NCBI RefSeq assembly: GCF_022341425.1
Contig: NZ_JABFUC010000014.1
Span: 1 to 64,000, forward strand
Direction: 5' to 3'
Length of the DNA stretch: 64,000 bases
Source: Billgrantia campisalis
Lineage (GTDB): Bacteria; Pseudomonadota; Gammaproteobacteria; Pseudomonadales; Halomonadaceae
A model generated the notes under the pieces. That model was not told where the DNA came from, did no database searches, and was given only the letters and a program-made list of their open reading frames with translations. The translations under genes and the position numbers were made by a program. Position 1 is the stretch's first letter; each line of letters opens with the position of its first letter. Below, one piece after another: positions 1 to 64,000 of the stretch.

Positions 1-84
1 CCCATGCCGAACTCAGCAGTGAAACCGCTCAGCGCCGATGGTAGTGTGGGGCTTCCCCATGCGAGAGTAGGTCATCGTCAGGCA
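1..84 (+). rRNA. rrf: 5S ribosomal RNA, 3' part
   Basis: The window opens inside a 5S rRNA gene. The conserved stretch CCCATGCCGAACTCAG is at the left edge, followed by the loop E/helix IV region (CGCCGATGGTAGTGTGGGG) and the 3' strand CATGCGAGAGTAGGTCATCG. The last bases, TCAGGC, would pair with the missing 5' end. The gene is cut by the window edge, so the rest of the rRNA operon should lie to the left. The 3' end is placed to within a few bases. Confidence 0.95.
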
Positions 85-96
85 CTTATTTCGACA

Positions 97-121
97 AAAC
101 CCCGGCCATTGGTCGGGGTTT
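97..121 (+). terminator. Rho-independent terminator of the rRNA operon (unit 1)
   Basis: The arms AAACCCCGGCC and GGTCGGGGTTT surround a 3-nt loop (ATT), with one mismatch, and are followed by TCGTCGTTT. It lies 13 nt after the 5S end, where an rRNA-operon terminator is expected. Confidence 0.85.
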
Positions 122-129
122 CGTCGTTT

Positions 130-188
130 GGGGGCTTCCCATGGAGAGTCCCGGAGCCCGGCGCGATCATCGTCAGGCACTTCTTCAG
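130..188 (+). repeat. Degenerate second copy of the 5S 3' tail
   Basis: This segment repeats the end of the 5S gene in broken form. GGGGCTTCCCATG and GAGAGT are followed by an unrelated insert and then by ATCATCGTCAGGCACTT, which matches the true 5S end at about positions 71-87. No 5S body precedes it, so it cannot encode a working 5S rRNA. It is best read as the scar of a tandem 5S duplication whose body was deleted. It leads into a second terminator. Confidence 0.7.
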
Positions 189-216
189 AAACCCAGCTTC
201 GAAAGAGGCTGGGTTT
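189..216 (+). terminator. Rho-independent terminator (unit 2)
   Basis: Perfect 9-bp arms AAACCCAGC and GCTGGGTTT are followed by CGTCGTTTG. It belongs to the second tandem 5S-tail unit. Confidence 0.8.
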
Positions 217-256
217 CGTCGTTTGGGGGCTTCCCCATTACTGCATAATCTATCGT

Positions 257-296
257 GACAACAGCCCCGGGCTCATTCGAGCTCGGGGCTGTTGTC
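257..296 (+). terminator. Rho-independent terminator (unit 3)
   Basis: The arms GACAACAGCCCCG and CGGGGCTGTTGTC pair perfectly over 13 bp, with an inner GCTC/GAGC extension, and are followed by GTTTCG. It is the third terminator in tandem after the rRNA operon. The lead-in at 225-236 again reads GGGGCTTCCCCA. Confidence 0.85.
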
Positions 297-388
297 GTTT
301 CGGGGTCAAGGGTAGCAGAGATTAGACTTTAGGATATAGACAAAGGTATAATGCACTGCAGCATACACCCTGATCCGAGGACCTAGCC

Positions 389-550
389 ATGAGCCATGCC
401 AAGATGACCTTTCCCACCATCTGGGATCAGGCCGATGCCCGTCGCCCCGTTGTCATGCCCCTGCTGCGTGGCGTGTGGCGCGGGATGATGAAGCTTGCCG
501 AAGCTCAGTGCCGGGCACAGAGTCGCCGGGGCTTCCTTCCGTACGTTTGA
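389..550 (+). CDS. Small basic hypothetical protein (53 aa)
   Basis: An ATG at 389 opens a 53-codon frame ending in TGA at 548-550. A GAGG element about 9 nt upstream could serve as ribosome binding site. The protein is rich in Arg and Met, with a hydrophobic centre around RPVVMPLLRGVW, and has no signal peptide I can recognise. I do not know the family. It stands alone between the rRNA terminators and the convergent gdhA terminator. It could be a lineage-specific small protein or a spurious frame. Confidence 0.45.
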   Translation: MSHAKMTFPTIWDQADARRPVVMPLLRGVWRGMMKLAEAQCRAQSRRGFLPYV

Positions 551-596
551 TGGCTGTCCCCGCCCCGTAAACTGAGCGGGTTGGTCGCAATACAGA

Positions 597-624
597 AAAG
601 CCCGGGCCGTAAGGACCGGGCTTT
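597..624. terminator. Bidirectional terminator between the small ORF and gdhA
   Basis: The arms AAAGCCCGG and CCGGGCTTT (9 bp, perfect) surround a 10-nt loop. Flanking A and T runs would let it work in both directions, ending gdhA from the right and the small ORF from the left. Confidence 0.85.
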
Positions 625-655
625 CTCGATCGTGCAGGCAGCGCCGTGTCGGGAC

Positions 656-2056
<1,401 letters not shown>

Positions 2057-2257
2057 TTATGCAGCAAACGCATAGGCCATGTCGGGATTAGACATTGATA
2101 TGAGGCGAAATCGCTTCAAAATCCCCCAAACACGTGCACCACTATTGAGCATTAATAATCTTTCATAGACTGTAATTTAACGATGGCGTATCTCGGCACA
2201 CGTCCGGGAACAGGACTGGTATCATGGGCGCCCCATTTTTGCTGGAGCCCGAGCGCC

Positions 2258-2695
2258 GTGACGCTGACGACACCGGCCCTGTTGTTTCCCGCCATTTCTC
2301 TGCTGTTGCTGGCCTATACCAACCGCTTCCTGGTGCTGGCCCAGCTGATCCGCAAGCTGGCTGAAGAGGAGCGCAGCCAGCATCAGGAGGTGACGGCCCG
2401 CCAGCTCCCGATGCTGCGCAAGCGGATTTCCCTGACCAAGCGCATGCAGGTGGCGGGGGTGCTGAGCTTTCTGCTCTGTACCCTGTCGATGTTTGCGCTG
2501 TTCCTGGCGTTCGAGCTGGTGGGCATGGTGCTGTTCGGCGCGAGCCTGATCACCCTCTCCATCTCGCTGGTGTATTCGCTGTGGGAGGTGATGCTGTCGA
2601 CCAATGCGCTCAACGTCCAGTTGCAGGATATCGAGGCGCTCGGCGGCTCGCGGAAGCGAGCCGCGTCGTCTCGTGGCAGCCGGGAGGAGACCTGA
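2258..2695 (+). CDS. DUF2721 family membrane protein
   Basis: A small membrane protein of unknown function. From the GTG at 2258 it begins MTLTTPALLFPAISLLLLAY, the typical opening of DUF2721 proteins. It has one N-terminal membrane segment, a charged linker of about 40 residues (LIRKLAEEERSQHQEVTARQ), and two close hydrophobic segments around residues 65-115 before a basic tail. An ATG at 2183 is also in frame, but it has no Shine-Dalgarno and adds a non-conserved stretch; the GTG has GGAG 10 nt upstream. The stop overlaps the rlmM start by one base, so the two genes are probably co-translated. The functional link is unknown. Confidence 0.75.
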   Translation: MTLTTPALLFPAISLLLLAYTNRFLVLAQLIRKLAEEERSQHQEVTARQLPMLRKRISLTKRMQVAGVLSFLLCTLSMFALFLAFELVGMVLFGASLITLSISLVYSLWEVMLSTNALNVQLQDIEALGGSRKRAASSRGSREET

Positions 2696-3789
2696 TGAAG
2701 GATGTTGCGAAGGAGCGTGACCGGCAGGCACCCGACCGCCTGGTGCTCTATTGTCGCCCGGGCTTCGAGGCGGATCTGGCCGCGGAAGTGACGGCGCGGG
2801 CGGAGGCGCTGGGCTGGCAGGGGGAGTGCGACGCCATGCCGCTGGCCGGGTATGTCAGCTACTCTCCCCGGGATGCGCGCCCGGTCAACCTGCTGCATCG
2901 AGAGCTGCCGCTGGTGCAGCTGATCTTTGCGCGACAGAGCCTGGTGGGGCTGCCGCCATTGACACTGTCGCGGGATAACCGGCTGGCGGCGATTGTCGAT
3001 CAGGTGGTGGCCAGCGGCTGGAGCTTCGACTCGATCCTGCACGAGACACCGGACACCAACGAGGGCAAGGCGCTGTCCGGGCTGATCAAGGCGCTGACCC
3101 GGCCGCTGGCGTCGACGCTGAAGAAGCGCGGGGCGCTGCGGCGCAGGGCGGCGGGGCGGTGGCTTCACCTGCTGTGGTGCGACGGCGACCGGGTTCAACT
3201 GGGCATGAGTTTCCCCGGCAACCGCAGCGAGCTGCCCGGCGGGATTCGCCGTTTGAAGTTTCCGTCGGGGGCGCCGAGCCGCTCGACCCTCAAGTTGGAG
3301 GAGGCCTGGCACGAGTTCGTGCCGAAGGATGAGTGGCCGCAGCGGCTGGGCGAGGGGATGCAGGCCGCCGACCTGGGGGCGGCTCCGGGCGGCTGGACCT
3401 GGCAGCTCGTCAACCGAGGCATGCACGTTTATGCCATCGACAACGGCCCCATGGACAGGCAGCTGATGGCCACAGGCATGGTGGAGCACCTGCGCGAGGA
3501 TGGCTTCGCCTGGGCGCCGCCCGGTCGGCTGGACTGGCTGGTCTGCGATATCGTCGACAAGCCGACCCGGGTCACGGCCATGGTCGAGCGCTGGCTGGTG
3601 CGGCGCTGGTGTCGCGAGGCGGTATTCAACCTGAAGCTGCCGATGAAGCGGCGCTGGGAGAGCGTCTCGGGCTGCCTGGCGGCTCTGGAGAGTGCGCTGG
3701 CGGCAGCCGGCGTGAGTGCCGAGCTGCGCTGCCGCCACCTGTATCACGACCGCGAGGAGGTCACGGTACACGTCAGGCTGTTGGATTGA
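2695..3789 (+). CDS. rlmM: 23S rRNA (cytidine-2498-2'-O)-methyltransferase RlmM
   Basis: It transfers a methyl group from SAM to the 2'-OH of C2498 in the peptidyl-transferase region of 23S rRNA. The 364-residue protein matches the usual ~360. It has an N-terminal THUMP-like region (LVLYCRPGFEADLAAEV) and a C-terminal FtsJ-like Rossmann domain with the SAM motif AADLGAAPGGWTWQL near residue 220. Further catalytic-domain motifs are AIDNGPMD, DWLVCDIVDKP and FNLKLPMKRRW. The ATG at 2695 shares its A with the preceding stop (TGATG) and has GGGAGGAG just upstream, which fixes the start. Confidence is high. Confidence 0.95.
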   Translation: MKDVAKERDRQAPDRLVLYCRPGFEADLAAEVTARAEALGWQGECDAMPLAGYVSYSPRDARPVNLLHRELPLVQLIFARQSLVGLPPLTLSRDNRLAAIVDQVVASGWSFDSILHETPDTNEGKALSGLIKALTRPLASTLKKRGALRRRAAGRWLHLLWCDGDRVQLGMSFPGNRSELPGGIRRLKFPSGAPSRSTLKLEEAWHEFVPKDEWPQRLGEGMQAADLGAAPGGWTWQLVNRGMHVYAIDNGPMDRQLMATGMVEHLREDGFAWAPPGRLDWLVCDIVDKPTRVTAMVERWLVRRWCREAVFNLKLPMKRRWESVSGCLAALESALAAAGVSAELRCRHLYHDREEVTVHVRLLD

Positions 3790-3840
3790 GGCGCTCCGCC
3801 AGCCTGACCTGCCGAATTGAAGAGAGTGGCAAGGGCGCGC

Positions 3841-4128
3841 TCAGTAAGAAGGCTCGTAGACGCGAATGCTCTCGTCCTCGGTCAGCAGCGGCAAGATGCG
3901 CTGCATGACGCGGGTGCGTTCCTCGCTGGTGTACCACTCCTTCCAGGCGCGCAGGTCGCGCCACTTGGTGATCATCAGACGCCGATCACTGTGGCCCAAC
4001 TCGACGAGGGTCTCGCCGCCGACGAAGCCCCTGGCGCCCAGCGACCAGCGCATGGCCTCGCGTGCGGCTTCCTCGTACTCCTCTTCCAGGCCAGGCATGA
4101 TGCGACGTTCAATAATGATCTTTATCAT
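3841..4128 (-). CDS. Antibiotic biosynthesis monooxygenase (ABM) domain protein
   Basis: A 95-residue single-domain protein with the dimeric alpha-beta-barrel (ABM) fold. It starts with the beta strand IKIIIERRIMPGLEEEYEEA and contains RGFVGGETLVELGHSDRRLMITKWRDLRAWKEWYTSEER, with the usual W and Y of the second helix. Family members are small monooxygenases or heme- or quinone-handling proteins, and the substrate cannot be predicted here. It is divergent from tusA with only 31 bp between the two starts, so they share a promoter region. The stop is close to the convergent rlmM end. Confidence 0.85.
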   Translation of the reverse strand: MIKIIIERRIMPGLEEEYEEAAREAMRWSLGARGFVGGETLVELGHSDRRLMITKWRDLRAWKEWYTSEERTRVMQRILPLLTEDESIRVYEPSY

Positions 4129-4159
4129 CTAAGCTGCTCCCTAACACCGAGGTCGATCG

Positions 4160-4411
4160 ATGGCTGAAACCGCCGACTCCCTGCCCGACTACCAGGCCGA
4201 ACTGGATACCACCGGACTCTACTGCCCGGAACCGATCATGCTGATGCACAACAAGGTGCGCGACATGCGGTCCGGCGAGGTGCTCAAGGTGGTCGCCACG
4301 GATCCGGCGACCACCCGCGATGTGCCGAAGTTCTGCAGCTTCCTGGGCCATGAGCTGCTGCTCCAGCAGGAGTCGGGCGGACAATACCGTTACTTTATCC
4401 GCTTGGGCTGA
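4160..4411 (+). CDS. tusA: Sulfurtransferase TusA
   Basis: A sulfur carrier that accepts persulfide sulfur from IscS and passes it on for tRNA 2-thiouridine synthesis and other pathways. The 83-residue protein has the hallmark CPxP motif (LYCPEPIMLMHNKVRDM, Cys near residue 22) and the family strand EVLKVVATDPATTRDVPKFCSFLGHELL. Length and motif order match E. coli TusA. It is tail-to-tail with the next gene, 7 bp apart. Confidence 0.93.
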   Translation: MAETADSLPDYQAELDTTGLYCPEPIMLMHNKVRDMRSGEVLKVVATDPATTRDVPKFCSFLGHELLLQQESGGQYRYFIRLG

Positions 4412-4418
4412 TGCACCG

Positions 4419-5141
4419 CTAGTCCTTGGGAGCTCCGGGCGAGGTCGTCGAGTTGGGAATCACCATCAGTGCCAGGGCCTCCAGCGTGCCGGGGTCCTGT
4501 TCGCGTATCCGATTGGCGATGTGGCGCTGGAAGAAATAGACCACCCGGTGGCGGCTGTGGCCGGTGTAGAGGCAGGGGTCTCCGGGAAGGATCGGGGTGG
4601 TGTCGATCAGGGTTTCGTCGGCCAGCAGGGCCTCGATGCCGCCATCATTGTAGAGGCGCCAGCCGAACACCTGCTTGAGCTGCCAGGGTTCCTGGCTCTC
4701 GTTGATGCATAGGGCATGGGTGCCCAGGGTGTCGGGGAGCTGCTGGATCAGGGTGACGTCCCGGGTTTCCTCGTAGTCGAAGTAGGCGGCGGCGTGTTCC
4801 AGCTCGAATGCCTTGTGGGGGGGCGCCGTTTCCAGCAGCTCCTCGGTTTCCGGGTCGCGGTAGCCGACGAAGCAGCCGTGCTCCGGGTCGTCGAGCTGCT
4901 GGCAGGGAGTGAGCGCTTCCATCCAGGGCACCAGGCCGACGACTTCCCCGTCTTCGCGCAGGCCCCAGGCGAGGATCGGCATGCCGTAGAGGGAGTCGGG
5001 GTCGGATGCCAGGCTGTAGACCATTTCCAGGCCATCGAGCTCCGGTGAAAGGCGCACCAGGCGCTGCCTGGCTCTGTGCCGCTGACGCATGGTCTCCAGG
5101 TCGATAACCTGGGCAGGGCGGGGTGACAGTTGGGTACCCAT
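4419..5141 (-). CDS. Conserved hypothetical protein (240 aa)
   Basis: A soluble acidic protein whose family I do not recognise. Visible features are a basic N-terminal stretch (MRQRHRARQRLVRL), a central part rich in Asp and Glu, and aromatic-rich segments such as FELEHAAAYFDYEETRDV and FGWRLYNDGGIEALLADE. There is no signal peptide, membrane segment or nucleotide-binding motif. The start at 5141 has AGGTAG about 7 nt upstream. It lies between tusA and a lipoprotein gene. Codon use looks native, and the frame is probably a real Halomonas-type gene. Confidence 0.7.
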   Translation of the reverse strand: MGTQLSPRPAQVIDLETMRQRHRARQRLVRLSPELDGLEMVYSLASDPDSLYGMPILAWGLREDGEVVGLVPWMEALTPCQQLDDPEHGCFVGYRDPETEELLETAPPHKAFELEHAAAYFDYEETRDVTLIQQLPDTLGTHALCINESQEPWQLKQVFGWRLYNDGGIEALLADETLIDTTPILPGDPCLYTGHSRHRVVYFFQRHIANRIREQDPGTLEALALMVIPNSTTSPGAPKD

Positions 5142-5284
5142 GATCTACCTCCAGGTTCTGCACGGTCCGTGTCGGTCACGGCAACAGCAAGGCTGACGGT
5201 ATCGGCGCATGCCACCTGCCTCCACCAATAGCATAGAGTGGCCATGCAAGTTAAGCCTGGAGAGCGATTTTCACGGACCGCGAC

Positions 5285-6358
5285 TCACGGGCAGCGCTCG
5301 GCCAGGGTTCGCCAGTGGTGGCGGTGCGTCTCAAGGGCCGCGCGATAGGCGGGCAGTGGCGCCTCGGGATCCGCCAGGGAGAGCCAGTGCCGGCGGTACT
5401 CGGCCACGGCCGTGGGCGGTTCGATATGGCTGTCCAGCAGCTCCTCCACGGCGCCCAGCCAGCGCTCGGCGAGGGTCTCGAGCCGGGTCAACCAGTCGGT
5501 CGTCGGCTGGGTTTCGAAGCGGGCCCTGAGCTCGGTGCCAGGGGCGTCCAGCCCCCGGCAGGTATCGGCTCGCGAGAGACGCGCCTCGAGCAGGGCGTTG
5601 GCCTCGCCAAGGCGCTGTTCCGCCAGCATCAGGGCGCGCAGCACTTCGGCGGTGAGTGGTCGGGAGCGCAGCGTTTTGAGGTGGTTTTCCAGGGTGGAGG
5701 AGTCGTGCTGCCACTGGGGGTTGAACTGGTTGAGGGTGGCCTCGCGCAGCCAGGCGATCGCGCTGAGCTGGGTCTCGACGGCCGCGGCATCGTCGGGCTG
5801 CAGCGGTGAGCTGGCCCGGGAGAAGCTGCCGGTCCACTCCTCGGAGTCGAACAGGCTGTTCCAGCTGACTCGCGGCAGCTGCTCGGTCTTGGTCTCGGTC
5901 AGGCGGGTCAGGCGCTCGCGATGGCTCTCGCTGAGCGTCTCGGGGATCTCGCTATGCTGGCAGGCATGCAGCCGCCGCCACAGCTCGAGCTCGTAGAGCC
6001 AGCGCTGGCTGGGGGGTGCCACCCGGCCCAGCTGGTTGTTGCGCTCGGCCACCAGCGAGGTGATATGGCACTCGCGCAGCGCATAGACGTTGAGCAGCCC
6101 GTCACGGGTCTCGGAGACCTCGAAGAGGCGCTCGTCGCGCGCGGGGAAGGCGCCGATATTGCCGGGCGAGGCCGGCTCGGGTGCCGGCAGGTCGAGGGCG
6201 CTGGCGAGCTCGCGCTGGTAGTCCTGCAGCAGGGCATCGCCTTCTCCGCTTCCCCCGCAGCCGACCAGCAGGGCGGTCAGCAGCAGTGCCGCCAGCGGCG
6301 GGAGGCGCCGCGACGCGGCTTCCGGGGGGCTAGCTTCTGGGAATCTCGATCTTTCCAT
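5285..6358 (-). CDS. DUF3080 family lipoprotein
   Basis: A 357-residue exported lipoprotein. From the ATG at 6358 it has a charged n-region, the hydrophobic run LPPLAALLLTALL and the lipobox LVGC (lipidated Cys at residue 34), followed by GGSGEGD. The mature part is helical and contains the DUF3080-type block ERLFEVSETRDGLLNVYALRE. The function is unknown. Its start lies inside the 3' end of the MATE exporter gene (29-bp overlap), so the two are probably translationally coupled. A longer frame to 6427 exists but would bury the signal peptide. Confidence 0.8.
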   Translation of the reverse strand: MERSRFPEASPPEAASRRLPPLAALLLTALLVGCGGSGEGDALLQDYQRELASALDLPAPEPASPGNIGAFPARDERLFEVSETRDGLLNVYALRECHITSLVAERNNQLGRVAPPSQRWLYELELWRRLHACQHSEIPETLSESHRERLTRLTETKTEQLPRVSWNSLFDSEEWTGSFSRASSPLQPDDAAAVETQLSAIAWLREATLNQFNPQWQHDSSTLENHLKTLRSRPLTAEVLRALMLAEQRLGEANALLEARLSRADTCRGLDAPGTELRARFETQPTTDWLTRLETLAERWLGAVEELLDSHIEPPTAVAEYRRHWLSLADPEAPLPAYRAALETHRHHWRTLAERCP

Positions 6359-7778
6359 GGGCCACTCCGCTCGCCATGCGCCGCAGCCGTTCGCCCAGCA
6401 GCAGCGCCGCCACGCTGAGCCCGGCAATCAGGCCGACCCAGTAGCCGTGGACGCCCATGGGGGCCAGCCAGTCGAACAGCCCATGGGTGCCCAGCCAGTG
6501 TCCGCCGCCCAGGCCGACCAGCCAGTAGGCGATCAGCGTGATCACCATGATCACCCGGGTATCCTTGTAGCCGCGCAGGGCACCGGCCAGGTTGACCTGC
6601 AGCGAGTCCGATACCTGGAAGATCATGGCCAATATGACCAGCGAAAGCGTCAGGCGTTGCACCGCCTGGTCGTGGGTATAGAGCGCGATCACCGGCTCGG
6701 CGGTGAGCCACAGCACCAGGCAGTTGAGCCCGGCCACCAGCAGGCAGAGCGCGATGCCGTTCCAGGCCACCAGGCGGGCGAGCTCGGGGCGCTGCTGGCC
6801 CAGGGTGTTGCTGACCCTGACCGTCAGCGCCATGCTCAGCGACAGCGGCAGCATGAACAGGATCGAGGTGTAATTGAGCGCCACCTGGTGGGCGGCCACC
6901 GTGACCTCGCCGAGGCTGGCGATGAACAGCGCGATCAGGGTGAACAGCGTCACCTCGACGAAGATCGCCACGCCGATGGGCACGCCGACGTAGAGCAGCT
7001 CGCCGATCATTCGCCAGCGTGGCGGGGTGGGGGAGCGCCACAGGGCGACATCGCCGTAGGCGCGGGAGCGCCGGGTATAGGCGATCATGGCCAGGCACAT
7101 CACCCACATCGACAGGGCAGTGGCGATCCCGCAGCCGAAGGCGCCCAGCGCCGGCAGCGCCTGGACCCAGGCCGGCAGCCAGTCGCCGAACAGCCCGGTG
7201 AGGCCGTCGCCGCCGTAGATCAGCACGAAGTTGCTGGGCACGTTCACCCCCAGGCCGATCAGGCTGATCCACAGCGAAGGGCGGGTGTGGTTCATGCCGT
7301 CCGAGAAGGCGCGCAGCGCCTGGAACAGCGCCACCCCCGGCATGCCGAAGGCCACCGCGGCCAGGTAGGCGGCCGAGCGGGTGGCCACCTCGTCGGGAAC
7401 CGCCATCAGGCGAAAGATCGGCATTACCGTGAACCACAGCAGCAAGGCGGCCAGGGCACCCAGCGCCAGCGCCACCCACAGCGCCTGGTGCACGTTGGGG
7501 CGGATGCCGGCGGTGCGCCCGCCGCCCAGCAGCTGGGCGACGATGGGGGTCAGGCCCATCAGGGTGCCGGTCATGAACAGCATCAGCGGCAGCCACAGGC
7601 TTGAGCCTACCGAGACCGCGGCCAGGTCGGTGGCGCTCAGGCGCCCGGTCATCATCACGTCGGTGACGCTCATGCCGGCCTGAGCCAGCTGGGCGCCACA
7701 GATCGGCAGGGCGAGGCGAATCAACGGCCGCGTTTCCGTGCGGCTGGCGCTCAGCAGGTCGGTGAAAAACGTTGCCAA
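6330..7778 (-). CDS. MATE family multidrug/Na+ antiporter (NorM-like)
   Basis: A cation-coupled efflux protein of the inner membrane with about 12 transmembrane segments in two pseudo-repeats. The first repeat begins PLIRLALPICGAQLAQAGMSVTDVMMTGRL, typical of NorM/MdtK. The second carries YVGVPIGVAIFVEVTLFTLIALF and ends in a basic tail. A TTG start at 7778 has GGAG 9 nt upstream; a GTG at 7814 is in frame but has no clear ribosome binding site, so the start is uncertain by 12 codons. The family exports cationic drugs and dyes; the substrate here is unknown. Confidence 0.88.
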   Translation of the reverse strand: MATFFTDLLSASRTETRPLIRLALPICGAQLAQAGMSVTDVMMTGRLSATDLAAVSVGSSLWLPLMLFMTGTLMGLTPIVAQLLGGGRTAGIRPNVHQALWVALALGALAALLLWFTVMPIFRLMAVPDEVATRSAAYLAAVAFGMPGVALFQALRAFSDGMNHTRPSLWISLIGLGVNVPSNFVLIYGGDGLTGLFGDWLPAWVQALPALGAFGCGIATALSMWVMCLAMIAYTRRSRAYGDVALWRSPTPPRWRMIGELLYVGVPIGVAIFVEVTLFTLIALFIASLGEVTVAAHQVALNYTSILFMLPLSLSMALTVRVSNTLGQQRPELARLVAWNGIALCLLVAGLNCLVLWLTAEPVIALYTHDQAVQRLTLSLVILAMIFQVSDSLQVNLAGALRGYKDTRVIMVITLIAYWLVGLGGGHWLGTHGLFDWLAPMGVHGYWVGLIAGLSVAALLLGERLRRMASGVAHGKIEIPRS

Positions 7779-7920
7779 GGGGTGCGCTCCATGCAGGCGA
7801 AGACGGGGGGCCACGGCGTCTTGCCGCGCCGGTAACCGCCTATCCTAACAACCGTTGGCGATGTTCGCCCGCCGCTTCGCGTCCTATAATGCTCGCCTCT
7901 CAGCGACCCCTGGAGCCTGC

Positions 7921-8493
7921 GTGACACATCGACTCGACGACATCATCGCCCTGTTCGACGGACTCTTTGTGGATACCTATGCAACTCGGCTGGTGCGTGG
8001 CGGCGACGAACCGCTCTATCGGCCGGCCGATGCCGACTGCCCCTTCCATCGGGTGATCTTCGCCCGCGGCTTCTACGCCAGCGCCCTGCATGAGATCAGC
8101 CACTGGTGCATCGCCGGCGAGCGGCGCCGCCGGCTGGAGGATTACGGCTACTGGTATCTGCCCGACGGACGCAGCGCCGAGCAGCAGCGCGACTTCGAAG
8201 CGGTGGAGATCGCCCCCCAGGCGCTGGAAATGCTGCTGTCCCGCGCCTGTGGCCATCGCTTCCATGTCAGCGTCGACAATCTCGGCGGCGACGCGGCGGT
8301 GGACCGCGGGGCCTTTCGTGCCCGGGTCGAGGCCCGGGCCGCCCGCTATGAGCGCGAGGGGTTGCCGCACCGGGCCGCCGCGCTGTGCGTGACGCTGCAC
8401 GGCTACTATCGGCGCGGTCTCGCCCGGGAGCAGGCGGTGGCCGCGGGGCGCGCTCAGCTGTCGGCCGGCGTGCCGGCGGCGGCTCCGCTCTGA
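7921..8493 (+). CDS. epmC: Elongation factor P hydroxylase EpmC
   Basis: It hydroxylates the beta-lysylated lysine of elongation factor P, the last step of the EpmA/EpmB/EpmC modification. The 190-residue protein is close to the E. coli length. It carries the family core FHRVIFARGFYASALHEISHWCIAGERRRRLEDYGYWY with the metal-binding HExxHW-like segment, and RDFEAVEIAPQALE downstream. I choose the GTG at 7921, which has GGAG about 7 nt upstream, over an ATG at 7855. The last 40 bp overlap the convergent LysR gene. Confidence 0.9.
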   Translation: MTHRLDDIIALFDGLFVDTYATRLVRGGDEPLYRPADADCPFHRVIFARGFYASALHEISHWCIAGERRRRLEDYGYWYLPDGRSAEQQRDFEAVEIAPQALEMLLSRACGHRFHVSVDNLGGDAAVDRGAFRARVEARAARYEREGLPHRAAALCVTLHGYYRRGLAREQAVAAGRAQLSAGVPAAAPL

Positions 8494-9335
8494 GCGCCGG
8501 TGTGCCAGGCCTCGCGACCCAGCGCCAGCAGTGGCGCCAGCGCGGGGGAGCAATGACGCGCCGGATAGGCCACGCCGACGGTCTGGGCGATGGCAAGTCC
8601 GCGTAGCGGGCGGCACTGGACGTCGTGGCGCTCGAGAATCTCTGGCCAGGCGGGGACCAGCGAGGCGCCCACCCCGGCCGCCACCAGCCCCAGGGTGTAC
8701 TCGATGGTGCGCAGGTGGGCACGCACCTGGCAGCGGATGCCGGCCCCGTCGAGCGCCTCGGCGAGCCGTTCCATGGCCGCGCAGGGGCGGCGCCAGACCA
8801 TCGGCAGGCCCGCCAGGTCGTCGAGCGCGACGCTGGCGTGGCGGGTGAGCGGGTGGCCCGTGGGCAGCGCCAGGCGATAGCGGTCGTGCCAGATCGGCTG
8901 GAAGGCCTCGCCGGGCGCCAGGTCCTGCTCGCCGATGATGCGGGCGTCGCAGGGCTCCTCGGGGTTGACCAGGGTCAGGGCCAGGTTCTCGCTGCGGCCA
9001 ATGACCTCCTTGAGCAGAGCGGTCATGCGGCTCGCGCCCAGCGAGCGCATCAGCCCCAGGCGCACCGGGGTCGCGGGCGCGGGCGTGCGGAACTGTCGGG
9101 TGATCGCTTCGAGGTCCTCGCTGACCCGGCGGGCCAGCGGATAGAGGCGGTGCCCCTCCTCGGTGGCAGTGATGCCGCGGCGGTGGCGTTCGAACAGGGC
9201 GGTGCCCAGCCGCGCCTCCAGCTGCGCCAGGGCCGTCGAGATCGAGGGCTGAGCCACGTGGCAGCGCCGGGCGGCGGCGCTGATCGAGCCGCCTTCGTAG
9301 GCGGCGATGAAGTAGCGCAGGCTGCGCACATCCAT
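8454..9335 (-). CDS. LysR-type transcriptional regulator
   Basis: A 293-residue LysR regulator. The winged helix-turn-helix is at residues 1-60 (MDVRSLRYFIAAYEGGSISA, then VAQPSISTALAQLEARLGTALFERHRRGI), followed by the effector domain (VRLGLMRSLGASRMTALLKEV and LGLVAAGVGASLVPAW). It is divergent from the E1 dehydrogenase gene with about 107 bp between them, the classic arrangement for a LysR protein controlling its neighbour. Its C-terminal codons overlap epmC on the opposite strand. Confidence 0.93.
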   Translation of the reverse strand: MDVRSLRYFIAAYEGGSISAAARRCHVAQPSISTALAQLEARLGTALFERHRRGITATEEGHRLYPLARRVSEDLEAITRQFRTPAPATPVRLGLMRSLGASRMTALLKEVIGRSENLALTLVNPEEPCDARIIGEQDLAPGEAFQPIWHDRYRLALPTGHPLTRHASVALDDLAGLPMVWRRPCAAMERLAEALDGAGIRCQVRAHLRTIEYTLGLVAAGVGASLVPAWPEILERHDVQCRPLRGLAIAQTVGVAYPARHCSPALAPLLALGREAWHTGAQSGAAAGTPADS

Positions 9336-9442
9336 AAGTCATGCCTATATCTGATCCAGGATATCGATATTATCCCTTTGCCTACCGGTCGCGCTAGGCT
9401 GTAGACACTCCCCCTTGTGAATGCCGACAGGAGCCCGCTACC

Positions 9443-11650
9443 GTGGCCGATTCTCTGCCCCAGGAGACGCTGTTCTTCAATGCCCTGCGTTCCGACGACT
9501 GGCCCGAACCCGAGCAGGCCTGGACGCTCGATGAGGTCGAGCTCAGCCCCGCCGGCCTGGCCGAGCTGTTCGAGTCCCAGCTGATGAGCCGCCATCTGGA
9601 CCTGCATGCCCGCCGCCTGCAGGCGCGCGGCGAAGCCTTCTACACCATCGGCAGCGCCGGCCACGAGGGCAACGCGGCCATCGCCGGGGCCTTGCGCCCC
9701 ACCGATCCGGCCTTTCTGCACTATCGTGACGCCGCCTTCCTGCTTCAGCGCTCCCGCCAGGTGCCCGGCCAGACGCCGCTGTGGGATCTGCTGCTGAGCT
9801 TCGCGGCCTCGGCCGAGGACCCCATCTCCGGCGGCCGGCACAAGGTGCTGGGCTCGAAGGCGCTCGCGGTACCGCCCCAGACCAGCACCATCGCCTCGCA
9901 CCTGCCCAAGGCGATGGGGGCCGCCTATGGCCTCGGCCTGTGGCGACGCCTGGGCGGCGGCGGCGAGTGGCCCGCCGACAGCGTGGTGGTGTGCAGCTTC
10001 GGCGATGCCTCCTTCAATCACTCCACCGCCCAGGGCGCGCTCAACGCCGCCGGCTGGGCCGCCTACCAGGGCAGCCCCATGCCGCTGGTGATGGTCTGCG
10101 AGGACAACGGCATCGGTATTTCCACCCCCACCCCCGAGGGTTGGGTGGAGGCCAGCATGCGGGCACGCCCCGGCTTTCACTACCTGAGCTGCGACGGGCT
10201 CGACCTGCTGGATACCTGGCGGGCCGCCCGGGAGGCGGTGCGCATCGCCCGTCGCCACAAGCAGCCGGTGTTCCTGCACATGCGCTGCGTGCGGTTGTTC
10301 GGCCACGCCGGCTCCGACGCCCAGCAGGCCTATCTGGCGCCACAGCGGATCAAGGCCGACGAGGCGCGAGACCCGCTGCTGGTCAGCGCCGGCCTGCTGC
10401 GGCGCCACGGCGTGCTGGACCGCGACGCCATCGCTGAGCTCTACCGGGAGCTCGGCGAGCGCGTGGCCCATGTCGCCGAGCAGGCGATCCGCCGGCCCAA
10501 GCTGGAAACCGCCGCACAGGTCATGGCCAGCCTCGTGCCGCCGGCGCGGCCGCCGCGCATCCGCCCCTGGCAGGGCGAGGTGGACGCGACGCCGGCCCCC
10601 ATGGCCAAGCTGCTCAACCAGGCGCTGGCGCGCTTGATGGATCGCTATCCGCAGCTGGTGATGGCCGGCGAGGACATCGGCCGCAAGGGGGGCGTCTACG
10701 GGGTCACCCAGCGGCTGCAGGCGCAGTTCGGCCCGCACCGGGTGATCGACACCCTGCTCGACGAGCAGAGCATCCTCGGGCTGGGTATCGGCCTGGGCCA
10801 CAACGGCCTGGTGCCGATACTGGAGATCCAGTTCCTGGCCTATCTGCATAACGCCGAGGATCAGCTGCGCGGCGAGGCGGCGACGCTGAGCTTCTTCTCC
10901 AACGGCCAGTACACCAACCCCATGGTGGTGCGTATCGCCGGGCTCGGCTACCAGAAGGGCTTCGGCGGCCATTTCCACAACGACAACGCCATCGCCGTGC
11001 TGCGCGACATTCCCGGCCTGCTGGTGGCGTGCCCTTCCAACGCCGCCGACGCCGTCGGGCTGATGCAGGAGGCGGTACGCCTGGCCGATGAGGAGCAGCG
11101 CGTGGTGGTCATGCTCGAGCCGATCGCGCTCTACCATAACCGCGACCTGCTGGAGGAGGGCGATCAGCGGTGGTGCTTCGCCGACCCGGGTCCCGAGCAC
11201 CGTCTGCCGGTGGGCGAGCTGGGCCAGTGGGGAGCGGGGCGGGATCTCGCCATCGTGACCTATGGCAACGGGGTCTACCTCTCGCGGCAGGCGGCGGCGC
11301 GGCTGGAGGCCGAAGGCATTGCGCTGCGCATCGTCGACCTGCGCTGGTTGACCGCCATCGACCATGACGCCGTGTATCGCAGCGTCGCCGACTGTGGGCA
11401 GGTGCTGGTCGTCGACGAGTGTCGGCGCAGCGGCTCGCTGAGCGAGGAGCTGATCACCGCCCTGGTGGAGCGGGGCATGGCGGGTCACCGCCTGCACCGG
11501 CTCACCGCCGAGGACAGCTTCATTCCGTTAGGGCGGGCCGCCACGGTGACGCTGCCCTCGGCGGATGCCATCGCCCTGCGGGCGCGTGCCCTGGTGGTCG
11601 AAGCCGGCAGTGTGGACCAGAAGACGCTGACAGGGAGCCCGCAAGCATGA
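9443..11650 (+). CDS. 2-oxoacid dehydrogenase E1, fused alpha and beta subunits
   Basis: A thiamine-diphosphate enzyme that decarboxylates a 2-oxo acid and normally passes the acyl group to an E2 lipoyl protein. The alpha part (residues ~30-360) has FYTIGSAGHEGNAAIAGAL, the ThDP site VVVCSFGDASFNHSTAQGALN and EDNGIGISTPTPEGW. The beta part (residues ~385-715) has VMAGEDIGRKGGVYGVTQRL and GFGGHFHNDNAIAVLRDIPGL. At 735 residues this is a natural alpha-beta fusion; most relatives encode two proteins. The start is the GTG at 9443 with AGGAG 9 nt upstream. No E2 or E3 gene is nearby. The substrate (branched-chain, acetoin or other) is not resolved. Confidence 0.88.
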   Translation: MADSLPQETLFFNALRSDDWPEPEQAWTLDEVELSPAGLAELFESQLMSRHLDLHARRLQARGEAFYTIGSAGHEGNAAIAGALRPTDPAFLHYRDAAFLLQRSRQVPGQTPLWDLLLSFAASAEDPISGGRHKVLGSKALAVPPQTSTIASHLPKAMGAAYGLGLWRRLGGGGEWPADSVVVCSFGDASFNHSTAQGALNAAGWAAYQGSPMPLVMVCEDNGIGISTPTPEGWVEASMRARPGFHYLSCDGLDLLDTWRAAREAVRIARRHKQPVFLHMRCVRLFGHAGSDAQQAYLAPQRIKADEARDPLLVSAGLLRRHGVLDRDAIAELYRELGERVAHVAEQAIRRPKLETAAQVMASLVPPARPPRIRPWQGEVDATPAPMAKLLNQALARLMDRYPQLVMAGEDIGRKGGVYGVTQRLQAQFGPHRVIDTLLDEQSILGLGIGLGHNGLVPILEIQFLAYLHNAEDQLRGEAATLSFFSNGQYTNPMVVRIAGLGYQKGFGGHFHNDNAIAVLRDIPGLLVACPSNAADAVGLMQEAVRLADEEQRVVVMLEPIALYHNRDLLEEGDQRWCFADPGPEHRLPVGELGQWGAGRDLAIVTYGNGVYLSRQAAARLEAEGIALRIVDLRWLTAIDHDAVYRSVADCGQVLVVDECRRSGSLSEELITALVERGMAGHRLHRLTAEDSFIPLGRAATVTLPSADAIALRARALVVEAGSVDQKTLTGSPQA

Positions 11651-12687
11651 GCCAGACACCTGAACGGCTGCTGATCGTCTGCCCCGGACGGGGCACCTAC
11701 ACCCAGGCGGAGTGGGGCAGCCTGACCCGCTATGCCGGCGACGCCGACTGGCTGGCGCGCTTCGATGCCCAGCGCCGCGAAGCGGGGCTGCCGACGCTTA
11801 GCCAACTCGATGCCGAACTGCCGTTTCGGTCGCGCCTGCACGGCCGCGGCGAGCATGCCGCGCCGTTGATCTACGCCTGCGCGCTGGCCGACCTGCTGGC
11901 CATCGACCGCGAGCGCTATGAGATCGTCGCCATCACCGGTAACTCCATGGGCTGGTACATCGCCCTGGCGGCGGGCGCCGCCCTGGGGCAAGAGGCCGCC
12001 TTCGAGCTGATCGGCACCATGGGGCAGATGATGCAGGAGCGCCTGGCGGGCGGGCAGCTGCTCTACCCCTGGGTCGACGAGCAGTGGCGCCCTCGGTGGG
12101 ACAAGCGGCGGGAGCTGCTGGCGCTGATCGAGCGGCTGCACGGCGAGCAGGGCGCCGAGCTCTATCTCTCCATCGAGCTGGGCGGCATGCTGGTGTTCGG
12201 TGGCAACGAGGTGGGCCTGTCGCGGCTCGCCGAGGCGCTGCCGCCGCTGGAGCGCTTTCCGCTGCGCCTGCATCAGCACGCCGCCTTCCATACCCCGCTG
12301 CAGCGGGAGGTGCGCGATGCCGCCCGCCAGCGCCTGCCGGCGACCCCCTTCCGGGCCCCCGAGGTGCCGCTGATCGACGGCCGTGGCCATATCTGGACGC
12401 CCTGGAGCAGCGATCCGGTCGCGCTCTGGGATTACACCCTGGGGGATCAGCTGGTGACGCCCTATGACTTCACCGCGGCGCTGCGGGTCGGGCTGCGCGA
12501 GTTTGCGCCGGATCGCGTGGTGATACCCGGGCCGGGCACCAGCCTGGGCGGCGCCACCGCCCAGGCGTTGATCCAGCTCGGCTGGCAGGGGCTGGACAGC
12601 AAGACGGCCTTCCAGGCCCGCCAGGCCGAGGACCCCGTGCTGATCGGCATGGGCATCGAGGCGCAGCGTCGGCGGGTGGTCGGTTAG
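11647..12687 (+). CDS. FabD-like acyltransferase coupled to the E1 gene
   Basis: A 346-residue protein of the malonyl-CoA:ACP transacylase fold. It opens LLIVCPGRGTYTQ (compare the usual FPGQGxQ) and has a serine elbow in VAITGNSMGWYIALAAGAAL, where GNSMG replaces the usual GHSxG. The general-base motif QHAAFHTPLQREV is intact, as is the late VIPGPGTSLGGATAQALI. Its ATG overlaps the E1 stop (ATGA), so the two are translated together. The pairing suggests the acyl group made by E1 is moved to a carrier or CoA by this enzyme, but that is inference. Confidence 0.8.
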   Translation: MSQTPERLLIVCPGRGTYTQAEWGSLTRYAGDADWLARFDAQRREAGLPTLSQLDAELPFRSRLHGRGEHAAPLIYACALADLLAIDRERYEIVAITGNSMGWYIALAAGAALGQEAAFELIGTMGQMMQERLAGGQLLYPWVDEQWRPRWDKRRELLALIERLHGEQGAELYLSIELGGMLVFGGNEVGLSRLAEALPPLERFPLRLHQHAAFHTPLQREVRDAARQRLPATPFRAPEVPLIDGRGHIWTPWSSDPVALWDYTLGDQLVTPYDFTAALRVGLREFAPDRVVIPGPGTSLGGATAQALIQLGWQGLDSKTAFQARQAEDPVLIGMGIEAQRRRVVG

Positions 12688-12708
12688 CGGTCCAAGCGCG
12701 GCCGGCGC

Positions 12709-14760
12709 TCACTCGAAACCCGCCTTGCGTAGCCCTTCAAGGTAGTGCTCGGCGTCGGCAGGACGTCGATAGGGGTCCAGTGCCGCCAGCCAGTCGAGAC
12801 AGCTGATGTGCTTGGGAAAGGTGCCGCGCGCCAGCTGGTAGCGGTAGTGGCGATAGACGGTGTCGCGGTGGCTGGCGCCCCGTTGCGGGTGGCCCATGTG
12901 GGCATAGGTTGCGGCGATGAAGGCTGGGGTGTTGCAGAAGGCCTGGGGCGCGCATGCCAGGGTGTCGATGGCCTCGTCATACAGATGTGCGCTGAAGAAG
13001 GCGATCCCGGCCATGCCGGCATACCACTCCGGGCGGTAGGGTGCGAGACGCAGCGCCTGGCGGGCGGCTGCCACTCCACGCTCGGGATGGCCGATCAGCG
13101 CCAAGGCGAAGGAGGCGTGGGCCAGCACCTCGCTATCGTTGGGGTTAAGGGCCAGTGCCAGCGACAGCTCGCGCTCCGCGGCCGCGTACTGCCCATCGTA
13201 GAGCTCGGCCACGCCCAGCATGCAGTGGGCACGGTGGTCGTTGTCATCCAATGCGACTGCCTTGCGGCAAAGTGCCAGGGCCTCCTGCTGCAGGAAAACC
13301 CAGTGATGCCAGGAGTGACAGGCCCACTCATTGAGATGGGCGAGGGCCAGACCGACATAGGCACGGGCGAACTGCGGGTCCTTGGCCAGTGCCTGCTGGA
13401 AGTGGCGACGTGCCTCGTGAATGGCCGTCAGGTCAGCTCGGCGCAGGGCGTGACGACCGCGCAGCCAGAGGTCGTAGGCCTGCCAGTCCCGGGGCGGCCG
13501 GCGACGGGACTGGGCCAGGCGGTCTTCGGTGATCTGTCCGACCAGGCAGCCGACGATGTGGCGGACCAGCTCTGCCTGGACGTCGAAGAGTCCGTCGAGC
13601 CGGCAGTCAAAGCGCTCCGCCCAGACCTGGCGTGAATGGGGCGTGGCGACCAGTCGGGCGGTGATCGCAAGCCGCTGGCCGCGCTGTTGAAGGCGTCCCT
13701 CCAGAAGATACTCCACGCCGAGTTCACGGCCGATCTGTTCCGGAGAGGCCTGGCTATGGCGATAGGCCAGGGCGCTGGTCGGGGCGATTACCTCTAGCTC
13801 GCCGAAGCGGCCAAGCTCGGTGGCGAGGTCCTCCGCCATGCCGTCGCCAAGGGCGGGAGGAAGCCGTGTCCCCTCGCATGGCAAGAAGGCCAGGACGGCG
13901 AGCGAAGGGCGCTCGCTGGCAGGGCGGCGCCCGCGCTCGCGTGCCGCAGCGGCCGTTGCGATCACCCTGCGGCTCTCAGGCGGGTCATCGCTTTCGCGGG
14001 GCACGCTGCGCGAGTCGTCGTCGGGCAGCAGCGCCAACAGCTCCGCCTTCAGCTGCTCGGTCTCCGGAGCCGGGGCGACGCCGAGTTCATCGGCCAGTCG
14101 TTCGCGGCAGCGACGGTACTGGGTGAGCGCCGCACCGATCCGGTCCTGGTACAGGTAGAGCCGGATCAAAGTGCGCTGCACACCCTCATCCAGGGGGTCA
14201 TGGTCCAGCAGCCGCAGGGCCAGCTGGATGCCGGCATCGATGGCGCCGGTAAGCACATAGTGGTCGAGCAGTCGATGCATCAGCTGCGCCAGCGCCTCGT
14301 CCAGCCAGCTGCGCCGCTCCATCAGCCACGCCTCGAAGGGCTCCTCGCCAGGGTCCAGGCCTTCCAGGAAGGGGCCGCGATAGAGCGCCAGCGCACGCTC
14401 GAGGGTCTCCGGCGTCCCGTCGGCCAGCAGCCGCTCGAAGGTGTCCAGGTCCACCCACGTCGTACAGGCCTTGAGCCCCACCGCCTGGCCATCGAGCGTC
14501 AGGCACTCGCGCGCCGACGGTGGCAGCGCCGACTGTAGGCGCGACAGGGTCTTGCGCAGGTTGGCGCGGGCTCGCGACTCGGGCATGGCATCCCACAGCA
14601 GCCCGGCCAGCTTGCTGCGTGAGTGTGGCCGGCCGGGAGGCGCCGCCAGGTAGGCGAGCAGTGCCGCGGCCTTGCGCGTCGGAACAGCGACCGGCTCGCC
14701 CTCGGCCGTTTGGCAGGCGAACTCACCCAGCAGCGAGACGTGCAGACGCGTCATGGCCAT
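12709..14760 (-). CDS. SARP/BTAD-type transcriptional regulator with TPR repeats
   Basis: A 683-residue one-component regulator. Residues 1-100 form an OmpR/SARP-like winged helix (LHVSLLGEFACQ, then RKAAALLAYLAAPPGRPHSRSKLAGLLW). Residues ~100-250 form the bacterial transcriptional activation domain (LYRGPFLEGL, LMHRLLDHYVLTGAIDAGIQLA, YRRCRERLADELGVAPAPE). A TolB/adenylate-cyclase-associated segment follows (LAVLAFLPCEGTRLPPALGDGMAEDLATEL), then TPR repeats from ~430 on. It is divergent from the FAD oxidase gene (146 bp between them), its likely target. SARP regulators are best known from actinomycete antibiotic clusters; combined SARP/TolB/TPR forms also occur in proteobacteria. Confidence 0.88.
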   Translation of the reverse strand: MAMTRLHVSLLGEFACQTAEGEPVAVPTRKAAALLAYLAAPPGRPHSRSKLAGLLWDAMPESRARANLRKTLSRLQSALPPSARECLTLDGQAVGLKACTTWVDLDTFERLLADGTPETLERALALYRGPFLEGLDPGEEPFEAWLMERRSWLDEALAQLMHRLLDHYVLTGAIDAGIQLALRLLDHDPLDEGVQRTLIRLYLYQDRIGAALTQYRRCRERLADELGVAPAPETEQLKAELLALLPDDDSRSVPRESDDPPESRRVIATAAAARERGRRPASERPSLAVLAFLPCEGTRLPPALGDGMAEDLATELGRFGELEVIAPTSALAYRHSQASPEQIGRELGVEYLLEGRLQQRGQRLAITARLVATPHSRQVWAERFDCRLDGLFDVQAELVRHIVGCLVGQITEDRLAQSRRRPPRDWQAYDLWLRGRHALRRADLTAIHEARRHFQQALAKDPQFARAYVGLALAHLNEWACHSWHHWVFLQQEALALCRKAVALDDNDHRAHCMLGVAELYDGQYAAAERELSLALALNPNDSEVLAHASFALALIGHPERGVAAARQALRLAPYRPEWYAGMAGIAFFSAHLYDEAIDTLACAPQAFCNTPAFIAATYAHMGHPQRGASHRDTVYRHYRYQLARGTFPKHISCLDWLAALDPYRRPADAEHYLEGLRKAGFE

Positions 14761-14906
14761 CTCCCTCCTGCCCCAAGCCTAAGCGCTGTTGTCGCCCTTC
14801 GCTAGGCGTTGGCGCTCCCTGTCACGACCCGGTCACGCTGCGGGGACGCGGTTTGGCTATCCCTGAAAAGACACACGCCAGATCACTCCCTGGATGAGGA
14901 GGAGCC

Positions 14907-16325
14907 ATGATGGATATCAGACAGCAGACCGGGCCCAGCGCCTTGTCGAGCGATGCGATCCGGACGCTCGGGGAGCGGCTGCATGGGGCTCTGATCCTGC
15001 CCGATGACCCGCGCTATGACACGGCACGGCGGGTCTACAATGCCATGCATGATCGCCAGCCGGCGCTGATCGTCGAGGCGGCCGACGTGGCGGACGTGAT
15101 GACGGCCGTGACCTTTGCCCGACAGCAGGAGCTTGCCCTGGCCGTGCGCGGTGGCGCGCACAGCCTGCCCGGGTTCGGCACCTGCGACGGCGGGCTGGTG
15201 CTGTCCCTCGAGCGCCTGCGCGGCATTCGAGTCGATCCCGAGGGCCGCTGTGCCCGTGCCGAAGGCGGCTGCACCTGGGCCGACCTCAACCACGCCAGCG
15301 CCGCCTTCGGCCTGGCGACGACCGGTGGGATCGTCTCCACCACCGGCATCGCCGGCCTGACCCTGGGCGGGGGGTTCGGCTTTCTGGCCCGGCGCTGCGG
15401 GCTCGCCTGCGACAACTTGCTCTCGGCCGACGTGGTCACCGCCGACGGCGACTTCCTGACCTGCAGTGAGCGCCGCCATGCCGAGCTGTTCTGGGCGATT
15501 CGCGGCGGCGGGGGGAACTTCGGGGTGGTGACCTCATTCGAGTACCGTCTGCATGCGGTGAGCGACATTCTCGGCGGGCCAACTTTCTATCCGCTCGATG
15601 CAGAGGTGATGCGTCACTACCGGGAATGGATCGCCGCGGCTCCCGAGGCGCTGGGCGCGATCCTGGGCATCACCCTTGGCCCACCGCTGCCGTGTCTGCC
15701 CGAGAGGTGGCACGGTCAGCCGGTGATTGTGGTGCTGACCTGCTGGAGCGGGCCACCGGCTGAGGATGCCGCGGTCCGCGAGCAGCTTGCCGAGCTCGGC
15801 CCCGTGCTTGGTCAGGCGGTCCAGCGTATGCCCTATCCGGCGATCAATACCCTGTTCGACGAGCTGCTGCCCGCGGGGCTCTACCACTACTGGAAGGGCT
15901 GCTTTAGCCGCTCACTCACCGACGCGGCGATCGCGGAGTACATCGAGCATGGGGCCCGAACCCCGTGCCTGGAGAGTGCGACGCTGCTGTTTCCCCTGGA
16001 TGGCGCCTGCCGGCGGGTCGCCGAGGACGCTACGGCGTTTGCCTTCCGGGATGCCGACTTTGCCACAGCGGTCGGGGCGAGCTGGCCGGACCCCGCCGAC
16101 AGCGAACGCAACATCGCCTGGGCTCGCGCCTATTATCAGGCGCTCAGGCCGCATTCCGAGGCGGGGGGCTACGTGAACTTCATGTCCGCCGACGACGCGG
16201 GGCGAGTGCGCGACAACTACCGCCAGCACTACGCGCGGCTGGCCGCGATCAAGGCGCGCCATGATCCGACCAACCTGTTCCGACTGAACCAGAACATCGC
16301 GCCAGCCGGCAGTGATTCGGCTTGA
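14907..16325 (+). CDS. FAD-dependent oxidoreductase of the berberine-bridge (BBE) type
   Basis: A 472-residue PCMH/FAD-binding-4 flavoprotein with a C-terminal BBE segment. The FAD-binding domain contains VRGGAHSLPGFGTCDGGLVL, whose His is the usual covalent flavin attachment site. TTGGIVSTTGIAGLTLGGG, LSADVVTADGDFL and FWAIRGGGGNFGVVTSFEY follow. The C-terminus ends NYRQHYARLAAIKARHDPTNLFRLNQNI, the family's closing motif. It has GAGGAGGAG just before the ATG. Family members oxidise sugars, alcohols or alkaloids; the substrate is unknown. The neighbouring SARP gene probably controls it. Confidence 0.92.
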   Translation: MMDIRQQTGPSALSSDAIRTLGERLHGALILPDDPRYDTARRVYNAMHDRQPALIVEAADVADVMTAVTFARQQELALAVRGGAHSLPGFGTCDGGLVLSLERLRGIRVDPEGRCARAEGGCTWADLNHASAAFGLATTGGIVSTTGIAGLTLGGGFGFLARRCGLACDNLLSADVVTADGDFLTCSERRHAELFWAIRGGGGNFGVVTSFEYRLHAVSDILGGPTFYPLDAEVMRHYREWIAAAPEALGAILGITLGPPLPCLPERWHGQPVIVVLTCWSGPPAEDAAVREQLAELGPVLGQAVQRMPYPAINTLFDELLPAGLYHYWKGCFSRSLTDAAIAEYIEHGARTPCLESATLLFPLDGACRRVAEDATAFAFRDADFATAVGASWPDPADSERNIAWARAYYQALRPHSEAGGYVNFMSADDAGRVRDNYRQHYARLAAIKARHDPTNLFRLNQNIAPAGSDSA

Positions 16326-16365
16326 AGTGGCCTGAGTCGGCCTGGCGCACAGGTGGATGGGCCGG

Positions 16366-16848
16366 TCAGGCCTGTCCACCCAGCCGCTGGTGCAACTGCA
16401 GCATCACCGCCACCTCGTGCTCGGGGCGCAGCGGCTCGAGGCCCAGTTCGCCGAACAGCTCGCCCCGGGCGCGGGTCCACTCGCCGCCGTCCAGGTCGGG
16501 GTAGAGGCTGTCGGCCGGTGCCAGCTCGACGAAGGGGTCGATCCCGAAGGTATCGAAGAGTCGCGCCAGGGCGGCCTCGTCATCGCTCACCCCGGCGGTG
16601 AAGAGGGTGGCGTTGAAGTGGTCGTTCTCCAGCTCGCGGATCACGTCCAGGGGGCTCACGCCGAAGCTGTTGAGCTCCTCCATGCTGTAGCCGTTGAGGG
16701 CGTTCATCTCGTCGTCCAGCCAGCCGTCGTCGGGCTGGATCAGGGTGTGCTTGATGCGCCCGTCGGGGAGTACCCAGGCGATCGCCAGGGGCAGCTCGCC
16801 ATCCTCGCCGGTTTCCACGGCAATGAATCCCGGGATCTCTTCCATCAT
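16366..16848 (-). CDS. Conserved protein with a degenerate DnaQ-like exonuclease fold
   Basis: A 160-residue protein. The order of segments recalls DEDD exonucleases: an N-terminal strand FIAVETGEDGELPLAIAWVLPDGRI, then the helix NALNGYSMEELNSFGVSPLDVIREL, then NATLFTAGVSDDEAALARLFDTFG, and a C-terminal HEVAVMLQLHQRL. The first DxE metal motif is replaced by AVETGED, so at least one metal ligand is lost and nuclease activity is doubtful. It overlaps the tatD stop (ATGA) and has AGGAG upstream. I do not know a characterised homologue. Confidence 0.65.
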   Translation of the reverse strand: MMEEIPGFIAVETGEDGELPLAIAWVLPDGRIKHTLIQPDDGWLDDEMNALNGYSMEELNSFGVSPLDVIRELENDHFNATLFTAGVSDDEAALARLFDTFGIDPFVELAPADSLYPDLDGGEWTRARGELFGELGLEPLRPEHEVAVMLQLHQRLGGQA

Positions 16849-17747
16849 GTGCTCTCCTGCCGGTGGTCCGGCGCTGCGCTGTCCTGTTGCCGCGGGTCCA
16901 GGCGGAAAAAGGCCGTAGCGGTGGTCGTGGTGGCCGTGGCCAAGTCGGCTTCGTCGATGCCCCGCCAGTGGGCGATTTCCCGCACGATCCAGGGTAGCAG
17001 CGCCGGTTCGTGTCGCCTGCCCTTGAGTTTGGCAGGTAAATTGCGCGGCAGCAGGTAGGGGCAGTCGGTTTCCACCATCAGCCGGGTGAGCGGAATCGCG
17101 CCGACCAGGTCGCGCAGGTGGTGGCCGCGACGCTCGTCGCAGATCCAGCCGGTCAGGCCGATATGCAGGTCCAGGTCGAGATAGCCGTAAAGCGTCTCGC
17201 GATCCGCGGTGAAGCAGTGGATCACTGCGTGACCGATATCGTCGCGCCAGGCGTGGAGCATCTCACGCATACGCCGGCCGGCGTCGCGCTCGTGGACGAA
17301 CAGCGGCAGGCCGCTCTCGGCGGCGAGTCCCAGCTGTGCCTCGAAGGCGCGCTCCTGCTCGGCCGGCGTCGAGAAGTTGCGGTTGAAGTCGAGCCCGCAC
17401 TCGCCCACCGCCACCACCTCGGGCTGGCGGTGCAGCTCGCGCATGGCGCGCGCAAGCTCGCCGCTCCAGCGGCTGGCGTCGTGGGGATGAACGCCGGCAG
17501 TGGCGTAGAGCCCCGGGTGTTCTCGTGCCAGCGCCACGGCCTGCTCGGCGTGCTCGCGGTCGGTGCCGGTGAGAATCAGGGTGGTAACGCCGGCGGCCCG
17601 CGCCCGCCCGATCACCGCCTCCAGGTCGCGGTCGAAGCTCGCGTGGGTCAGGTTGGCGCCGATGTCCACCAGCGGGGCCGGGGAGCGAAAGCGCAGCGCC
17701 TCGGGCAGGGCAGCGCCGCCGCTGTCGGGGGTAGCAGTCTCGTGCAT
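16845..17747 (-). CDS. tatD: TatD family metal-dependent DNase
   Basis: A 300-residue TIM-barrel metallohydrolase. E. coli TatD is a 3'-5' exonuclease acting on DNA and RNA during oxidative-damage repair. The N-terminus LVDIGANLTHASFDRDLEAV matches the TatD branch, which lacks the HxH of YcfH and YjjV. Other landmarks are LILTGTDREHAEQAVALA, TAGVHPHDASRW, VAVGECGLDFNRNFS, LFVHERDAGRRM, HCFTADRETL and MVETDCPYLLPRNL. The start is the ATG at 17747; the frame runs on to a GTG at 17789 without homology. It is coupled to the next gene by a 4-bp overlap. Confidence 0.93.
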   Translation of the reverse strand: MHETATPDSGGAALPEALRFRSPAPLVDIGANLTHASFDRDLEAVIGRARAAGVTTLILTGTDREHAEQAVALAREHPGLYATAGVHPHDASRWSGELARAMRELHRQPEVVAVGECGLDFNRNFSTPAEQERAFEAQLGLAAESGLPLFVHERDAGRRMREMLHAWRDDIGHAVIHCFTADRETLYGYLDLDLHIGLTGWICDERRGHHLRDLVGAIPLTRLMVETDCPYLLPRNLPAKLKGRRHEPALLPWIVREIAHWRGIDEADLATATTTTATAFFRLDPRQQDSAAPDHRQEST

Positions 17748-17852
17748 GGCCGTGCTCAGTCTCCGGGGGCGAAAACCCGCTATTGTCACATGCCCGGTCG
17801 AGGCCCGCCATGCGTTACACTAGGGCGCTCGATGACTGGATGAGGACTGCGC

Positions 17853-19781
<1,929 letters not shown>

Positions 19782-19829
19782 CAGGGCCAGTTGAAGCGGG
19801 GCCAGGGAGCGGTGTGGAAGGTTGGACCC

Positions 19830-19951
19830 TGTGGGAGGCCGGCGTGGGAGGCCGGCTTTGCCGGGCGAAGGCGCCGTCAGGCGCCCAGTTTGGGTAGCGC
19901 TACGCGCTGCTTCGTCGAAGCGTCGCACCGGAGCTGAAGCGCCCTCCCACA
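19830..19951. repeat. REP-like multi-hairpin intergenic element
   Basis: A 122-bp palindromic element between uup and the UspA gene. The outer arms are TGTGGGAGG and CCTCCCACA. Inside are GCCGGCTTTGCCGG, GGCGCCGTCAGGCGCC, AGCGCTACGCGCT and CTTCGTCGAAG, each able to fold on itself. The left arm is locally doubled (TGGGAGGCCGGCG followed by TGGGAGGCCGGC). It has no coding frame of note and sits right after the end of the convergent UspA gene. Confidence 0.75.
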
Positions 19952-19956
19952 AGATG

Positions 19957-20412
19957 TTACTCGGCGCTCTTCTCCCCCTTCTTCCCCACCCGCACGGCCA
20001 GCACGTCGCACTGGGCGCCGTGCAGCACGCCGGTGGAGGTGGAGCCGAGCAGCAGGGCGAAGCCATGACGGCCATGGGAGCCGACCACGATGAGATCGAC
20101 GTCGTGCTCCTCGGCGAAGCGGTGGATCTCGGTATCCGGCATGCCGACCACCACGTGCTGGTTCTCCTTGGCCACGTGGGCGTCGGCGATCTCGGCCAGG
20201 CGCTGCTTGGCGTGCTCGTCGAGCTGGTCCTGAATGCTGGTGAGGTCCATGGGGATATCGCCTCCATAGGCGAAGCCCAGCGGCTCCAGGGTATGCATGA
20301 TCGAGAGCTTGGCCTGGTTGCGCTCGGCGATCTGCAGGGCGCGCTCCAGCACCTTGTGGGAGTCCTTGGTCAGGTCGACGGCGACCAGGATATGGCGGTA
20401 TTCATTGCTCAT
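19957..20412 (-). CDS. Universal stress protein (UspA family)
   Basis: A 151-residue single-domain universal stress protein. It starts YRHILVAVDLTKDSHKVLERALQIAERNQAKLSIMH and ends with the ATP-binding motif VVGSHGRHGFALLLGSTSTGVLHGAQCDVLAVRV, which fits the G2xG9xGS/T pattern, so it probably binds ATP. It has CAGGAG before the ATG. It stands alone next to the REP-like element. Confidence 0.93.
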   Translation of the reverse strand: MSNEYRHILVAVDLTKDSHKVLERALQIAERNQAKLSIMHTLEPLGFAYGGDIPMDLTSIQDQLDEHAKQRLAEIADAHVAKENQHVVVGMPDTEIHRFAEEHDVDLIVVGSHGRHGFALLLGSTSTGVLHGAQCDVLAVRVGKKGEKSAE

Positions 20413-20518
20413 GGCAGGCTCCTGTGAAACGAATTGGGTGCGGTGAACATGCCTTCACTCTAGGACGTGCGATGAGCGAGGACAACGACTTGCGTCAAGA
20501 TTCATTCAGGAGATACCG

Positions 20519-21061
20519 ATGGTTTGGTTGCTGATACTGTTCGTGCTGCTGCTGATGGTCTCGCCGGTGCTGTGGCTCAAGCCCAGCCCGCGACAGCGGC
20601 GCATCGCACCGCTGCGCAGTGCCGCCATCAAGGCCGGGGTACAGGTGAAGCTGGAGTCGCCGCCGCTGCATGGTATTTCGACCGCCATGCCGGGCTATCG
20701 CTGGTCCTATCCCCAGGACGCGCCTGGGCCGCGCTTCGTGCTGGTGCGAGACAGCGAGGCCAGCGATGCCCTCAAGGCCTTCATTCCCGGCTGGCGCTGG
20801 CGCATCGAGCCGCTGCGGCCGCTGCCCGAGGCGGCACGCAAGCCGCTGGAGGCGCTGCTGATACGCCTGCCCCAGGATGCGCTGGTGATCGAATCCCGCG
20901 AGCACGGCATCACGCTGTGGTGGTGGGAGTCCCAGGGGGCGGAGCGGTTTCTGACCTATGTCGACGATTTCCGCCAGCTGCGCGATGCCCTGGCCGGACG
21001 CGCCGACCGCCACGAGGGGCCGCGCCCCTTCGGCCACGCCGAGGGGGCCGCACCGGAGTGA
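20519..21061 (+). CDS. Conserved membrane-anchored hypothetical protein
   Basis: A 180-residue protein with one N-terminal membrane segment (MVWLLILFVLLLMVSPVLWL), then a basic stretch KPSPRQRRIAPLRSAAIKAGVQVKLE and a soluble domain rich in Trp and Arg (IPGWRWRIEPLRPLP, ITLWWWESQGAERFLTYVDDFRQLRDAL). It probably faces the cytoplasm, by the positive-inside rule. Relatives in Pseudomonas and Halomonas are sometimes labelled YajC-like, but I see no true YajC motif. A GGAG element precedes the start. The function is unknown. Confidence 0.75.
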   Translation: MVWLLILFVLLLMVSPVLWLKPSPRQRRIAPLRSAAIKAGVQVKLESPPLHGISTAMPGYRWSYPQDAPGPRFVLVRDSEASDALKAFIPGWRWRIEPLRPLPEAARKPLEALLIRLPQDALVIESREHGITLWWWESQGAERFLTYVDDFRQLRDALAGRADRHEGPRPFGHAEGAAPE

Positions 21062-21080
21062 CACGAGCCGGCGGCAGGTC

Positions 21081-21536
21081 TCAGCCGTCGCTTTCCCGGG
21101 TCTGGATCTCCAGGCCGTTGTTCTCGATATGCGCCAGCAGGGCGTCGAGCTGGCCTACCTCGGCGTCGCTCAGGCCGTCGAGCATTTCGCGGCGCGCCTG
21201 GGTGACCACCTCGTCGATCTGCTCCAGCAGCGGGGTGGCCTCCGGAGTGAGAAAGACGCGCTTGGTGCGGCGGTCCTGCTCGCAGGGGCGGCGCTCGATC
21301 AGACCCTGCTCGGAGAGCTGGTCGAGGGTGCGCACCAGCGACGGCGCCTCGACGCCAATGGCCCGGGCCAGGTCGCACTGGGGCTGGCCGTCGCCCAGGC
21401 GCCACAGATGGTAGAGGGTGATCCAGCGGGTCTGGGTCAGGCCCAGCGGTGCCAGTCGCCGGTCGATGATCGCTCGCCACAGGCGTGGCAGGCGTGACAG
21501 CCGGAAGCCGATGTTCTGGTGCATGGGACTCTGCAT
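21081..21536 (-). CDS. MarR/SlyA family transcriptional regulator
   Basis: A 151-residue winged-helix regulator. The N-terminal dimerisation helices (IGFRLSRLPRLWRAIIDRRLAPLGLTQTRWITLYHLW) are followed by the recognition part DLARAIGVEAPSLVRTLDQLSEQGLIERRPCEQDRRTKRVFLTPEA with the family DxRxK wing. The sequence is closest to SlyA. A second start four codons in (21524) is possible. It is convergent with the preceding gene, 19 bp apart. Confidence 0.9.
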   Translation of the reverse strand: MQSPMHQNIGFRLSRLPRLWRAIIDRRLAPLGLTQTRWITLYHLWRLGDGQPQCDLARAIGVEAPSLVRTLDQLSEQGLIERRPCEQDRRTKRVFLTPEATPLLEQIDEVVTQARREMLDGLSDAEVGQLDALLAHIENNGLEIQTRESDG

Positions 21537-21647
21537 TCACGTTGATGTTGCCGAATTGTCCGGAGCCGGTGCGTGTAATGCAAGCCGCGGGGTGCGGTAT
21601 TCCCGGGCTGCTCGGGGCATGCCGGGCACCGGATGTGTGCCTTGTCC

Positions 21648-22916
21648 CTATTCTGATCCTCCGTTTGCCTCCGCTGGCGCCGCCGTATCGTTGTTCCGTT
21701 CTGCCGCCGCCCGGGGCCCGGGCTCTGCCTGAGATGCGTCCGGCGCTGGCTCATCGGACACGACCTGGCCGGGGCGGTTGCCGGGAACCAGTCGTCGCAG
21801 GTCCAGCCCGGGCAGGCCCGGCGGCAGCATCGCCTGGCCATCGGCGAGGGTGGCCTGCGCCGCCTGTTCCGCGACCCTGAAGCGCAGCATGCCGATACGC
21901 TGGCCACTGTCGGTCATCACGTCCACCCGCCAGCGTCCCGCAGGCTTCTCGGGGAAGTTCAGCTTGTGGGTCCAGGCCCGGTAGCCCTCCTGGCGCCCGC
22001 CGTGAATGGTCAGCTCGATCCGGTCGATTCGCTCGTTCTCGTGGTACCACTCATGAACGATCTCCTCGCGCAGCCCCCGGGGGGCACGAATCGCCGTGAA
22101 GGCGTAGAGCCCCTGTGCGGTCAGGGTCTCCGGGGTTAGCCGGGCACTGCCACGCGGGCTGCGCGCCGCCTCATCGAAGTCGGGCGACAGGGCGCTGGCG
22201 GAAAGCCATAGGTTGGCCGGCGGTACCCAGACACGCCCGACCCAGGCCAGGCTGGCCAGCAGTGGCAGCACCAGCAGTAGCGTCCCCCAGCGGCCCGGGG
22301 TCATCGGTCTGAGCAGCTGCCACAGGCTGGGCAGGCTGAACGCCAGCATGGCGCCCAGCGCCAGCTTGAGGCTTGCGCCGGTGGTGAGCTGGAACATGAT
22401 GGGCAGGGTGACCAGCACCACCAGGAACACGCACTGGGCGTGAAAGGCGAAGTAGAGCCAGCGGGCACGGTCTGCCAGCCGGTAGTAGAGCGGGTCGAGG
22501 ACCGAGAGCAGGGCCATGGCCAGAATCAGCAGGGCGAACAGCGCCTGGCCGCTGCTCCAGACGGTGGTGGCGAGCACGAAGGGTAGGCAGAAAAACAGCG
22601 TTTCCTGATGCACCATCTGGGTGATGAAGGTGGTGACGCCACGGGGCAGGCTGGGGTGGCCGCGACGCAGCAGCAGACGGCCGATCAGGCTCTCGGAAAG
22701 CAGCAGTACCCAGGCCAGGAGCATGCCAAGTGCCAGTACGACGCCCAGCCATTGCTGGCGGTCGACCAGAAAGAAGCTGCCCAGCCCGGCCAGAAAGGCG
22801 AGAGGCGGCCATAGCCAGCTCCAGGGGCGGGCGCGCTCGACCAGCCGCTCGATATGCCCCTGCAGCCGGAGGGCGTGGGGCGTCTTCGGCGGTGCGGGCG
22901 TGTCGGGTGAGCTCAT
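21648..22916 (-). CDS. DUF5924/DUF2914 membrane protein
   Basis: A 422-residue protein. The N-terminal ~250 residues hold six or seven hydrophobic segments (WSWLWPPLAFLAGLGSFFLV, LGVVLALGMLLAWVLLL, LALLSVLDPL and others). The C-terminal part looks like the DUF2914 domain, a periplasmic beta-rich module (APRGLREEIVHEWYHENERIDRIELTIHGGRQEGYRAWTHKLNF). A low-complexity acidic tail follows. The function is not established. The gene is monocistronic. Confidence 0.8.
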   Translation of the reverse strand: MSSPDTPAPPKTPHALRLQGHIERLVERARPWSWLWPPLAFLAGLGSFFLVDRQQWLGVVLALGMLLAWVLLLSESLIGRLLLRRGHPSLPRGVTTFITQMVHQETLFFCLPFVLATTVWSSGQALFALLILAMALLSVLDPLYYRLADRARWLYFAFHAQCVFLVVLVTLPIMFQLTTGASLKLALGAMLAFSLPSLWQLLRPMTPGRWGTLLLVLPLLASLAWVGRVWVPPANLWLSASALSPDFDEAARSPRGSARLTPETLTAQGLYAFTAIRAPRGLREEIVHEWYHENERIDRIELTIHGGRQEGYRAWTHKLNFPEKPAGRWRVDVMTDSGQRIGMLRFRVAEQAAQATLADGQAMLPPGLPGLDLRRLVPGNRPGQVVSDEPAPDASQAEPGPRAAAERNNDTAAPAEANGGSE

Positions 22917-23054
22917 GGGGCCTGGGTCGGTCAGGGGGGAGTTGCCATCCTAGCAGTCGGCTGGCGGTGGCGGGAGTCGCATACCGCCGACAGCGTGGCG
23001 CCGGATGCTAATCAGGGCTTGACGAACCGGGCCGACTGGACCAAGCTTTGAAAA

Positions 23055-23070
23055 TCAAACGGCCGTATGA
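23055..23070 (+). promoter_or_regulatory. Candidate PsrA-type operator upstream of fadB
   Basis: TCAAAC-GGCC-GTATGA is an imperfect inverted repeat with one mismatch between the arms. It resembles the PsrA/FadR2-type TetR motif (CAAAC, 2-4 nt, GTTTG). It lies 47 bp before the fadB ATG, a sensible place for control by long-chain acyl-CoA. The right arm deviates from consensus, so the call is tentative. Confidence 0.35.
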
Positions 23071-23116
23071 AATCGGGCACTCCTCCAATGCCAACCCTCT
23101 GTGTGGAGATTCGTGG

Positions 23117-25300
23117 ATGATCTATCAAGGCAATGCCATCACGGTGGCGCGCGGTACCCAGAACGGGGGCGACGACATCGCCACGCTCACCTTCGACCTG
23201 AAGGATGAATCCGTCAACAAGCTCTCCAGCGCCGTGGTCAAGGAGCTGGGCGAGGCGGTCAAGGCGATTCAGGCCGTAAGCGGCCTCAAGGGGCTGGTGA
23301 TCGCCAGCGGCAAGGAGGCGTTCATCGTCGGTGCCGACATCACCGAATTCCACGGGCTGTTCGACAAGGGCGAAGAGTATCTGGTGGAGATGAACCTCAA
23401 GGTTCACGACATCTTCAACGCCATCGAGGATCTGCCGTTCCCCACCGTGACCGCCATCAACGGCCTGGCACTGGGCGGTGGCTGCGAGGTGCTGCTGACC
23501 ACCGATTTCCGTGTCATGGGCGAGAAGGCCAAGATCGGCCTGCCGGAGACCAAGCTGGGTATCCTGCCCGGCTGGGGCGGCTGCGTGCGCCTGCCGCGCA
23601 TGATCGGTGCCGACAACGCCATCGAGTGGATCGCCGGCGGCACCGAGAACAAGGCCTCGGCCGCGCTCAAGGTTGGCGCCGTCGACGCCGTGGTGCCCAA
23701 TGAGCAGCTCGAGGCCGCGGCGCTGGATATCCTGGCCCGCGCCAACCGTGGGGAGCTCGACTACCGAGCGCGCCGTGACGAGAAGACCAGCCCGCTCAAG
23801 CTCAACCCCATCGAGCAGATGATGGCCTTCGAGACCGCCAAGGGCTATGTGGCCGGCAAGGCGGGGCCCCACTACCCGGCCCCGGTCGAGGCAATCAAGG
23901 TCATCCAGAAGGGCGCCGGTGAGGAGCGCGGCCGGGCCCAGGCGATCGAGGCCAAGGCCTTCGCCAAGCTGGCGCTGAGCAGCGTCGCCTTCAATCTGGT
24001 CGGCCTGTTCATGAACGATCAGGTGGTCAAGAAGAAGGGCAGCAAGTACGAGAAGCAGGCGCGTCCGGTCAAGCAGACCGCGGTGCTGGGCGCCGGCATC
24101 ATGGGCGGTGGCATCGCCTATCAGAGCGCTTCCAAGGGTACGCCGATCCTGATGAAGGACATCAAGGACGAGGCCATCGAACTGGGGCTTAAGGAGGCGC
24201 GCAAGCTGTTCGCCAAGCAGGTGGAGCGGAAAAAGCTGTCCACCGAGCAGATGGCCGAGAAGCTCTCCAACATTCGTCCGACCCTCTCCTACGGTGACTT
24301 CGGTCACGTCGACCTGGTGGTCGAGGCCGTGGTCGAGAATCCCAAGGTCAAGGAGGCGGTGCTCACCGAGGTGGAAGGCCTGGTCGGCGAGGACACCATC
24401 CTCACCTCCAACACTTCGACCATCTCGATCACGCGCCTGGCCCAGAATCTCAAGCGTCCGGAAAACTTCTGCGGCATGCACTTCTTCAACCCGGTGCACC
24501 GCATGCCGCTGGTCGAGGTCATCCGCGGCGAGAAGACCAGTGACGCCGCGGTGGCGGCCACCGTGGCCTACGCCCGTGCCATGGGCAAGACGCCCATCGT
24601 AGTCAACGACTGCCCGGGCTTTCTGGTCAACCGCGTGCTCTTCCCCTACTTCGGCGGCTTCAGCCAGCTGGTCGAGCAGGGCGCTGACTTCCAGCGCGTC
24701 GACAAGGTGATGGAGAAGTTCGGCTGGCCCATGGGGCCGGCCTACCTGCTCGACGTGGTGGGCATGGACACCGCGGTCCACGCCGGCGAGGTGATGGCCG
24801 AGGGCTTCCCGGAGCGCATGGGTAGCCTGGGCGGGGCGGGCGAGAAGAGTGCCATCCAGGTGATGGTCGACAATGAGCGCCTGGGCCAGAAGAACGCCAA
24901 GGGCTTCTACGCCTACGAAGAGGACAAGAAGGGCAAGCCGAAGAAGGTCAGCGACGAGGCGGCCCATGCGCTGGTCAAGCAGGTGGTGAAGGCAGAGAAG
25001 AAGTTCTCCGACGACGACATCATCGCCCGCATGATGGTGCCGCTGTGCCTGGAGACGGTGCGCTGCCTGGAAGACGGCATCGTCGAGACGCCGGCCGAGG
25101 CCGACATGGCGCTGATCTACGGCATCGGCTTCCCGCCGTTCCGCGGCGGTGCGCTGCGCTACATCGATGCCATGGGCGTGGCGGCGTTCGTCGAGCTGGC
25201 CGAGGGGCTGGCCGAGGAGCTCGGTGCGCTCTACGCGCCCACCGACAAGCTGCGCGAGATGGCCAAGTCCAACGACACCTTCTACGGCAAGAGCGCCTGA
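23117..25300 (+). CDS. fadB: Fatty acid oxidation complex alpha subunit FadB
   Basis: A multifunctional beta-oxidation enzyme: enoyl-CoA hydratase/isomerase at the N-terminus and 3-hydroxyacyl-CoA dehydrogenase at the C-terminus. The hydratase part (residues ~1-190) carries [17 protein letters not shown] and [20 protein letters not shown]; the dehydrogenase part has the NAD site [20 protein letters not shown] near residue 320, then [11 protein letters not shown] and [17 protein letters not shown]. At 727 residues it matches E. coli (729). The start at 23117 has GGAG 8 nt upstream; 23 extra codons to 23048 are not conserved. It is followed by fadA after 27 bp. Confidence 0.97.
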
Positions 25301-25321
25301 ACCCACCGCGAACAGGAGTAG

Positions 25322-26506
<1,185 letters not shown>

Positions 26507-26548
26507 GCCTCTACTGTTGAAGTCAGTACGTCCCGCGGTAGCCGGTGG

Positions 26549-26568
26549 CCCCGCCCTTGTTGGCGGGG
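26549..26568 (+). terminator. Possible terminator after fadA
   Basis: The arms CCCCGCC and GGCGGGG enclose a 6-nt loop, 42 bp after the fadA stop. There is no real T run (TCACTT follows), so termination may be weak or Rho-assisted. Confidence 0.45.
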
Positions 26569-26586
26569 TCACTTGCGTTAGAGGCG

Positions 26587-26615
26587 TTGACGAGTGGGGT
26601 GATGAGCAATAAGAT
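26587..26615 (+). promoter_or_regulatory. Predicted sigma-70 promoter of the CCGSCH gene
   Basis: TTGACG (26587-26592) and TAAGAT (26610-26615) are separated by 17 bp, a near-consensus sigma-70 pair. The -10 hexamer is the first part of the inverted-repeat operator at 26610-26634, so a bound repressor would block it. Confidence 0.65.
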
Positions 26616-26634
26616 GCATTTTTTATGCATCTTA
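26610..26634. promoter_or_regulatory. NsrR-type operator (perfect inverted repeat)
   Basis: The arms TAAGATGCAT and ATGCATCTTA are exact reverse complements around a TTTTT spacer. The pattern AAGATGCATTT...ATGCATCTT matches the proteobacterial NsrR consensus (AAGATGYATTT then AAATRCATCTT). NsrR is an Fe-S repressor that leaves DNA when it senses nitric oxide. The site covers the -10 box of the downstream gene. The match rests on memory of the consensus. Confidence 0.7.
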
Positions 26635-26659
26635 TAGAATCCACTGCGAGGTGACGCTC

Positions 26660-26845
26660 ATGAGCCGGCTCAAGGACCTGTTCAAGAAGGACAAGGCAGA
26701 AGACAAGCAAGTCGTGCAGACCCAGGAGCCGGTTCCGGCAACAGCCTCGGGTTCGGACGCCAACGCGGGCGAAGCGGCCAGCGCCGAGGCAGAGCAGAAG
26801 GCGAAGCATGGGGAACCGGGCGTTTGCTGCGGATCCTGTCACTGA
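26660..26845 (+). CDS. Small CCGSCS-type motif protein (CCGSCH tail)
   Basis: A 61-residue protein with a basic amphipathic start (MSRLKDLFKKDKAEDK), a low-complexity Ala/Glu-rich middle, and the C-terminal cysteine motif GVCCGSCH. It resembles the small gammaproteobacterial proteins called 'CCGSCS motif protein', here with a final His. The three cysteines could bind a metal or an Fe-S cluster or react with NO. GAGG lies 9 nt before the ATG at 26660. The gene has its own promoter, NsrR-type operator and terminator, so it is a single-gene unit probably induced by nitrosative stress. The function is unknown. Confidence 0.75.
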   Translation: MSRLKDLFKKDKAEDKQVVQTQEPVPATASGSDANAGEAASAEAEQKAKHGEPGVCCGSCH

Positions 26846-26891
26846 CCCCGGCCAGCGCTTGGTAAGATAGCCATCGACGAACGATGAGCAG

Positions 26892-26922
26892 CGGGCATGC
26901 CCTTCCAGGCATGCCCGTTTTT
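26892..26922 (+). terminator. Rho-independent terminator of the CCGSCH gene
   Basis: Perfect 10-bp arms CGGGCATGCC and GGCATGCCCG enclose a 6-nt loop and are followed by TTTTT. It is 47 bp past the stop. Confidence 0.9.
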
Positions 26923-26951
26923 CCATGGGCGTGGGATGCGTCCAGTGTCAG

Positions 26952-26975
26952 GCTGCTGCGCTGCTGCGCTGCTGC
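26952..26975. repeat. Three tandem copies of GCTGCTGC
   Basis: Three head-to-tail 8-bp units (GCTGCTGC) are followed by GCTATAGC. They lie just past the stop of the flavodoxin-like gene. This is probably a slippage-prone microsatellite with no coding role. Confidence 0.7.
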
Positions 26976-26976
26976 G

Positions 26977-27438
26977 CTATAGCACGCCTGCCTCGAGCCC
27001 TGCGGCCAGATAGAGACCCAGTTCCTCCACCTGACCGACGAACTCTTCCTGCCATTCGCCGCGCAGGGTCAGGGGATGCTGGGCCCACTTCCAGCGCAGG
27101 CCGGTGACGATGCTTTCCACCGCGCGACGGGTGCCGGTGCCGTCACGGCCGGCGCGTATGTAGAGCGCACAGGGCAGGCCCTGTTTCTCCTCGAGGATCG
27201 GGTAGTAGCTGCGGTCGAAGAAGTCCTTGAGCGCCCCGCTCATGTAGCCCAGGTTCTCGGGGGTGCCGAGGAGGATGGCGTCGCAGGCACGCACGTCATC
27301 GGGGCCCGCTTCGAGTGGCGACTTGACCACGACTTCGACGTTATCGATATCCGGGTGCCGGGCGCCGCGCTCGGCGGCCTCGCGCAGCTTGAGCGTATTG
27401 GGGGAGGGCGCATGGGCCACGATCAGCAGTCGTTTCAT
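26977..27438 (-). CDS. Flavodoxin-fold NAD(P)H oxidoreductase-like protein
   Basis: A 153-residue flavodoxin-like protein. It starts MKRLLIVAHAPSPNTLKLREAAERGA, the phosphate-binding loop of the family. The FMN-binding loop is DAILLGTPENLGYMSGALKDFFDRSY, with GxxENxGxMSGxLKxFFDR typical of NAD(P)H-dependent FMN reductases. The start at 27438 is preferred; a 9-codon extension to 27465 is possible. It is divergent from the PEBP-family gene. Confidence 0.85.
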   Translation of the reverse strand: MKRLLIVAHAPSPNTLKLREAAERGARHPDIDNVEVVVKSPLEAGPDDVRACDAILLGTPENLGYMSGALKDFFDRSYYPILEEKQGLPCALYIRAGRDGTGTRRAVESIVTGLRWKWAQHPLTLRGEWQEEFVGQVEELGLYLAAGLEAGVL

Positions 27439-27527
27439 GTTTGACAGTCTAGCGACTTTTATCAACGCTGCGGTCTGCGATACTCAATGAGTACCTTATC
27501 CTTTTCGGACCACGGAGGACTCCTGCA

Positions 27528-28007
27528 ATGGCATTTGCCCTGTCGAACATGCAGCTGGAAAGTGCGGCCTTCCCCGCCGGTGGCGCCATCCCGGCCAAGT
27601 ACACCGGCGAGGGCGACGACATCTCGCCGCCGCTTAGCTGGCGCGATGCCCCGGAGGGCACCAAGGGCTTCGCGGTGATCTGCCACGACCCCGATGCGCC
27701 GCTGGTGCAGCATGGCAGCTATGGCTTCGTGCACTGGGTGCTCTACAACATTCCGGCCTCCACCAGTTCGCTGGAAGAAGCCACCGCCGTGGGCACCCGT
27801 GGCAAGAACGACTTCGGCAAGCACGGCTATGGCGGGCCCATGCCGCCCGAGGGGCACGGCCTTCACCAGTACTACTTCTGGGTGCTGGCCATGGACAAGC
27901 CCACCGACGATCTGCCCGAGGGGCTGAGTCTGCACGATCTGCTGGTGCGGGTGGAGCCGCACCTGATCGGCATGAACCGTCTGGTGGGCACCTACCAGCG
28001 CGGCTGA
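27528..28007 (+). CDS. YbhB/YbcL family (PEBP-like) protein
   Basis: A 159-residue phosphatidylethanolamine-binding-protein-like fold of the Raf kinase inhibitor type. Landmarks are PAKYTGEGDDISPPLSWRDAPEGTKGFAVICHDPDAP, FVHWVLYNIPAS, the glycine-rich loop KNDFGKHGYGGPMPPEGHGLHQYYFWVLAMD and a closing HLIGMNRLVGTYQR. Bacterial members are of unclear function. There is no signal peptide. GGAGGA lies before the ATG. Confidence 0.92.
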   Translation: MAFALSNMQLESAAFPAGGAIPAKYTGEGDDISPPLSWRDAPEGTKGFAVICHDPDAPLVQHGSYGFVHWVLYNIPASTSSLEEATAVGTRGKNDFGKHGYGGPMPPEGHGLHQYYFWVLAMDKPTDDLPEGLSLHDLLVRVEPHLIGMNRLVGTYQRG

Positions 28008-28031
28008 TGGGGCGCCGAGGCCCCGCCTACG

Positions 28032-28064
28032 CCGACCCGCCGAGTGGTGGGCTCTGCGGGTCGG
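28032..28064. terminator. Hairpin between convergent genes
   Basis: The arms CCGACCCGC and GCGGGTCGG (9 bp, perfect) enclose a 15-nt loop. It lies between the ends of the convergent PEBP-family and methyltransferase genes. It has no T run, so its role as a terminator is uncertain. Confidence 0.4.
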
Positions 28065-28074
28065 ACAGCGAGGG

Positions 28075-28842
28075 TCAGGCGCGGGCCTTGAACCTCAGCC
28101 GCACACAGTCGACGGTCCAGTGGCCATGGCTGTCGCACAGGCTCGGGGCGAGCCAGGCCACGGCGTTGTCGAGTATCGCCTCGCGTAGATCTTCATCCAG
28201 GTCGTGGAGGACGGGGGCTGCAAAGGATGCCAGCCAGCGGCTCATGCCGCCGGGCAGCGGCATGGGCTGTGGAATCAGTTCGATGCGCTCGACCGTGAAG
28301 CCGGCGCTGGTGAGCATCTCGCGGTACGCCTCTATCGTGGGAAAGTACCAGGGAAGCCGCTCTGCGGCGCCGATGCCACGAAATTCCAGGGCGGCAATCA
28401 GCGCAGTGCAGACCGCCGCCACATTGCCGTGGCCGCCAAGCTCGGCGACGAAGCGACCTTTCGGTTTTAGCGCCCGGCGTACCCCGGCGATCACCGCCTC
28501 GTGATTGTGCAGCCAGTGCAGGGCGTTGCTGCTGAATACGGCATCGAACTCATGATCGAAGGGCAGCTGATGGGCATCCAGCTGCCGTGCCTGCAGTCCG
28601 CGGGCCCGTGCCGCCTCGACCATCCTGTCGGAAGCATCGATCCCGACCAGCTGGGCGCGAGACTTGGCCAGGATTTCCGTCAGGGTGCCGTCGCCGCAGC
28701 CCAGCTCCAGGATGCGTTCGCCGGGACGGGGCGCCAGCAGCTTCACTGCGGCATCGCTCGTCGTGGTCATCAGGTCGGCAAGACGGGCGGTGTCGTGAGC
28801 CCTCTGGGCCTGTCCGGGGGCATAGTGTGCTGTCTGGGTCAT
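28075..28842 (-). CDS. Class I SAM-dependent methyltransferase
   Basis: A 255-residue methyltransferase of the trans-aconitate/UbiE-like type. Motif I is RILELGCGDGTLTEILAKS, followed by LVGIDASDRMVEAARARGL, DAVFSSNALHWLHNHEAVI and ALKPKGRFVAELGGHGNVA. The start at 28842 has GGAGG 5 nt upstream; a longer frame to 28995 lacks homology. Trans-aconitate methyltransferase is a plausible function, but the substrate is not resolved. Confidence 0.88.
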   Translation of the reverse strand: MTQTAHYAPGQAQRAHDTARLADLMTTTSDAAVKLLAPRPGERILELGCGDGTLTEILAKSRAQLVGIDASDRMVEAARARGLQARQLDAHQLPFDHEFDAVFSSNALHWLHNHEAVIAGVRRALKPKGRFVAELGGHGNVAAVCTALIAALEFRGIGAAERLPWYFPTIEAYREMLTSAGFTVERIELIPQPMPLPGGMSRWLASFAAPVLHDLDEDLREAILDNAVAWLAPSLCDSHGHWTVDCVRLRFKARA

Positions 28843-29136
28843 GACGCCTCCGTTCACGGGCGGTGATATGTCTGTCTTGAGATCAGCATAACCCATTGTG
28901 TTTGGGATAGGGGCCCTCCCCAACTCGGTCTGGCGTGTCGCCTGCTCCTGGGGCGGTAGGGCGGTTGATGGTGCGCTGAGGCTCGTCTTCGCCAATGCTA
29001 CAAAGCAGCGGGTGCTTGCGGATTGGTCGATGCTTTTTCCAACGTCATGATGTTATCCAGGTATGACGCATTCGTGTGCTTGATGGTGTCACCCACATGA
29101 TTCCATGAGTCGACACTCTCGGTTTGTGGCCTGGTC

Positions 29137-32100
29137 ATGATCGCACGTCTGAACCCCGCTTCTTCTTCGAGTCGGATCGGCTCTACCTACCTGCGCTTTC
29201 TCGAGGCGCTCAAGGCCGCCGGCTTCGAGGGCGAGATCGCCCCGGACTACGCCGACCGCACGGTGCTGGCCACCGACAACTCCATCTACCAGCGCCTGCC
29301 CCAGGCAGTGCTCTACCCCAGGCACGGCGAGGACCTCGCCCGCATCGCCCGCCTGGCCGCTGACGAGGAACACCGCCAGGTGGCGCTCGCGCCCCGCGGC
29401 GGCGGCACCGGCACCAACGGCCAGTCGCTCACCGACGGCCTGGTGGTGGATGTCTCCCGGCACATGAACCAGATCCTCGAGATCGACGTGGAGAACCGCC
29501 GGGTACGGGTCCAGGCAGGCGTAGTCAAGGACCAGCTCAACGCCGCGCTCAAGCCCTTTGGTCTTTTCTTCGCGCCGGATCTCTCCACCTCCAACCGCGC
29601 CACCATCGGCGGCATGATCGCCACCGATGCCAGCGGCCAGGGCAGCTGCGAGTACGGCAAGACCCGCGACCATGTGCTCGAGCTCGAGACCCTGCTGCTC
29701 GGCGGCGAGCGGCTCGTGAGCCGCCCGGTGGAGGAGGCGGAGCTGGCCACGCTGTGTGCCCGCGACGACATTATCGGCCGGGCCTACCGCACCGCCCGGG
29801 AGATCATCGACACCCAGGCGGAACAGATTCGCGCCATCTTTCCGCCGCTGAACCGCTGCCTGACCGGCTACGACCTGGCGCATCTGCGGGACGCGCACGG
29901 CCGCCTGGACATCAACAGCCTGCTGTGCGGCGCCGAGGGCTCGCTGGGCTTTCTCGACGAGGCGGTGCTCAACGTGCTGCCGATCCCCAAGCACTCGACC
30001 CTGGTCAACGTGCGCTACGCCGGCTTCATGGACGCCCTGCGCGACGCCAAGGCGCTGATGGCAAGCTCTGCCAAGCCTACCTCCATCGAGACGGTGGACG
30101 ACAAGGTGCTGTGGCTTGCCATGGAGGACTTCGTCTGGGACAGCGTGGCCGAGTTCTTTCCCAGCGCGGATAGCGACGGGGATGGCGACGGCGAGGCCGG
30201 CACCGCCACGGCCACCCGCCAGGCCGCGGCGATTCGCGGCATCAACCTGATCGAGTTCAACGACGACGACCCCGACCGGCTCAGTGAGCGAGTCGAAGCC
30301 TTCTGCCGCCACCTGGAGGCGGACGCGACGGTGGAGCGGCTCGGCTATACCCTGGCCGAAGGGCGCGCCCAGATCCAGAAGGTCTACGCCATGCGCAAGC
30401 GCGCCGTGGGCCTGCTCGGCAACGCCAAGGTCGATGCCAAGGGCGAGAAGCGCCCCATCCCCTTCGTGGAGGACACCGCGGTGCCGCCGGAGCACCTGGC
30501 GGATTTCATCAGTGAGTTCCGCGCCGCCCTGGATGCCCGCGGCCTCGCCTACGGCATGTTCGGTCACGTGGACGCCGGGGTGCTGCACGTGCGCCCGGCC
30601 ATCGACATGAAGGACCCCGCGCAGGAGCGGCTGATCCGCGAGGTCTCCGACGAAGTGGCCGCGCTGACCCACAAGTACCACGGCCTGCTGTGGGGCGAGC
30701 ACGGCAAGGGGCTGCGCTCGGAGTACGCCCCCAAGTTCTTCGGCGCCCTCTACCCCAGCCTGCAGCGGGTCAAGGCCGCCTTCGACCCCCACAACCAGCT
30801 CAATCCGGGCAAAATCGCCACGCCCCATGCCGACGGAGCATCGGGGCCAGGGCGCAGCGAAGAGAGCATCAAACTCATCGACCCGGGCCTTTCGACCATC
30901 GACGGCGTACCCACCCGCGGCCAGTACGACCGCACCATCGACGAGCGGGCCTGGCAGGCCCACGCCGCCACCGTCTACTGCAACGGCAACGGCGCCTGCT
31001 ATAACTACGACCCCGACGACGCCATGTGCCCGTCGTGGAAGGCCACCCGCGATCGCATCCACTCGCCCAAGGGGCGCGCCAGCCTGATCCGCGAATGGCT
31101 GCGCCTGCAGGGCGCTGCCGGGGTCGATCTGGTGGAAGAGTCGCGCAAGAAAAAGGCCGAGGGCGCCTGGGGCTTCGTGCGCGACCTCCCCAAGCGCACC
31201 CTCAACACCCTGCGCCGCAGGCGCCAGGCCGACTTCTCCCACGCGGTCTACGACGCCATGGCCGGCTGCCTGGCCTGCAAGTCCTGCGCCGGCCAGTGCC
31301 CGGTGAAGGTCAACGTGCCCGACTCCCGCGCCCAGTTCCTGGAGGTCTACCACGGCCGCTACCTGCGCCCGCTGCGCGACTACCTGATCGGCGGCACCGA
31401 ATTCATGATGCCGGCGCTGGCACGGATTGCCCCGCTCTACAACGCGGCGCTCGGTCACCGCCTGGTGGACCGGCTGTTGGCCGGCCCCATCGGCCTGGTG
31501 GACAGCCCCAAGCTCTCCCGGGCCCGCTTGACCAAGCAGCTCGAGGCCTGGGGCGTGGCCGAAGCCACCCCCACCTCGCTGGGCCTGCTCAGCGAGGCCC
31601 AGAAGGCGCGAAGCGTGGTGATCGTGCAGGACGCCTTCACCAGCCACTTCGAGGCCGAGCTGGTGCTGGACATCGTCGAGCTGCTGGCCCGGCTCGACGT
31701 CAAGGTGTTCGTGGCGCCCTATTCGCCCAACGGCAAGCCGCTGCACGTGCAGGGCTTTTTGGGCGCCTTCGAGCGCACCGCGGAAAAGCAGGCCAAGCGG
31801 CTGCGGGCGCTGGACGAGTTCGGCGTGCCGCTGGTGGGTATCGACCCGGCCATGACCCTGACCTACCGCCAGGAGTACGTGAAGGCGCTGGGCGCCGACG
31901 CCGTGCCCGAGGTGCTGATGCTGCAGGAGTGGCTGGTAACCCTGGCCCGCCGGCTGGTGCCGGCGGGGCTCGACCTGGCCGGCGCCGGGATCGAGGACCC
32001 GGGCTACCGGCTGCTCTCCCACTGCACCGAGACCACCAACGCCCCGGGCAGCCCCAAGGCGTGGCAGCAGCTGTTCGCCGCCTTCGGGCTGGAGCTGGAG

Positions 32101-32352
32101 CTGCTGAGCACCGGTTGCTGCGGGATGTCGGGCACCTACGGCCACGAGGCGCGCAACCGCGAGACCTCGCAAACCGTCTACGCCCAGTCGTGGCAGCCCA
32201 GGGTGGAAGACACGGCCAACGCGGGTAGGCTGCTGGCCACCGGCTACTCCTGCCGCAGCCAGGTCAAGCGCTTCTCCGACACCGCCCTGCCCCATCCGCT
32301 GCAGGGGCTGCTGGCGGTGCTGCGGCAGGGCGAATGCATGATGTCTCAGTGA
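29137..32352 (+). CDS. ydiJ: FAD/Fe-S D-2-hydroxyacid dehydrogenase YdiJ
   Basis: A 1071-residue flavoprotein with fused Fe-S domains, like E. coli YdiJ (about 1018 residues), which is reported to oxidise D-2-hydroxyglutarate. The PCMH FAD domain has LAPRGGGTGTNGQSL near residue 90 and CGAEGSLGFLDEAVLNV later. The FAD-linked oxidase C-domain has GMFGHVDAGVLHVRP and ends FDPHNQLNPGK. The C-terminal half has CNGNGACYNYDPDDAMCP, a [4Fe-4S] site CLACKSCAGQCP, and a CCG-type domain with SHCTETT and GCCGMSGTYGHEA. The last 7 bp overlap the convergent GlxA-type gene. No strong Shine-Dalgarno is seen. The 294 bp upstream show no gene. Confidence 0.9.
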   Translation: MIARLNPASSSSRIGSTYLRFLEALKAAGFEGEIAPDYADRTVLATDNSIYQRLPQAVLYPRHGEDLARIARLAADEEHRQVALAPRGGGTGTNGQSLTDGLVVDVSRHMNQILEIDVENRRVRVQAGVVKDQLNAALKPFGLFFAPDLSTSNRATIGGMIATDASGQGSCEYGKTRDHVLELETLLLGGERLVSRPVEEAELATLCARDDIIGRAYRTAREIIDTQAEQIRAIFPPLNRCLTGYDLAHLRDAHGRLDINSLLCGAEGSLGFLDEAVLNVLPIPKHSTLVNVRYAGFMDALRDAKALMASSAKPTSIETVDDKVLWLAMEDFVWDSVAEFFPSADSDGDGDGEAGTATATRQAAAIRGINLIEFNDDDPDRLSERVEAFCRHLEADATVERLGYTLAEGRAQIQKVYAMRKRAVGLLGNAKVDAKGEKRPIPFVEDTAVPPEHLADFISEFRAALDARGLAYGMFGHVDAGVLHVRPAIDMKDPAQERLIREVSDEVAALTHKYHGLLWGEHGKGLRSEYAPKFFGALYPSLQRVKAAFDPHNQLNPGKIATPHADGASGPGRSEESIKLIDPGLSTIDGVPTRGQYDRTIDERAWQAHAATVYCNGNGACYNYDPDDAMCPSWKATRDRIHSPKGRASLIREWLRLQGAAGVDLVEESRKKKAEGAWGFVRDLPKRTLNTLRRRRQADFSHAVYDAMAGCLACKSCAGQCPVKVNVPDSRAQFLEVYHGRYLRPLRDYLIGGTEFMMPALARIAPLYNAALGHRLVDRLLAGPIGLVDSPKLSRARLTKQLEAWGVAEATPTSLGLLSEAQKARSVVIVQDAFTSHFEAELVLDIVELLARLDVKVFVAPYSPNGKPLHVQGFLGAFERTAEKQAKRLRALDEFGVPLVGIDPAMTLTYRQEYVKALGADAVPEVLMLQEWLVTLARRLVPAGLDLAGAGIEDPGYRLLSHCTETTNAPGSPKAWQQLFAAFGLELELLSTGCCGMSGTYGHEARNRETSQTVYAQSWQPRVEDTANAGRLLATGYSCRSQVKRFSDTALPHPLQGLLAVLRQGECMMSQ

Positions 32353-33296
32353 TGGCGCCGTTGCTTGGGAGAAATAGCAAAGCGCTTACGGTAGCATTTA
32401 CTGAAATGTGAGGTCGATGAGAACCCTGTGGCCGTAGCAATATCGATAATGGACATCGATGTATAGCGAAGTAGTTTGTCGCCATGATCCAGGCGAAGGT
32501 TAAGATAATAGATGGCAGGGCTGACATCAAAGTGATGGTTAAAAAGCCGCTGAAGCTGGCGATGAGAGGTGCCGACCAATGACGCGATATGCTCACAATT
32601 GATGGTGTCTTCTAGATGAGACTCCATGATCTTTATCGCAGAGACAAGCGCTTGGTTATGAATGCCGAGGCGCGCCTCATGTGACATTCTCTGCTTTTCA
32701 TGGGAATCGCGAATAGTGGGGTGGATACACTGCTCAGCAATCTGGTGGCTCAGGTGGATGCCCTGCTGCCTTTCAATCAAAGATAGCATCATGTCCAATC
32801 CAGCCGTGCCGCCAGAGCAGGTCATGATGCCATTGTCAATCTCGAAGAGCTCGTTGGATACGATCAGGTCAGGGTGCTCTTCCTGCAGGCTGGCCTGATT
32901 TTCCCAGTGAATGGTACAGCGCTTGTGGTGAAGTACGCCCGACTTGGCGAGCAGGGTGCTGCCCGTTGAGGTGGAGCCCAGCAGCCGTCCGCTCCTGCTG
33001 ACGGCTCTCAGCCACTGGAATAGCCTTTCATCGGCGATCAGGTTGGTTCCCATCCCCGCCACAAGAATGATGGCATCGAGCCTTTGCCACTCATCCATGC
33101 GAAGGGTGGGTGAGAAAGGCAGTCCGTTGCTGGCGAAGATGGCTTGGTCATCCAGGCTCATCAAGTGCCACTCATACAGCGTCTTTTCACTCATGCGGTT
33201 GGCAATTCTCAAGGGCTCGATGACGGAGCTGAATGAGAGCATCGCAAAGCTTGGGAAAAGCACGAACCCGATATGGAATGAGGTGTGGGATGTCAT
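32346..33296 (-). CDS. GlxA-family AraC-type transcriptional regulator
   Basis: A 316-residue regulator with an N-terminal DJ-1/PfpI-like domain (HIGFVLFPSFAMLSFSSVIEPLRIANRM through ~180) and a C-terminal AraC helix-turn-helix pair (INCEHIASLVGTSHRQLQRLFNHHF and IIDIATATGFSSTSHFSKCYRKRF). The usual elbow Cys is replaced (GSTSTGSTLLAKSG), so it has no protease-like activity. Close relatives (GbdR, CdhR, SouR, ArgR types) control catabolism of betaines, carnitine and amino acids. GC is clearly lower than in neighbours, suggesting recent transfer. It is divergent from the alpha/beta hydrolase gene and likely controls the catabolic block. Confidence 0.9.
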   Translation of the reverse strand: MTSHTSFHIGFVLFPSFAMLSFSSVIEPLRIANRMSEKTLYEWHLMSLDDQAIFASNGLPFSPTLRMDEWQRLDAIILVAGMGTNLIADERLFQWLRAVSRSGRLLGSTSTGSTLLAKSGVLHHKRCTIHWENQASLQEEHPDLIVSNELFEIDNGIMTCSGGTAGLDMMLSLIERQQGIHLSHQIAEQCIHPTIRDSHEKQRMSHEARLGIHNQALVSAIKIMESHLEDTINCEHIASLVGTSHRQLQRLFNHHFDVSPAIYYLNLRLDHGDKLLRYTSMSIIDIATATGFSSTSHFSKCYRKRFAISPKQRRHH

Positions 33297-33381
33297 GATG
33301 GTTGTCTAGTGTGTCGTGTTGATGATCTTAACGGTGCGCCAGCTATCGCAATATGTCAATGCCGATTCGGGCAGGACATGA

Positions 33382-34293
33382 ATGAACATGCTGGAGTATA
33401 TGATGAACGCCGAAAGCGTCTCGATTGTCAGTGATGGCTTCAAGCTGGATGGTACCTTCTATTGGGAAGAGGGCGCCCTTCGTGACGATGCACCTCTTGT
33501 AATTGTCTGCTCTGGTTTTACCGGACTGAAGCACATCCACCCCGAGCGCTTCGCACGATATCTAACCAGAGAGGGGTATCTCACTTTTGGTTTCGACTAC
33601 CGTGGATTCGGTGACAGTGAGGGCGAACAAGGGAAGGTCCTGCTGGAAGAGCAGGTGCGGGATATTGCCAATGTCGTCGCCTATGTCGCCGCACACGCCA
33701 AGCGCGAGAATCGCAAGCTGGTGTTGGCCGGCTGGGGCATGGCCGGGGGGTTGGTACTCGATGCCTTCGGGCACGCCGAGGATCTGGTCGATGGCCTCGT
33801 ATGCATGAATGGTTTCTATGATGCCGTGCGTGTGCAAAAGGCATTGCGCGGTGAGCTTGGCTGGAAATCTTTCCGCCACTTCATGAATGAGGAGCGTCTG
33901 CGACTGGCCCAGGGCGGCGAGGCACGCAAGCTCGATCCCTTCGATATCTATCCCCTGGATCCGATTTCCAAAGGGTATGTCGATGAGGTGCTGTGGAAGA
34001 CGCCGGGCTATGGCTTGACATCCGATCTGGATTTCGCCGATTCGCTGATCGCCTTCAAGCCGGAAGCCAGTGTCGATGAGCGTTTTTCCAACACGCCGCT
34101 GCTGATCGCTCACGGCGCAGAGAATGACCTGCATCCGGTCAGTGAGGCAAGGGCGCTATATGCAGCCTATCCCGGCCCCAAGTCGCTCTACCTGCTGCCG
34201 GAAGGGGGGCATACGGAGTGGATGCTGGACGAGGATCCCAAGTTCCAAGCCTTCGCTGGTCGTGTCGATGCATGGCTGCAGCAGTCACTCTGA
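33382..34293 (+). CDS. Alpha/beta hydrolase-fold protein lacking the nucleophile Ser
   Basis: A 303-residue alpha/beta-hydrolase-fold protein. The early strands PLVIVCSGFTGLKHIHPERFARYLTREGYLTFGFDYRGFGDSEG are typical of Hydrolase_4/X-Pro-type proteins. The elbow reads LAGWGMAGGLVL, so Gly119 sits where Ser is expected (GxSxG). The later Asp (IAHGAENDLHPVSEA) and His (PEGGHTEWML) are present. It may be non-hydrolytic or use another nucleophile. Starts at 33382 (AGGA upstream) and 33403 (GGAG upstream) are both possible. It is the first gene of a short operon with the amidohydrolase. Confidence 0.8.
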   Translation: MNMLEYMMNAESVSIVSDGFKLDGTFYWEEGALRDDAPLVIVCSGFTGLKHIHPERFARYLTREGYLTFGFDYRGFGDSEGEQGKVLLEEQVRDIANVVAYVAAHAKRENRKLVLAGWGMAGGLVLDAFGHAEDLVDGLVCMNGFYDAVRVQKALRGELGWKSFRHFMNEERLRLAQGGEARKLDPFDIYPLDPISKGYVDEVLWKTPGYGLTSDLDFADSLIAFKPEASVDERFSNTPLLIAHGAENDLHPVSEARALYAAYPGPKSLYLLPEGGHTEWMLDEDPKFQAFAGRVDAWLQQSL

Positions 34294-34333
34294 TGAACGA
34301 TAGCCGAAGCCGGCGCTGTTGAGGAGCGGCAAC

Positions 34334-35206
34334 ATGATTCCCTTGTGTTCGGCGGCAGACCCCGATGTGCGCAGACCTTCCTTCACCGCCCCGTCCGGGG
34401 CGGTGGATTGTCATGCGCACGTATTCGGTCCGGAAGGTCGCTACCCCTATCACCACAATCGCACCTACACCCCTCCGGATGCGAGTCTCGAGCAGTATCT
34501 CGCGCTGCATGAGGCGCTCGGCATCGAGCGCGGGGTACTGGTGCAGCCCAGCGTCTATGGCCTCGATAATTCAGCGACCCGTGATGCCTTGAGCGAACTG
34601 CGCCGCCGCGGCCTCGACTACAGGGGCGTCGCGGTGGTAGATCGTGATGTTTCCGATGTGGAGCTTGATCGGCTTCACCGGGAAGGCTTTCGTGGAGTCC
34701 GCCTGAACCTGCTGTTCAAGGGCGGGATCGACTGGCAGGATCTTGAGCAACTGGCGCATCGCCTGGCAGAGCGAGAGTGGCATCTGCAGTTCCTCCTCGA
34801 CGTGTCGCAATGCGAGGCACTGGAAAGCCGACTGGCTCGGTTGCCGGTGCCGGTGGTGGTCGATCATATGGGGCACATGCCCTGTGAGAAAGGCATCGAC
34901 CATCCCGGCTTTGCCGCGCTATGCCGTCTGCTTGCGCAAGGGCTGGCCTGGGTGAAACTGTCGGGTGCATACCGCATTACCGATCATGCGGTCACGCCAT
35001 TTGAGGATGTGGTGCCGTTCGCCAAGCGGCTGCTGGATGCCAACCCCGAGCGCTGTGTCTGGGGGTCCGACTGGCCACACCCGCATATTCCCGTGCCCAT
35101 GCCCAGCGACGGGGACCTGTTCGAGGAACTGGCCCACTGGGCGCCCTCCGCCGAACTGCGGCGGCGTGTTCTCGTCGACAACCCGGAGCGGCTCTACTTC
35201 CGGTGA
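34334..35206 (+). CDS. Amidohydrolase-2 family (PDC lactonase-like) hydrolase
   Basis: A 290-residue TIM-barrel hydrolase of the amidohydrolase-2 group, which includes 2-pyrone-4,6-dicarboxylate lactonase and sugar lactonases. The HxH motif is VDCHAHVFGPEGRYPYH. Other landmarks are GVLVQPSVYGLDNSATRDAL, VRLNLLFKGG, VVVDHMGHMP, WVKLSGAYRIT, VWGSDWPHPH and DNPERLYFR. The start is the ATG at 34334 with AGGAG 7 nt upstream. It probably opens a lactone or cyclic amide in the pathway of this block. It lies 40 bp after the alpha/beta-hydrolase gene. Confidence 0.88.
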   Translation: MIPLCSAADPDVRRPSFTAPSGAVDCHAHVFGPEGRYPYHHNRTYTPPDASLEQYLALHEALGIERGVLVQPSVYGLDNSATRDALSELRRRGLDYRGVAVVDRDVSDVELDRLHREGFRGVRLNLLFKGGIDWQDLEQLAHRLAEREWHLQFLLDVSQCEALESRLARLPVPVVVDHMGHMPCEKGIDHPGFAALCRLLAQGLAWVKLSGAYRITDHAVTPFEDVVPFAKRLLDANPERCVWGSDWPHPHIPVPMPSDGDLFEELAHWAPSAELRRRVLVDNPERLYFR

Positions 35207-35225
35207 GGGCCTAAGCCCTGGTGAC

Positions 35226-35248
35226 CCGCGCAGCCCTAGGTTGCGCGG
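35226..35248. terminator. Hairpin between convergent operons
   Basis: The arms CCGCGCA and TGCGCGG (7 bp) lie 19 bp after the amidohydrolase stop, in the 171-bp gap before the convergent nitrilase gene. No clear T run follows. Confidence 0.4.
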
Positions 35249-35377
35249 CGCTTCGGCGTGTGCCTGTCATTGCCTAAGGAGGACCGGGTAGCTCTCGTCG
35301 CCACGCTGATGACCACCGTCTCGCTCAAGCGACCACCTTACTGATCGCCGAGCGGTCAAAGTGGTTGATGGCGCGAG

Positions 35378-36223
35378 CTATCGGCGTGGTCGCGAGAGCA
35401 ACTCACGAATCAATGGGCTGTCGGCGTCACGCTGGGTGGGTAGCTCGAAGCGAGCCTTGGCAATGGCGGTGCGCGATAGCTGCGCCGTGATCAAGGCTTC
35501 GCCTGACTCTGCCTCGGCCAGGGTCTCGCCGCGAGGACCGAGAATGCGTGAGCCACCCCAGAAATGGCTGCCCCCTTCGGGGCCATAGCGGTTAGCCATG
35601 ATCACGGGCGTACCGTAGGTCATGGCATAGAAGCGTATGTTCAGTAGCCAGTTCTGCTCGTTGGAAAATTCCTCGCTGACGATGCCTGAGGCCGAGTTGA
35701 TCGGCGCACACAGCACGGTAGGGCGTGCCAGAAGGGCGGCATGCACGAGTGCGGGATTCCATAGATCGGCACAGATCATCTGGGTCGATGTCCAGCCGGG
35801 ACACACTTGCGCAAAGGTCAGCTCTTCGCCATGGCAGAACCATTTTCCCTCTTCGAGGCCACCATAGGTGGGCAGGTTGAGCTTGCGGTGCACTGCCAGA
35901 ATCTTGCTGTCCTGGAGAATGGCCAGGGCGTTGTAGTACTCGCCTGGACTGGCCTCCTCGACGAATCCGACTACGGTCTGCATATTGCCGCAGGCCTGTG
36001 CCAGTGATGCCAGGCGGGGGTCTTCCAGCGGCATGGCCACCTGCATCACGCGACTGGCAAGCCCATAGCCGGTCAGCGAAAGTTCGGGGAAGACGAGCAG
36101 TTCGATCCCTTGTCGGCGAGCCTCCTCGATGATGCTCAGGTGGTGTTCGATGTTGGTGTCCACTTCGCCGAGCATGCTGTTGATCTGGGCGGCGCCAACG
36201 AAAAGTCGGTCTTGGTAGTGCAT
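35378..36223 (-). CDS. Carbon-nitrogen hydrolase (nitrilase superfamily amidase)
   Basis: A 281-residue nitrilase-superfamily enzyme. The catalytic triad is visible: Glu47 in VFPELSLTGYG, Lys114 in VHRKLNLPTYG, and Cys151 in MICADLWNPALV. The closing RILGPRGETLAEAESGEALI is also typical. Members hydrolyse amides or N-carbamoyl groups, fewer of them nitriles. The start at 36223 has GAGG upstream; 56 extra codons to 36391 are not homologous. It lies 7 bp after the MmgE/PrpD stop, so it is in one operon with it. A role in amide cleavage of an osmolyte-derived compound fits the context. Confidence 0.9.
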   Translation of the reverse strand: MHYQDRLFVGAAQINSMLGEVDTNIEHHLSIIEEARRQGIELLVFPELSLTGYGLASRVMQVAMPLEDPRLASLAQACGNMQTVVGFVEEASPGEYYNALAILQDSKILAVHRKLNLPTYGGLEEGKWFCHGEELTFAQVCPGWTSTQMICADLWNPALVHAALLARPTVLCAPINSASGIVSEEFSNEQNWLLNIRFYAMTYGTPVIMANRYGPEGGSHFWGGSRILGPRGETLAEAESGEALITAQLSRTAIAKARFELPTQRDADSPLIRELLSRPRR

Positions 36224-36230
36224 GGCAACC

Positions 36231-37565
36231 TCAATGAGTGTTCTGGGTGATTGGCCCGGGGGCTTGCAATAACACGAGCAGATCATGTGCCGAGTGCTGC
36301 TCCAAGTGCGAGACGGTGTCGTAAATCCGTTCAGCACGCGCGCCGAGTACCGGCTCCGCCAGGCGATAATACTTGTCCTCGAGTTCGGCATTCGAGAGAG
36401 GGTTGTGCGGGTTGCCTCGGGCCTCGCAGGGCTCGCTCTGAAAGACTCGGCCGTCGGTCAGGTAAAGCTTGACCTGGGTCCAGCGCTCTGCGGGAAAACG
36501 CTGGTTGAAGTCGGCACTCTCGTGAATGATCACCCGTCCAGCCAGGCCTATCAGTCTGGAGTCATGGAGGGAGTGGGTCACGCAGGCGGCGTCCACACGG
36601 CCATATGCCAGTGCACAGGCCACCGACCAGGGCAAGCTGTACTGGGCCTGCTCGGTCGTGCGGGGATGCACTGTATGCAGGCGTTTGGCTTCGTGAAACG
36701 TGTGGACTTCTATATGCTCCACGAGCTCCGGGGTGCGGGCGTCCTGGGGGAGAGACAGGATGGCCTCAACGGCGGGCTGTGCCCAACGACAAATCGGATA
36801 GGCCTTGAAATATTGTTCGTGTAGATACCAGCGCTCGCCCAGGTCGCGCCACACTTGGGCGACTTCGGGCGAGGTGGCGCTCAGTGCTGGTGCCCCGGTG
36901 AAGTCATCTCGGGCCAGCAAGGCAGCCGAAATCCCTGTCAGGGCGCCCCATCCCGAACCGTCCTTGAGCATCGTCGGGTGGTCGATGCAGCGCATCATCT
37001 GGCTGCGTGGGCCGTAGAATTCGGCGATCCCGAGTGCATGATGCAGCCGCGTGCTGTCCAGCTTCAGTAATCGGGCTGCCACGGCGGCCACGCCCAGGGC
37101 ATTCCAGGCCCCAGAGGTATGATAATCGGGGCTGGTGGCATGAAGGGCGATACCCGCTCGGGTGGCGACTTCATAGCCCAGCGCCAGTAAACCGAGAAAC
37201 TCGCTCCCCGATAGCCGTTCCACTTCAGGGAGGGCCAGCAGCCCGGGTAGCAAGGCCACACCGGCATGGCCCTTGGTCAGTGCCTGGCCGTCATGAGCAT
37301 CGAGGGCATCGATCAACCAGCCGCCATGCAGTGCGGCCCCACAAGGCGAGGCGTGCCCTTCAGCGAACAGCAGCGGCCGTACGCCACCATATTGAGCGAT
37401 GGTGAAGCGGCGGGCAGGGGCGGTCAGAGGCGTCAGCGTTGCACCGGCCGCCACCCCCAGCAGGTCCAGCAGGCATCGCTTGGCCTGTTGCAGATGCGCC
37501 TTGTCCAGTCGAGATGGGCATACCTCAGAGATCCAGTTCAGTCCCTCGTCGATACTCATGTCCAT
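36231..37565 (-). CDS. MmgE/PrpD family protein
   Basis: A 444-residue MmgE/PrpD-fold protein. 2-methylcitrate dehydratase PrpD, cis-aconitate decarboxylase and iminodisuccinate epimerase share this fold. Landmarks are KRCLLDLLGVAAGATL, DALDAHDGQALTKGHAGVALLPGLLAL, the substrate-site segment YHTSGAWNALGVAAVAARLL, HPTMLKDGSGWGAL and YFKAYPICRWAQPAVEAIL. The exact reaction (dehydratase, decarboxylase or epimerase) is unknown. It lies between the opu transporter and the nitrilase gene, all on the minus strand. Confidence 0.9.
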   Translation of the reverse strand: MDMSIDEGLNWISEVCPSRLDKAHLQQAKRCLLDLLGVAAGATLTPLTAPARRFTIAQYGGVRPLLFAEGHASPCGAALHGGWLIDALDAHDGQALTKGHAGVALLPGLLALPEVERLSGSEFLGLLALGYEVATRAGIALHATSPDYHTSGAWNALGVAAVAARLLKLDSTRLHHALGIAEFYGPRSQMMRCIDHPTMLKDGSGWGALTGISAALLARDDFTGAPALSATSPEVAQVWRDLGERWYLHEQYFKAYPICRWAQPAVEAILSLPQDARTPELVEHIEVHTFHEAKRLHTVHPRTTEQAQYSLPWSVACALAYGRVDAACVTHSLHDSRLIGLAGRVIIHESADFNQRFPAERWTQVKLYLTDGRVFQSEPCEARGNPHNPLSNAELEDKYYRLAEPVLGARAERIYDTVSHLEQHSAHDLLVLLQAPGPITQNTH

Positions 37566-37594
37566 TCCTGGTTGATGGAGCAGGCAAACGTAGT

Positions 37595-37614
37595 GGGTCG
37601 CCCATAGGCGACCC
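37595..37614 (-). terminator. Hairpin downstream of the first opu operon
   Basis: The arms GGGTCGCC and GGCGACCC enclose a 4-nt loop in the 72-bp gap between the binding-protein stop and the MmgE/PrpD start. It has no strong T run, so it may only attenuate transcription into the downstream genes. Confidence 0.45.
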
Positions 37615-37637
37615 GAAAGAACCCGGCATGCCTAAGG

Positions 37638-38519
37638 TCAGAGCAGGCCTTGCTCATTGAGGAACTGATAGGCGACGGTCTCGACGGTCTCGCGACGAAC
37701 ATCGACTCGTGCGTTGAGCTCGGCCATGGTGTCATCATCCAGGTGGGCCGAGAGGGTGTTCATCTGTTCTGCTAAGTCCGGAAATGCATCCAGGGTTTGC
37801 TGGCGTACCACCGGAGTCAAGGCATAGGACGGGAAGAAATCCCGGTCGTCTTCCAGCACTTGGAAGTGGAAGGCGGGGATGCGGCCGTCGGTGGCGAATA
37901 CTAGGCCGACATTGACCTGGCCGTCGCGCAGTGCCTGATAGACCAGGCCGGAGTCCATGCGGCTAACATCGCGGCGGCCGACCTGGAAGTCATAGGCTTC
38001 CATCAGCGGGCGCCAGCCATCGTCGCGGGCGTAAAACTCTGCGTTGAGGCCGAAGCTCAGCTCCTCGCCGTTGTTCACTGCCGCCGCCAGCTCGGAGAGC
38101 GTTTGGATGTCGCGCTCTTCGGCCTCGCCGATGCGCATCGCTAGGGCATAGGTATTATTGGCAGCAGAGGGGGCGAGCCAAACCAGGCCCTTCTCGGCAT
38201 CTAGCTCCTTGACGCGTTCATAGGTCTCCTCGGGACCCAGCCGTTCGCTGATGTTGTTGTAGGTGATCAGCGAAGTGCCGGTGTATTCCCAGTAGAGATC
38301 AATCTGGCCATTCTCCTGCGCCTGGCGAAGCACCGCCGAGCCCATGCCGGCACGGGTGTTGACGTCGTATCCCAGATTTTCCAGGTACTGACCCGTCATG
38401 CTAGCGATGATCTGCTGCTCAGTGAAGTTCTTGCCGCCTACGGTGATATCGGCTGCTTGAGCCGTTGTCATGGCACTTGCCAGAGCCAAGCCGGAGAGTA
38501 GGGTGGTCAGCTTTTTCAT
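37638..38519 (-). CDS. Osmoprotectant ABC transporter, substrate-binding protein (copy 1)
   Basis: A 293-residue periplasmic binding protein of the OpuAC/OpuCC/OsmX group, which bind glycine betaine, carnitine, choline or related compounds. The signal peptide is MKKLTTLLSGLALASAMTTAQA, with cleavage before ADITV. The mature part opens DITVGGKNFTEQQIIASMTGQYLENLGY and has DLYWEYTGTSLITYNNI, typical of the type II fold. It is the last gene of the permease-ATPase-permease-binding protein cluster. Copy 2 at 52764-53645 is the same length and highly similar. Confidence 0.93.
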   Translation of the reverse strand: MKKLTTLLSGLALASAMTTAQAADITVGGKNFTEQQIIASMTGQYLENLGYDVNTRAGMGSAVLRQAQENGQIDLYWEYTGTSLITYNNISERLGPEETYERVKELDAEKGLVWLAPSAANNTYALAMRIGEAEERDIQTLSELAAAVNNGEELSFGLNAEFYARDDGWRPLMEAYDFQVGRRDVSRMDSGLVYQALRDGQVNVGLVFATDGRIPAFHFQVLEDDRDFFPSYALTPVVRQQTLDAFPDLAEQMNTLSAHLDDDTMAELNARVDVRRETVETVAYQFLNEQGLL

Positions 38520-38565
38520 GGGTCTTGCTCCTATTGTTGTCTTCAGTGTTGCCGTTGACTTCGCT

Positions 38566-39297
38566 TCAGGCCCTCGCGGGGTTGACCCCGCGAGGGACCA
38601 GAACGAATGCGATAAAAGCGATCAGCGCGTCGACCACGATGGCCAGCAGTGCGGTGGGAATAGCCCCGGCCAGCATCATCACCGGGTTGTAGAGATCGAT
38701 GCCGGTGAAGATCAGCTCGCCAAGCCCGCCGGCACCGATCAAAAATGCCAACGGGACCGTGCCCACGTTAATGGCCAGGGCGGTGCGAATGCCGGCGAAG
38801 ATCACATAGAGGGCATTGGGCAACTCGACCCTGAACAGGCGCTGGGTGGGGGACATGCCGATGCCGGCGGCAGCCTCCATCAAGGCCGGGTTGACGCCCT
38901 TGAGCCCGGTATAGGTGTTTCGGGCGATGGGCAGCAGGGTGGCCACGAAAAGGCCGAATACCGCCGGGACCGTGCCGATGCCGAGAAAGCTCATGGAGAG
39001 TGCCAGAACTGCCAGAGTGGGGATGGTGGTGCCCACGTTAAGTACCTGCATCAGTGATTCGGCGGAGCGAGTCATACTGGGACGCGACAGCACCACGCCC
39101 AGTGGAATGGCGGCCAGGATCGCCAGGCCGCCCGATACCGCTGTGAGCCACAGGTGCTCGCCCATCAAGAACTGGATGTCGGGCAGGTAGAAGAGGAAGT
39201 CGTCAATGATGCCACTCGAGTGACTCCACACTCCAATCAAGAAGATCGCTAGCAGGGTCAGCGCGCTCAGCGCCCCTTTCATGGTCTGAATGGGCAT
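38566..39297 (-). CDS. Osmoprotectant ABC transporter permease (copy 1, second permease)
   Basis: A 243-residue inner-membrane permease with about six membrane segments, of the OpuCB/OpuCD/YehW type. It has the EAA-like cytoplasmic loop LMEAAAGIGMSPTQRLFRVELPNALYVIFAGIRTA and the core GTTIPTLAVLALSMSFLGIGTVPAVFGLFVATLLPIARNTY. It is 4 bp from the ATPase stop, so they are translationally linked. The near twin is 53701-54432. Confidence 0.93.
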   Translation of the reverse strand: MPIQTMKGALSALTLLAIFLIGVWSHSSGIIDDFLFYLPDIQFLMGEHLWLTAVSGGLAILAAIPLGVVLSRPSMTRSAESLMQVLNVGTTIPTLAVLALSMSFLGIGTVPAVFGLFVATLLPIARNTYTGLKGVNPALMEAAAGIGMSPTQRLFRVELPNALYVIFAGIRTALAINVGTVPLAFLIGAGGLGELIFTGIDLYNPVMMLAGAIPTALLAIVVDALIAFIAFVLVPRGVNPARA

Positions 39298-39301
39298 GGG
39301 C

Positions 39302-40462
39302 TCACTCCTCCGAGATGGGGGCGGTCGACATGGGGTTGCCTTGCTGAGCGCGGAAGCGAGAGCCTAAGTGGTGGGTCAGCGCCCGCTGGGTGACCTGACC
39401 GCAGACCCGTCCCTGGTCGTCAATGCAGGGTAGCCAGGTGATATCGTGTGCCAGCATCAGGGAAGCGACGGTGCGCAAGTCGTCATCCAGGCCCACCATT
39501 GCCGGCACATTCTGGAAATGGTCGCGGCAATAGCCCTTGGTCGTCTGGGCCACCGAGCGCATCACCATACCCGCCGGCTGCTGCTGGTCGTTGACCATGA
39601 GAATCGCGGTTTCATAGCCGAAGTCATCGCTCATTGCGAGCGCTTTTTCGAGACTATCCTCCGGGGAAACTGTGCCAATATCCCGAGTGGCGATTTCGCG
39701 TGCCTTGACCAGGTTGAGGCGCTTGAGTGCCCGGTCGCTACCGAGAAAGGATTCAACAAAGCTGTCTTTTGGGTCGGCGAGCAGGTCATCGGGGGAGGAG
39801 TACTGTACCAGCTTGCCTTCACGAAACACGGCGATGCGATCGCCCATCTTGATCGCTTCATCGATGTCGTGGCTGACGAACATGATGGTCTTCTTTAGCG
39901 CCTGCTGCATCTTGAGAAACTCGTCCTGGATCACCGCCCGATTGATCGGGTCGATGGCGCCGAAGGGCTCGTCCATCAGCATCACCGGCGGGTCGGCGGC
40001 CAGCGCCCGAGCGACGCCGATGCGCTGCTGCTGCCCGCCCGAGAGCTCGCTGGGATAGCGCTTGAGGAAGGCGTCGGGTTCCAGGGCGATCATGGCCATC
40101 AGCTCGCGGGCCCGTTCACGGTATTTCGCCTTGTCCCAGCCCAGCAGCCTGGGTACCGCCGTGATGTTCTCCTCGATGGTCATGTTGGGGAACAGGCCGA
40201 TCTGCTGGATCACGTAGCCGATATTGCGGCGCAGGGTCTGGGTATCCATCCCGGTGGTGTCTTCGCCGTCGATGAAGACCTTGCCGGAGGTGGGCCTTAC
40301 GATGCGGTTGATCATCTTCAGGGTGGTGGTCTTGCCACAGCCGGAGGGGCCGAGCAGAATGCAGATCTCGCCGCTGGGCACCTCCATGTTGATATGATCG
40401 GCGGCCACTACGGCGCCTTTCTGTGTATCGAAGACCTTAGTCAGGCTGTCCAGTCGAATCAT
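39302..40462 (-). CDS. Osmoprotectant ABC transporter ATPase with CBS domains (copy 1)
   Basis: A 386-residue ATPase of the OpuCA/ProV type. Walker A is LGPSGCGKTTTLK near residue 38, the signature LSGGQQQRIGVARALA and Walker B PVMLMDEPFGA. The C-terminal ~130 residues contain CBS-type repeats (MVGLDDDLRTVASLMLAHDITWLPCIDDQGRVCGQVTQRAL). In OpuA-type proteins the CBS domains sense ionic strength, which fits osmotic control. It lies between the two permease genes. Confidence 0.95.
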   Translation of the reverse strand: MIRLDSLTKVFDTQKGAVVAADHINMEVPSGEICILLGPSGCGKTTTLKMINRIVRPTSGKVFIDGEDTTGMDTQTLRRNIGYVIQQIGLFPNMTIEENITAVPRLLGWDKAKYRERARELMAMIALEPDAFLKRYPSELSGGQQQRIGVARALAADPPVMLMDEPFGAIDPINRAVIQDEFLKMQQALKKTIMFVSHDIDEAIKMGDRIAVFREGKLVQYSSPDDLLADPKDSFVESFLGSDRALKRLNLVKAREIATRDIGTVSPEDSLEKALAMSDDFGYETAILMVNDQQQPAGMVMRSVAQTTKGYCRDHFQNVPAMVGLDDDLRTVASLMLAHDITWLPCIDDQGRVCGQVTQRALTHHLGSRFRAQQGNPMSTAPISEE

Positions 40463-40507
40463 GGTGTTATCCTTGTCTGGTGGGCTGAAGAGAGCGCAAT
40501 AAGCCAG

Positions 40508-41173
40508 TCAGGCCATGGAGGCGTCACGTTCCATGCCCCTGGGCGTCAGGCGCTTCTGCAGCGCCAGCAGGGAGAAATCAACGATAATTGCCAGCACGCT
40601 CACTGCCACGGCGCCGACGATAAGCTGGCGTGGATCCGACTGGGAGATGCCGCGGCTGATGAAGGTGCCGAGACCGCCCGCGCCGATATAGGCGGCGATC
40701 GCCATGACCCCGATATTGAGCACTACGGCCGTGCGCACGCCAGCCATGATCACCGGTATCGCCAGCGGTATCTCCACCAGGCGGAGGCGCTGGTTGGGGC
40801 TCATACCGATCCCCCGGGCGGCCTCACGCAGAGCCGGGTTGACGTTGTTGATGGCAGTATAAGTGTTGCGGATGATCGGCAGCTGAGAGTAGAGCAGCAC
40901 CGCGATCACCGCGGGCACATAGCCGATGCCATGGCCGAAGATGGATAATACCGGGATCATGATGCCGAACAGGGCGATCGAAGGAATGGTGACGATGATG
41001 GAGGCTATATAGAGTACGTTACGGGCTAATCGCTCATTCTTGGTAATAGCGATCCCGATGGGTACGCCGGTTAGAGTGGCGATGCCCACGGCCACGCCTA
41101 CCAGGGCAATATGTTCCAGGGTGCGTGTAAACAGCAGCTCGAAATTGGCAAGCGTGTAAAGGATCAATTCCAT
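40508..41173 (-). CDS. Osmoprotectant ABC transporter permease (copy 1, first permease)
   Basis: A 221-residue permease that starts MELILYTLANFELLFTRTLEHIALVGVAVGIATL. It has the EAA loop LREAARGIGMSPNQRLRLVEIPLAIPVIMAGVRTA. It is the first gene of the operon. The longer frame to 41218 adds a hydrophilic stretch without homology. The twin copy at 55639-56304 has the same length but begins with TTG. Confidence 0.92.
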   Translation of the reverse strand: MELILYTLANFELLFTRTLEHIALVGVAVGIATLTGVPIGIAITKNERLARNVLYIASIIVTIPSIALFGIMIPVLSIFGHGIGYVPAVIAVLLYSQLPIIRNTYTAINNVNPALREAARGIGMSPNQRLRLVEIPLAIPVIMAGVRTAVVLNIGVMAIAAYIGAGGLGTFISRGISQSDPRQLIVGAVAVSVLAIIVDFSLLALQKRLTPRGMERDASMA

Positions 41174-41370
41174 ACAGGCGCCTCGGTCAGGTTGTGGTTG
41201 TGTTGTCCTGTGAGGCACCTAGCCTAGGGAGGCGCGACCCTGCGAACTAATCAGTATCGGACATAAAACATAATGATCTGGCCATGGGGGGCAAAAGGCC
41301 CTGTATCGTGGTTTGGCGTGGCAGGCAGTTTTTCACCTGAGGGGGCAGGAGCTAGCAGAGAGAGAACGGA

Positions 41371-42255
41371 TCAGTGGGGTGCGTCGCTTGGTTCCGGCGA
41401 CGCGACGGCGTCGCTGCCGGTGACGATGCTTTCAAGCTCTTGGCAGAAGGCTTCAAGCGCCTCACCGCTGTGTCCAGGCCGACGATGCAGTTCGATTTCC
41501 ACTTGGCCCAGGGGCGGCAGACCCTCTTTCTCGCCGACGATTCGACACCCGGCCGGTATGCTCCGAGGTGTCTTGACCGTCATGGCCAGGCCCGCCTGTA
41601 CCGGCAGGTTGATGGCGGTGGGGGATTGGCTCGTGTAGCGCAGTTCCCAGCGTCGCTCATTGCGGCCCAGCGCCGAGAGGGCGTGGTCGCGAAAGATACA
41701 GCCCTCCGGGTTGAGGGCCAGCGGCAGGGTATCCCACGCCTGCGGTTGGCGATCCTCGGCCACTACCCACACCATCGGCTCCCACCCCAACAGGTGGCCC
41801 GACTGGGTCGGGGCGTGTCGCACCGACAACACCACGTCCAGCAGGCCTTCCTGAAACAACTTGACCAGCGAGGCGCTGATATCGCAGCTCATCTCCAGGC
41901 GGGTATCAGGAAAGCGCGCGGCATAACGTGGCAGCAGATGAGGCAGGTAGGTCGTGGCCTGCTCTTCAGACGTGCCGAAGCGGATCAGCTCCCCTTGCTG
42001 GCGCTCACCCAGCACCGCCCTGGCCTCATCCTCGAGCTTGAGCATCTGCCGGGCATAGGGCAGCAGTCGTTCTCCAGACGCGGTCAGCAGCACACTGCGG
42101 CTGGTTCTCTCGAACAGGGCCTTGCTCATCTGGTCCTCGAGTCGCTTGATCTGCAGGCTGACCGCTGACTGGGTGCGGTGCAGTACCTTACCAGCGGCAC
42201 TGAATCCCTGGCATTCGGCGACGGTGACGAAGGCGCGGAGGAGGTCGGTATCCAT
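41371..42255 (-). CDS. LysR-type regulator of the catabolic block
   Basis: A 294-residue LysR protein. The helix-turn-helix is at the N-terminus (LLRAFVTVAECQGFSAAGKVLHRTQSAVSLQIKRLEDQMSKALFERTSRSV) and the effector domain follows. ATG 42255 is preferred to a TTG at 42261. It is divergent from the Fe(II)/2OG oxygenase gene, 102 bp apart, and follows the opu operon, so it probably regulates the oxygenase-M24-mmsA operon. Confidence 0.93.
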   Translation of the reverse strand: MDTDLLRAFVTVAECQGFSAAGKVLHRTQSAVSLQIKRLEDQMSKALFERTSRSVLLTASGERLLPYARQMLKLEDEARAVLGERQQGELIRFGTSEEQATTYLPHLLPRYAARFPDTRLEMSCDISASLVKLFQEGLLDVVLSVRHAPTQSGHLLGWEPMVWVVAEDRQPQAWDTLPLALNPEGCIFRDHALSALGRNERRWELRYTSQSPTAINLPVQAGLAMTVKTPRSIPAGCRIVGEKEGLPPLGQVEIELHRRPGHSGEALEAFCQELESIVTGSDAVASPEPSDAPH

Positions 42256-42357
42256 ATGCAATGAACTTTTGAAATAGGTGGCATCTTAACTATTCATTTT
42301 TATTATGGGGGAGTGGTTACTACCCTGTCCAGTATGTTCCCGGAACAGGAGACACCC

Positions 42358-43239
42358 ATGGCGATGACAACATCACTCGAAGCCAAGCATTCTCTTGATG
42401 GCCTGATCGATCTTGAGTGCTACCCCATCGACAACCTGGACAGCCAGGCGGGTCGTGAGCTGATCGACAGCTGCCGTCGTCAGCTCGATGAGGACGGCTG
42501 CGTGGTACTCAAGAATTTTGTGCCTGAAGAGGCACTGTCGCGGCTGGAGCGCGAGACCGAACGCCTCTCGCCGGAGGCCCACTATAACCAGACCGAGACC
42601 AATCCCTACAACAGCGCCGGCGATCCCGCGTTACCGGCCAGCCACCCACTCAATCGCTTCGATGATCGTACCAACGGCTTCGTGGCCGGTGACCGGATCG
42701 ATGGCGACACCATCATTCGCCAAGTCTATGAGCATCCCGGATTCCAGCGCTTCATCGCTGCCGTGGTGGGCATGGAGGAGATCCACCGGTATGCCGATCC
42801 GCTGGCCGACCTGGTGGTCAACGTGCTGCGCGAGGGCTGTCAGCACCCCTGGCACTACGACACCAACGAATTCATCGTCACCATGATGACCCGCCAGTCT
42901 CACGGCGGAGGCCGCTTCGAGTATGCGCCGGGTATTCGTAGCCCCGAGGGCGAAAACTTCGCCGAGGTTGAAAAGGTGCTCGACGGTGACCGCACGCGGC
43001 TCAAGAGCCTCGACCTTCAGCCAGGCGACCTGCAGGTGTTCTTCGGCCGCTACTCGCTGCATCGCGTGACCCCGGTTGAGGGCGACAAGGAGCGCCACAC
43101 CGTGATTTTCGCCTATGCCAAGGAGCCGGGCTTCATCGGCCGGCCCGAGCGCGCCCAGCGTATCTTCGGGCGCATGGCGCCGATCCACGAGAAGCTTCTG
43201 AAAGAAGGTATGAACCGCAGCGACAGCCTGGCCGATTGA
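42358..43239 (+). CDS. Fe(II)/2-oxoglutarate-dependent oxygenase
   Basis: A 293-residue oxygenase. The facial triad is His166 and Asp168 (HPWHYDTNEF) and His235 (YSLHRVTPV). Arg246 (KERHTVIFAYA) is positioned to bind 2-oxoglutarate. The Asp is present, so it is a hydroxylase or demethylase rather than a halogenase of the HxG type. The start at 42358 has AGGAG 7 nt upstream. It is 87 bp before the M24 gene, in one likely operon with M24 and mmsA. The substrate is unknown; hydroxylation or N/S-demethylation of a methylated osmolyte would fit the neighbours. Confidence 0.88.
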   Translation: MAMTTSLEAKHSLDGLIDLECYPIDNLDSQAGRELIDSCRRQLDEDGCVVLKNFVPEEALSRLERETERLSPEAHYNQTETNPYNSAGDPALPASHPLNRFDDRTNGFVAGDRIDGDTIIRQVYEHPGFQRFIAAVVGMEEIHRYADPLADLVVNVLREGCQHPWHYDTNEFIVTMMTRQSHGGGRFEYAPGIRSPEGENFAEVEKVLDGDRTRLKSLDLQPGDLQVFFGRYSLHRVTPVEGDKERHTVIFAYAKEPGFIGRPERAQRIFGRMAPIHEKLLKEGMNRSDSLAD

Positions 43240-43326
43240 GCCTGTTCTCTCGTTCCCTCTTCGAATCGACTTCAATGGCCGCCGATCCCGCGCGGTCACT
43301 GCCCTGACGACATAGCGAGAATTTCC

Positions 43327-44610
43327 ATGAGCATCGTAGAGTCAGAAAAACTGACCGACAGCGAACCGGAGCATATTCCGGTCGTGCCGTCTGCCCCCAT
43401 GGCAAACGGCGACAGCATTCCCACCGCCTTCGATCCCAAGCAGCTGCGCGCCGGGCGCCTGGCGCGCCTGAGGGCCATGATGGCCGAGCAGGGCTACGCC
43501 GCCCTGGTGCTGTTCGATCCCAACAATCAGCGCTACGCCACCGGCTCGCGCAACATGTTCGGCTACTTCCTGCGCAACTCAACGCGCTACGTCTATGTGC
43601 CGCTGGACGGCCCGATCATTCTCTTCGAGTACCCGGGCAGCGCGCATATCTCTACCTGGCTGGAAACCATCGACGAGTCGCGCACTTCCAAGGTGGTGTG
43701 GTCGGCGGTGAACCAGCGCGACAACCTCTCCTCCGATCCCTTCGGTGTGGAGATCGCCGAGCTGGTGGAGGAGCACGGCCGCGGCAACCGGAAGGTCGGC
43801 CTGGACCGCTGTGCGCTCAACCTGGCTCGTTCGCTGGAAGCCCAGGGGCTGGCTGTCTTCGACTGCATGCAGGACACCCTGCACTGCCGGCGTATCAAGA
43901 CCCCCGAGGAGATCGCCTGCCTGGCCCAGTCAATGGCGGCAAGCGAAGCCTCGGTGGCCGAGGTGGAGTCCGCTATCAAGCCCGGTGTCACCGAGAATGA
44001 GCTATTCGCCATCATGTACGGCGAGGTGATCCGGGGGGGCGGCGAGTTCATCGAGACCCGCCTGCTCAACTCCGGGCCGCGCACCAACCCCTGGTTCCAT
44101 GAGGCCAGCGATCGCAAGATCCGCCCCGGCGAGCTGGTGGCGCTGGATACCGACACCATCGGCTGCCACGGCTACTACTCCGACTTCTCGCGTACCTTCC
44201 ACGTCGGCCCAGGCCGGCCCAGCGCCTACCAGCGCGAGCTCTATCGGATGGCCTATGACCAGGTGCACCACAACATGGGTATCCTCAAGCCCGGCATCAG
44301 CTATCGCGAGATCGCCGAGCAGGCCTGGAAGATCCCCGAGCGCTTCCTGGATCGCCGCTACCCGTCGATCATCCACGGGGTGGGCATGCACGGCGAGACC
44401 CCGCTGGTGGCTCACCACATGGACTTCGACCGTTTCTCCAAGGACGGCATTCTCGAGCCCGGTATGGTGGTCTCGGTGGAGAGCTATATCGGCGAGGTCG
44501 GTGCCGCCGACGGCGTCAAACTCGAGGAAGAGGTGCTGATCACCGACACCGGAATTGAGAAGCTCTCCCGCTACCCCTTCAGCGAGGTGCTGCTCGGCCG
44601 TGAATACTGA
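43327..44610 (+). CDS. M24-family hydrolase/lyase, DddP/creatinase-like
   Basis: A 427-residue pita-bread-fold protein. The metal ligands are Asp274, Asp276 and Asp286 (ALDTDTIGCHGYYSDFSRTF), His350 (IIHGVGMHGETP), Glu385 (VVSVESYIGEVG) and Glu400 (GVKLEEEVLIT). Their spacing equals that recalled for the DMSP lyase DddP (D295, D297, D307, H371, E406, E421). Where DddP has Asp377 this protein has Gly356. It may be a peptidase, a creatinase-type amidinohydrolase or a DddP-type lyase. It lies between the oxygenase and the semialdehyde dehydrogenase genes. Confidence 0.85.
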   Translation: MSIVESEKLTDSEPEHIPVVPSAPMANGDSIPTAFDPKQLRAGRLARLRAMMAEQGYAALVLFDPNNQRYATGSRNMFGYFLRNSTRYVYVPLDGPIILFEYPGSAHISTWLETIDESRTSKVVWSAVNQRDNLSSDPFGVEIAELVEEHGRGNRKVGLDRCALNLARSLEAQGLAVFDCMQDTLHCRRIKTPEEIACLAQSMAASEASVAEVESAIKPGVTENELFAIMYGEVIRGGGEFIETRLLNSGPRTNPWFHEASDRKIRPGELVALDTDTIGCHGYYSDFSRTFHVGPGRPSAYQRELYRMAYDQVHHNMGILKPGISYREIAEQAWKIPERFLDRRYPSIIHGVGMHGETPLVAHHMDFDRFSKDGILEPGMVVSVESYIGEVGAADGVKLEEEVLITDTGIEKLSRYPFSEVLLGREY

Positions 44611-44626
44611 CGCACAAGGACGCGAG

Positions 44627-46117
<1,491 letters not shown>

Positions 46118-46145
46118 CGCTAACCCCCGTTGACCTGGGCACTCC

Positions 46146-46174
46146 CATCGCCCATCCCCAGCGGATGGGCGATG
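46146..46174 (+). terminator. Terminator of the mmsA operon
   Basis: Perfect 12-bp arms CATCGCCCATCC and GGATGGGCGATG enclose a 5-nt loop, followed by TGCTTTCC, 28 bp after the mmsA stop. An identical hairpin recurs at 51672-51700. Confidence 0.85.
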
Positions 46175-46496
46175 TGCTTTCCACCTTGCTGCCAATTCCT
46201 GCGGCAGCGACCTCCTGTTCCCCTCCTGCCGCTCGTGCGATTGCCTGACTCGACTGACCGCCATGTTGATGGGCCATATCGAGCAAGTCACCACTAACCA
46301 AACTAGCGAGATTCCCCGGCTGCCGGGCAACCTCAGGGCATTACGGCTACCATGGGGCCATGGTCGGTCATATGACGAGATAGCGGGGCATGCAGCAGGC
46401 AGTGGTTCAGGTGGGGCAGGCGGGCATTGAACCCGTCCATGGCAATGACCGTCGTAGGTGAGCAGCTTGCTGCGCGATGGAAGAGCCGGTTTCGAC
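46175..46496. other. Gap without recognisable genes
   Basis: About 320 bp between the mmsA terminator and the IS-like element. No convincing frame, ribosome binding site or repeat is seen. Several stop codons occur in each frame. It is probably debris of earlier rearrangements. Confidence 0.5.
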
Positions 46497-46794
46497 CGAG
46501 GCTGTGTGAAAACTCCCGAGCCGCCTAGAAGATGGCGCCCGTACGCGAAATTTGGAGAAGTTTTGCAATGGAGATGCCTCAGGATGAGCGAGAGGGCGCC
46601 ATTTTTGACCATTTTTTGACCGGACCGAGGCTCACCGAGCCAGGCCAAGGGAATGCTTCCCAGAGAGGCATTTCTCTTCATCCCCGAAAGCAACGAATAC
46701 CGCTGCCCTGCGGGAGAGCGACTGATCTGGCGTTTCAAGAATATTGAAAAGAATTAGACGCTGCATTGGATTTTTTGGTTTTCACACAGTCTCG
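46497..46794. mobile_element. MITE-like or internally deleted IS element (298 bp)
   Basis: The terminal inverted repeats are CGAGGCTGTGTGAAAACTCC on the left and GGTTTTCACACAGTCTCG on the right, matching at about 16 of 18 positions. The ends resemble those of common transposases that begin GGCTGTGTGAAAAC. The 298-bp interior has lower GC and no transposase frame. It is therefore a non-autonomous remnant. A target-site duplication is not obvious. Immediately to its right is the broken end of another gene. Confidence 0.7.
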
Positions 46795-46796
46795 GC

Positions 46797-46892
46797 CACG
46801 AGTGGTCGAAGGAAGCTGCTGCTGGTCTGGACGAGGGCGAGGAGGTGATCCGAGATGCCAACGGCAACCCGGAGTTCGTCAAGAAGGTGTGA
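46797..46892 (+). pseudogene. C-terminal remnant of an unidentified gene
   Basis: An open frame without its own start reads HEWSKEAAAGLDEGEEVIR, then DANGNPEFVKKV and a TGA at 46890-46892. It begins right at the end of the IS-like element. It has the look of a real protein tail, so the element probably truncated or replaced the rest of the gene. I do not recognise the family. Confidence 0.4.
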
Positions 46893-46923
46893 TATCCATT
46901 CGCCACACCGGGAGAGAGCATCC

Positions 46924-47976
46924 ATGGCCAAGGATTCATCCAGTAACCCCGCCGCGGACGGGCACGAAGTCCCGCTTCGGGACAAGGTCACGTTTCTTTC
47001 GAGTGCCCGGGCCTATCCCGGGTTCGAGGGAGAGGTAGATGCCAGGGAGACCCACATGGCCTGGGTCTTCCTGACTGGGGATCGCGCCTACAAGCTCAAG
47101 AAGTCCGTCGAGTACAAGCACCGCGATTGCCGCTTCCTGGGCGCCCGCGAATTTCTGTGTCGCGAGGAGGTTCGCCTCAACCGTCGCCTGGCCCCGGAGA
47201 TCTATCTCGGGGTGGTGCCGTTGAGGCTCGATCCCGTCGGCAGGCTGGCGCTCGATGGGGAGGGGGAGGTGGTCGACTGGCTGGTCGTGATGAAGCGACT
47301 GCCCGAGCACCTCCTGCTGGATATCGCACTGGCGCGGGGCACCGTCACGAAGTCCCGGGTCACCCGGGTCGCCGACAGGCTCGCGGACTTCTATCGGGGG
47401 CTCGAGCCGGTCGAGATGTCGGTAGCGTCATATCTGGATCACTTCGTGCGCGAGCAGGACAGGAACCGGGAAGTCATCGGTGATACGCGATTCTCGCTGT
47501 CGAGGGATGGGGTTGAGGTAGTGCTGGGTCGGCTCGACCGCCTCCTCGAGGAGGAGCCTGACCTTCTGGGGGATCGCGTTCGTCAGGAGCGGATCGTCGA
47601 GGGGCACGGTGACCTGCGCCCCGAGCATGTCTGCCTGACCGAGCCCCCGATTGTCATCGATTGCCTCGAATTCAGCCGCTCCCTGCGGCTGGTGGATCCT
47701 TTCGACGAGTTGAGCTTCCTGGGACTCGAGTGCGCCCGGCTGGGGGCCGCCTGGATCTCCGAGCAGCTGGTCAGCGAGTGCGCCCGGGCGCTCCGGGACC
47801 GGCCATGCAGGCGGTTGCTGGCCTTCTACACGGCGTATCGTGCTTGCCTCAGGGCACGTCTGACGCTCTCCCACTTGCTCGAGCCGGACCTGCGCACCCC
47901 GGACAAGTGGGAGCCGCAGGCCCGGGAGTACCTGGCCCTGGCGCAGCGATCCTGCCGCGAACTGGATGCCTGGTAG
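46924..47976 (+). CDS. Aminoglycoside phosphotransferase-like (COG2187) protein
   Basis: A 350-residue kinase-fold protein of the COG2187 type. The N-terminal part has THMAWVFLTGDRAYKLKKSVEYKHRDCRFLGAREFLCREEVRLNRRLAPEIYLGVVPL. The catalytic loop is VEGHGDLRPEHVCLTEPPIVIDCLEFSRSLRLVDPFDELSFLGLECARLGA, with the expected HGDxRxEH and downstream D. Many relatives have an additional P-loop domain that is absent here. The substrate is unknown. The start at 46924 has GGAGAG upstream. Confidence 0.85.
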   Translation: MAKDSSSNPAADGHEVPLRDKVTFLSSARAYPGFEGEVDARETHMAWVFLTGDRAYKLKKSVEYKHRDCRFLGAREFLCREEVRLNRRLAPEIYLGVVPLRLDPVGRLALDGEGEVVDWLVVMKRLPEHLLLDIALARGTVTKSRVTRVADRLADFYRGLEPVEMSVASYLDHFVREQDRNREVIGDTRFSLSRDGVEVVLGRLDRLLEEEPDLLGDRVRQERIVEGHGDLRPEHVCLTEPPIVIDCLEFSRSLRLVDPFDELSFLGLECARLGAAWISEQLVSECARALRDRPCRRLLAFYTAYRACLRARLTLSHLLEPDLRTPDKWEPQAREYLALAQRSCRELDAW

Positions 47977-48004
47977 CCTGACCCCCGCGTTGAGGGTGCC
48001 GCCG

Positions 48005-48982
48005 TTACGCCGGGCCCTCGAGCAGCTCGGTGAGCGAGCCATTCTCATGGGTCCGGCGGATCGCCTCGGCAAACAAGGGGGCGGCGCTGACCACCTCCAG
48101 GTGTTGGCGGGCCACCTCGGCATTAAGGCGGGTCGGTGGGACGGTGTCGGTGACGATGATCTTCGCCAGCTGCGGGTCGCTGATCACCCGGCCGGCATCG
48201 CCGACGAAGAGGCCGTGTGCTGCCAGGCCGTACACTGCCAGTGCGCCGTGGTCCAGGCAGGCCTGGGCGGCGCGCAGCAGGGTGCCGCCCGTACTGATCA
48301 GGTCATCCACGACCAGCACGGTGGCGCCGTCGACCTCGCCGGCCAGCAAGGTGCCGCTGACCCTGCCCTCGCTGCGGCGCTTCTCCATGTAGGCCGAGCC
48401 GATCTCGCGACCCAGCATGGGCTCGAGCATTTCCCTGAAGCCCTGTGCCCGCTTCACGCCGCCCGGGTCGGGGGAGGCCACCACTAACGGCCCGTCGCCG
48501 CAGCGCTCCCGCATGTGAACGGCGAACAGGCGGCGCGTATCGAGGGTATGGGCGGGGCAGCGAAAAGCGTTCTGGAAGGCGGCGGGATTGTGGACGTCGA
48601 GGGTCATGACGGCGTCGATGCCCATGGCCTCGAGCAGCACGGCCAGATAGCGGGACGTGAGTGGGTCGCGTGACTTGGTCCGGCGGTCCTTGCGCGCATA
48701 GGCAATATAGGGAGTCACGGCGGTGACCCGCAGGGCTCCCGCGTCGCGGACAGCGCCCAGGAAGAACAGCAGCCGGCAGAGCCGCTCGTTGACCCCCTGT
48801 TCTGGGTCGCCATTGAGGCTCTGCAGGACGTAGACATCCTCACCACGCACGCTTTCCAGCGAGCGCGCCTTGTGCTCGCCGTCCTCGAAGTCGCGTTCTT
48901 CGTGTTCGGCGAGCGAGATGCCAAGCGCCTGCGCCACCTTCTCGCCGAAGGGTCGGCTGGCGTTGAGGGAGAAGAGTTTCAT
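48005..48982 (-). CDS. Ribose-phosphate pyrophosphokinase (PRPP synthetase family, copy 1)
   Basis: A 325-residue PRPP-synthetase-family protein. It normally makes PRPP from ribose 5-phosphate and ATP. The ATP flexible loop is YIAYARKDRRTKSRDPLTSRY, the divalent-metal site VMTLDVHNPAAFQNAF, and the PRPP loop TVLVVDDLISTGGTLLRAA. The sequence diverges from the housekeeping Prs and is likely a class II-like accessory copy. The start at 48982 lacks a strong Shine-Dalgarno; one at 48994 is possible. It is convergent with the APH-like gene. Confidence 0.88.
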   Translation of the reverse strand: MKLFSLNASRPFGEKVAQALGISLAEHEERDFEDGEHKARSLESVRGEDVYVLQSLNGDPEQGVNERLCRLLFFLGAVRDAGALRVTAVTPYIAYARKDRRTKSRDPLTSRYLAVLLEAMGIDAVMTLDVHNPAAFQNAFRCPAHTLDTRRLFAVHMRERCGDGPLVVASPDPGGVKRAQGFREMLEPMLGREIGSAYMEKRRSEGRVSGTLLAGEVDGATVLVVDDLISTGGTLLRAAQACLDHGALAVYGLAAHGLFVGDAGRVISDPQLAKIIVTDTVPPTRLNAEVARQHLEVVSAAPLFAEAIRRTHENGSLTELLEGPA

Positions 48983-49038
48983 GCCCTGCAGCATAGACGC
49001 TGGGTACCGCGTTTGACGAGCAGAAGGGTGGTCGGTGG

Positions 49039-49194
49039 TCAGGAGCCGGAAGGCACCAGGCACTCCGGCAGGCTGTCGCGCAGCGAGCGGACCCGCTGGT
49101 CCATGCGTCCCGGCAGGAAAGGCATCTCGATGTTCGGTTCGTGGGCCAGCATCCGCTCGTCGTAGAAAGCGATCACGCTGTTCTGTTGGGCCAC
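49039..49194 (-). pseudogene. Short N-terminal fragment, possibly histone-deacetylase-like
   Basis: A 51-codon frame from GTG 49194 to TGA 49039 with GGAG 9 nt upstream. The start reads VIAFYDERMLAHEP, then MPFLPGRMDQRVRSL, then RDSLPECLVPSGS. The first half recalls the N-terminus of some histone-deacetylase/acetylpolyamine hydrolases from memory, but the rest of such an enzyme is missing. It is probably a truncated gene. The end overlaps a 25-nt repeat found again at 51231-51255. Confidence 0.4.
49057..49081. repeat. 25-nt direct repeat, left copy
   Basis: CAGGCACTCCGGCAGGCTG followed by TCGCGC. The right copy at 51231-51255 differs at one position. The two lie in the same orientation on either side of the archease-rtcB pair. 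Confidence 0.75.
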
Positions 49195-49298
49195 AATGCA
49201 AACTCCACGGGTGTGCAGCGAAAAGGCGATTCAGTCAAGTGTCTGGCTACAGCATAACAGGGTCTACACTCAATCTGATTCACCCACGGGGCGCCCGG

Positions 49299-49760
49299 AT
49301 GACAGACTGCCATGCCAAAGGGTCGGTGCAGGGTGCCGGCTGGTCGTTGCTGCCACATGATGCCGATGTGCTCGTGAACGGCTGGGGGGCGACCCTCGAG
49401 GCCGCTTTCGAGCAGGCGGCGCTGGCGTTGACGGGGGTGGTGACCGATGCCCTCGTGGCCCCCCGGCAAGCGCTGAGTGTCAGCTGCTCGGCGCCGGATC
49501 GCGAGCTGCTGCTGGTCGAGTGGCTCAACACCGTCATCTACGAGATGGCCGTACGGGGCATGCTGTTCTGTGGTTTCCAGGTGGCCATCGAGTCCCTGCC
49601 CGTCGGGGGGTACCACCTGAGTGCCACCCTGTTCGGTGAACCCCTCGACAGGGTGCGCCATGCGCCGGCCTGCGAGGCCAAGGGGGCGACCTACACGGCA
49701 TTGCAGGTGAGCCGGTCGGCGGCCGGCGGCTGGTCGGCTAGCTGCGTTGTCGACGTCTGA
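49299..49760 (+). CDS. Archease
   Basis: A 153-residue archease. It is the partner of RtcB and promotes its guanylylation and RNA ligation. It carries LLPHDADVLVNGWGATLEAAFEQAALALTGVVTD and DRELLLVEWLNTVIYEMAVRGMLFCGFQVAI, with acidic residues of the metal site and a closing VDV. It is 14 bp before rtcB, an operon found in many bacteria. The ATG at 49299 has only a weak GGGG upstream. Confidence 0.92.
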   Translation: MTDCHAKGSVQGAGWSLLPHDADVLVNGWGATLEAAFEQAALALTGVVTDALVAPRQALSVSCSAPDRELLLVEWLNTVIYEMAVRGMLFCGFQVAIESLPVGGYHLSATLFGEPLDRVRHAPACEAKGATYTALQVSRSAAGGWSASCVVDV

Positions 49761-49774
49761 GGAAGGAGAACCGA

Positions 49775-51205
49775 ATGGACCCCTCGCGTCTCACTCGGGT
49801 CGACGAGACTACCTGGCGGATTGAACCGACCGGCCTCATGCGCGTGCCGGGCATCCTCTATGCAGATGAGGCGCTGATCCGCGGCATGGACGACAAGGTC
49901 TACGAACAGACCGCCAATGTCGCGACCCTGCCCGGCATCGTGCAGGGGGCCTTCGTGATGCCGGACGCCCACTGGGGGTATGGCTTTCCCATCGGCGGCG
50001 TGGCGGCCTTCGCCCCCGAAGAGGGCGGCGTGATCTCCGCCGGAGGGGTCGGCTTCGATATCTCCTGTGGGGTGCGCAGCATGCATACCGGGTTGACGGT
50101 GGCTGATATCCGCAAGGCACAGGTGCCGCTGGCGGATGCACTGCTGGCGCGGATTCCCGCTGGGCTCGGCAGCCAGAGCGGTATCTCGCTGAGTCGCCAT
50201 GACATGGAGGCCATGCTCCACGGCGGAGCGGTCTGGGCCGTGAAGGAGGGGTGGGGGGAGTCGAAGGACCTGGAGCGCATCGAGGAGGGTGGCCGCATGG
50301 CCGGTGCCGATCCGGGTTGTGTCTCGGCTCGCGCCAGGCAGCGGCAACGCCGGGAGATGGGGACCCTGGGTTCCGGCAACCACTACCTGGAGGTGCAGGC
50401 GGTCGAGGAGATCTTCGATGACCGGGTGGCCACGGCCTTTGGGCTGGCGCCGGACGCCGTGCTGGTGACCATTCACTGTGGTTCCCGAGGGCTGGGCCAT
50501 CAGATCGGTACCGAGTTCCTTCGCGACATGCTGCCGGCCGCATCGGCGGCCGGTATCCGCCTGCCGGACCGGGAGCTGGCCTGTGCCCCGATCGACTCGC
50601 CTGTTGGCCAGCGTTACCTTGGAGCCATGCGTTCGGCCATCAACTGTGCCCTGGCCAACCGGGAGATCCTCGGCCACTTCGCCCGGGAAGTCTTCGCTGC
50701 TGTCTTTCCCGGCTCCACGCTGGACCTGCTGTTCGATGTCTCGCACAACACCTGCAAGGTGGAGACCCATGTGGTGGATGGGCAGCCGCGCCGGCTCTTC
50801 GTCCATCGCAAGGGCGCCACTCGGGCCTTCGGGCCGGGGCATGCCGACCTGCCCGAGGCGCTGCGACGGGTCGGCCAGCCCGTGCTGATTGGTGGCAGCA
50901 TGGGCACGGGCTCCCATGTGCTGGTGGGTGCCGGCTCCGGCGAGGAGCGGGCGTTCAGCTCTGCCTGCCATGGGGCCGGCCGGGCCATGTCGCGCCATGC
51001 GGCACTCAGGCGGTGGCAGGGCCGGGCGGTCATCGACGACCTGAGGCGACGCGGCATCCTTGTTCGCAGCGCATCGCTGCGCGGGGTGGCCGAGGAGGCC
51101 CCCGGCGCCTACAAGGATGTAGACCAGGTGGTGCTCGCTGCCGAGCGGGCCGGGCTGGCTCGGCGGGTGGCGCGCCTGCGCCCGCTGATCTGCATCAAGG
51201 GTTGA
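49775..51205 (+). CDS. rtcB: RNA ligase RtcB
   Basis: A 476-residue GTP-dependent RNA ligase that joins 3'-phosphate (or 2',3'-cyclic phosphate) and 5'-OH ends in tRNA and RNA repair. Metal- and GTP-binding motifs are VMPDAHWGYGFPIGG, ISAGGVGFDISCGVRSM, MGTLGSGNHYLEVQ, VTIHCGSRGLGHQIG, FDVSHNTCKVE and the guanylylation His motif SACHGAGRAMSR. AGGAG lies 5-6 nt before the ATG. With archease it forms a repair operon. No RtcR regulator or RtcA is present. Confidence 0.97.
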   Translation: MDPSRLTRVDETTWRIEPTGLMRVPGILYADEALIRGMDDKVYEQTANVATLPGIVQGAFVMPDAHWGYGFPIGGVAAFAPEEGGVISAGGVGFDISCGVRSMHTGLTVADIRKAQVPLADALLARIPAGLGSQSGISLSRHDMEAMLHGGAVWAVKEGWGESKDLERIEEGGRMAGADPGCVSARARQRQRREMGTLGSGNHYLEVQAVEEIFDDRVATAFGLAPDAVLVTIHCGSRGLGHQIGTEFLRDMLPAASAAGIRLPDRELACAPIDSPVGQRYLGAMRSAINCALANREILGHFAREVFAAVFPGSTLDLLFDVSHNTCKVETHVVDGQPRRLFVHRKGATRAFGPGHADLPEALRRVGQPVLIGGSMGTGSHVLVGAGSGEERAFSSACHGAGRAMSRHAALRRWQGRAVIDDLRRRGILVRSASLRGVAEEAPGAYKDVDQVVLAAERAGLARRVARLRPLICIKG

Positions 51206-51230
51206 GGTGGCTTCCTCCTGCCAGTGGCGA

Positions 51231-51255
51231 CAGGCACCCCGGCAGGCTGTCGCGC
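51231..51255. repeat. 25-nt direct repeat, right copy
   Basis: CAGGCACCCCGGCAGGCTG followed by TCGCGC, one mismatch from the left copy at 49057-49081, starting 25 bp after the rtcB stop. Confidence 0.75.
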
Positions 51256-51290
51256 TTCAGGTGGGCCAGTACTAGGGTGAGGATATCGCC

Positions 51291-51590
51291 TTAGCGCATC
51301 ACGTTCGGCCCGCCGAACAGGCGGATCAGGGCACGGGCGACGTCCACCACATGCACCGGCTGCAGCCGAGTCTCGCCCTGGCCGAACAGCGGGATCACCG
51401 GCAGCCGGGTGAGGCCCGAGAGGATGGAGAGGAAGGCGTCATGCGGGCCGAACAGTACCCCGGGGCGCACGATGATCGCCCGGGGGAAGGCATCGAGCAC
51501 CGTGGCCTCGCCCCGGGCGCGTACATAGGCCGAACTGGAATCGGTGGTGGCCCCGATGCCGGAGATCTGCACCAGGCGCTCGATACCGGC
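51291..51590 (-). pseudogene. Truncated NAD(P)-binding epimerase/NDUFA9-like remnant
   Basis: About 100 codons of an SDR protein without either end. It reads GIERLVQISGIGATTDSSSAYVRARGEATVLDAF, then RAIIVRPGVLFGPHDAFLSI and RLQPVHVVDVARALIRLF, typical of the middle of NDUFA9/YwnB-type NAD(P)H-binding proteins. The N-terminal Rossmann GxxGxxG is missing, and the C-terminus ends abruptly (GGPNVMR). The 5' break coincides with the start of the mmsA-tail copy at about 51590. Confidence 0.75.
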
Positions 51591-51645
51591 CTGGCTCGCC
51601 CGAAATGCACAGGAACAGGCCCAGCTGAACTTCCCCTCCAGCTGA
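51589..51645 (+). pseudogene. Degraded second copy of the mmsA 3' end
   Basis: In the mmsA reading frame this reads AWLARNAQEQAQLNFPSS and a stop, compared with RWPARDAQERAQLNFPSN at the true mmsA end. It has no upstream gene body. A copy of the mmsA terminator hairpin follows at 51672-51700. It is the scar of a duplicated mmsA-type gene. Confidence 0.85.
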
Positions 51646-51671
51646 CGCCGACCTGCTCGCACGAGCCCTCC

Positions 51672-51700
51672 CATCGCCCATCCCCAGCGGATGGGCGATG
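51672..51700 (+). terminator. Second copy of the mmsA terminator hairpin
   Basis: The arms CATCGCCCATCC and GGATGGGCGATG are identical to 46146-46174, including the CCAGC loop. It follows the degraded mmsA tail. ACGTTTGG follows the hairpin. Confidence 0.8.
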
Positions 51701-51770
51701 ACGTTTGGTGAACGGCATCGGCTGAGCAGGGTCTGCTTGATAGCCCTGCCATAGAGAAGGAGGTGCTCAT

Positions 51771-52139
51771 ATGTCCGAACAGCTACCGCTGAAGGTCTAT
51801 TACGATGGCATCTGCCCCGGCTGCCGGCAGGATCGCACTCGCTACGAGCGCTGGGCGGGGGAAGCCGGCCGGCAGGTGATGTGGTGCGACGTGACTGAGC
51901 ACCAGGATGTGCTGCGAGAGAAGGGCGTCGATCCACAAGCGGCACTTCTCTCCCTGCATGTGGAGGAGGGCGGGCGCATCATGGAGGGCATCGACGCCTA
52001 TATTCTGTTGATGCGCCGGGTGCCGCGCCTCAGGCCCCTTGCCTGGCTGATCGGCCTGCCGGGGCTCAAGCCGGCGCTGCGCTGGCTCTATGATGGCTGG
52101 GTCAGGCGACGCCTGGCGCGGGAGGGGCGCCTGCCCTGA
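51771..52139 (+). CDS. DCC family thiol-disulfide oxidoreductase-like protein (DUF393)
   Basis: A 122-residue protein. The N-terminal DxxCxxC motif is KVYYDGICPGCRQDRTRYERWA, followed by WCDVTEHQDVLREKGVDPQAALLSLHVEEGG and the conserved IDAYILLMRRVPRLRPLAWLIGLPG. The two cysteines suggest a thioredoxin-like redox role. It is convergent with yjbQ, 1 bp apart. GGAGG lies 8 nt before the start. Confidence 0.9.
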   Translation: MSEQLPLKVYYDGICPGCRQDRTRYERWAGEAGRQVMWCDVTEHQDVLREKGVDPQAALLSLHVEEGGRIMEGIDAYILLMRRVPRLRPLAWLIGLPGLKPALRWLYDGWVRRRLAREGRLP

Positions 52140-52140
52140 G

Positions 52141-52563
52141 TCAAGATTCACCCTGCAGGGTGGCGACCAGCCGGCGCGGCCCGCCGTGGTCGCGGTGCTC
52201 GCCAAACCAGATACCCTGCCAGGTGCCCAGCGCCAGGCGTCCGTCGCGTACCGCCAGCGTTAGCTGAGTGCCCAGCAGGCTGGCGATCACATGGGCCGGC
52301 ATATCGTCGGGTCCCTCCAGCGTGTGCCGGAAGTAGGGCAGATCGCCCGGCACCAGGCGGCGCAGGAAGGCGTCCATGTCATGGCGCACGTCCGGGTCGG
52401 CGTTCTCGTTGAGAGTCAACGACGCCGAGGTGTGCTTGAGCTGTAGGTGCAGTAGGCCGACTCGGCAGTCGGCCAGCTCTGGCAGGGCGCCCAAGACCCG
52501 GCCGGTGATCAGATGGAAGCCTCGCTCCACGGCGGGCAGTCGTATCTCCTGTTGGTGCCACAT
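52141..52563 (-). CDS. yjbQ: YjbQ family (UPF0047) protein
   Basis: A 140-residue YjbQ protein. The family's conserved core is LHLQLKHTSASLTLNENADPDVRHDMDAFLRRLVP and the closing LGTWQGIWFGEHRDHGGPRRLVATLQGE, with His and Glu metal ligands. E. coli YjbQ has weak thiamine phosphate synthase activity; the true role is unclear. GGAG lies 6 nt before the ATG. Confidence 0.93.
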   Translation of the reverse strand: MWHQQEIRLPAVERGFHLITGRVLGALPELADCRVGLLHLQLKHTSASLTLNENADPDVRHDMDAFLRRLVPGDLPYFRHTLEGPDDMPAHVIASLLGTQLTLAVRDGRLALGTWQGIWFGEHRDHGGPRRLVATLQGES

Positions 52564-52700
52564 CTCGGTCTCCTTGCGCCTGGAGTCTGCGTTTACCCGA
52601 CGTCAGTGAGCGGTTACCCCATGGATCCGCTCGTTGGCGTCGTGGCAATCGGGGCAAAAGGGGGCTCCTGGATAGTACATGTGCGCCTCCCATGACGGCA

Positions 52701-52725
52701 GAAGGCCGCCAGAGAGGCGGCCTTC
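52701..52725 (-). terminator. Terminator-like hairpin downstream of the second opu operon
   Basis: Perfect 10-bp arms GAAGGCCGCC and GGCGGCCTTC enclose a 5-nt loop, 38 bp past the stop of the copy-2 binding protein. No long T run follows, so strength is uncertain. Confidence 0.6.
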
Positions 52726-52763
52726 CATTGCGGACTTCGATTATGCCAGTGCGGCTAATGACC

Positions 52764-53645
52764 TCAAAGCAGCTCGTGCTCCTCGAGAAAGCTCTGGGCC
52801 ACGCGCTCGATGGTCTGGCGATCGACATCGACCCGGGCGTTGAGTGTCGCCATTGTCTCATCGTCAAGCAGGGCGGAGAGGGCGTTCATCTGCTCCTCGA
52901 GTTCGGGGAACTCGTCGAGGGTCTCCTGGCGCACCACCGGTGTCAGGGCATAGGCCGGGAAGAACTTGCGGTCGTCCTCCAGTACATGAAAGTCGAAGGC
53001 GGGAATGCGGCCGTCGGTGGCGAATACCAGGCCAACGTCCACGTTGCCATCGCGCAGCGCCTGGTAGACCAGGCCGCTGTCCATGCGGCTGACGTCGCGA
53101 CGACCGACCTGGAACTCGTAGGCCTCCATCAGCGGACGCCAGCCGTCGTCGCGAGCATAGAACTCGGCATTCAGACCGATCTCCAGCGCCTCGCCGTCGT
53201 TGATGGCGTTGGCCAGGTCCGAAAGCGAGTGGATGCCGCGCGCCTCGGCGTCATCGGCACGCATCGCCAGGGCATAGGTGTTGTTGGCCGCGGAGGGGGC
53301 GAGCCATACCAGGCCCTTCTCGGCATCCAGCTCCTTGACTCGCTCATAGGTCTCCTCGGGACTCAGTCGTTCGCTGATGTTGTTGTAGTTGATCAGCGAG
53401 GTGCCGGTGTACTCCCAGTAGAGATCGATCTGGCCGTTCTCCTGGGCCTGGCGCAGGACCGCCGAGCCCATGCCGGAGCGGGTGTCCACATCATAGCCGA
53501 GCCCCTCCAGGTACTGACTAGCCATGGTGGAGAGGATCTGCTGTTCGGTGAAGTTCTTGCCGCCCACCGAGATGTCAGCGGCCTGAGCAGTGGTCATTGT
53601 GCCGGCCAGGGCCAGGCCGGTGAGGGTGGTCATCAGATGTTTCAT
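52764..53645 (-). CDS. Osmoprotectant ABC transporter, substrate-binding protein (copy 2)
   Basis: A 293-residue periplasmic protein like copy 1. Signal peptide MKHLMTTLTGLALAGTMTTAQA; the mature start is ADISVGGKNFTEQQILSTMAS. It has DLYWEYTGTSLINYNNI and the same length as the first copy. Differences are scattered, as expected of an older duplication with possible specialisation. It is the last gene of its operon. Confidence 0.93.
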   Translation of the reverse strand: MKHLMTTLTGLALAGTMTTAQAADISVGGKNFTEQQILSTMASQYLEGLGYDVDTRSGMGSAVLRQAQENGQIDLYWEYTGTSLINYNNISERLSPEETYERVKELDAEKGLVWLAPSAANNTYALAMRADDAEARGIHSLSDLANAINDGEALEIGLNAEFYARDDGWRPLMEAYEFQVGRRDVSRMDSGLVYQALRDGNVDVGLVFATDGRIPAFDFHVLEDDRKFFPAYALTPVVRQETLDEFPELEEQMNALSALLDDETMATLNARVDVDRQTIERVAQSFLEEHELL

Positions 53646-53700
53646 GGGGCGTTCCTCTTGTTGCTTGGGTGTCGGACGTTGTCTGAAGGATGAAGTGGGC

Positions 53701-54432
53701 TCAGGCGCGGGCCGGATTGACGCCGCGCGGTACCACTACAAAGGCGATGAAGGCGATCACGGCATCGACGACGATTGCCAGCAGCGCGGTGGGAATGGCA
53801 CCGGCCAGCATCATCACCGGGTCATAGAGATCGATCCCGGTAAAGATCAGTTCGCCCAAGCCACCAGCGCCGATCAAAAACGCCAGCGGTACCGTGCCCA
53901 CGTTGATGGTCAGGGCGGTGCGCATGCCGGCAAATATCACATAGAGGGCGTTGGGCAGCTCCACCTTGAACAGCCGCTGGGTAGGCGACATGCCGATGCC
54001 GGCAGCGGCTTCCATCAACGCGGGGTTGACGCCCTTGAGCCCCGCATAGGTGTTACGGGTGATCGGCAGCAGGGTGGCCACGAACAGACCGAATACCGCC
54101 GGCACCGTGCCGATGCCGAGAAAGCTCATGGAGAGCGCCAGGACGGCCAGCGTCGGGATGGTGGTGCCGACATTGAGCACCTGCATCAGCGATTCGGCCC
54201 ACCGCGCCATGCTGGGACGCGACAGCAGGATGCCGAGCGGGATGGCGACAGCGATCGCCAGGCTGCCGGACACGGCGGTCAGCCATAGGTGCTCGCCCAT
54301 CAGATACTGGACATCTGGCAGGTACCAGAGGAAGTCATCGATGAGCCCGCTCGAGTGGCTCCATACCCCGGCGAAGAAGATCGCCACCAGCAGCAGTGCG
54401 CGCAGGGCCCCTTTCATGGTCTGAATGGGCAT
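53701..54432 (-). CDS. Osmoprotectant ABC transporter permease (copy 2, second permease)
   Basis: A 243-residue permease nearly identical to copy 1, with loop LMEAAAGIGMSPTQRLFKVELPNALYVIFAG and about six membrane segments. It is 3 bp from the ATPase stop. Confidence 0.93.
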   Translation of the reverse strand: MPIQTMKGALRALLLVAIFFAGVWSHSSGLIDDFLWYLPDVQYLMGEHLWLTAVSGSLAIAVAIPLGILLSRPSMARWAESLMQVLNVGTTIPTLAVLALSMSFLGIGTVPAVFGLFVATLLPITRNTYAGLKGVNPALMEAAAGIGMSPTQRLFKVELPNALYVIFAGMRTALTINVGTVPLAFLIGAGGLGELIFTGIDLYDPVMMLAGAIPTALLAIVVDAVIAFIAFVVVPRGVNPARA

Positions 54433-54435
54433 CGA

Positions 54436-55596
54436 TCACTCCTTGATGGCGATGTCGGGGTTCTGAGCATTGCCTTGGCGTGCACGGAAACGTGCGCCTA
54501 GGTGGCGAGTCATGGCCCGCTGAGTGATCTGACCGCACACCTTGCCGTCTTCATCCACACAGGGCAGCCAGGTGGTATCGTGGGCAAACATCAACGAAGC
54601 GGCTTTTCGCAGGTCGTCATCCAGTCCAATCATCGCCGGCACCGCCTGGAAATGGTCGCGGCAGTAGCCCTTGGTAGTGCGGGTGACCGAGCGGTTGACG
54701 ATACCGGCGGGCTGGCGGTGATCGTTTACCATCAGGATCGAGTTCTGGTAGCCGAAGTCGTCGATCCGGGTCAGGGCGTTCTCCAGGGTGTCGCCGGGGG
54801 AGACGGTGCCGATCTCGTCGGTGACGATATCGCGCACCTTGACCAGGTTGAGTCGCTTGAGGGCCCGATCTTCGCCGAGGAAGGACTCCACGAAACTATC
54901 CTTTGGGGCGGCCAGCAGGTCGTCAGGGGCAGAGTATTGCACCAGCTTGCCCTCGCGGAAGACGGCGATGCGGTCGCCCATCTTGATCGCCTCGTCGATG
55001 TCGTGGCTGACGAACATGATGGTCTTCTTGAGCGCCTGCTGCATCTTGAGAAACTCGTCCTGGATCACCGCCCGATTGATCGGGTCGATGGCGCCGAAGG
55101 GCTCGTCCATCAGCATCACCGGGGGGTCGGCGGCTAGCGCTCGGGCGACGCCGATGCGCTGCTGCTGCCCGCCCGAGAGCTCGCTGGGATAGCGCTTGAG
55201 GAAGGCGTCGGGTTCAAGGGCGATCATCGCCATCAGCTCACGGGCACGTTCGCGATATTTCGCCCTGTCCCAGCCCAGCAGCCTGGGCACAATGGTGATG
55301 TTCTCCTCGATGGTCATGTTGGGGAAGAGGCCGATCTGCTGGATCACGTAGCCGATATTGCGGCGCAGGGTCTGGGTATCCATCCCGGTGGTGTCATCGC
55401 CGTCGATGAACACCTTGCCGGAGGTGGGCTTCACAATGCGATTGATCATCTTCAGAGTGGTGGTCTTGCCGCACCCGGAGGGACCGAGCAGGATGCAGAT
55501 CTCGCCGGGGGGCACCTCCATGCTGATGTGGTCGGCGGCGACCACGGCACCCTTGGGGGTATCGAAGACCTTGGTCAGGTTATCGAGCTCAATCAT
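54436..55596 (-). CDS. Osmoprotectant ABC transporter ATPase with CBS domains (copy 2)
   Basis: A 386-residue ATPase like copy 1. It has Walker A LGPSGCGKTTTLK, signature LSGGQQQRIGVARAL, Walker B PVMLMDEPFGA and C-terminal CBS repeats. The first ~270 residues differ from copy 1 in only a few positions; the CBS part is more diverged, which may alter osmotic or ligand sensing. Confidence 0.95.
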   Translation of the reverse strand: MIELDNLTKVFDTPKGAVVAADHISMEVPPGEICILLGPSGCGKTTTLKMINRIVKPTSGKVFIDGDDTTGMDTQTLRRNIGYVIQQIGLFPNMTIEENITIVPRLLGWDRAKYRERARELMAMIALEPDAFLKRYPSELSGGQQQRIGVARALAADPPVMLMDEPFGAIDPINRAVIQDEFLKMQQALKKTIMFVSHDIDEAIKMGDRIAVFREGKLVQYSAPDDLLAAPKDSFVESFLGEDRALKRLNLVKVRDIVTDEIGTVSPGDTLENALTRIDDFGYQNSILMVNDHRQPAGIVNRSVTRTTKGYCRDHFQAVPAMIGLDDDLRKAASLMFAHDTTWLPCVDEDGKVCGQITQRAMTRHLGARFRARQGNAQNPDIAIKE

Positions 55597-55638
55597 GTGG
55601 TTTCCTTGTCAGGGGCGAGGGGCGTTATGAGTGGGCGT

Positions 55639-56304
55639 TCAGGCCGTCTCGGCGGCACGCTCCATGCCCTTGGGCGTCAGCCGTTTCTGCACGTAGAGCA
55701 GGGTGTAGTCGACGATGATCGCCAGCACGCTGACTGCTACCGCGCCGACGATCAACTGACGCGGATCCGACTGCGAGATCCCGCGGCTGATGAAGGTGCC
55801 GAGACCGCCCGCGCCGATATAGGCTGCGATCGCCATGACCCCGATATTGAGCACCACGGCGGTGCGTACCCCGGCCATGATCACCGGTACCGCCAGCGGG
55901 ATCTCCACCAGCCGCAGCCGCTGGTTGGGACTCATGCCGATCCCCCGGGCGGCCTCACGCAGGGCCGGATTGACGTTGTTGATGGCGGTGTAGGTGTTAC
56001 GGATGATCGGCAGCTGCGAGTAGAGCAGCACCGCGATCACCGCGGGCACATAGCCGATGCCGTGGCCGAAGATCGACAGCACCGGAATCATGATGCCGAA
56101 CAAGGCGATCGATGGGATGGTGACGATGATCGAGGCCACATAGAGCACCCAGCGCGCAGCCCTCTCGTTCTTGGTGATGGCGATCCCGATGGGGACGCCG
56201 GTCAGGGTGGCGATGCCCACGGCCACGCCCACCAGGGCAATATGCTCGACGGTGCGGGTGATCAGCAGGTCCAAGTTATCCAGTGCGTACTGAATCAGTT
56301 CCAA
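55639..56304 (-). CDS. Osmoprotectant ABC transporter permease (copy 2, first permease)
   Basis: A 221-residue permease starting (M)ELIQYALDNLDLLITRTVEHIALVGVAVGIATL. The start is a TTG at 56304 with AGGAG 7 nt upstream, aligned exactly with the ATG of copy 1. It has the loop LREAARGIGMSPNQRLRLVEIPLAVPVIMAG. It is the first gene of its operon. The 269 bp upstream to the panE-like gene show no gene. Confidence 0.9.
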   Translation of the reverse strand: MELIQYALDNLDLLITRTVEHIALVGVAVGIATLTGVPIGIAITKNERAARWVLYVASIIVTIPSIALFGIMIPVLSIFGHGIGYVPAVIAVLLYSQLPIIRNTYTAINNVNPALREAARGIGMSPNQRLRLVEIPLAVPVIMAGVRTAVVLNIGVMAIAAYIGAGGLGTFISRGISQSDPRQLIVGAVAVSVLAIIVDYTLLYVQKRLTPKGMERAAETA

Positions 56305-56573
56305 GTGCGGTCTCCTCTTGAGACGACCGCCGGTCAAGCCGGGGCCGCTGTCCCTGCCCCCGCGGCGAGGAAGCAACTCGATTGCCGGGGGCGCTCCAAT
56401 GAGGGCGGTGGAAGGTGAGCAGGGTGCGACAAATTGCCCCGCTGCAGCGTCATCAGCTTAGCAGAGCCTTCTATCCATTTGGTTTGTTGATGGATGACGA
56501 TGCTCAATGAATAGAATTGATAGTACTGATACTCCAGGCAGTGACTGCCCATGATGGGACGTGTTGGCTCTTC

Positions 56574-57512
56574 CTAGCCCTCCACTTCCTGCCGCGCCGA
56601 CTGCTCCTGGGGCAGCAGGGCGGCGTAGATCACCGCATTGATCGGTGTCGGTACGCCGGCGGCCTGTCCCAGCCGAACCACGGCGCCGTTCTGGGATTCC
56701 AGCTCGGAGGGTCTGCCCGACTCGATGTCGCGCTGCATGGAGGCGGTGCTGTCGGCCGGCAACGCATCGATGAAGCGCATGGCGCGCTCGGCGGCATCGT
56801 CGGGGAAATCGACGCCCTGGGTGCGGGCCACGGCGTCGATTTCCTCGAGCATCTGTTCGATCAGCCGACGGGTTTCGGGCAGCGCGCGGGTCACGCCGAT
56901 GGGCGCTCGGGTTACGCTGCCGATGCCGCTCATGGCGCAGATGAACAGGAACTTGCTCCACAGCGCGACCTGGATGTCGTCGGGGATCTCGGCGTTGACC
57001 CCCCGTGTGCCGTCGAAGGCGGCCTTGAGTCGCATGACCCGCTCACTGGTGCGGTTGTCGCGCTCGCTAAAGCGCACGAAAGGATCCACGCCAGCGTGGC
57101 GGATCTGGCCCGGGGCCTCGCGCCAGGCGAGAATGCCGCACAGGCCTTCCAGCACGGCCTCCACTCCCAGCACCTCCTCCAGGGTGTTGGCGGCTTCCAC
57201 GCCGTTCTCCAGTGGCAGCACGAAGCTGTCGGGGCCGACCATCGGACGGATGGCGGCGGCCGCCTCGCGCACCTGCCAGGCTTTCACTGCCAGGATCACG
57301 CAGTCCACTTCGCCTACGCTTGCCGGATCGTCGCTGGCCTGGGCCGGGTGGATGGTGACGTCGCCCTTGATGCTCGTGACCCGAAGACCGTCTCGGCGGA
57401 TGGCGGTCAGGTGCTCGCCGCGGGCAATGAAGGTGACGTCTTCGCCGGCTTCTGCCAGCCGGGCCCCGAAGTAGCCGCCGACCCCGCCGCTGCCCATGAT
57501 CGCGAATTTCAT
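56574..57512 (-). CDS. 2-dehydropantoate 2-reductase family protein
   Basis: A 312-residue NADPH-dependent reductase of the PanE/ApbA family, classically reducing ketopantoate to pantoate. The Rossmann start is MKFAIMGSGGVGGYFGARLAEAG, and the catalytic part has VILAVKAWQVREAAAAIRP and NGVEAANTLEEVLG. The C-terminal helical domain has KFLFICAMSGIGSVTRAPIG and ends ALLPQEQSARQEVEG. Genomes often carry several PanE-like paralogues, so pantothenate synthesis is not certain. It is divergent from the phosphorylase gene (225 bp). Confidence 0.9.
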   Translation of the reverse strand: MKFAIMGSGGVGGYFGARLAEAGEDVTFIARGEHLTAIRRDGLRVTSIKGDVTIHPAQASDDPASVGEVDCVILAVKAWQVREAAAAIRPMVGPDSFVLPLENGVEAANTLEEVLGVEAVLEGLCGILAWREAPGQIRHAGVDPFVRFSERDNRTSERVMRLKAAFDGTRGVNAEIPDDIQVALWSKFLFICAMSGIGSVTRAPIGVTRALPETRRLIEQMLEEIDAVARTQGVDFPDDAAERAMRFIDALPADSTASMQRDIESGRPSELESQNGAVVRLGQAAGVPTPINAVIYAALLPQEQSARQEVEG

Positions 57513-57737
57513 GTTGACTCCTGCACAGGGATGGTTCGCCTTCTGTCAGCCTACACCCGAATCGCCGTGTCGACATGGCCGCGCTGGTGGAGTGGGGCCT
57601 GTTGATCGCCGCCCGGCTGACGTATCGGGTGCCGGATGTCGATGACGCTTCTGAGCGGCGCTGCTAGGATGGGTCTTCGTTGATGACCACGTGACCGGGG
57701 CCGGCCGCTGCCGGCTTTTGCGACAGGTAAGGCCGCC

Positions 57738-59318
57738 GTGAAGAAGAGAACATCCCCCGCCGAGGCGCTGGACGCTACCCTTTCGCCCCTCGCCTTGAAG
57801 CGGGTGGGCATCGACACCTACCGTGAGAATGTCGCCTACCTGCATCGCGACTGCGATCTCTATCGGGCCGAGGGGTTCCAGGCGCTCTCCAAGGTGGAGG
57901 TGCGCGCCAACGGCCAGTGTATCCTGGCGAGTCTCAACGTGGTGGACGATGCGGCCATTGTGGATTGCCAGCAGCTGGGGCTCTCCGAGGATGCCTACGC
58001 CTCGCTGGGGGTGGCGGAGGGCCAGCCGGTCAGCGTCTCCCAGGCCGAGCCGCCGAGTTCGATTCCGGCCCTGCACCGCAAGCTAGCCGGCGAGCGCCTG
58101 TCCCGCGATGATTTTCGTACCATCATTCGTGACATCGCCGAGCTGCGCTACTCGAAGATCGAGCTGACCGCCTTCGTGGTGGCCTGCGACCGCGGCGAGC
58201 TGGATCGCGAGGAGGTGTTCTACCTCAGCGATGCCATGGGTCGGGTGGGCCGACGCCTCGACTGGCATGAGCACCCGGTGGTGGACAAGCACTGCATCGG
58301 GGGCATTCCCGGTAACCGCACCTCGATGCTGGTGGTGCCGATCGTGGCCGCCCACGGCCTGCTGTGCCCCAAGACCTCGTCACGGGCGATCACCTCCCCG
58401 GCGGGCACCGCCGATACCATGGAGGTGCTGGCCAATGTCGACCTGCCGTTCGACGAGCTCGGTGAGATCGTACGCACTCATCGCGGCTGCCTGGCCTGGG
58501 GGGGCACCAGCCAGCTGTCGCCGGCCGACGACGTGCTGATTTCGGTGGAGCGGCCGCTCTCCATCGACTCGCCGGGCCAGATGGTGGCCTCGATCCTCTC
58601 CAAGAAGGCCGCCGCCGGCTCCACGCATCTGCTGCTCGACATTCCCGTGGGCCCCCACGCCAAGGTGCGCTCGATGCCCGAGGCGCGCCAGCTGCGCAAG
58701 CTGTTCGAGTTCGTTGCCAAGTGCATGGGACTCACCCTGGACGTGGTGATTACCGACGGCAGCCAGCCCATCGGCCGCGGTATCGGTCCGGTGCTGGAGG
58801 CCCGCGATGTGATGCGGGTGCTGACCCACCACCCCGAGGCGCCCATGGACCTGCGCCAGAAATCGCTGCGTATGGCGGGACGCATGCTGGAGTTCGACCC
58901 CGACGTGCGCGGCGGCGATGGTTTCGGCATCGCCCGGGATATCCTCGACTCCGGCCGTGCGCTGGAAAAGATGCAGGCGATCATCGCCGCCCAGGGGGCC
59001 AAGCCCTTCGACCCTGAGGATCCGCCGCTGGCGTCGCAGCGCTTCGAGGTCATGGCCAAGGAGAGCGGCGTGGTCACCGGTATCGACAACCTCAAGCTCG
59101 CGCGTATTGCCCGGCTGGCCGGTGCGCCCAAGGCCGCCGGCGCCGGGGTCGATGTGCTCGTGCGTATCGGCGATAGCGTTCAGGCGGGCCAGCCGCTGTA
59201 TCGCGTCTACGCTGCCTATCGCAACGAGCTGGCCTTCGCCTATCGCGCCAGCGAAAGCGGCAGCGGGATCGGCGTCGGTAAGCCAGAGGCAATCACCCGC
59301 TTGAACGTGGAGTTCTGA
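57738..59318 (+). CDS. Thymidine/AMP phosphorylase family protein (archaeal type)
   Basis: A 526-residue nucleoside/nucleotide phosphorylase. It has an extra N-terminal domain of ~90 residues typical of archaeal AMP phosphorylase and of 'putative thymidine phosphorylase 2'. The core carries [70 protein letters not shown] and [15 protein letters not shown]. The C-terminal domain ends [18 protein letters not shown]. It may split AMP into adenine and ribose 1,5-bisphosphate. It starts with GTG 57738 and shares one base with the next gene (TGATG). Confidence 0.88.
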
Positions 59319-60223
59319 TGAGTCCTGTAGTGCTGTATTTCGAGGATGAGGCGACGGCGGCACAGCGCCTAGCCGCGGCCGCCGGTCTCGCTGCCCGGTC
59401 CGTGGCGCGTCACCGTTTTCCAGACGCCGAGCTCAAGCTCACCCTGCCCTTCGCCGAAGCCAGTGATGTCCCCGGGACGCTGGTGATCTACCGCAGCCTC
59501 GACCGGCCCAACGACAAGCTCATCGAGCTGCTGCTGCTCGCCCGTCACGCCCGGGGGCAAGGCGTTGCGCAGCTGGTGCTGGTGGCGCCCTACCTGGCCT
59601 ACATGCGCCAGGACATTGCCTTTTGCCCCGGCGAGATCGTTAGCCAGACCATCGTCGGCGGCTTCCTGGCCGAGCTGTTCGATGCGGTGATCACCGTGGA
59701 CCCGCACCTGCACCGCATCGAGCGTCTCGACCAGGCGATTCCCATCGACCATGCCATCGCGCTTTCCGGCGCGCCGCGTCTGGCCGAGCTGATCGCCGAG
59801 AAGCGGGAGAGTCCGCTGCTGCTCGGCCCCGACGAGGAGGCGCTGCAGTGGGTGGCGCAGGCCGCCGAGCTGACCGGCTTCGACCATGGCACCTGCCGCA
59901 AGACCCGTCACGGCGACCGCGACGTGGCGATTGCGCTGCCCGAGTTCGAGGTGGCCGGCCGCCAGGTGGTGCTGATGGATGACGTGGCAAGTTCAGGACA
60001 TACCGTGGCGCGTGCCGCCGAGGCGTTGCTGGCGGCGGGGGCCGAGTCCGTGGACGTGGCGCTGACCCACGCGCTGTTCGCCGAGGGTGCCGTCGAGGTG
60101 ATCCGTGCCGCCGGGGTCGGAGAGGTCTGGAGCACCGACTGCATCGCCCACCCGAGCAACGCCATTCCCATGGCGCCGCTGCTGGCCGCGTCGTTGGCAC
60201 CGCTGCTGCGAGAGTGGCGCTAG
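59318..60223 (+). CDS. PRPP synthetase-like protein (copy 2, coupled to the phosphorylase)
   Basis: A 301-residue PRPP-synthetase-family protein. It has HRFPDAELKLTLPF, the loop LVAPYLAYMRQDIAFCPGEIVSQ, the metal site VITVDPHLHRIERLDQ and the PRPP loop VVLMDDVASSGHTVARAAEALL. It is shorter and more diverged than housekeeping Prs. The ATG at 59318 overlaps the phosphorylase stop, so the two are made together. This coupling suggests ribose phosphate released by the phosphorylase is turned into PRPP. Confidence 0.87.
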   Translation: MSPVVLYFEDEATAAQRLAAAAGLAARSVARHRFPDAELKLTLPFAEASDVPGTLVIYRSLDRPNDKLIELLLLARHARGQGVAQLVLVAPYLAYMRQDIAFCPGEIVSQTIVGGFLAELFDAVITVDPHLHRIERLDQAIPIDHAIALSGAPRLAELIAEKRESPLLLGPDEEALQWVAQAAELTGFDHGTCRKTRHGDRDVAIALPEFEVAGRQVVLMDDVASSGHTVARAAEALLAAGAESVDVALTHALFAEGAVEVIRAAGVGEVWSTDCIAHPSNAIPMAPLLAASLAPLLREWR

Positions 60224-60320
60224 CTTGCCGAGGGCCTGTCTTCACCATCGAGATGCACGACGCGCTCGGCAGTGTGTGCGGCTACGCTAGAAGTATCTCC
60301 CATGGCAGCCCCGAGTCCCG

Positions 60321-61253
60321 ATGAGCCGTTGTCCTGTAGCCTGGATGATCTGGTCGCCCAGTCAGGGCGGTCGAAGCAGGCGGCATCGCCGTTCCGCCCT
60401 GCGGAGGCTGCTGTTCGTTCTGCTGCTGGCCTGCTGGCCGCTATCGTCGGTGCTGGCTCAGGAAACGCTGCGCGAAGAGTGGGGGGCGGAGGTGGCTCGC
60501 TCCCCCTTAGCGGAGCCCATTCATGTGGCCTCCGAAGAGCGGCGCTATTCGATCAGCGGCAGCGTCCACGCACGAATCAATGAGCCCTTCGATGGGCTTG
60601 CGACGGTGCTGGGTTCCGTGGCGGCCTGGTGTGACATCCTTTTTCTGCATCCCAACGTCCAGGCCTGTCTGCATGACGACGGTGAGGCACCCGCCGCGAT
60701 GCAGCTCTATGTGGGGCGACTCGAATCGCCGCTGGCAGCGGCCGAGCGGCTCGAGCTTCGGCTGCGTGTGACCGCCGTGGGGGAAAACTACCTGGCGATC
60801 CGGCTGGAGGGGAGTAGAGGCCCCTATGGCACGCGTGAGTTCCTGTTGCACCTGCAGGCGATTCCCGACGAGGCTGGGCACAGCCTGATGTACCTGCGTT
60901 ATTCTCTGGCGTTCGGCGCCCCGGCGCGGCTAGCCCTGAGGGCCTATTTCGCTCTGGGGGGCAGGCAGCGCGTTGGGTTCAGCGTCGAGGCGATCGGCGC
61001 CGATGGTGAGCCGCGCTTCGTCGGGGGCGTACGTGGCATGATCGAGCGCAACGTCATGCGTTTCTATCTGGGGCTGGTGGTGCATCTCGAGACCTTGGCG
61101 GTCCCCGAACCCGAGCGGCTTGACGCACGCCTGGCGGGCTATTTCGCGGCCACGGACCGCTACCCTCGCCAGCTTCGCGAGTTGGACGAGGCGAGCTACC
61201 TGGCCCTGAAGCATCGCCAGCATGCCGCTCAGCAGGCCCTGCGCCCGCGGTGA
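60321..61253 (+). CDS. Exported conserved hypothetical protein (310 aa)
   Basis: A 310-residue protein with a basic n-region and a signal peptide (RRLLFVLLLACWPLSSVLAQ, cleavage near residue 46). The mature part has INEPFDGLATVLGSVAAWCDILFLHPNVQACLHDD, FLLHLQAIPDEAGHSLMYLRYSLAFGAPARLALRAYFAL and DARLAGYFAATDRYPRQLRELDEASYLALKHR. I recognise it as a conserved periplasmic-type protein of proteobacteria, but no function is known to me. It is convergent with the M48 gene, 22 bp apart. Confidence 0.8.
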   Translation: MSRCPVAWMIWSPSQGGRSRRHRRSALRRLLFVLLLACWPLSSVLAQETLREEWGAEVARSPLAEPIHVASEERRYSISGSVHARINEPFDGLATVLGSVAAWCDILFLHPNVQACLHDDGEAPAAMQLYVGRLESPLAAAERLELRLRVTAVGENYLAIRLEGSRGPYGTREFLLHLQAIPDEAGHSLMYLRYSLAFGAPARLALRAYFALGGRQRVGFSVEAIGADGEPRFVGGVRGMIERNVMRFYLGLVVHLETLAVPEPERLDARLAGYFAATDRYPRQLRELDEASYLALKHRQHAAQQALRPR

Positions 61254-61275
61254 GCGGCCAAGAACGCAGGACCGC

Positions 61276-62241
61276 CTATCGCCGTCTCACGATCCAGTAG
61301 CGCCGACCCAGCGGGCCGGGACGTTCGGTGATCACCGGCGACCCGGTATCGGTGTGACGGAAGAGCGGCGGCCGGCCGTCATCCGCTGTGTCTTCACCGA
61401 GTGCCAGCAGTCGGCGAATACGCTCCCGGGTGGGAGGGTGAGTGCGCAGCCAGTCGAGCCAGGCCGGCGGGTGGCGGCCGAACAGGCTCTCCAGCCAGGC
61501 ACCGTGGAAGCGTTCCAGCACTTCCAGTGCCGAGGCCAGGCCCCGGGGGTCGCCGGTCAGGGCCACGGCATCCAGGTCGGCGGTGTATTCCCGATTGCGC
61601 GACAGCGCAAGCTGCAGCAGCGAGCTGACCGTGGGGGAGAGGGCGACCACCAGCAGCGCCAGCCAGGGGATGCCGATGTCGCCGCGAATCATCATCGGCA
61701 CCATCATGATCAGCACCACCTGAACCAGGGTCGCCACCCACAGGGTCAGCCGGGACATGGCGGCCGCCATCGACATCACTCGGGTGTCATTGTGGCGCAG
61801 GTGACTGACCTCGTGGGCGAGCACGCCGGCGAGCTGGCGCAGCGACAGGGTGCGCAGCAGGCCCTCGGTCAGCGCGATACCGCCGTCGCGTCGGTCTCCC
61901 ACGGCAAAGGCGTTGAGGTCGGGGGAGGGGGCGTAGTAGAGACGGGGCGGGAGCGACAGGCCGGCGCGCCGATAGAGGGCATCGAGCACCCGGTAGAGTT
62001 CGGGGGCCTGATGGCGCTGCAGCAGACCGGCGCCGGAGCTTGCCAGAATCAGCCGTGCCGGCACCCAGCTGCTGAGATAGACCGCCATCAGTACCGCCGC
62101 CAGGCAGATCAGTACACCGCCGACACCGGCCAGCAGGTAGCCTGGCACCGACAGCACCAACGACAGGCCCAACAGGATCAGTAGCGTTTGCAAGCCGTTC
62201 TTGAGGCGGCTTCGCCATAGCCGGTACGGTTGAATCTTCAC
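61276..62241 (-). CDS. M48 family metalloprotease (HtpX-like)
   Basis: A 321-residue membrane metalloprotease. Two N-terminal membrane segments (LQTLLILLGLSLVLSVPGYLLA and GVLICLAAVLMAVYLSSWVPA) precede the domain with the zinc motif LAGVLAHEVSHLRHNDTRVMSMAA (HExxH). The third ligand is the Glu in SRNREYTADLDAVALTGDP. Two more membrane segments lie between. HtpX-type proteases degrade damaged membrane proteins. The start is GTG 62241 with GAGAGGG upstream; a frame to 62373 adds no homology. Confidence 0.88.
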   Translation of the reverse strand: MKIQPYRLWRSRLKNGLQTLLILLGLSLVLSVPGYLLAGVGGVLICLAAVLMAVYLSSWVPARLILASSGAGLLQRHQAPELYRVLDALYRRAGLSLPPRLYYAPSPDLNAFAVGDRRDGGIALTEGLLRTLSLRQLAGVLAHEVSHLRHNDTRVMSMAAAMSRLTLWVATLVQVVLIMMVPMMIRGDIGIPWLALLVVALSPTVSSLLQLALSRNREYTADLDAVALTGDPRGLASALEVLERFHGAWLESLFGRHPPAWLDWLRTHPPTRERIRRLLALGEDTADDGRPPLFRHTDTGSPVITERPGPLGRRYWIVRRR

Positions 62242-62432
62242 CTTGCCCTCTCGTTCCCGGTGGTTGGTAGGGTGCCTTGAGTGGCGGTGCGTCGCTGGAG
62301 GTCTACACTGGACGGTGGCGCGGCAGACGGTTGACCGTTGACCCTCTTCTGCCCTGTGATTCTCCTGCCCCACATACTTCAGGATGGGGCAGTAAGATGA
62401 GGAATAACAACCGAAAAGGAAGTGTATTCAAC

Positions 62433-63083
62433 ATGGATCCAGTTTACTTGGCCTTGGGGCTGGCAGGCGCAGCCCTGCTGCTCGCGTTGGTCTGCGCGGT
62501 TCTATATATCAAGGTTCGCCGGCCGGCGGCACCTCTCGATGCCCAGGTGAGCCACGACCCAGATGAGTCATCGCAGCCAGAGGCGAACAGCGATGATTCG
62601 GCCGAAGATGGGCGAAGCGTGAGCACCGCCGCCACTCCCCAGGCAGGTTCCGAGACAACCTACCGCCGTTTCCAGGTGACGGACGGCACTGACGTCCAGC
62701 AGTGCCTGTTCGTGGTATTCGACTGGCCGGCCAAGGACACCAATCGCCGGCTGACAAAGCGGCTGGAGGCCTACGGCGCCCGGTACGATAGTGGCCTGCA
62801 GGTCTACGTGATCCGTGACACTCAGGTTGGCTACAAGCTGACAGTGGCCAACGCCTCGCCGCCCGGTGACATGCCGCCTTTGCATGAGGAGGGCGAGCAT
62901 CCCATCGTCAACGGGATCTCCATTCTGGTGCACTTCATCAATAAGCGGCGTGTGGCACATAGCCCGGACACCTTGATCGATTTCACCCTGTCGGTGGCCG
63001 AGATAGGCGGTCAGATCCTGGATGCCGACCGTCAAGCGGTCACCGAGGAGGACTTTGAGCGGCTACGGCGTGCTTCGGCCTGA
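62433..63083 (+). CDS. Membrane-anchored protein with a ZipA-like C-terminal domain
   Basis: A 216-residue protein with one N-terminal membrane segment (VYLALGLAGAALLLALVCAVLYI), a basic cytoplasmic turn KVRRP, a disordered acidic linker of about 45 residues, and a soluble C-terminal domain (QCLFVVFDWPAKDTNRRLTKRLEAYGARYD, GISILVHFINKRR, TLSVAEIGGQILDADRQAVTEEDFERLRR). This architecture and the strand order recall ZipA, the FtsZ membrane tether, but similarity is weak. It could also be a paralogue with another partner. The ATG at 62433 has AAAGGA upstream at long spacing. Confidence 0.6.
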   Translation: MDPVYLALGLAGAALLLALVCAVLYIKVRRPAAPLDAQVSHDPDESSQPEANSDDSAEDGRSVSTAATPQAGSETTYRRFQVTDGTDVQQCLFVVFDWPAKDTNRRLTKRLEAYGARYDSGLQVYVIRDTQVGYKLTVANASPPGDMPPLHEEGEHPIVNGISILVHFINKRRVAHSPDTLIDFTLSVAEIGGQILDADRQAVTEEDFERLRRASA

Positions 63084-63139
63084 GGCCACGCTGGCGGGTA
63101 CAGGGAGTCTCCTGGGTGACTGCCACCGGTGTGTCGCCC

Positions 63140-63171
63140 CTGTCATGACAGCGATGTCATGAAACTGTCAC
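63140..63171 (+). promoter_or_regulatory. Pho box (PhoB operator) upstream of the Na/Pi transporter
   Basis: Half-sites ATGTCAT (63154-63160) and CTGTCAC (63165-63171) are 11 bp apart start to start with GAAA between them, matching the PhoB consensus CTGTCAT-N4-CTGTCAY with one change. Another CTGTCAT is at 63140-63146. The cluster lies 86 bp before the transporter ATG. Confidence 0.75.
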
Positions 63172-63256
63172 ACTATGCCGCTACCGTGCGCCCCTGAAAC
63201 TTGGGTGTCACGCGCCCGTCATCTCCCACGTGTACACTGGAAGCGGCCCATCGCCT

Positions 63257-64000
63257 ATGCGCAACTCCGACCCCTCATCGTTGCCTGCCGGTCAGTCGGC
63301 GCTCTCCCGCGAGCCTGTCCGTGAGCCTCCGGCCTGGCTGCGTGGCCTCTACGCCGGTCTCTGCCTCTACCTGTTCCTCGCCGCCCTCAACGTGCTGGGC
63401 TCGGGGCTGGGCACCTTCGGCCACGCCAGCGACTTCCTGACCCAGCTCTTCGCCTATGGCGAGAACCCCTTTATCGCGCTGCTCGCCGGGGTGCTGGTCA
63501 CCATGGTGGTGCAGAGTTCGTCGTTCACCTCGGCGCTGATCGTGACCCTGGTGGCCAGCGGCGAGATGACGTTGGGCACGGCGGTGTTCGCCATCATGGG
63601 GGCTAACATCGGCACCGCGGTGACCGGCGTGATCGTGGCCCTGGCCAACGTTCGCATCAAGCGCAACTTCCGCCGCTCCTTCACCGCTGCGCTGATGCAT
63701 GACTTCTTCAATATCCTCACGGTGCTGGTGGTCTTTCCGCTGGAGTTGATCACCGGGCTTTTCCACGAAGCGGGGCGTGGCATCTTCAGCCAGCTGGCTG
63801 GCTGGCTGACCCAGCTGATCGGCCTCGAGGAGGTGGCGCGACCCAACAGCCCCATCAAGGTGATCACCGCGCCGGTGGTCGACCTCTTCAACGGCATCGG
63901 GACGCTGTTGATGCCGACCCCGGCATCCCAGGGATTGATGGTCGCCGGGCTGGGCATGCTGCTGATGTTTACCGCGCTGATCTTCATGGTGCAGAACCTG
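63257..64000 (+). CDS. Na+/phosphate cotransporter family protein, 5' part
   Basis: The first 248 codons of a NptA/PhoU-linked Na/Pi symporter; the gene runs off the right edge. After a polar N-terminus the first membrane segments follow (GLYAGLCLYLFLAALNVLGSGLG, NPFIALLAGVLVTMVVQSSSFTSALIVTLVASG). The QSSSFTS motif is the family's substrate-site signature. GTAVFAIMGANIGTAVTGVIVALA is the second one. GGAAG lies upstream of the ATG. The Pho box ahead suggests induction by phosphate starvation. Confidence 0.9.
   Translation, partial: MRNSDPSSLPAGQSALSREPVREPPAWLRGLYAGLCLYLFLAALNVLGSGLGTFGHASDFLTQLFAYGENPFIALLAGVLVTMVVQSSSFTSALIVTLVASGEMTLGTAVFAIMGANIGTAVTGVIVALANVRIKRNFRRSFTAALMHDFFNILTVLVVFPLELITGLFHEAGRGIFSQLAGWLTQLIGLEEVARPNSPIKVITAPVVDLFNGIGTLLMPTPASQGLMVAGLGMLLMFTALIFMVQNL

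Follow-up and report, generated by a model that had tools for sequence, protein, structure and literature searches.

A small CCGSCH-tailed protein gene of Billgrantia campisalis with an NsrR-type operator and a probable role in the response to nitric oxide

The locus described here is likely to be a one-gene nitric oxide (NO) response unit under NsrR, whose product would be a peptide with a disordered chain and a tail that holds a metal, an iron-nitrosyl or NO. It lies in the window, the whole stretch of 64,000 nucleotides of DNA that was analysed, and its features are collected in Table 1. Several observations are read directly from the sequence: the site itself, an NsrR-like gene in the same genome, the sites shared with other genes of that genome, the recurrence of this site in three other genera and its absence where NsrR is missing. 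Together they give strong support to the prediction that NO controls the CCGSCH gene through NsrR, and a part for the CCGSCH protein in the NO response is well supported. According to the proposed mechanism, NsrR, the gene for which lies elsewhere beside nosR, would occupy the palindrome covering the -10 box, blocking RNA polymerase, and damage by NO to the Fe-S cluster of NsrR would release it from the operator. The 61-aa protein would then be made along with NO reductase (norCB) and nosR. The peptide is envisaged as a mostly unfolded non-enzyme with an N-terminal helix that perhaps touches the membrane, and its KHGxxGxCCGxC tail would hold a metal or iron-nitrosyl, or take up NO as an S-nitrosothiol, thereby protecting the cell in an NO burst. 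Occupancy of the operator by NsrR and induction by NO are what we infer for the regulatory half of this scheme; the metal, iron-nitrosyl or S-nitrosothiol role of the peptide, its non-enzymatic nature and its contact with the membrane are suggested with much less confidence, the role of the tail being proposed from its residues.

Table 1. Features of the CCGSCH locus, in window coordinates
Feature	Position	Strand	Basis
-35 box TTGACG	26587..26592	+	consensus-promoter search; TTGACn kept in homologous loci
-10 box TAAGAT, the first hexamer of the operator	26610..26615	+	17 bp after -35 box
NsrR-type operator, 10-bp perfect inverted repeat with T5 spacer	26610..26634	.	pattern search, homologues
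23-bp 11-1-11 frame of the NsrR-type operator	26611-26633		
GAGG, likely ribosome-binding site	26648..26651	+	by eye
Gene for 61-aa CCGSCH-tailed protein (TIGR04101), including stop	26660..26845	+	ORF, profile, codon bias
Intrinsic-terminator-like hairpin (core 26892-26917) with T5	26892..26922	+	folding energy

The initial annotation had described a perfect 10-bp inverted repeat with a T5 spacer covering the -10 box of a near-consensus promoter, followed by a single gene for a 61-residue protein ending in CCGSCH and a strong terminator. The repeat is an exact palindrome to the letter (TAAGATGCAT-TTTTT-ATGCATCTTA, 26610-26634), and the gene is confirmed as an open reading frame of 61 codons with its ATG at 26660 and its stop at 26843-26845. 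At the likely ribosome-binding site, CTGCGAGG is kept across the nine aligned loci of the genus. A promoter is indeed present, in a layout shared by 26 of the 35 homologous loci, but with nine of 12 consensus letters (0.1 such promoters being expected by chance in a 600-bp stretch) the term near-consensus was slightly generous. A GC-rich hairpin followed by T5 is present as well, and the folding energy of region 26880-26930 is -26.6 kcal/mol (z -4.3), but a simple terminator scan of 26400-27000 listed none and missed the hairpin at 26892-26917, we think because the longest stem allows two of the Ts to be paired. Right after the terminator, at 26950-26976, there is a short run of CTGCTGCG-like units.

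The assignment of the palindrome to NsrR, also made in the initial annotation, is borne out by its letters, which show no mismatch at the fixed positions of the NsrR-type pattern; the published consensus is gATGyAT-N5-ATrCATc (Rodionov et al. 2005, PMC1274295). With up to three mismatches allowed, the NsrR-type pattern occurs once in the window, the mean for shuffled sequence being 0.01. YtfE is a di-iron repair protein, of another kind than the CCGSCS protein. The NsrR site of E. coli ytfE, listed as ChIP-seq-positive in Table 4 of the E. coli CFT073 paper (PMC5320621), has arms identical to those of the window operator at 18 of 18 positions; over 23 bases the two differ solely at positions 12-14, the spacer being TTTTT in the window and TTAAA at ytfE. 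The operator of one Aliivibrio locus (L048) equals the ytfE site as given there at all 23 positions (PMC5320621). A search of the 4.27-Mb B. campisalis genome with the strict 18-position pattern, three mismatches being allowed, gives three sites, which lie before the CCGSCH gene (0 mismatches), norC (1) and nosR (3), and the reversed pattern gives none. A relaxed pattern in which Y and R are allowed gives nine sites against one in the control, from which most 3-mismatch sites may be chance. The genes norC, norB, norQ and nosR of this genome were identified; the best match of norB is the NorB of a solved NO reductase, and the gene after norB carries a NorQ C-terminal domain. One of the 3-mismatch sites given by the relaxed pattern lies between a DUF454 gene and an nnrS gene beside the NsrR gene (L005:5269-5291, equivalent to G000:C22:328268-328290), and sites resembling it are among those listed for other genomes of the genus. 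A second NosR-like gene lies outside the window (G000:C45:208072-210063) and scores 659 bits, under the family cut-off.

The candidate regulator is an Rrf2 gene adjoining nosR, for which the best model is NsrR (153.3 bits, against 137.1 for RirA and 51.4 for IscR). This score falls below the NCBIfam equivalog cut-off of 182 bits, which is passed in just 12 of 34 carrier genomes; the Shewanella and Halomonas carrier genes fall below it. The protein has an Rrf2 domain (PF02082, 128.8 bits) and cysteines at positions 91, 98 and 104, which, in line with other NsrR proteins, would be the cluster ligands, and it is about 27% identical to the remaining Rrf2 genes of the genome. A report on Halomonas of the desiderata group places NsrR, NorR and NnrS genes near the nos cluster (PMC8014003).

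Homologues of the CCGSCH gene were compared at 35 loci in named genomes, comprising Halomonas/Billgrantia (16), Vibrio/Aliivibrio (12), Shewanella (3) and one each in Thalassomonas, Thalassotalea, Marinicella and an unclassified proteobacterium. The best 18-position match was taken within 200 bp upstream of each, and an operator with no more than three mismatches was found at 30 of the 35, in Halomonas/Billgrantia, Vibrio, Aliivibrio and Shewanella. The initial annotation had named absence of the operator upstream of homologues as the observation that would overturn it; it is instead widely present. With the published 14-position consensus, 25 upstream regions of 35 have at most two mismatches and 29 at most three, against 8 and 125, respectively, of 5964 overlapping control windows; in this count the start of L049 was misplaced (5 mismatches), and its 18-position placement gives one mismatch. 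The start of L040 is approximate, and those of L048-L050 varied between analyses. In several Halomonas loci the right operator arm is eroded, with up to three mismatches. TTGACn stands exactly 17 bp before the first operator hexamer at 26 of the 35 loci, distributed as 16/16 in Halomonas, 8/12 in Vibrio/Aliivibrio, 2/3 in Shewanella and 0/4 in the loci of NsrR-less genomes. In Vibrio comitans, V. inusitatus, V. superstes and V. halioticoli the site is 77-81 bp ahead of the start and has a -35 of TTGA type at a 16-bp spacing.

The presence of the operator follows that of the regulator. An NsrR-grade gene (at least 139 bits) is carried by 30 of 34 carrier genomes, the 34 being those of the 35 loci with L025 left out, and 29 of these 30 have an operator at three mismatches or fewer; the other, Shewanella UCD-KL12, has a degenerate site with 5 of 18 mismatches, placed as in S. 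benthica. The four genomes without an NsrR-grade gene (Thalassomonas, Thalassotalea, Marinicella and the unclassified proteobacterium PRO4) reach at most 43.4 bits, with genes that are presumably IscR-like, and are the same four whose CCGGC-tailed loci lack the operator (6 to 8 mismatches). The association between operator and NsrR gene (Fisher P 0.0001) is inflated by kinship, and the match may reflect one or two events, since the NsrR-less four are also the distant CCGGC branch, or two such branches, with a different promoter region. The conserved operator, its match with NsrR and the norC and nosR sites of the B. campisalis genome nevertheless make a role in the NO response well supported, and the likely part in nitrosative stress that had been proposed from the window is strengthened accordingly by the 30 of 35 loci and the co-occurrence of NsrR; the peptide itself may handle NO or Fe-S, as was also raised there.

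At three of the four NsrR-less loci (L045, L047 and L050), a perfect FNR/DNR-type box, TTGATnnnnATCAA, lies upstream, 72 to 139 bp away from the start; at the fourth, in Thalassomonas, even the best such match has two mismatches. Among the other 31 loci a perfect box occurs in V. halioticoli only, beside its NsrR site, and outside the upstream regions one was found in 328,312 bases. The motif was chosen after the loci had been seen, and two of the three box-bearing loci are near kin. A swap of NO/oxygen regulators at these loci, from NsrR to a CRP/FNR-type factor, is possible from these sequences.

The CCGSCS gene is found in 21 of 90 genomes of the genus, many of which are close kin, and in one of 369 genomes sampled across the class, that of B. 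campisalis itself. No relative was found in viral contigs and no match in plasmids at E 0.01. It follows fadA at 13 of the 16 named Halomonas loci and at none of the 19 others; the idea that it is a mere appendage of fadA was rejected on this ground and because it has its own promoter. Sixteen genomes were picked by hand, three carriers and 13 non-carriers, and the gene is absent after fadA in all 13. One of these (G012), which has nsrR and no norB or nosR match, still has the promoter and the left operator half after fadA, the CCGSC gene having probably been lost; in the 12 others the 900 bases past fadA are free of the CCGSC motif, and 400 bases contain no operator with fewer than six mismatches. 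No constant partner gene was seen around 18 loci, partly by eye. In three of the four Vibrio species whose site is 77-81 bp from the start (L039, L043 and L044) a DUF1971 gene lies directly 3' of the CCGSCS gene on the same strand, and no DUF1971 gene follows it in V. halioticoli.

The protein belongs to a family that had been taken to have no known function and that proves to be catalogued already, by name alone, as NCBIfam TIGR04101, "CCGSCS motif protein". It scores 55.5 bits (cut-off 28), covers profile positions 6-58 of 59 and ends with CCGSCH at its very C-terminus. Across 19 diverse members, M1 and KHGxxGxCCGxC are invariant and a Phe and a Val are nearly always present; the residues available in the tail are one His and three Cys, in many members followed by a His at the end. 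For the tail codons of 14 Halomonas sequences, 1092 pairwise comparisons gave 493 differences at the third position and 113 and 77 at the other two, and codon differences were synonymous in 393 cases and non-synonymous in 145; from this third-position bias the frame is translated and its tail constrained. Pfam has no family for the window protein, and the 19 members gave three one-member matches only (best E 0.01), taken as chance; no related solved structure was found at E <=10. AlphaFold models of the 19 sequences show a disordered chain with a low-confidence helix at residues 5-13 (mean pLDDT 57, pTM 0.16), and no enzyme fold was seen. The window protein has an N-terminal helical moment of 0.55, against 0.22-0.51 for five other members, which leaves membrane contact a guess. 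The tail is probably a thiolate ligand of a metal or of iron-nitrosyl/NO, judging by its residues; that it would bind iron-nitrosyl or NO specifically is a tentative refinement, with the chances clearly against it. A broader and equally speculative proposal is that the CCGSC proteins may form an unrecognised class of NO-defence peptides, disordered chains with a thiolate tail that would capture iron-nitrosyl or NO, produced only when needed under the NO-responsive control of NsrR or, in genomes lacking it, of a CRP/FNR-type factor.

Other readings accept control by NsrR and differ in what the protein would do. It might assist the denitrification enzymes through metal delivery to, or assembly of, NorCB or NosZ, and the genus comparison, in which norB was scored at >=78% identity (fragments counted), nosR over its cut-off and nsrR at >=58%, offers this reading some encouragement. 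There, norB is found in 21/21 carriers and 48/69 non-carriers (P 0.002) and nosR in 19/21 and 35/69 (P 0.0009), whilst nsrR, at 21/21 and 60/69 (P 0.11), does not by itself separate the carriers. The promoter remnant without a gene in G012 points the same way, as does a NorB at 54% identity in two Marinicella-like genomes, Marinicella and PRO4. The Shewanella carriers have weak NorB matches alone (24-29%, in two of three). However, none of the 12 Vibrio/Aliivibrio carriers has a NorB match in a search directed at NorB, with nosZ and qNor outside its scope, and the CCGSCS protein is for that reason no helper of denitrification alone; the reading is improbable. A metallothionein-like buffer of copper or zinc, needed as NO frees metals, would suit a short, disordered tail that contains three Cys together with one or two His, and is unlikely rather than far-fetched; no metal-resistance gene was recognised near 18 loci, mostly by eye.

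The peptide could alternatively be a RiPP-like precursor, its Cys tail modified by a maturase to give a ligand of NO or metal. A variable leader-like chain with a short invariant Cys tail has that appearance, yet no maturase was recognised among the neighbouring genes at 18 loci and we regard the idea as very unlikely. Least probable, by a small step, is that the palindrome owes its conservation to the promoter or to another regulator and that the gene is not under NsrR. Since the left arm shares bases with the -10 box, the needs of the promoter would suffice to preserve it, the right arms vary, and the B. campisalis NsrR scores under the NCBIfam cut-off; against this, the arms are those of the ChIP-positive ytfE site (PMC5320621, Table 4), like sites precede norC and nosR, and the site is absent where NsrR is absent. 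An NsrR-controlled unit whose peptide holds a metal, iron-nitrosyl or NO in its tail is the preferred reading. Through it TIGR04101, known by its motif alone, gains a first testable role, in the NO response, and the link rests on the match of operator and regulator in several genera, down to the genomes in which a missing regulator goes with a missing operator. Should the tail truly bind iron-nitrosyl, NO or copper, denitrifying and marine bacteria would have in it an NO-protection part of very small size, and such a tail could be made as a synthetic peptide for direct study.

Set against known systems, the window protein agrees with TIGR04101 in size and tail, in a full-length match, and nothing in its sequence sets it apart from the family; the NsrR-type operator is an addition to an entry that consists of a name only. 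The operator type is common to the window locus and the NsrR regulon of gamma- and beta-proteobacteria, to which norB is assigned in several beta-proteobacteria; the passages of that paper compared here name no CCGSCS protein (PMC1274295). No link between the CCGSCS/TIGR04101 family and NsrR was found in the literature searched, supplementary tables and RegPrecise lying outside its scope. In E. coli, NsrR controls yeaR and ygbA, according to the CFT073 paper (PMC5320621). YeaR and YgbA are, like the CCGSCS protein, small NO-linked proteins without settled chemistry. As far as tested, the CCGSCS protein has no sequence kinship with YgbA or with YeaR, and it matches no Pfam family. YeaR is a DUF1971 protein, of the family encoded next to the CCGSCS gene in the three Vibrio species. 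The TIGR04101 family and the NsrR regulons were thus each known already, and what is new within the searched literature is the connection between them.
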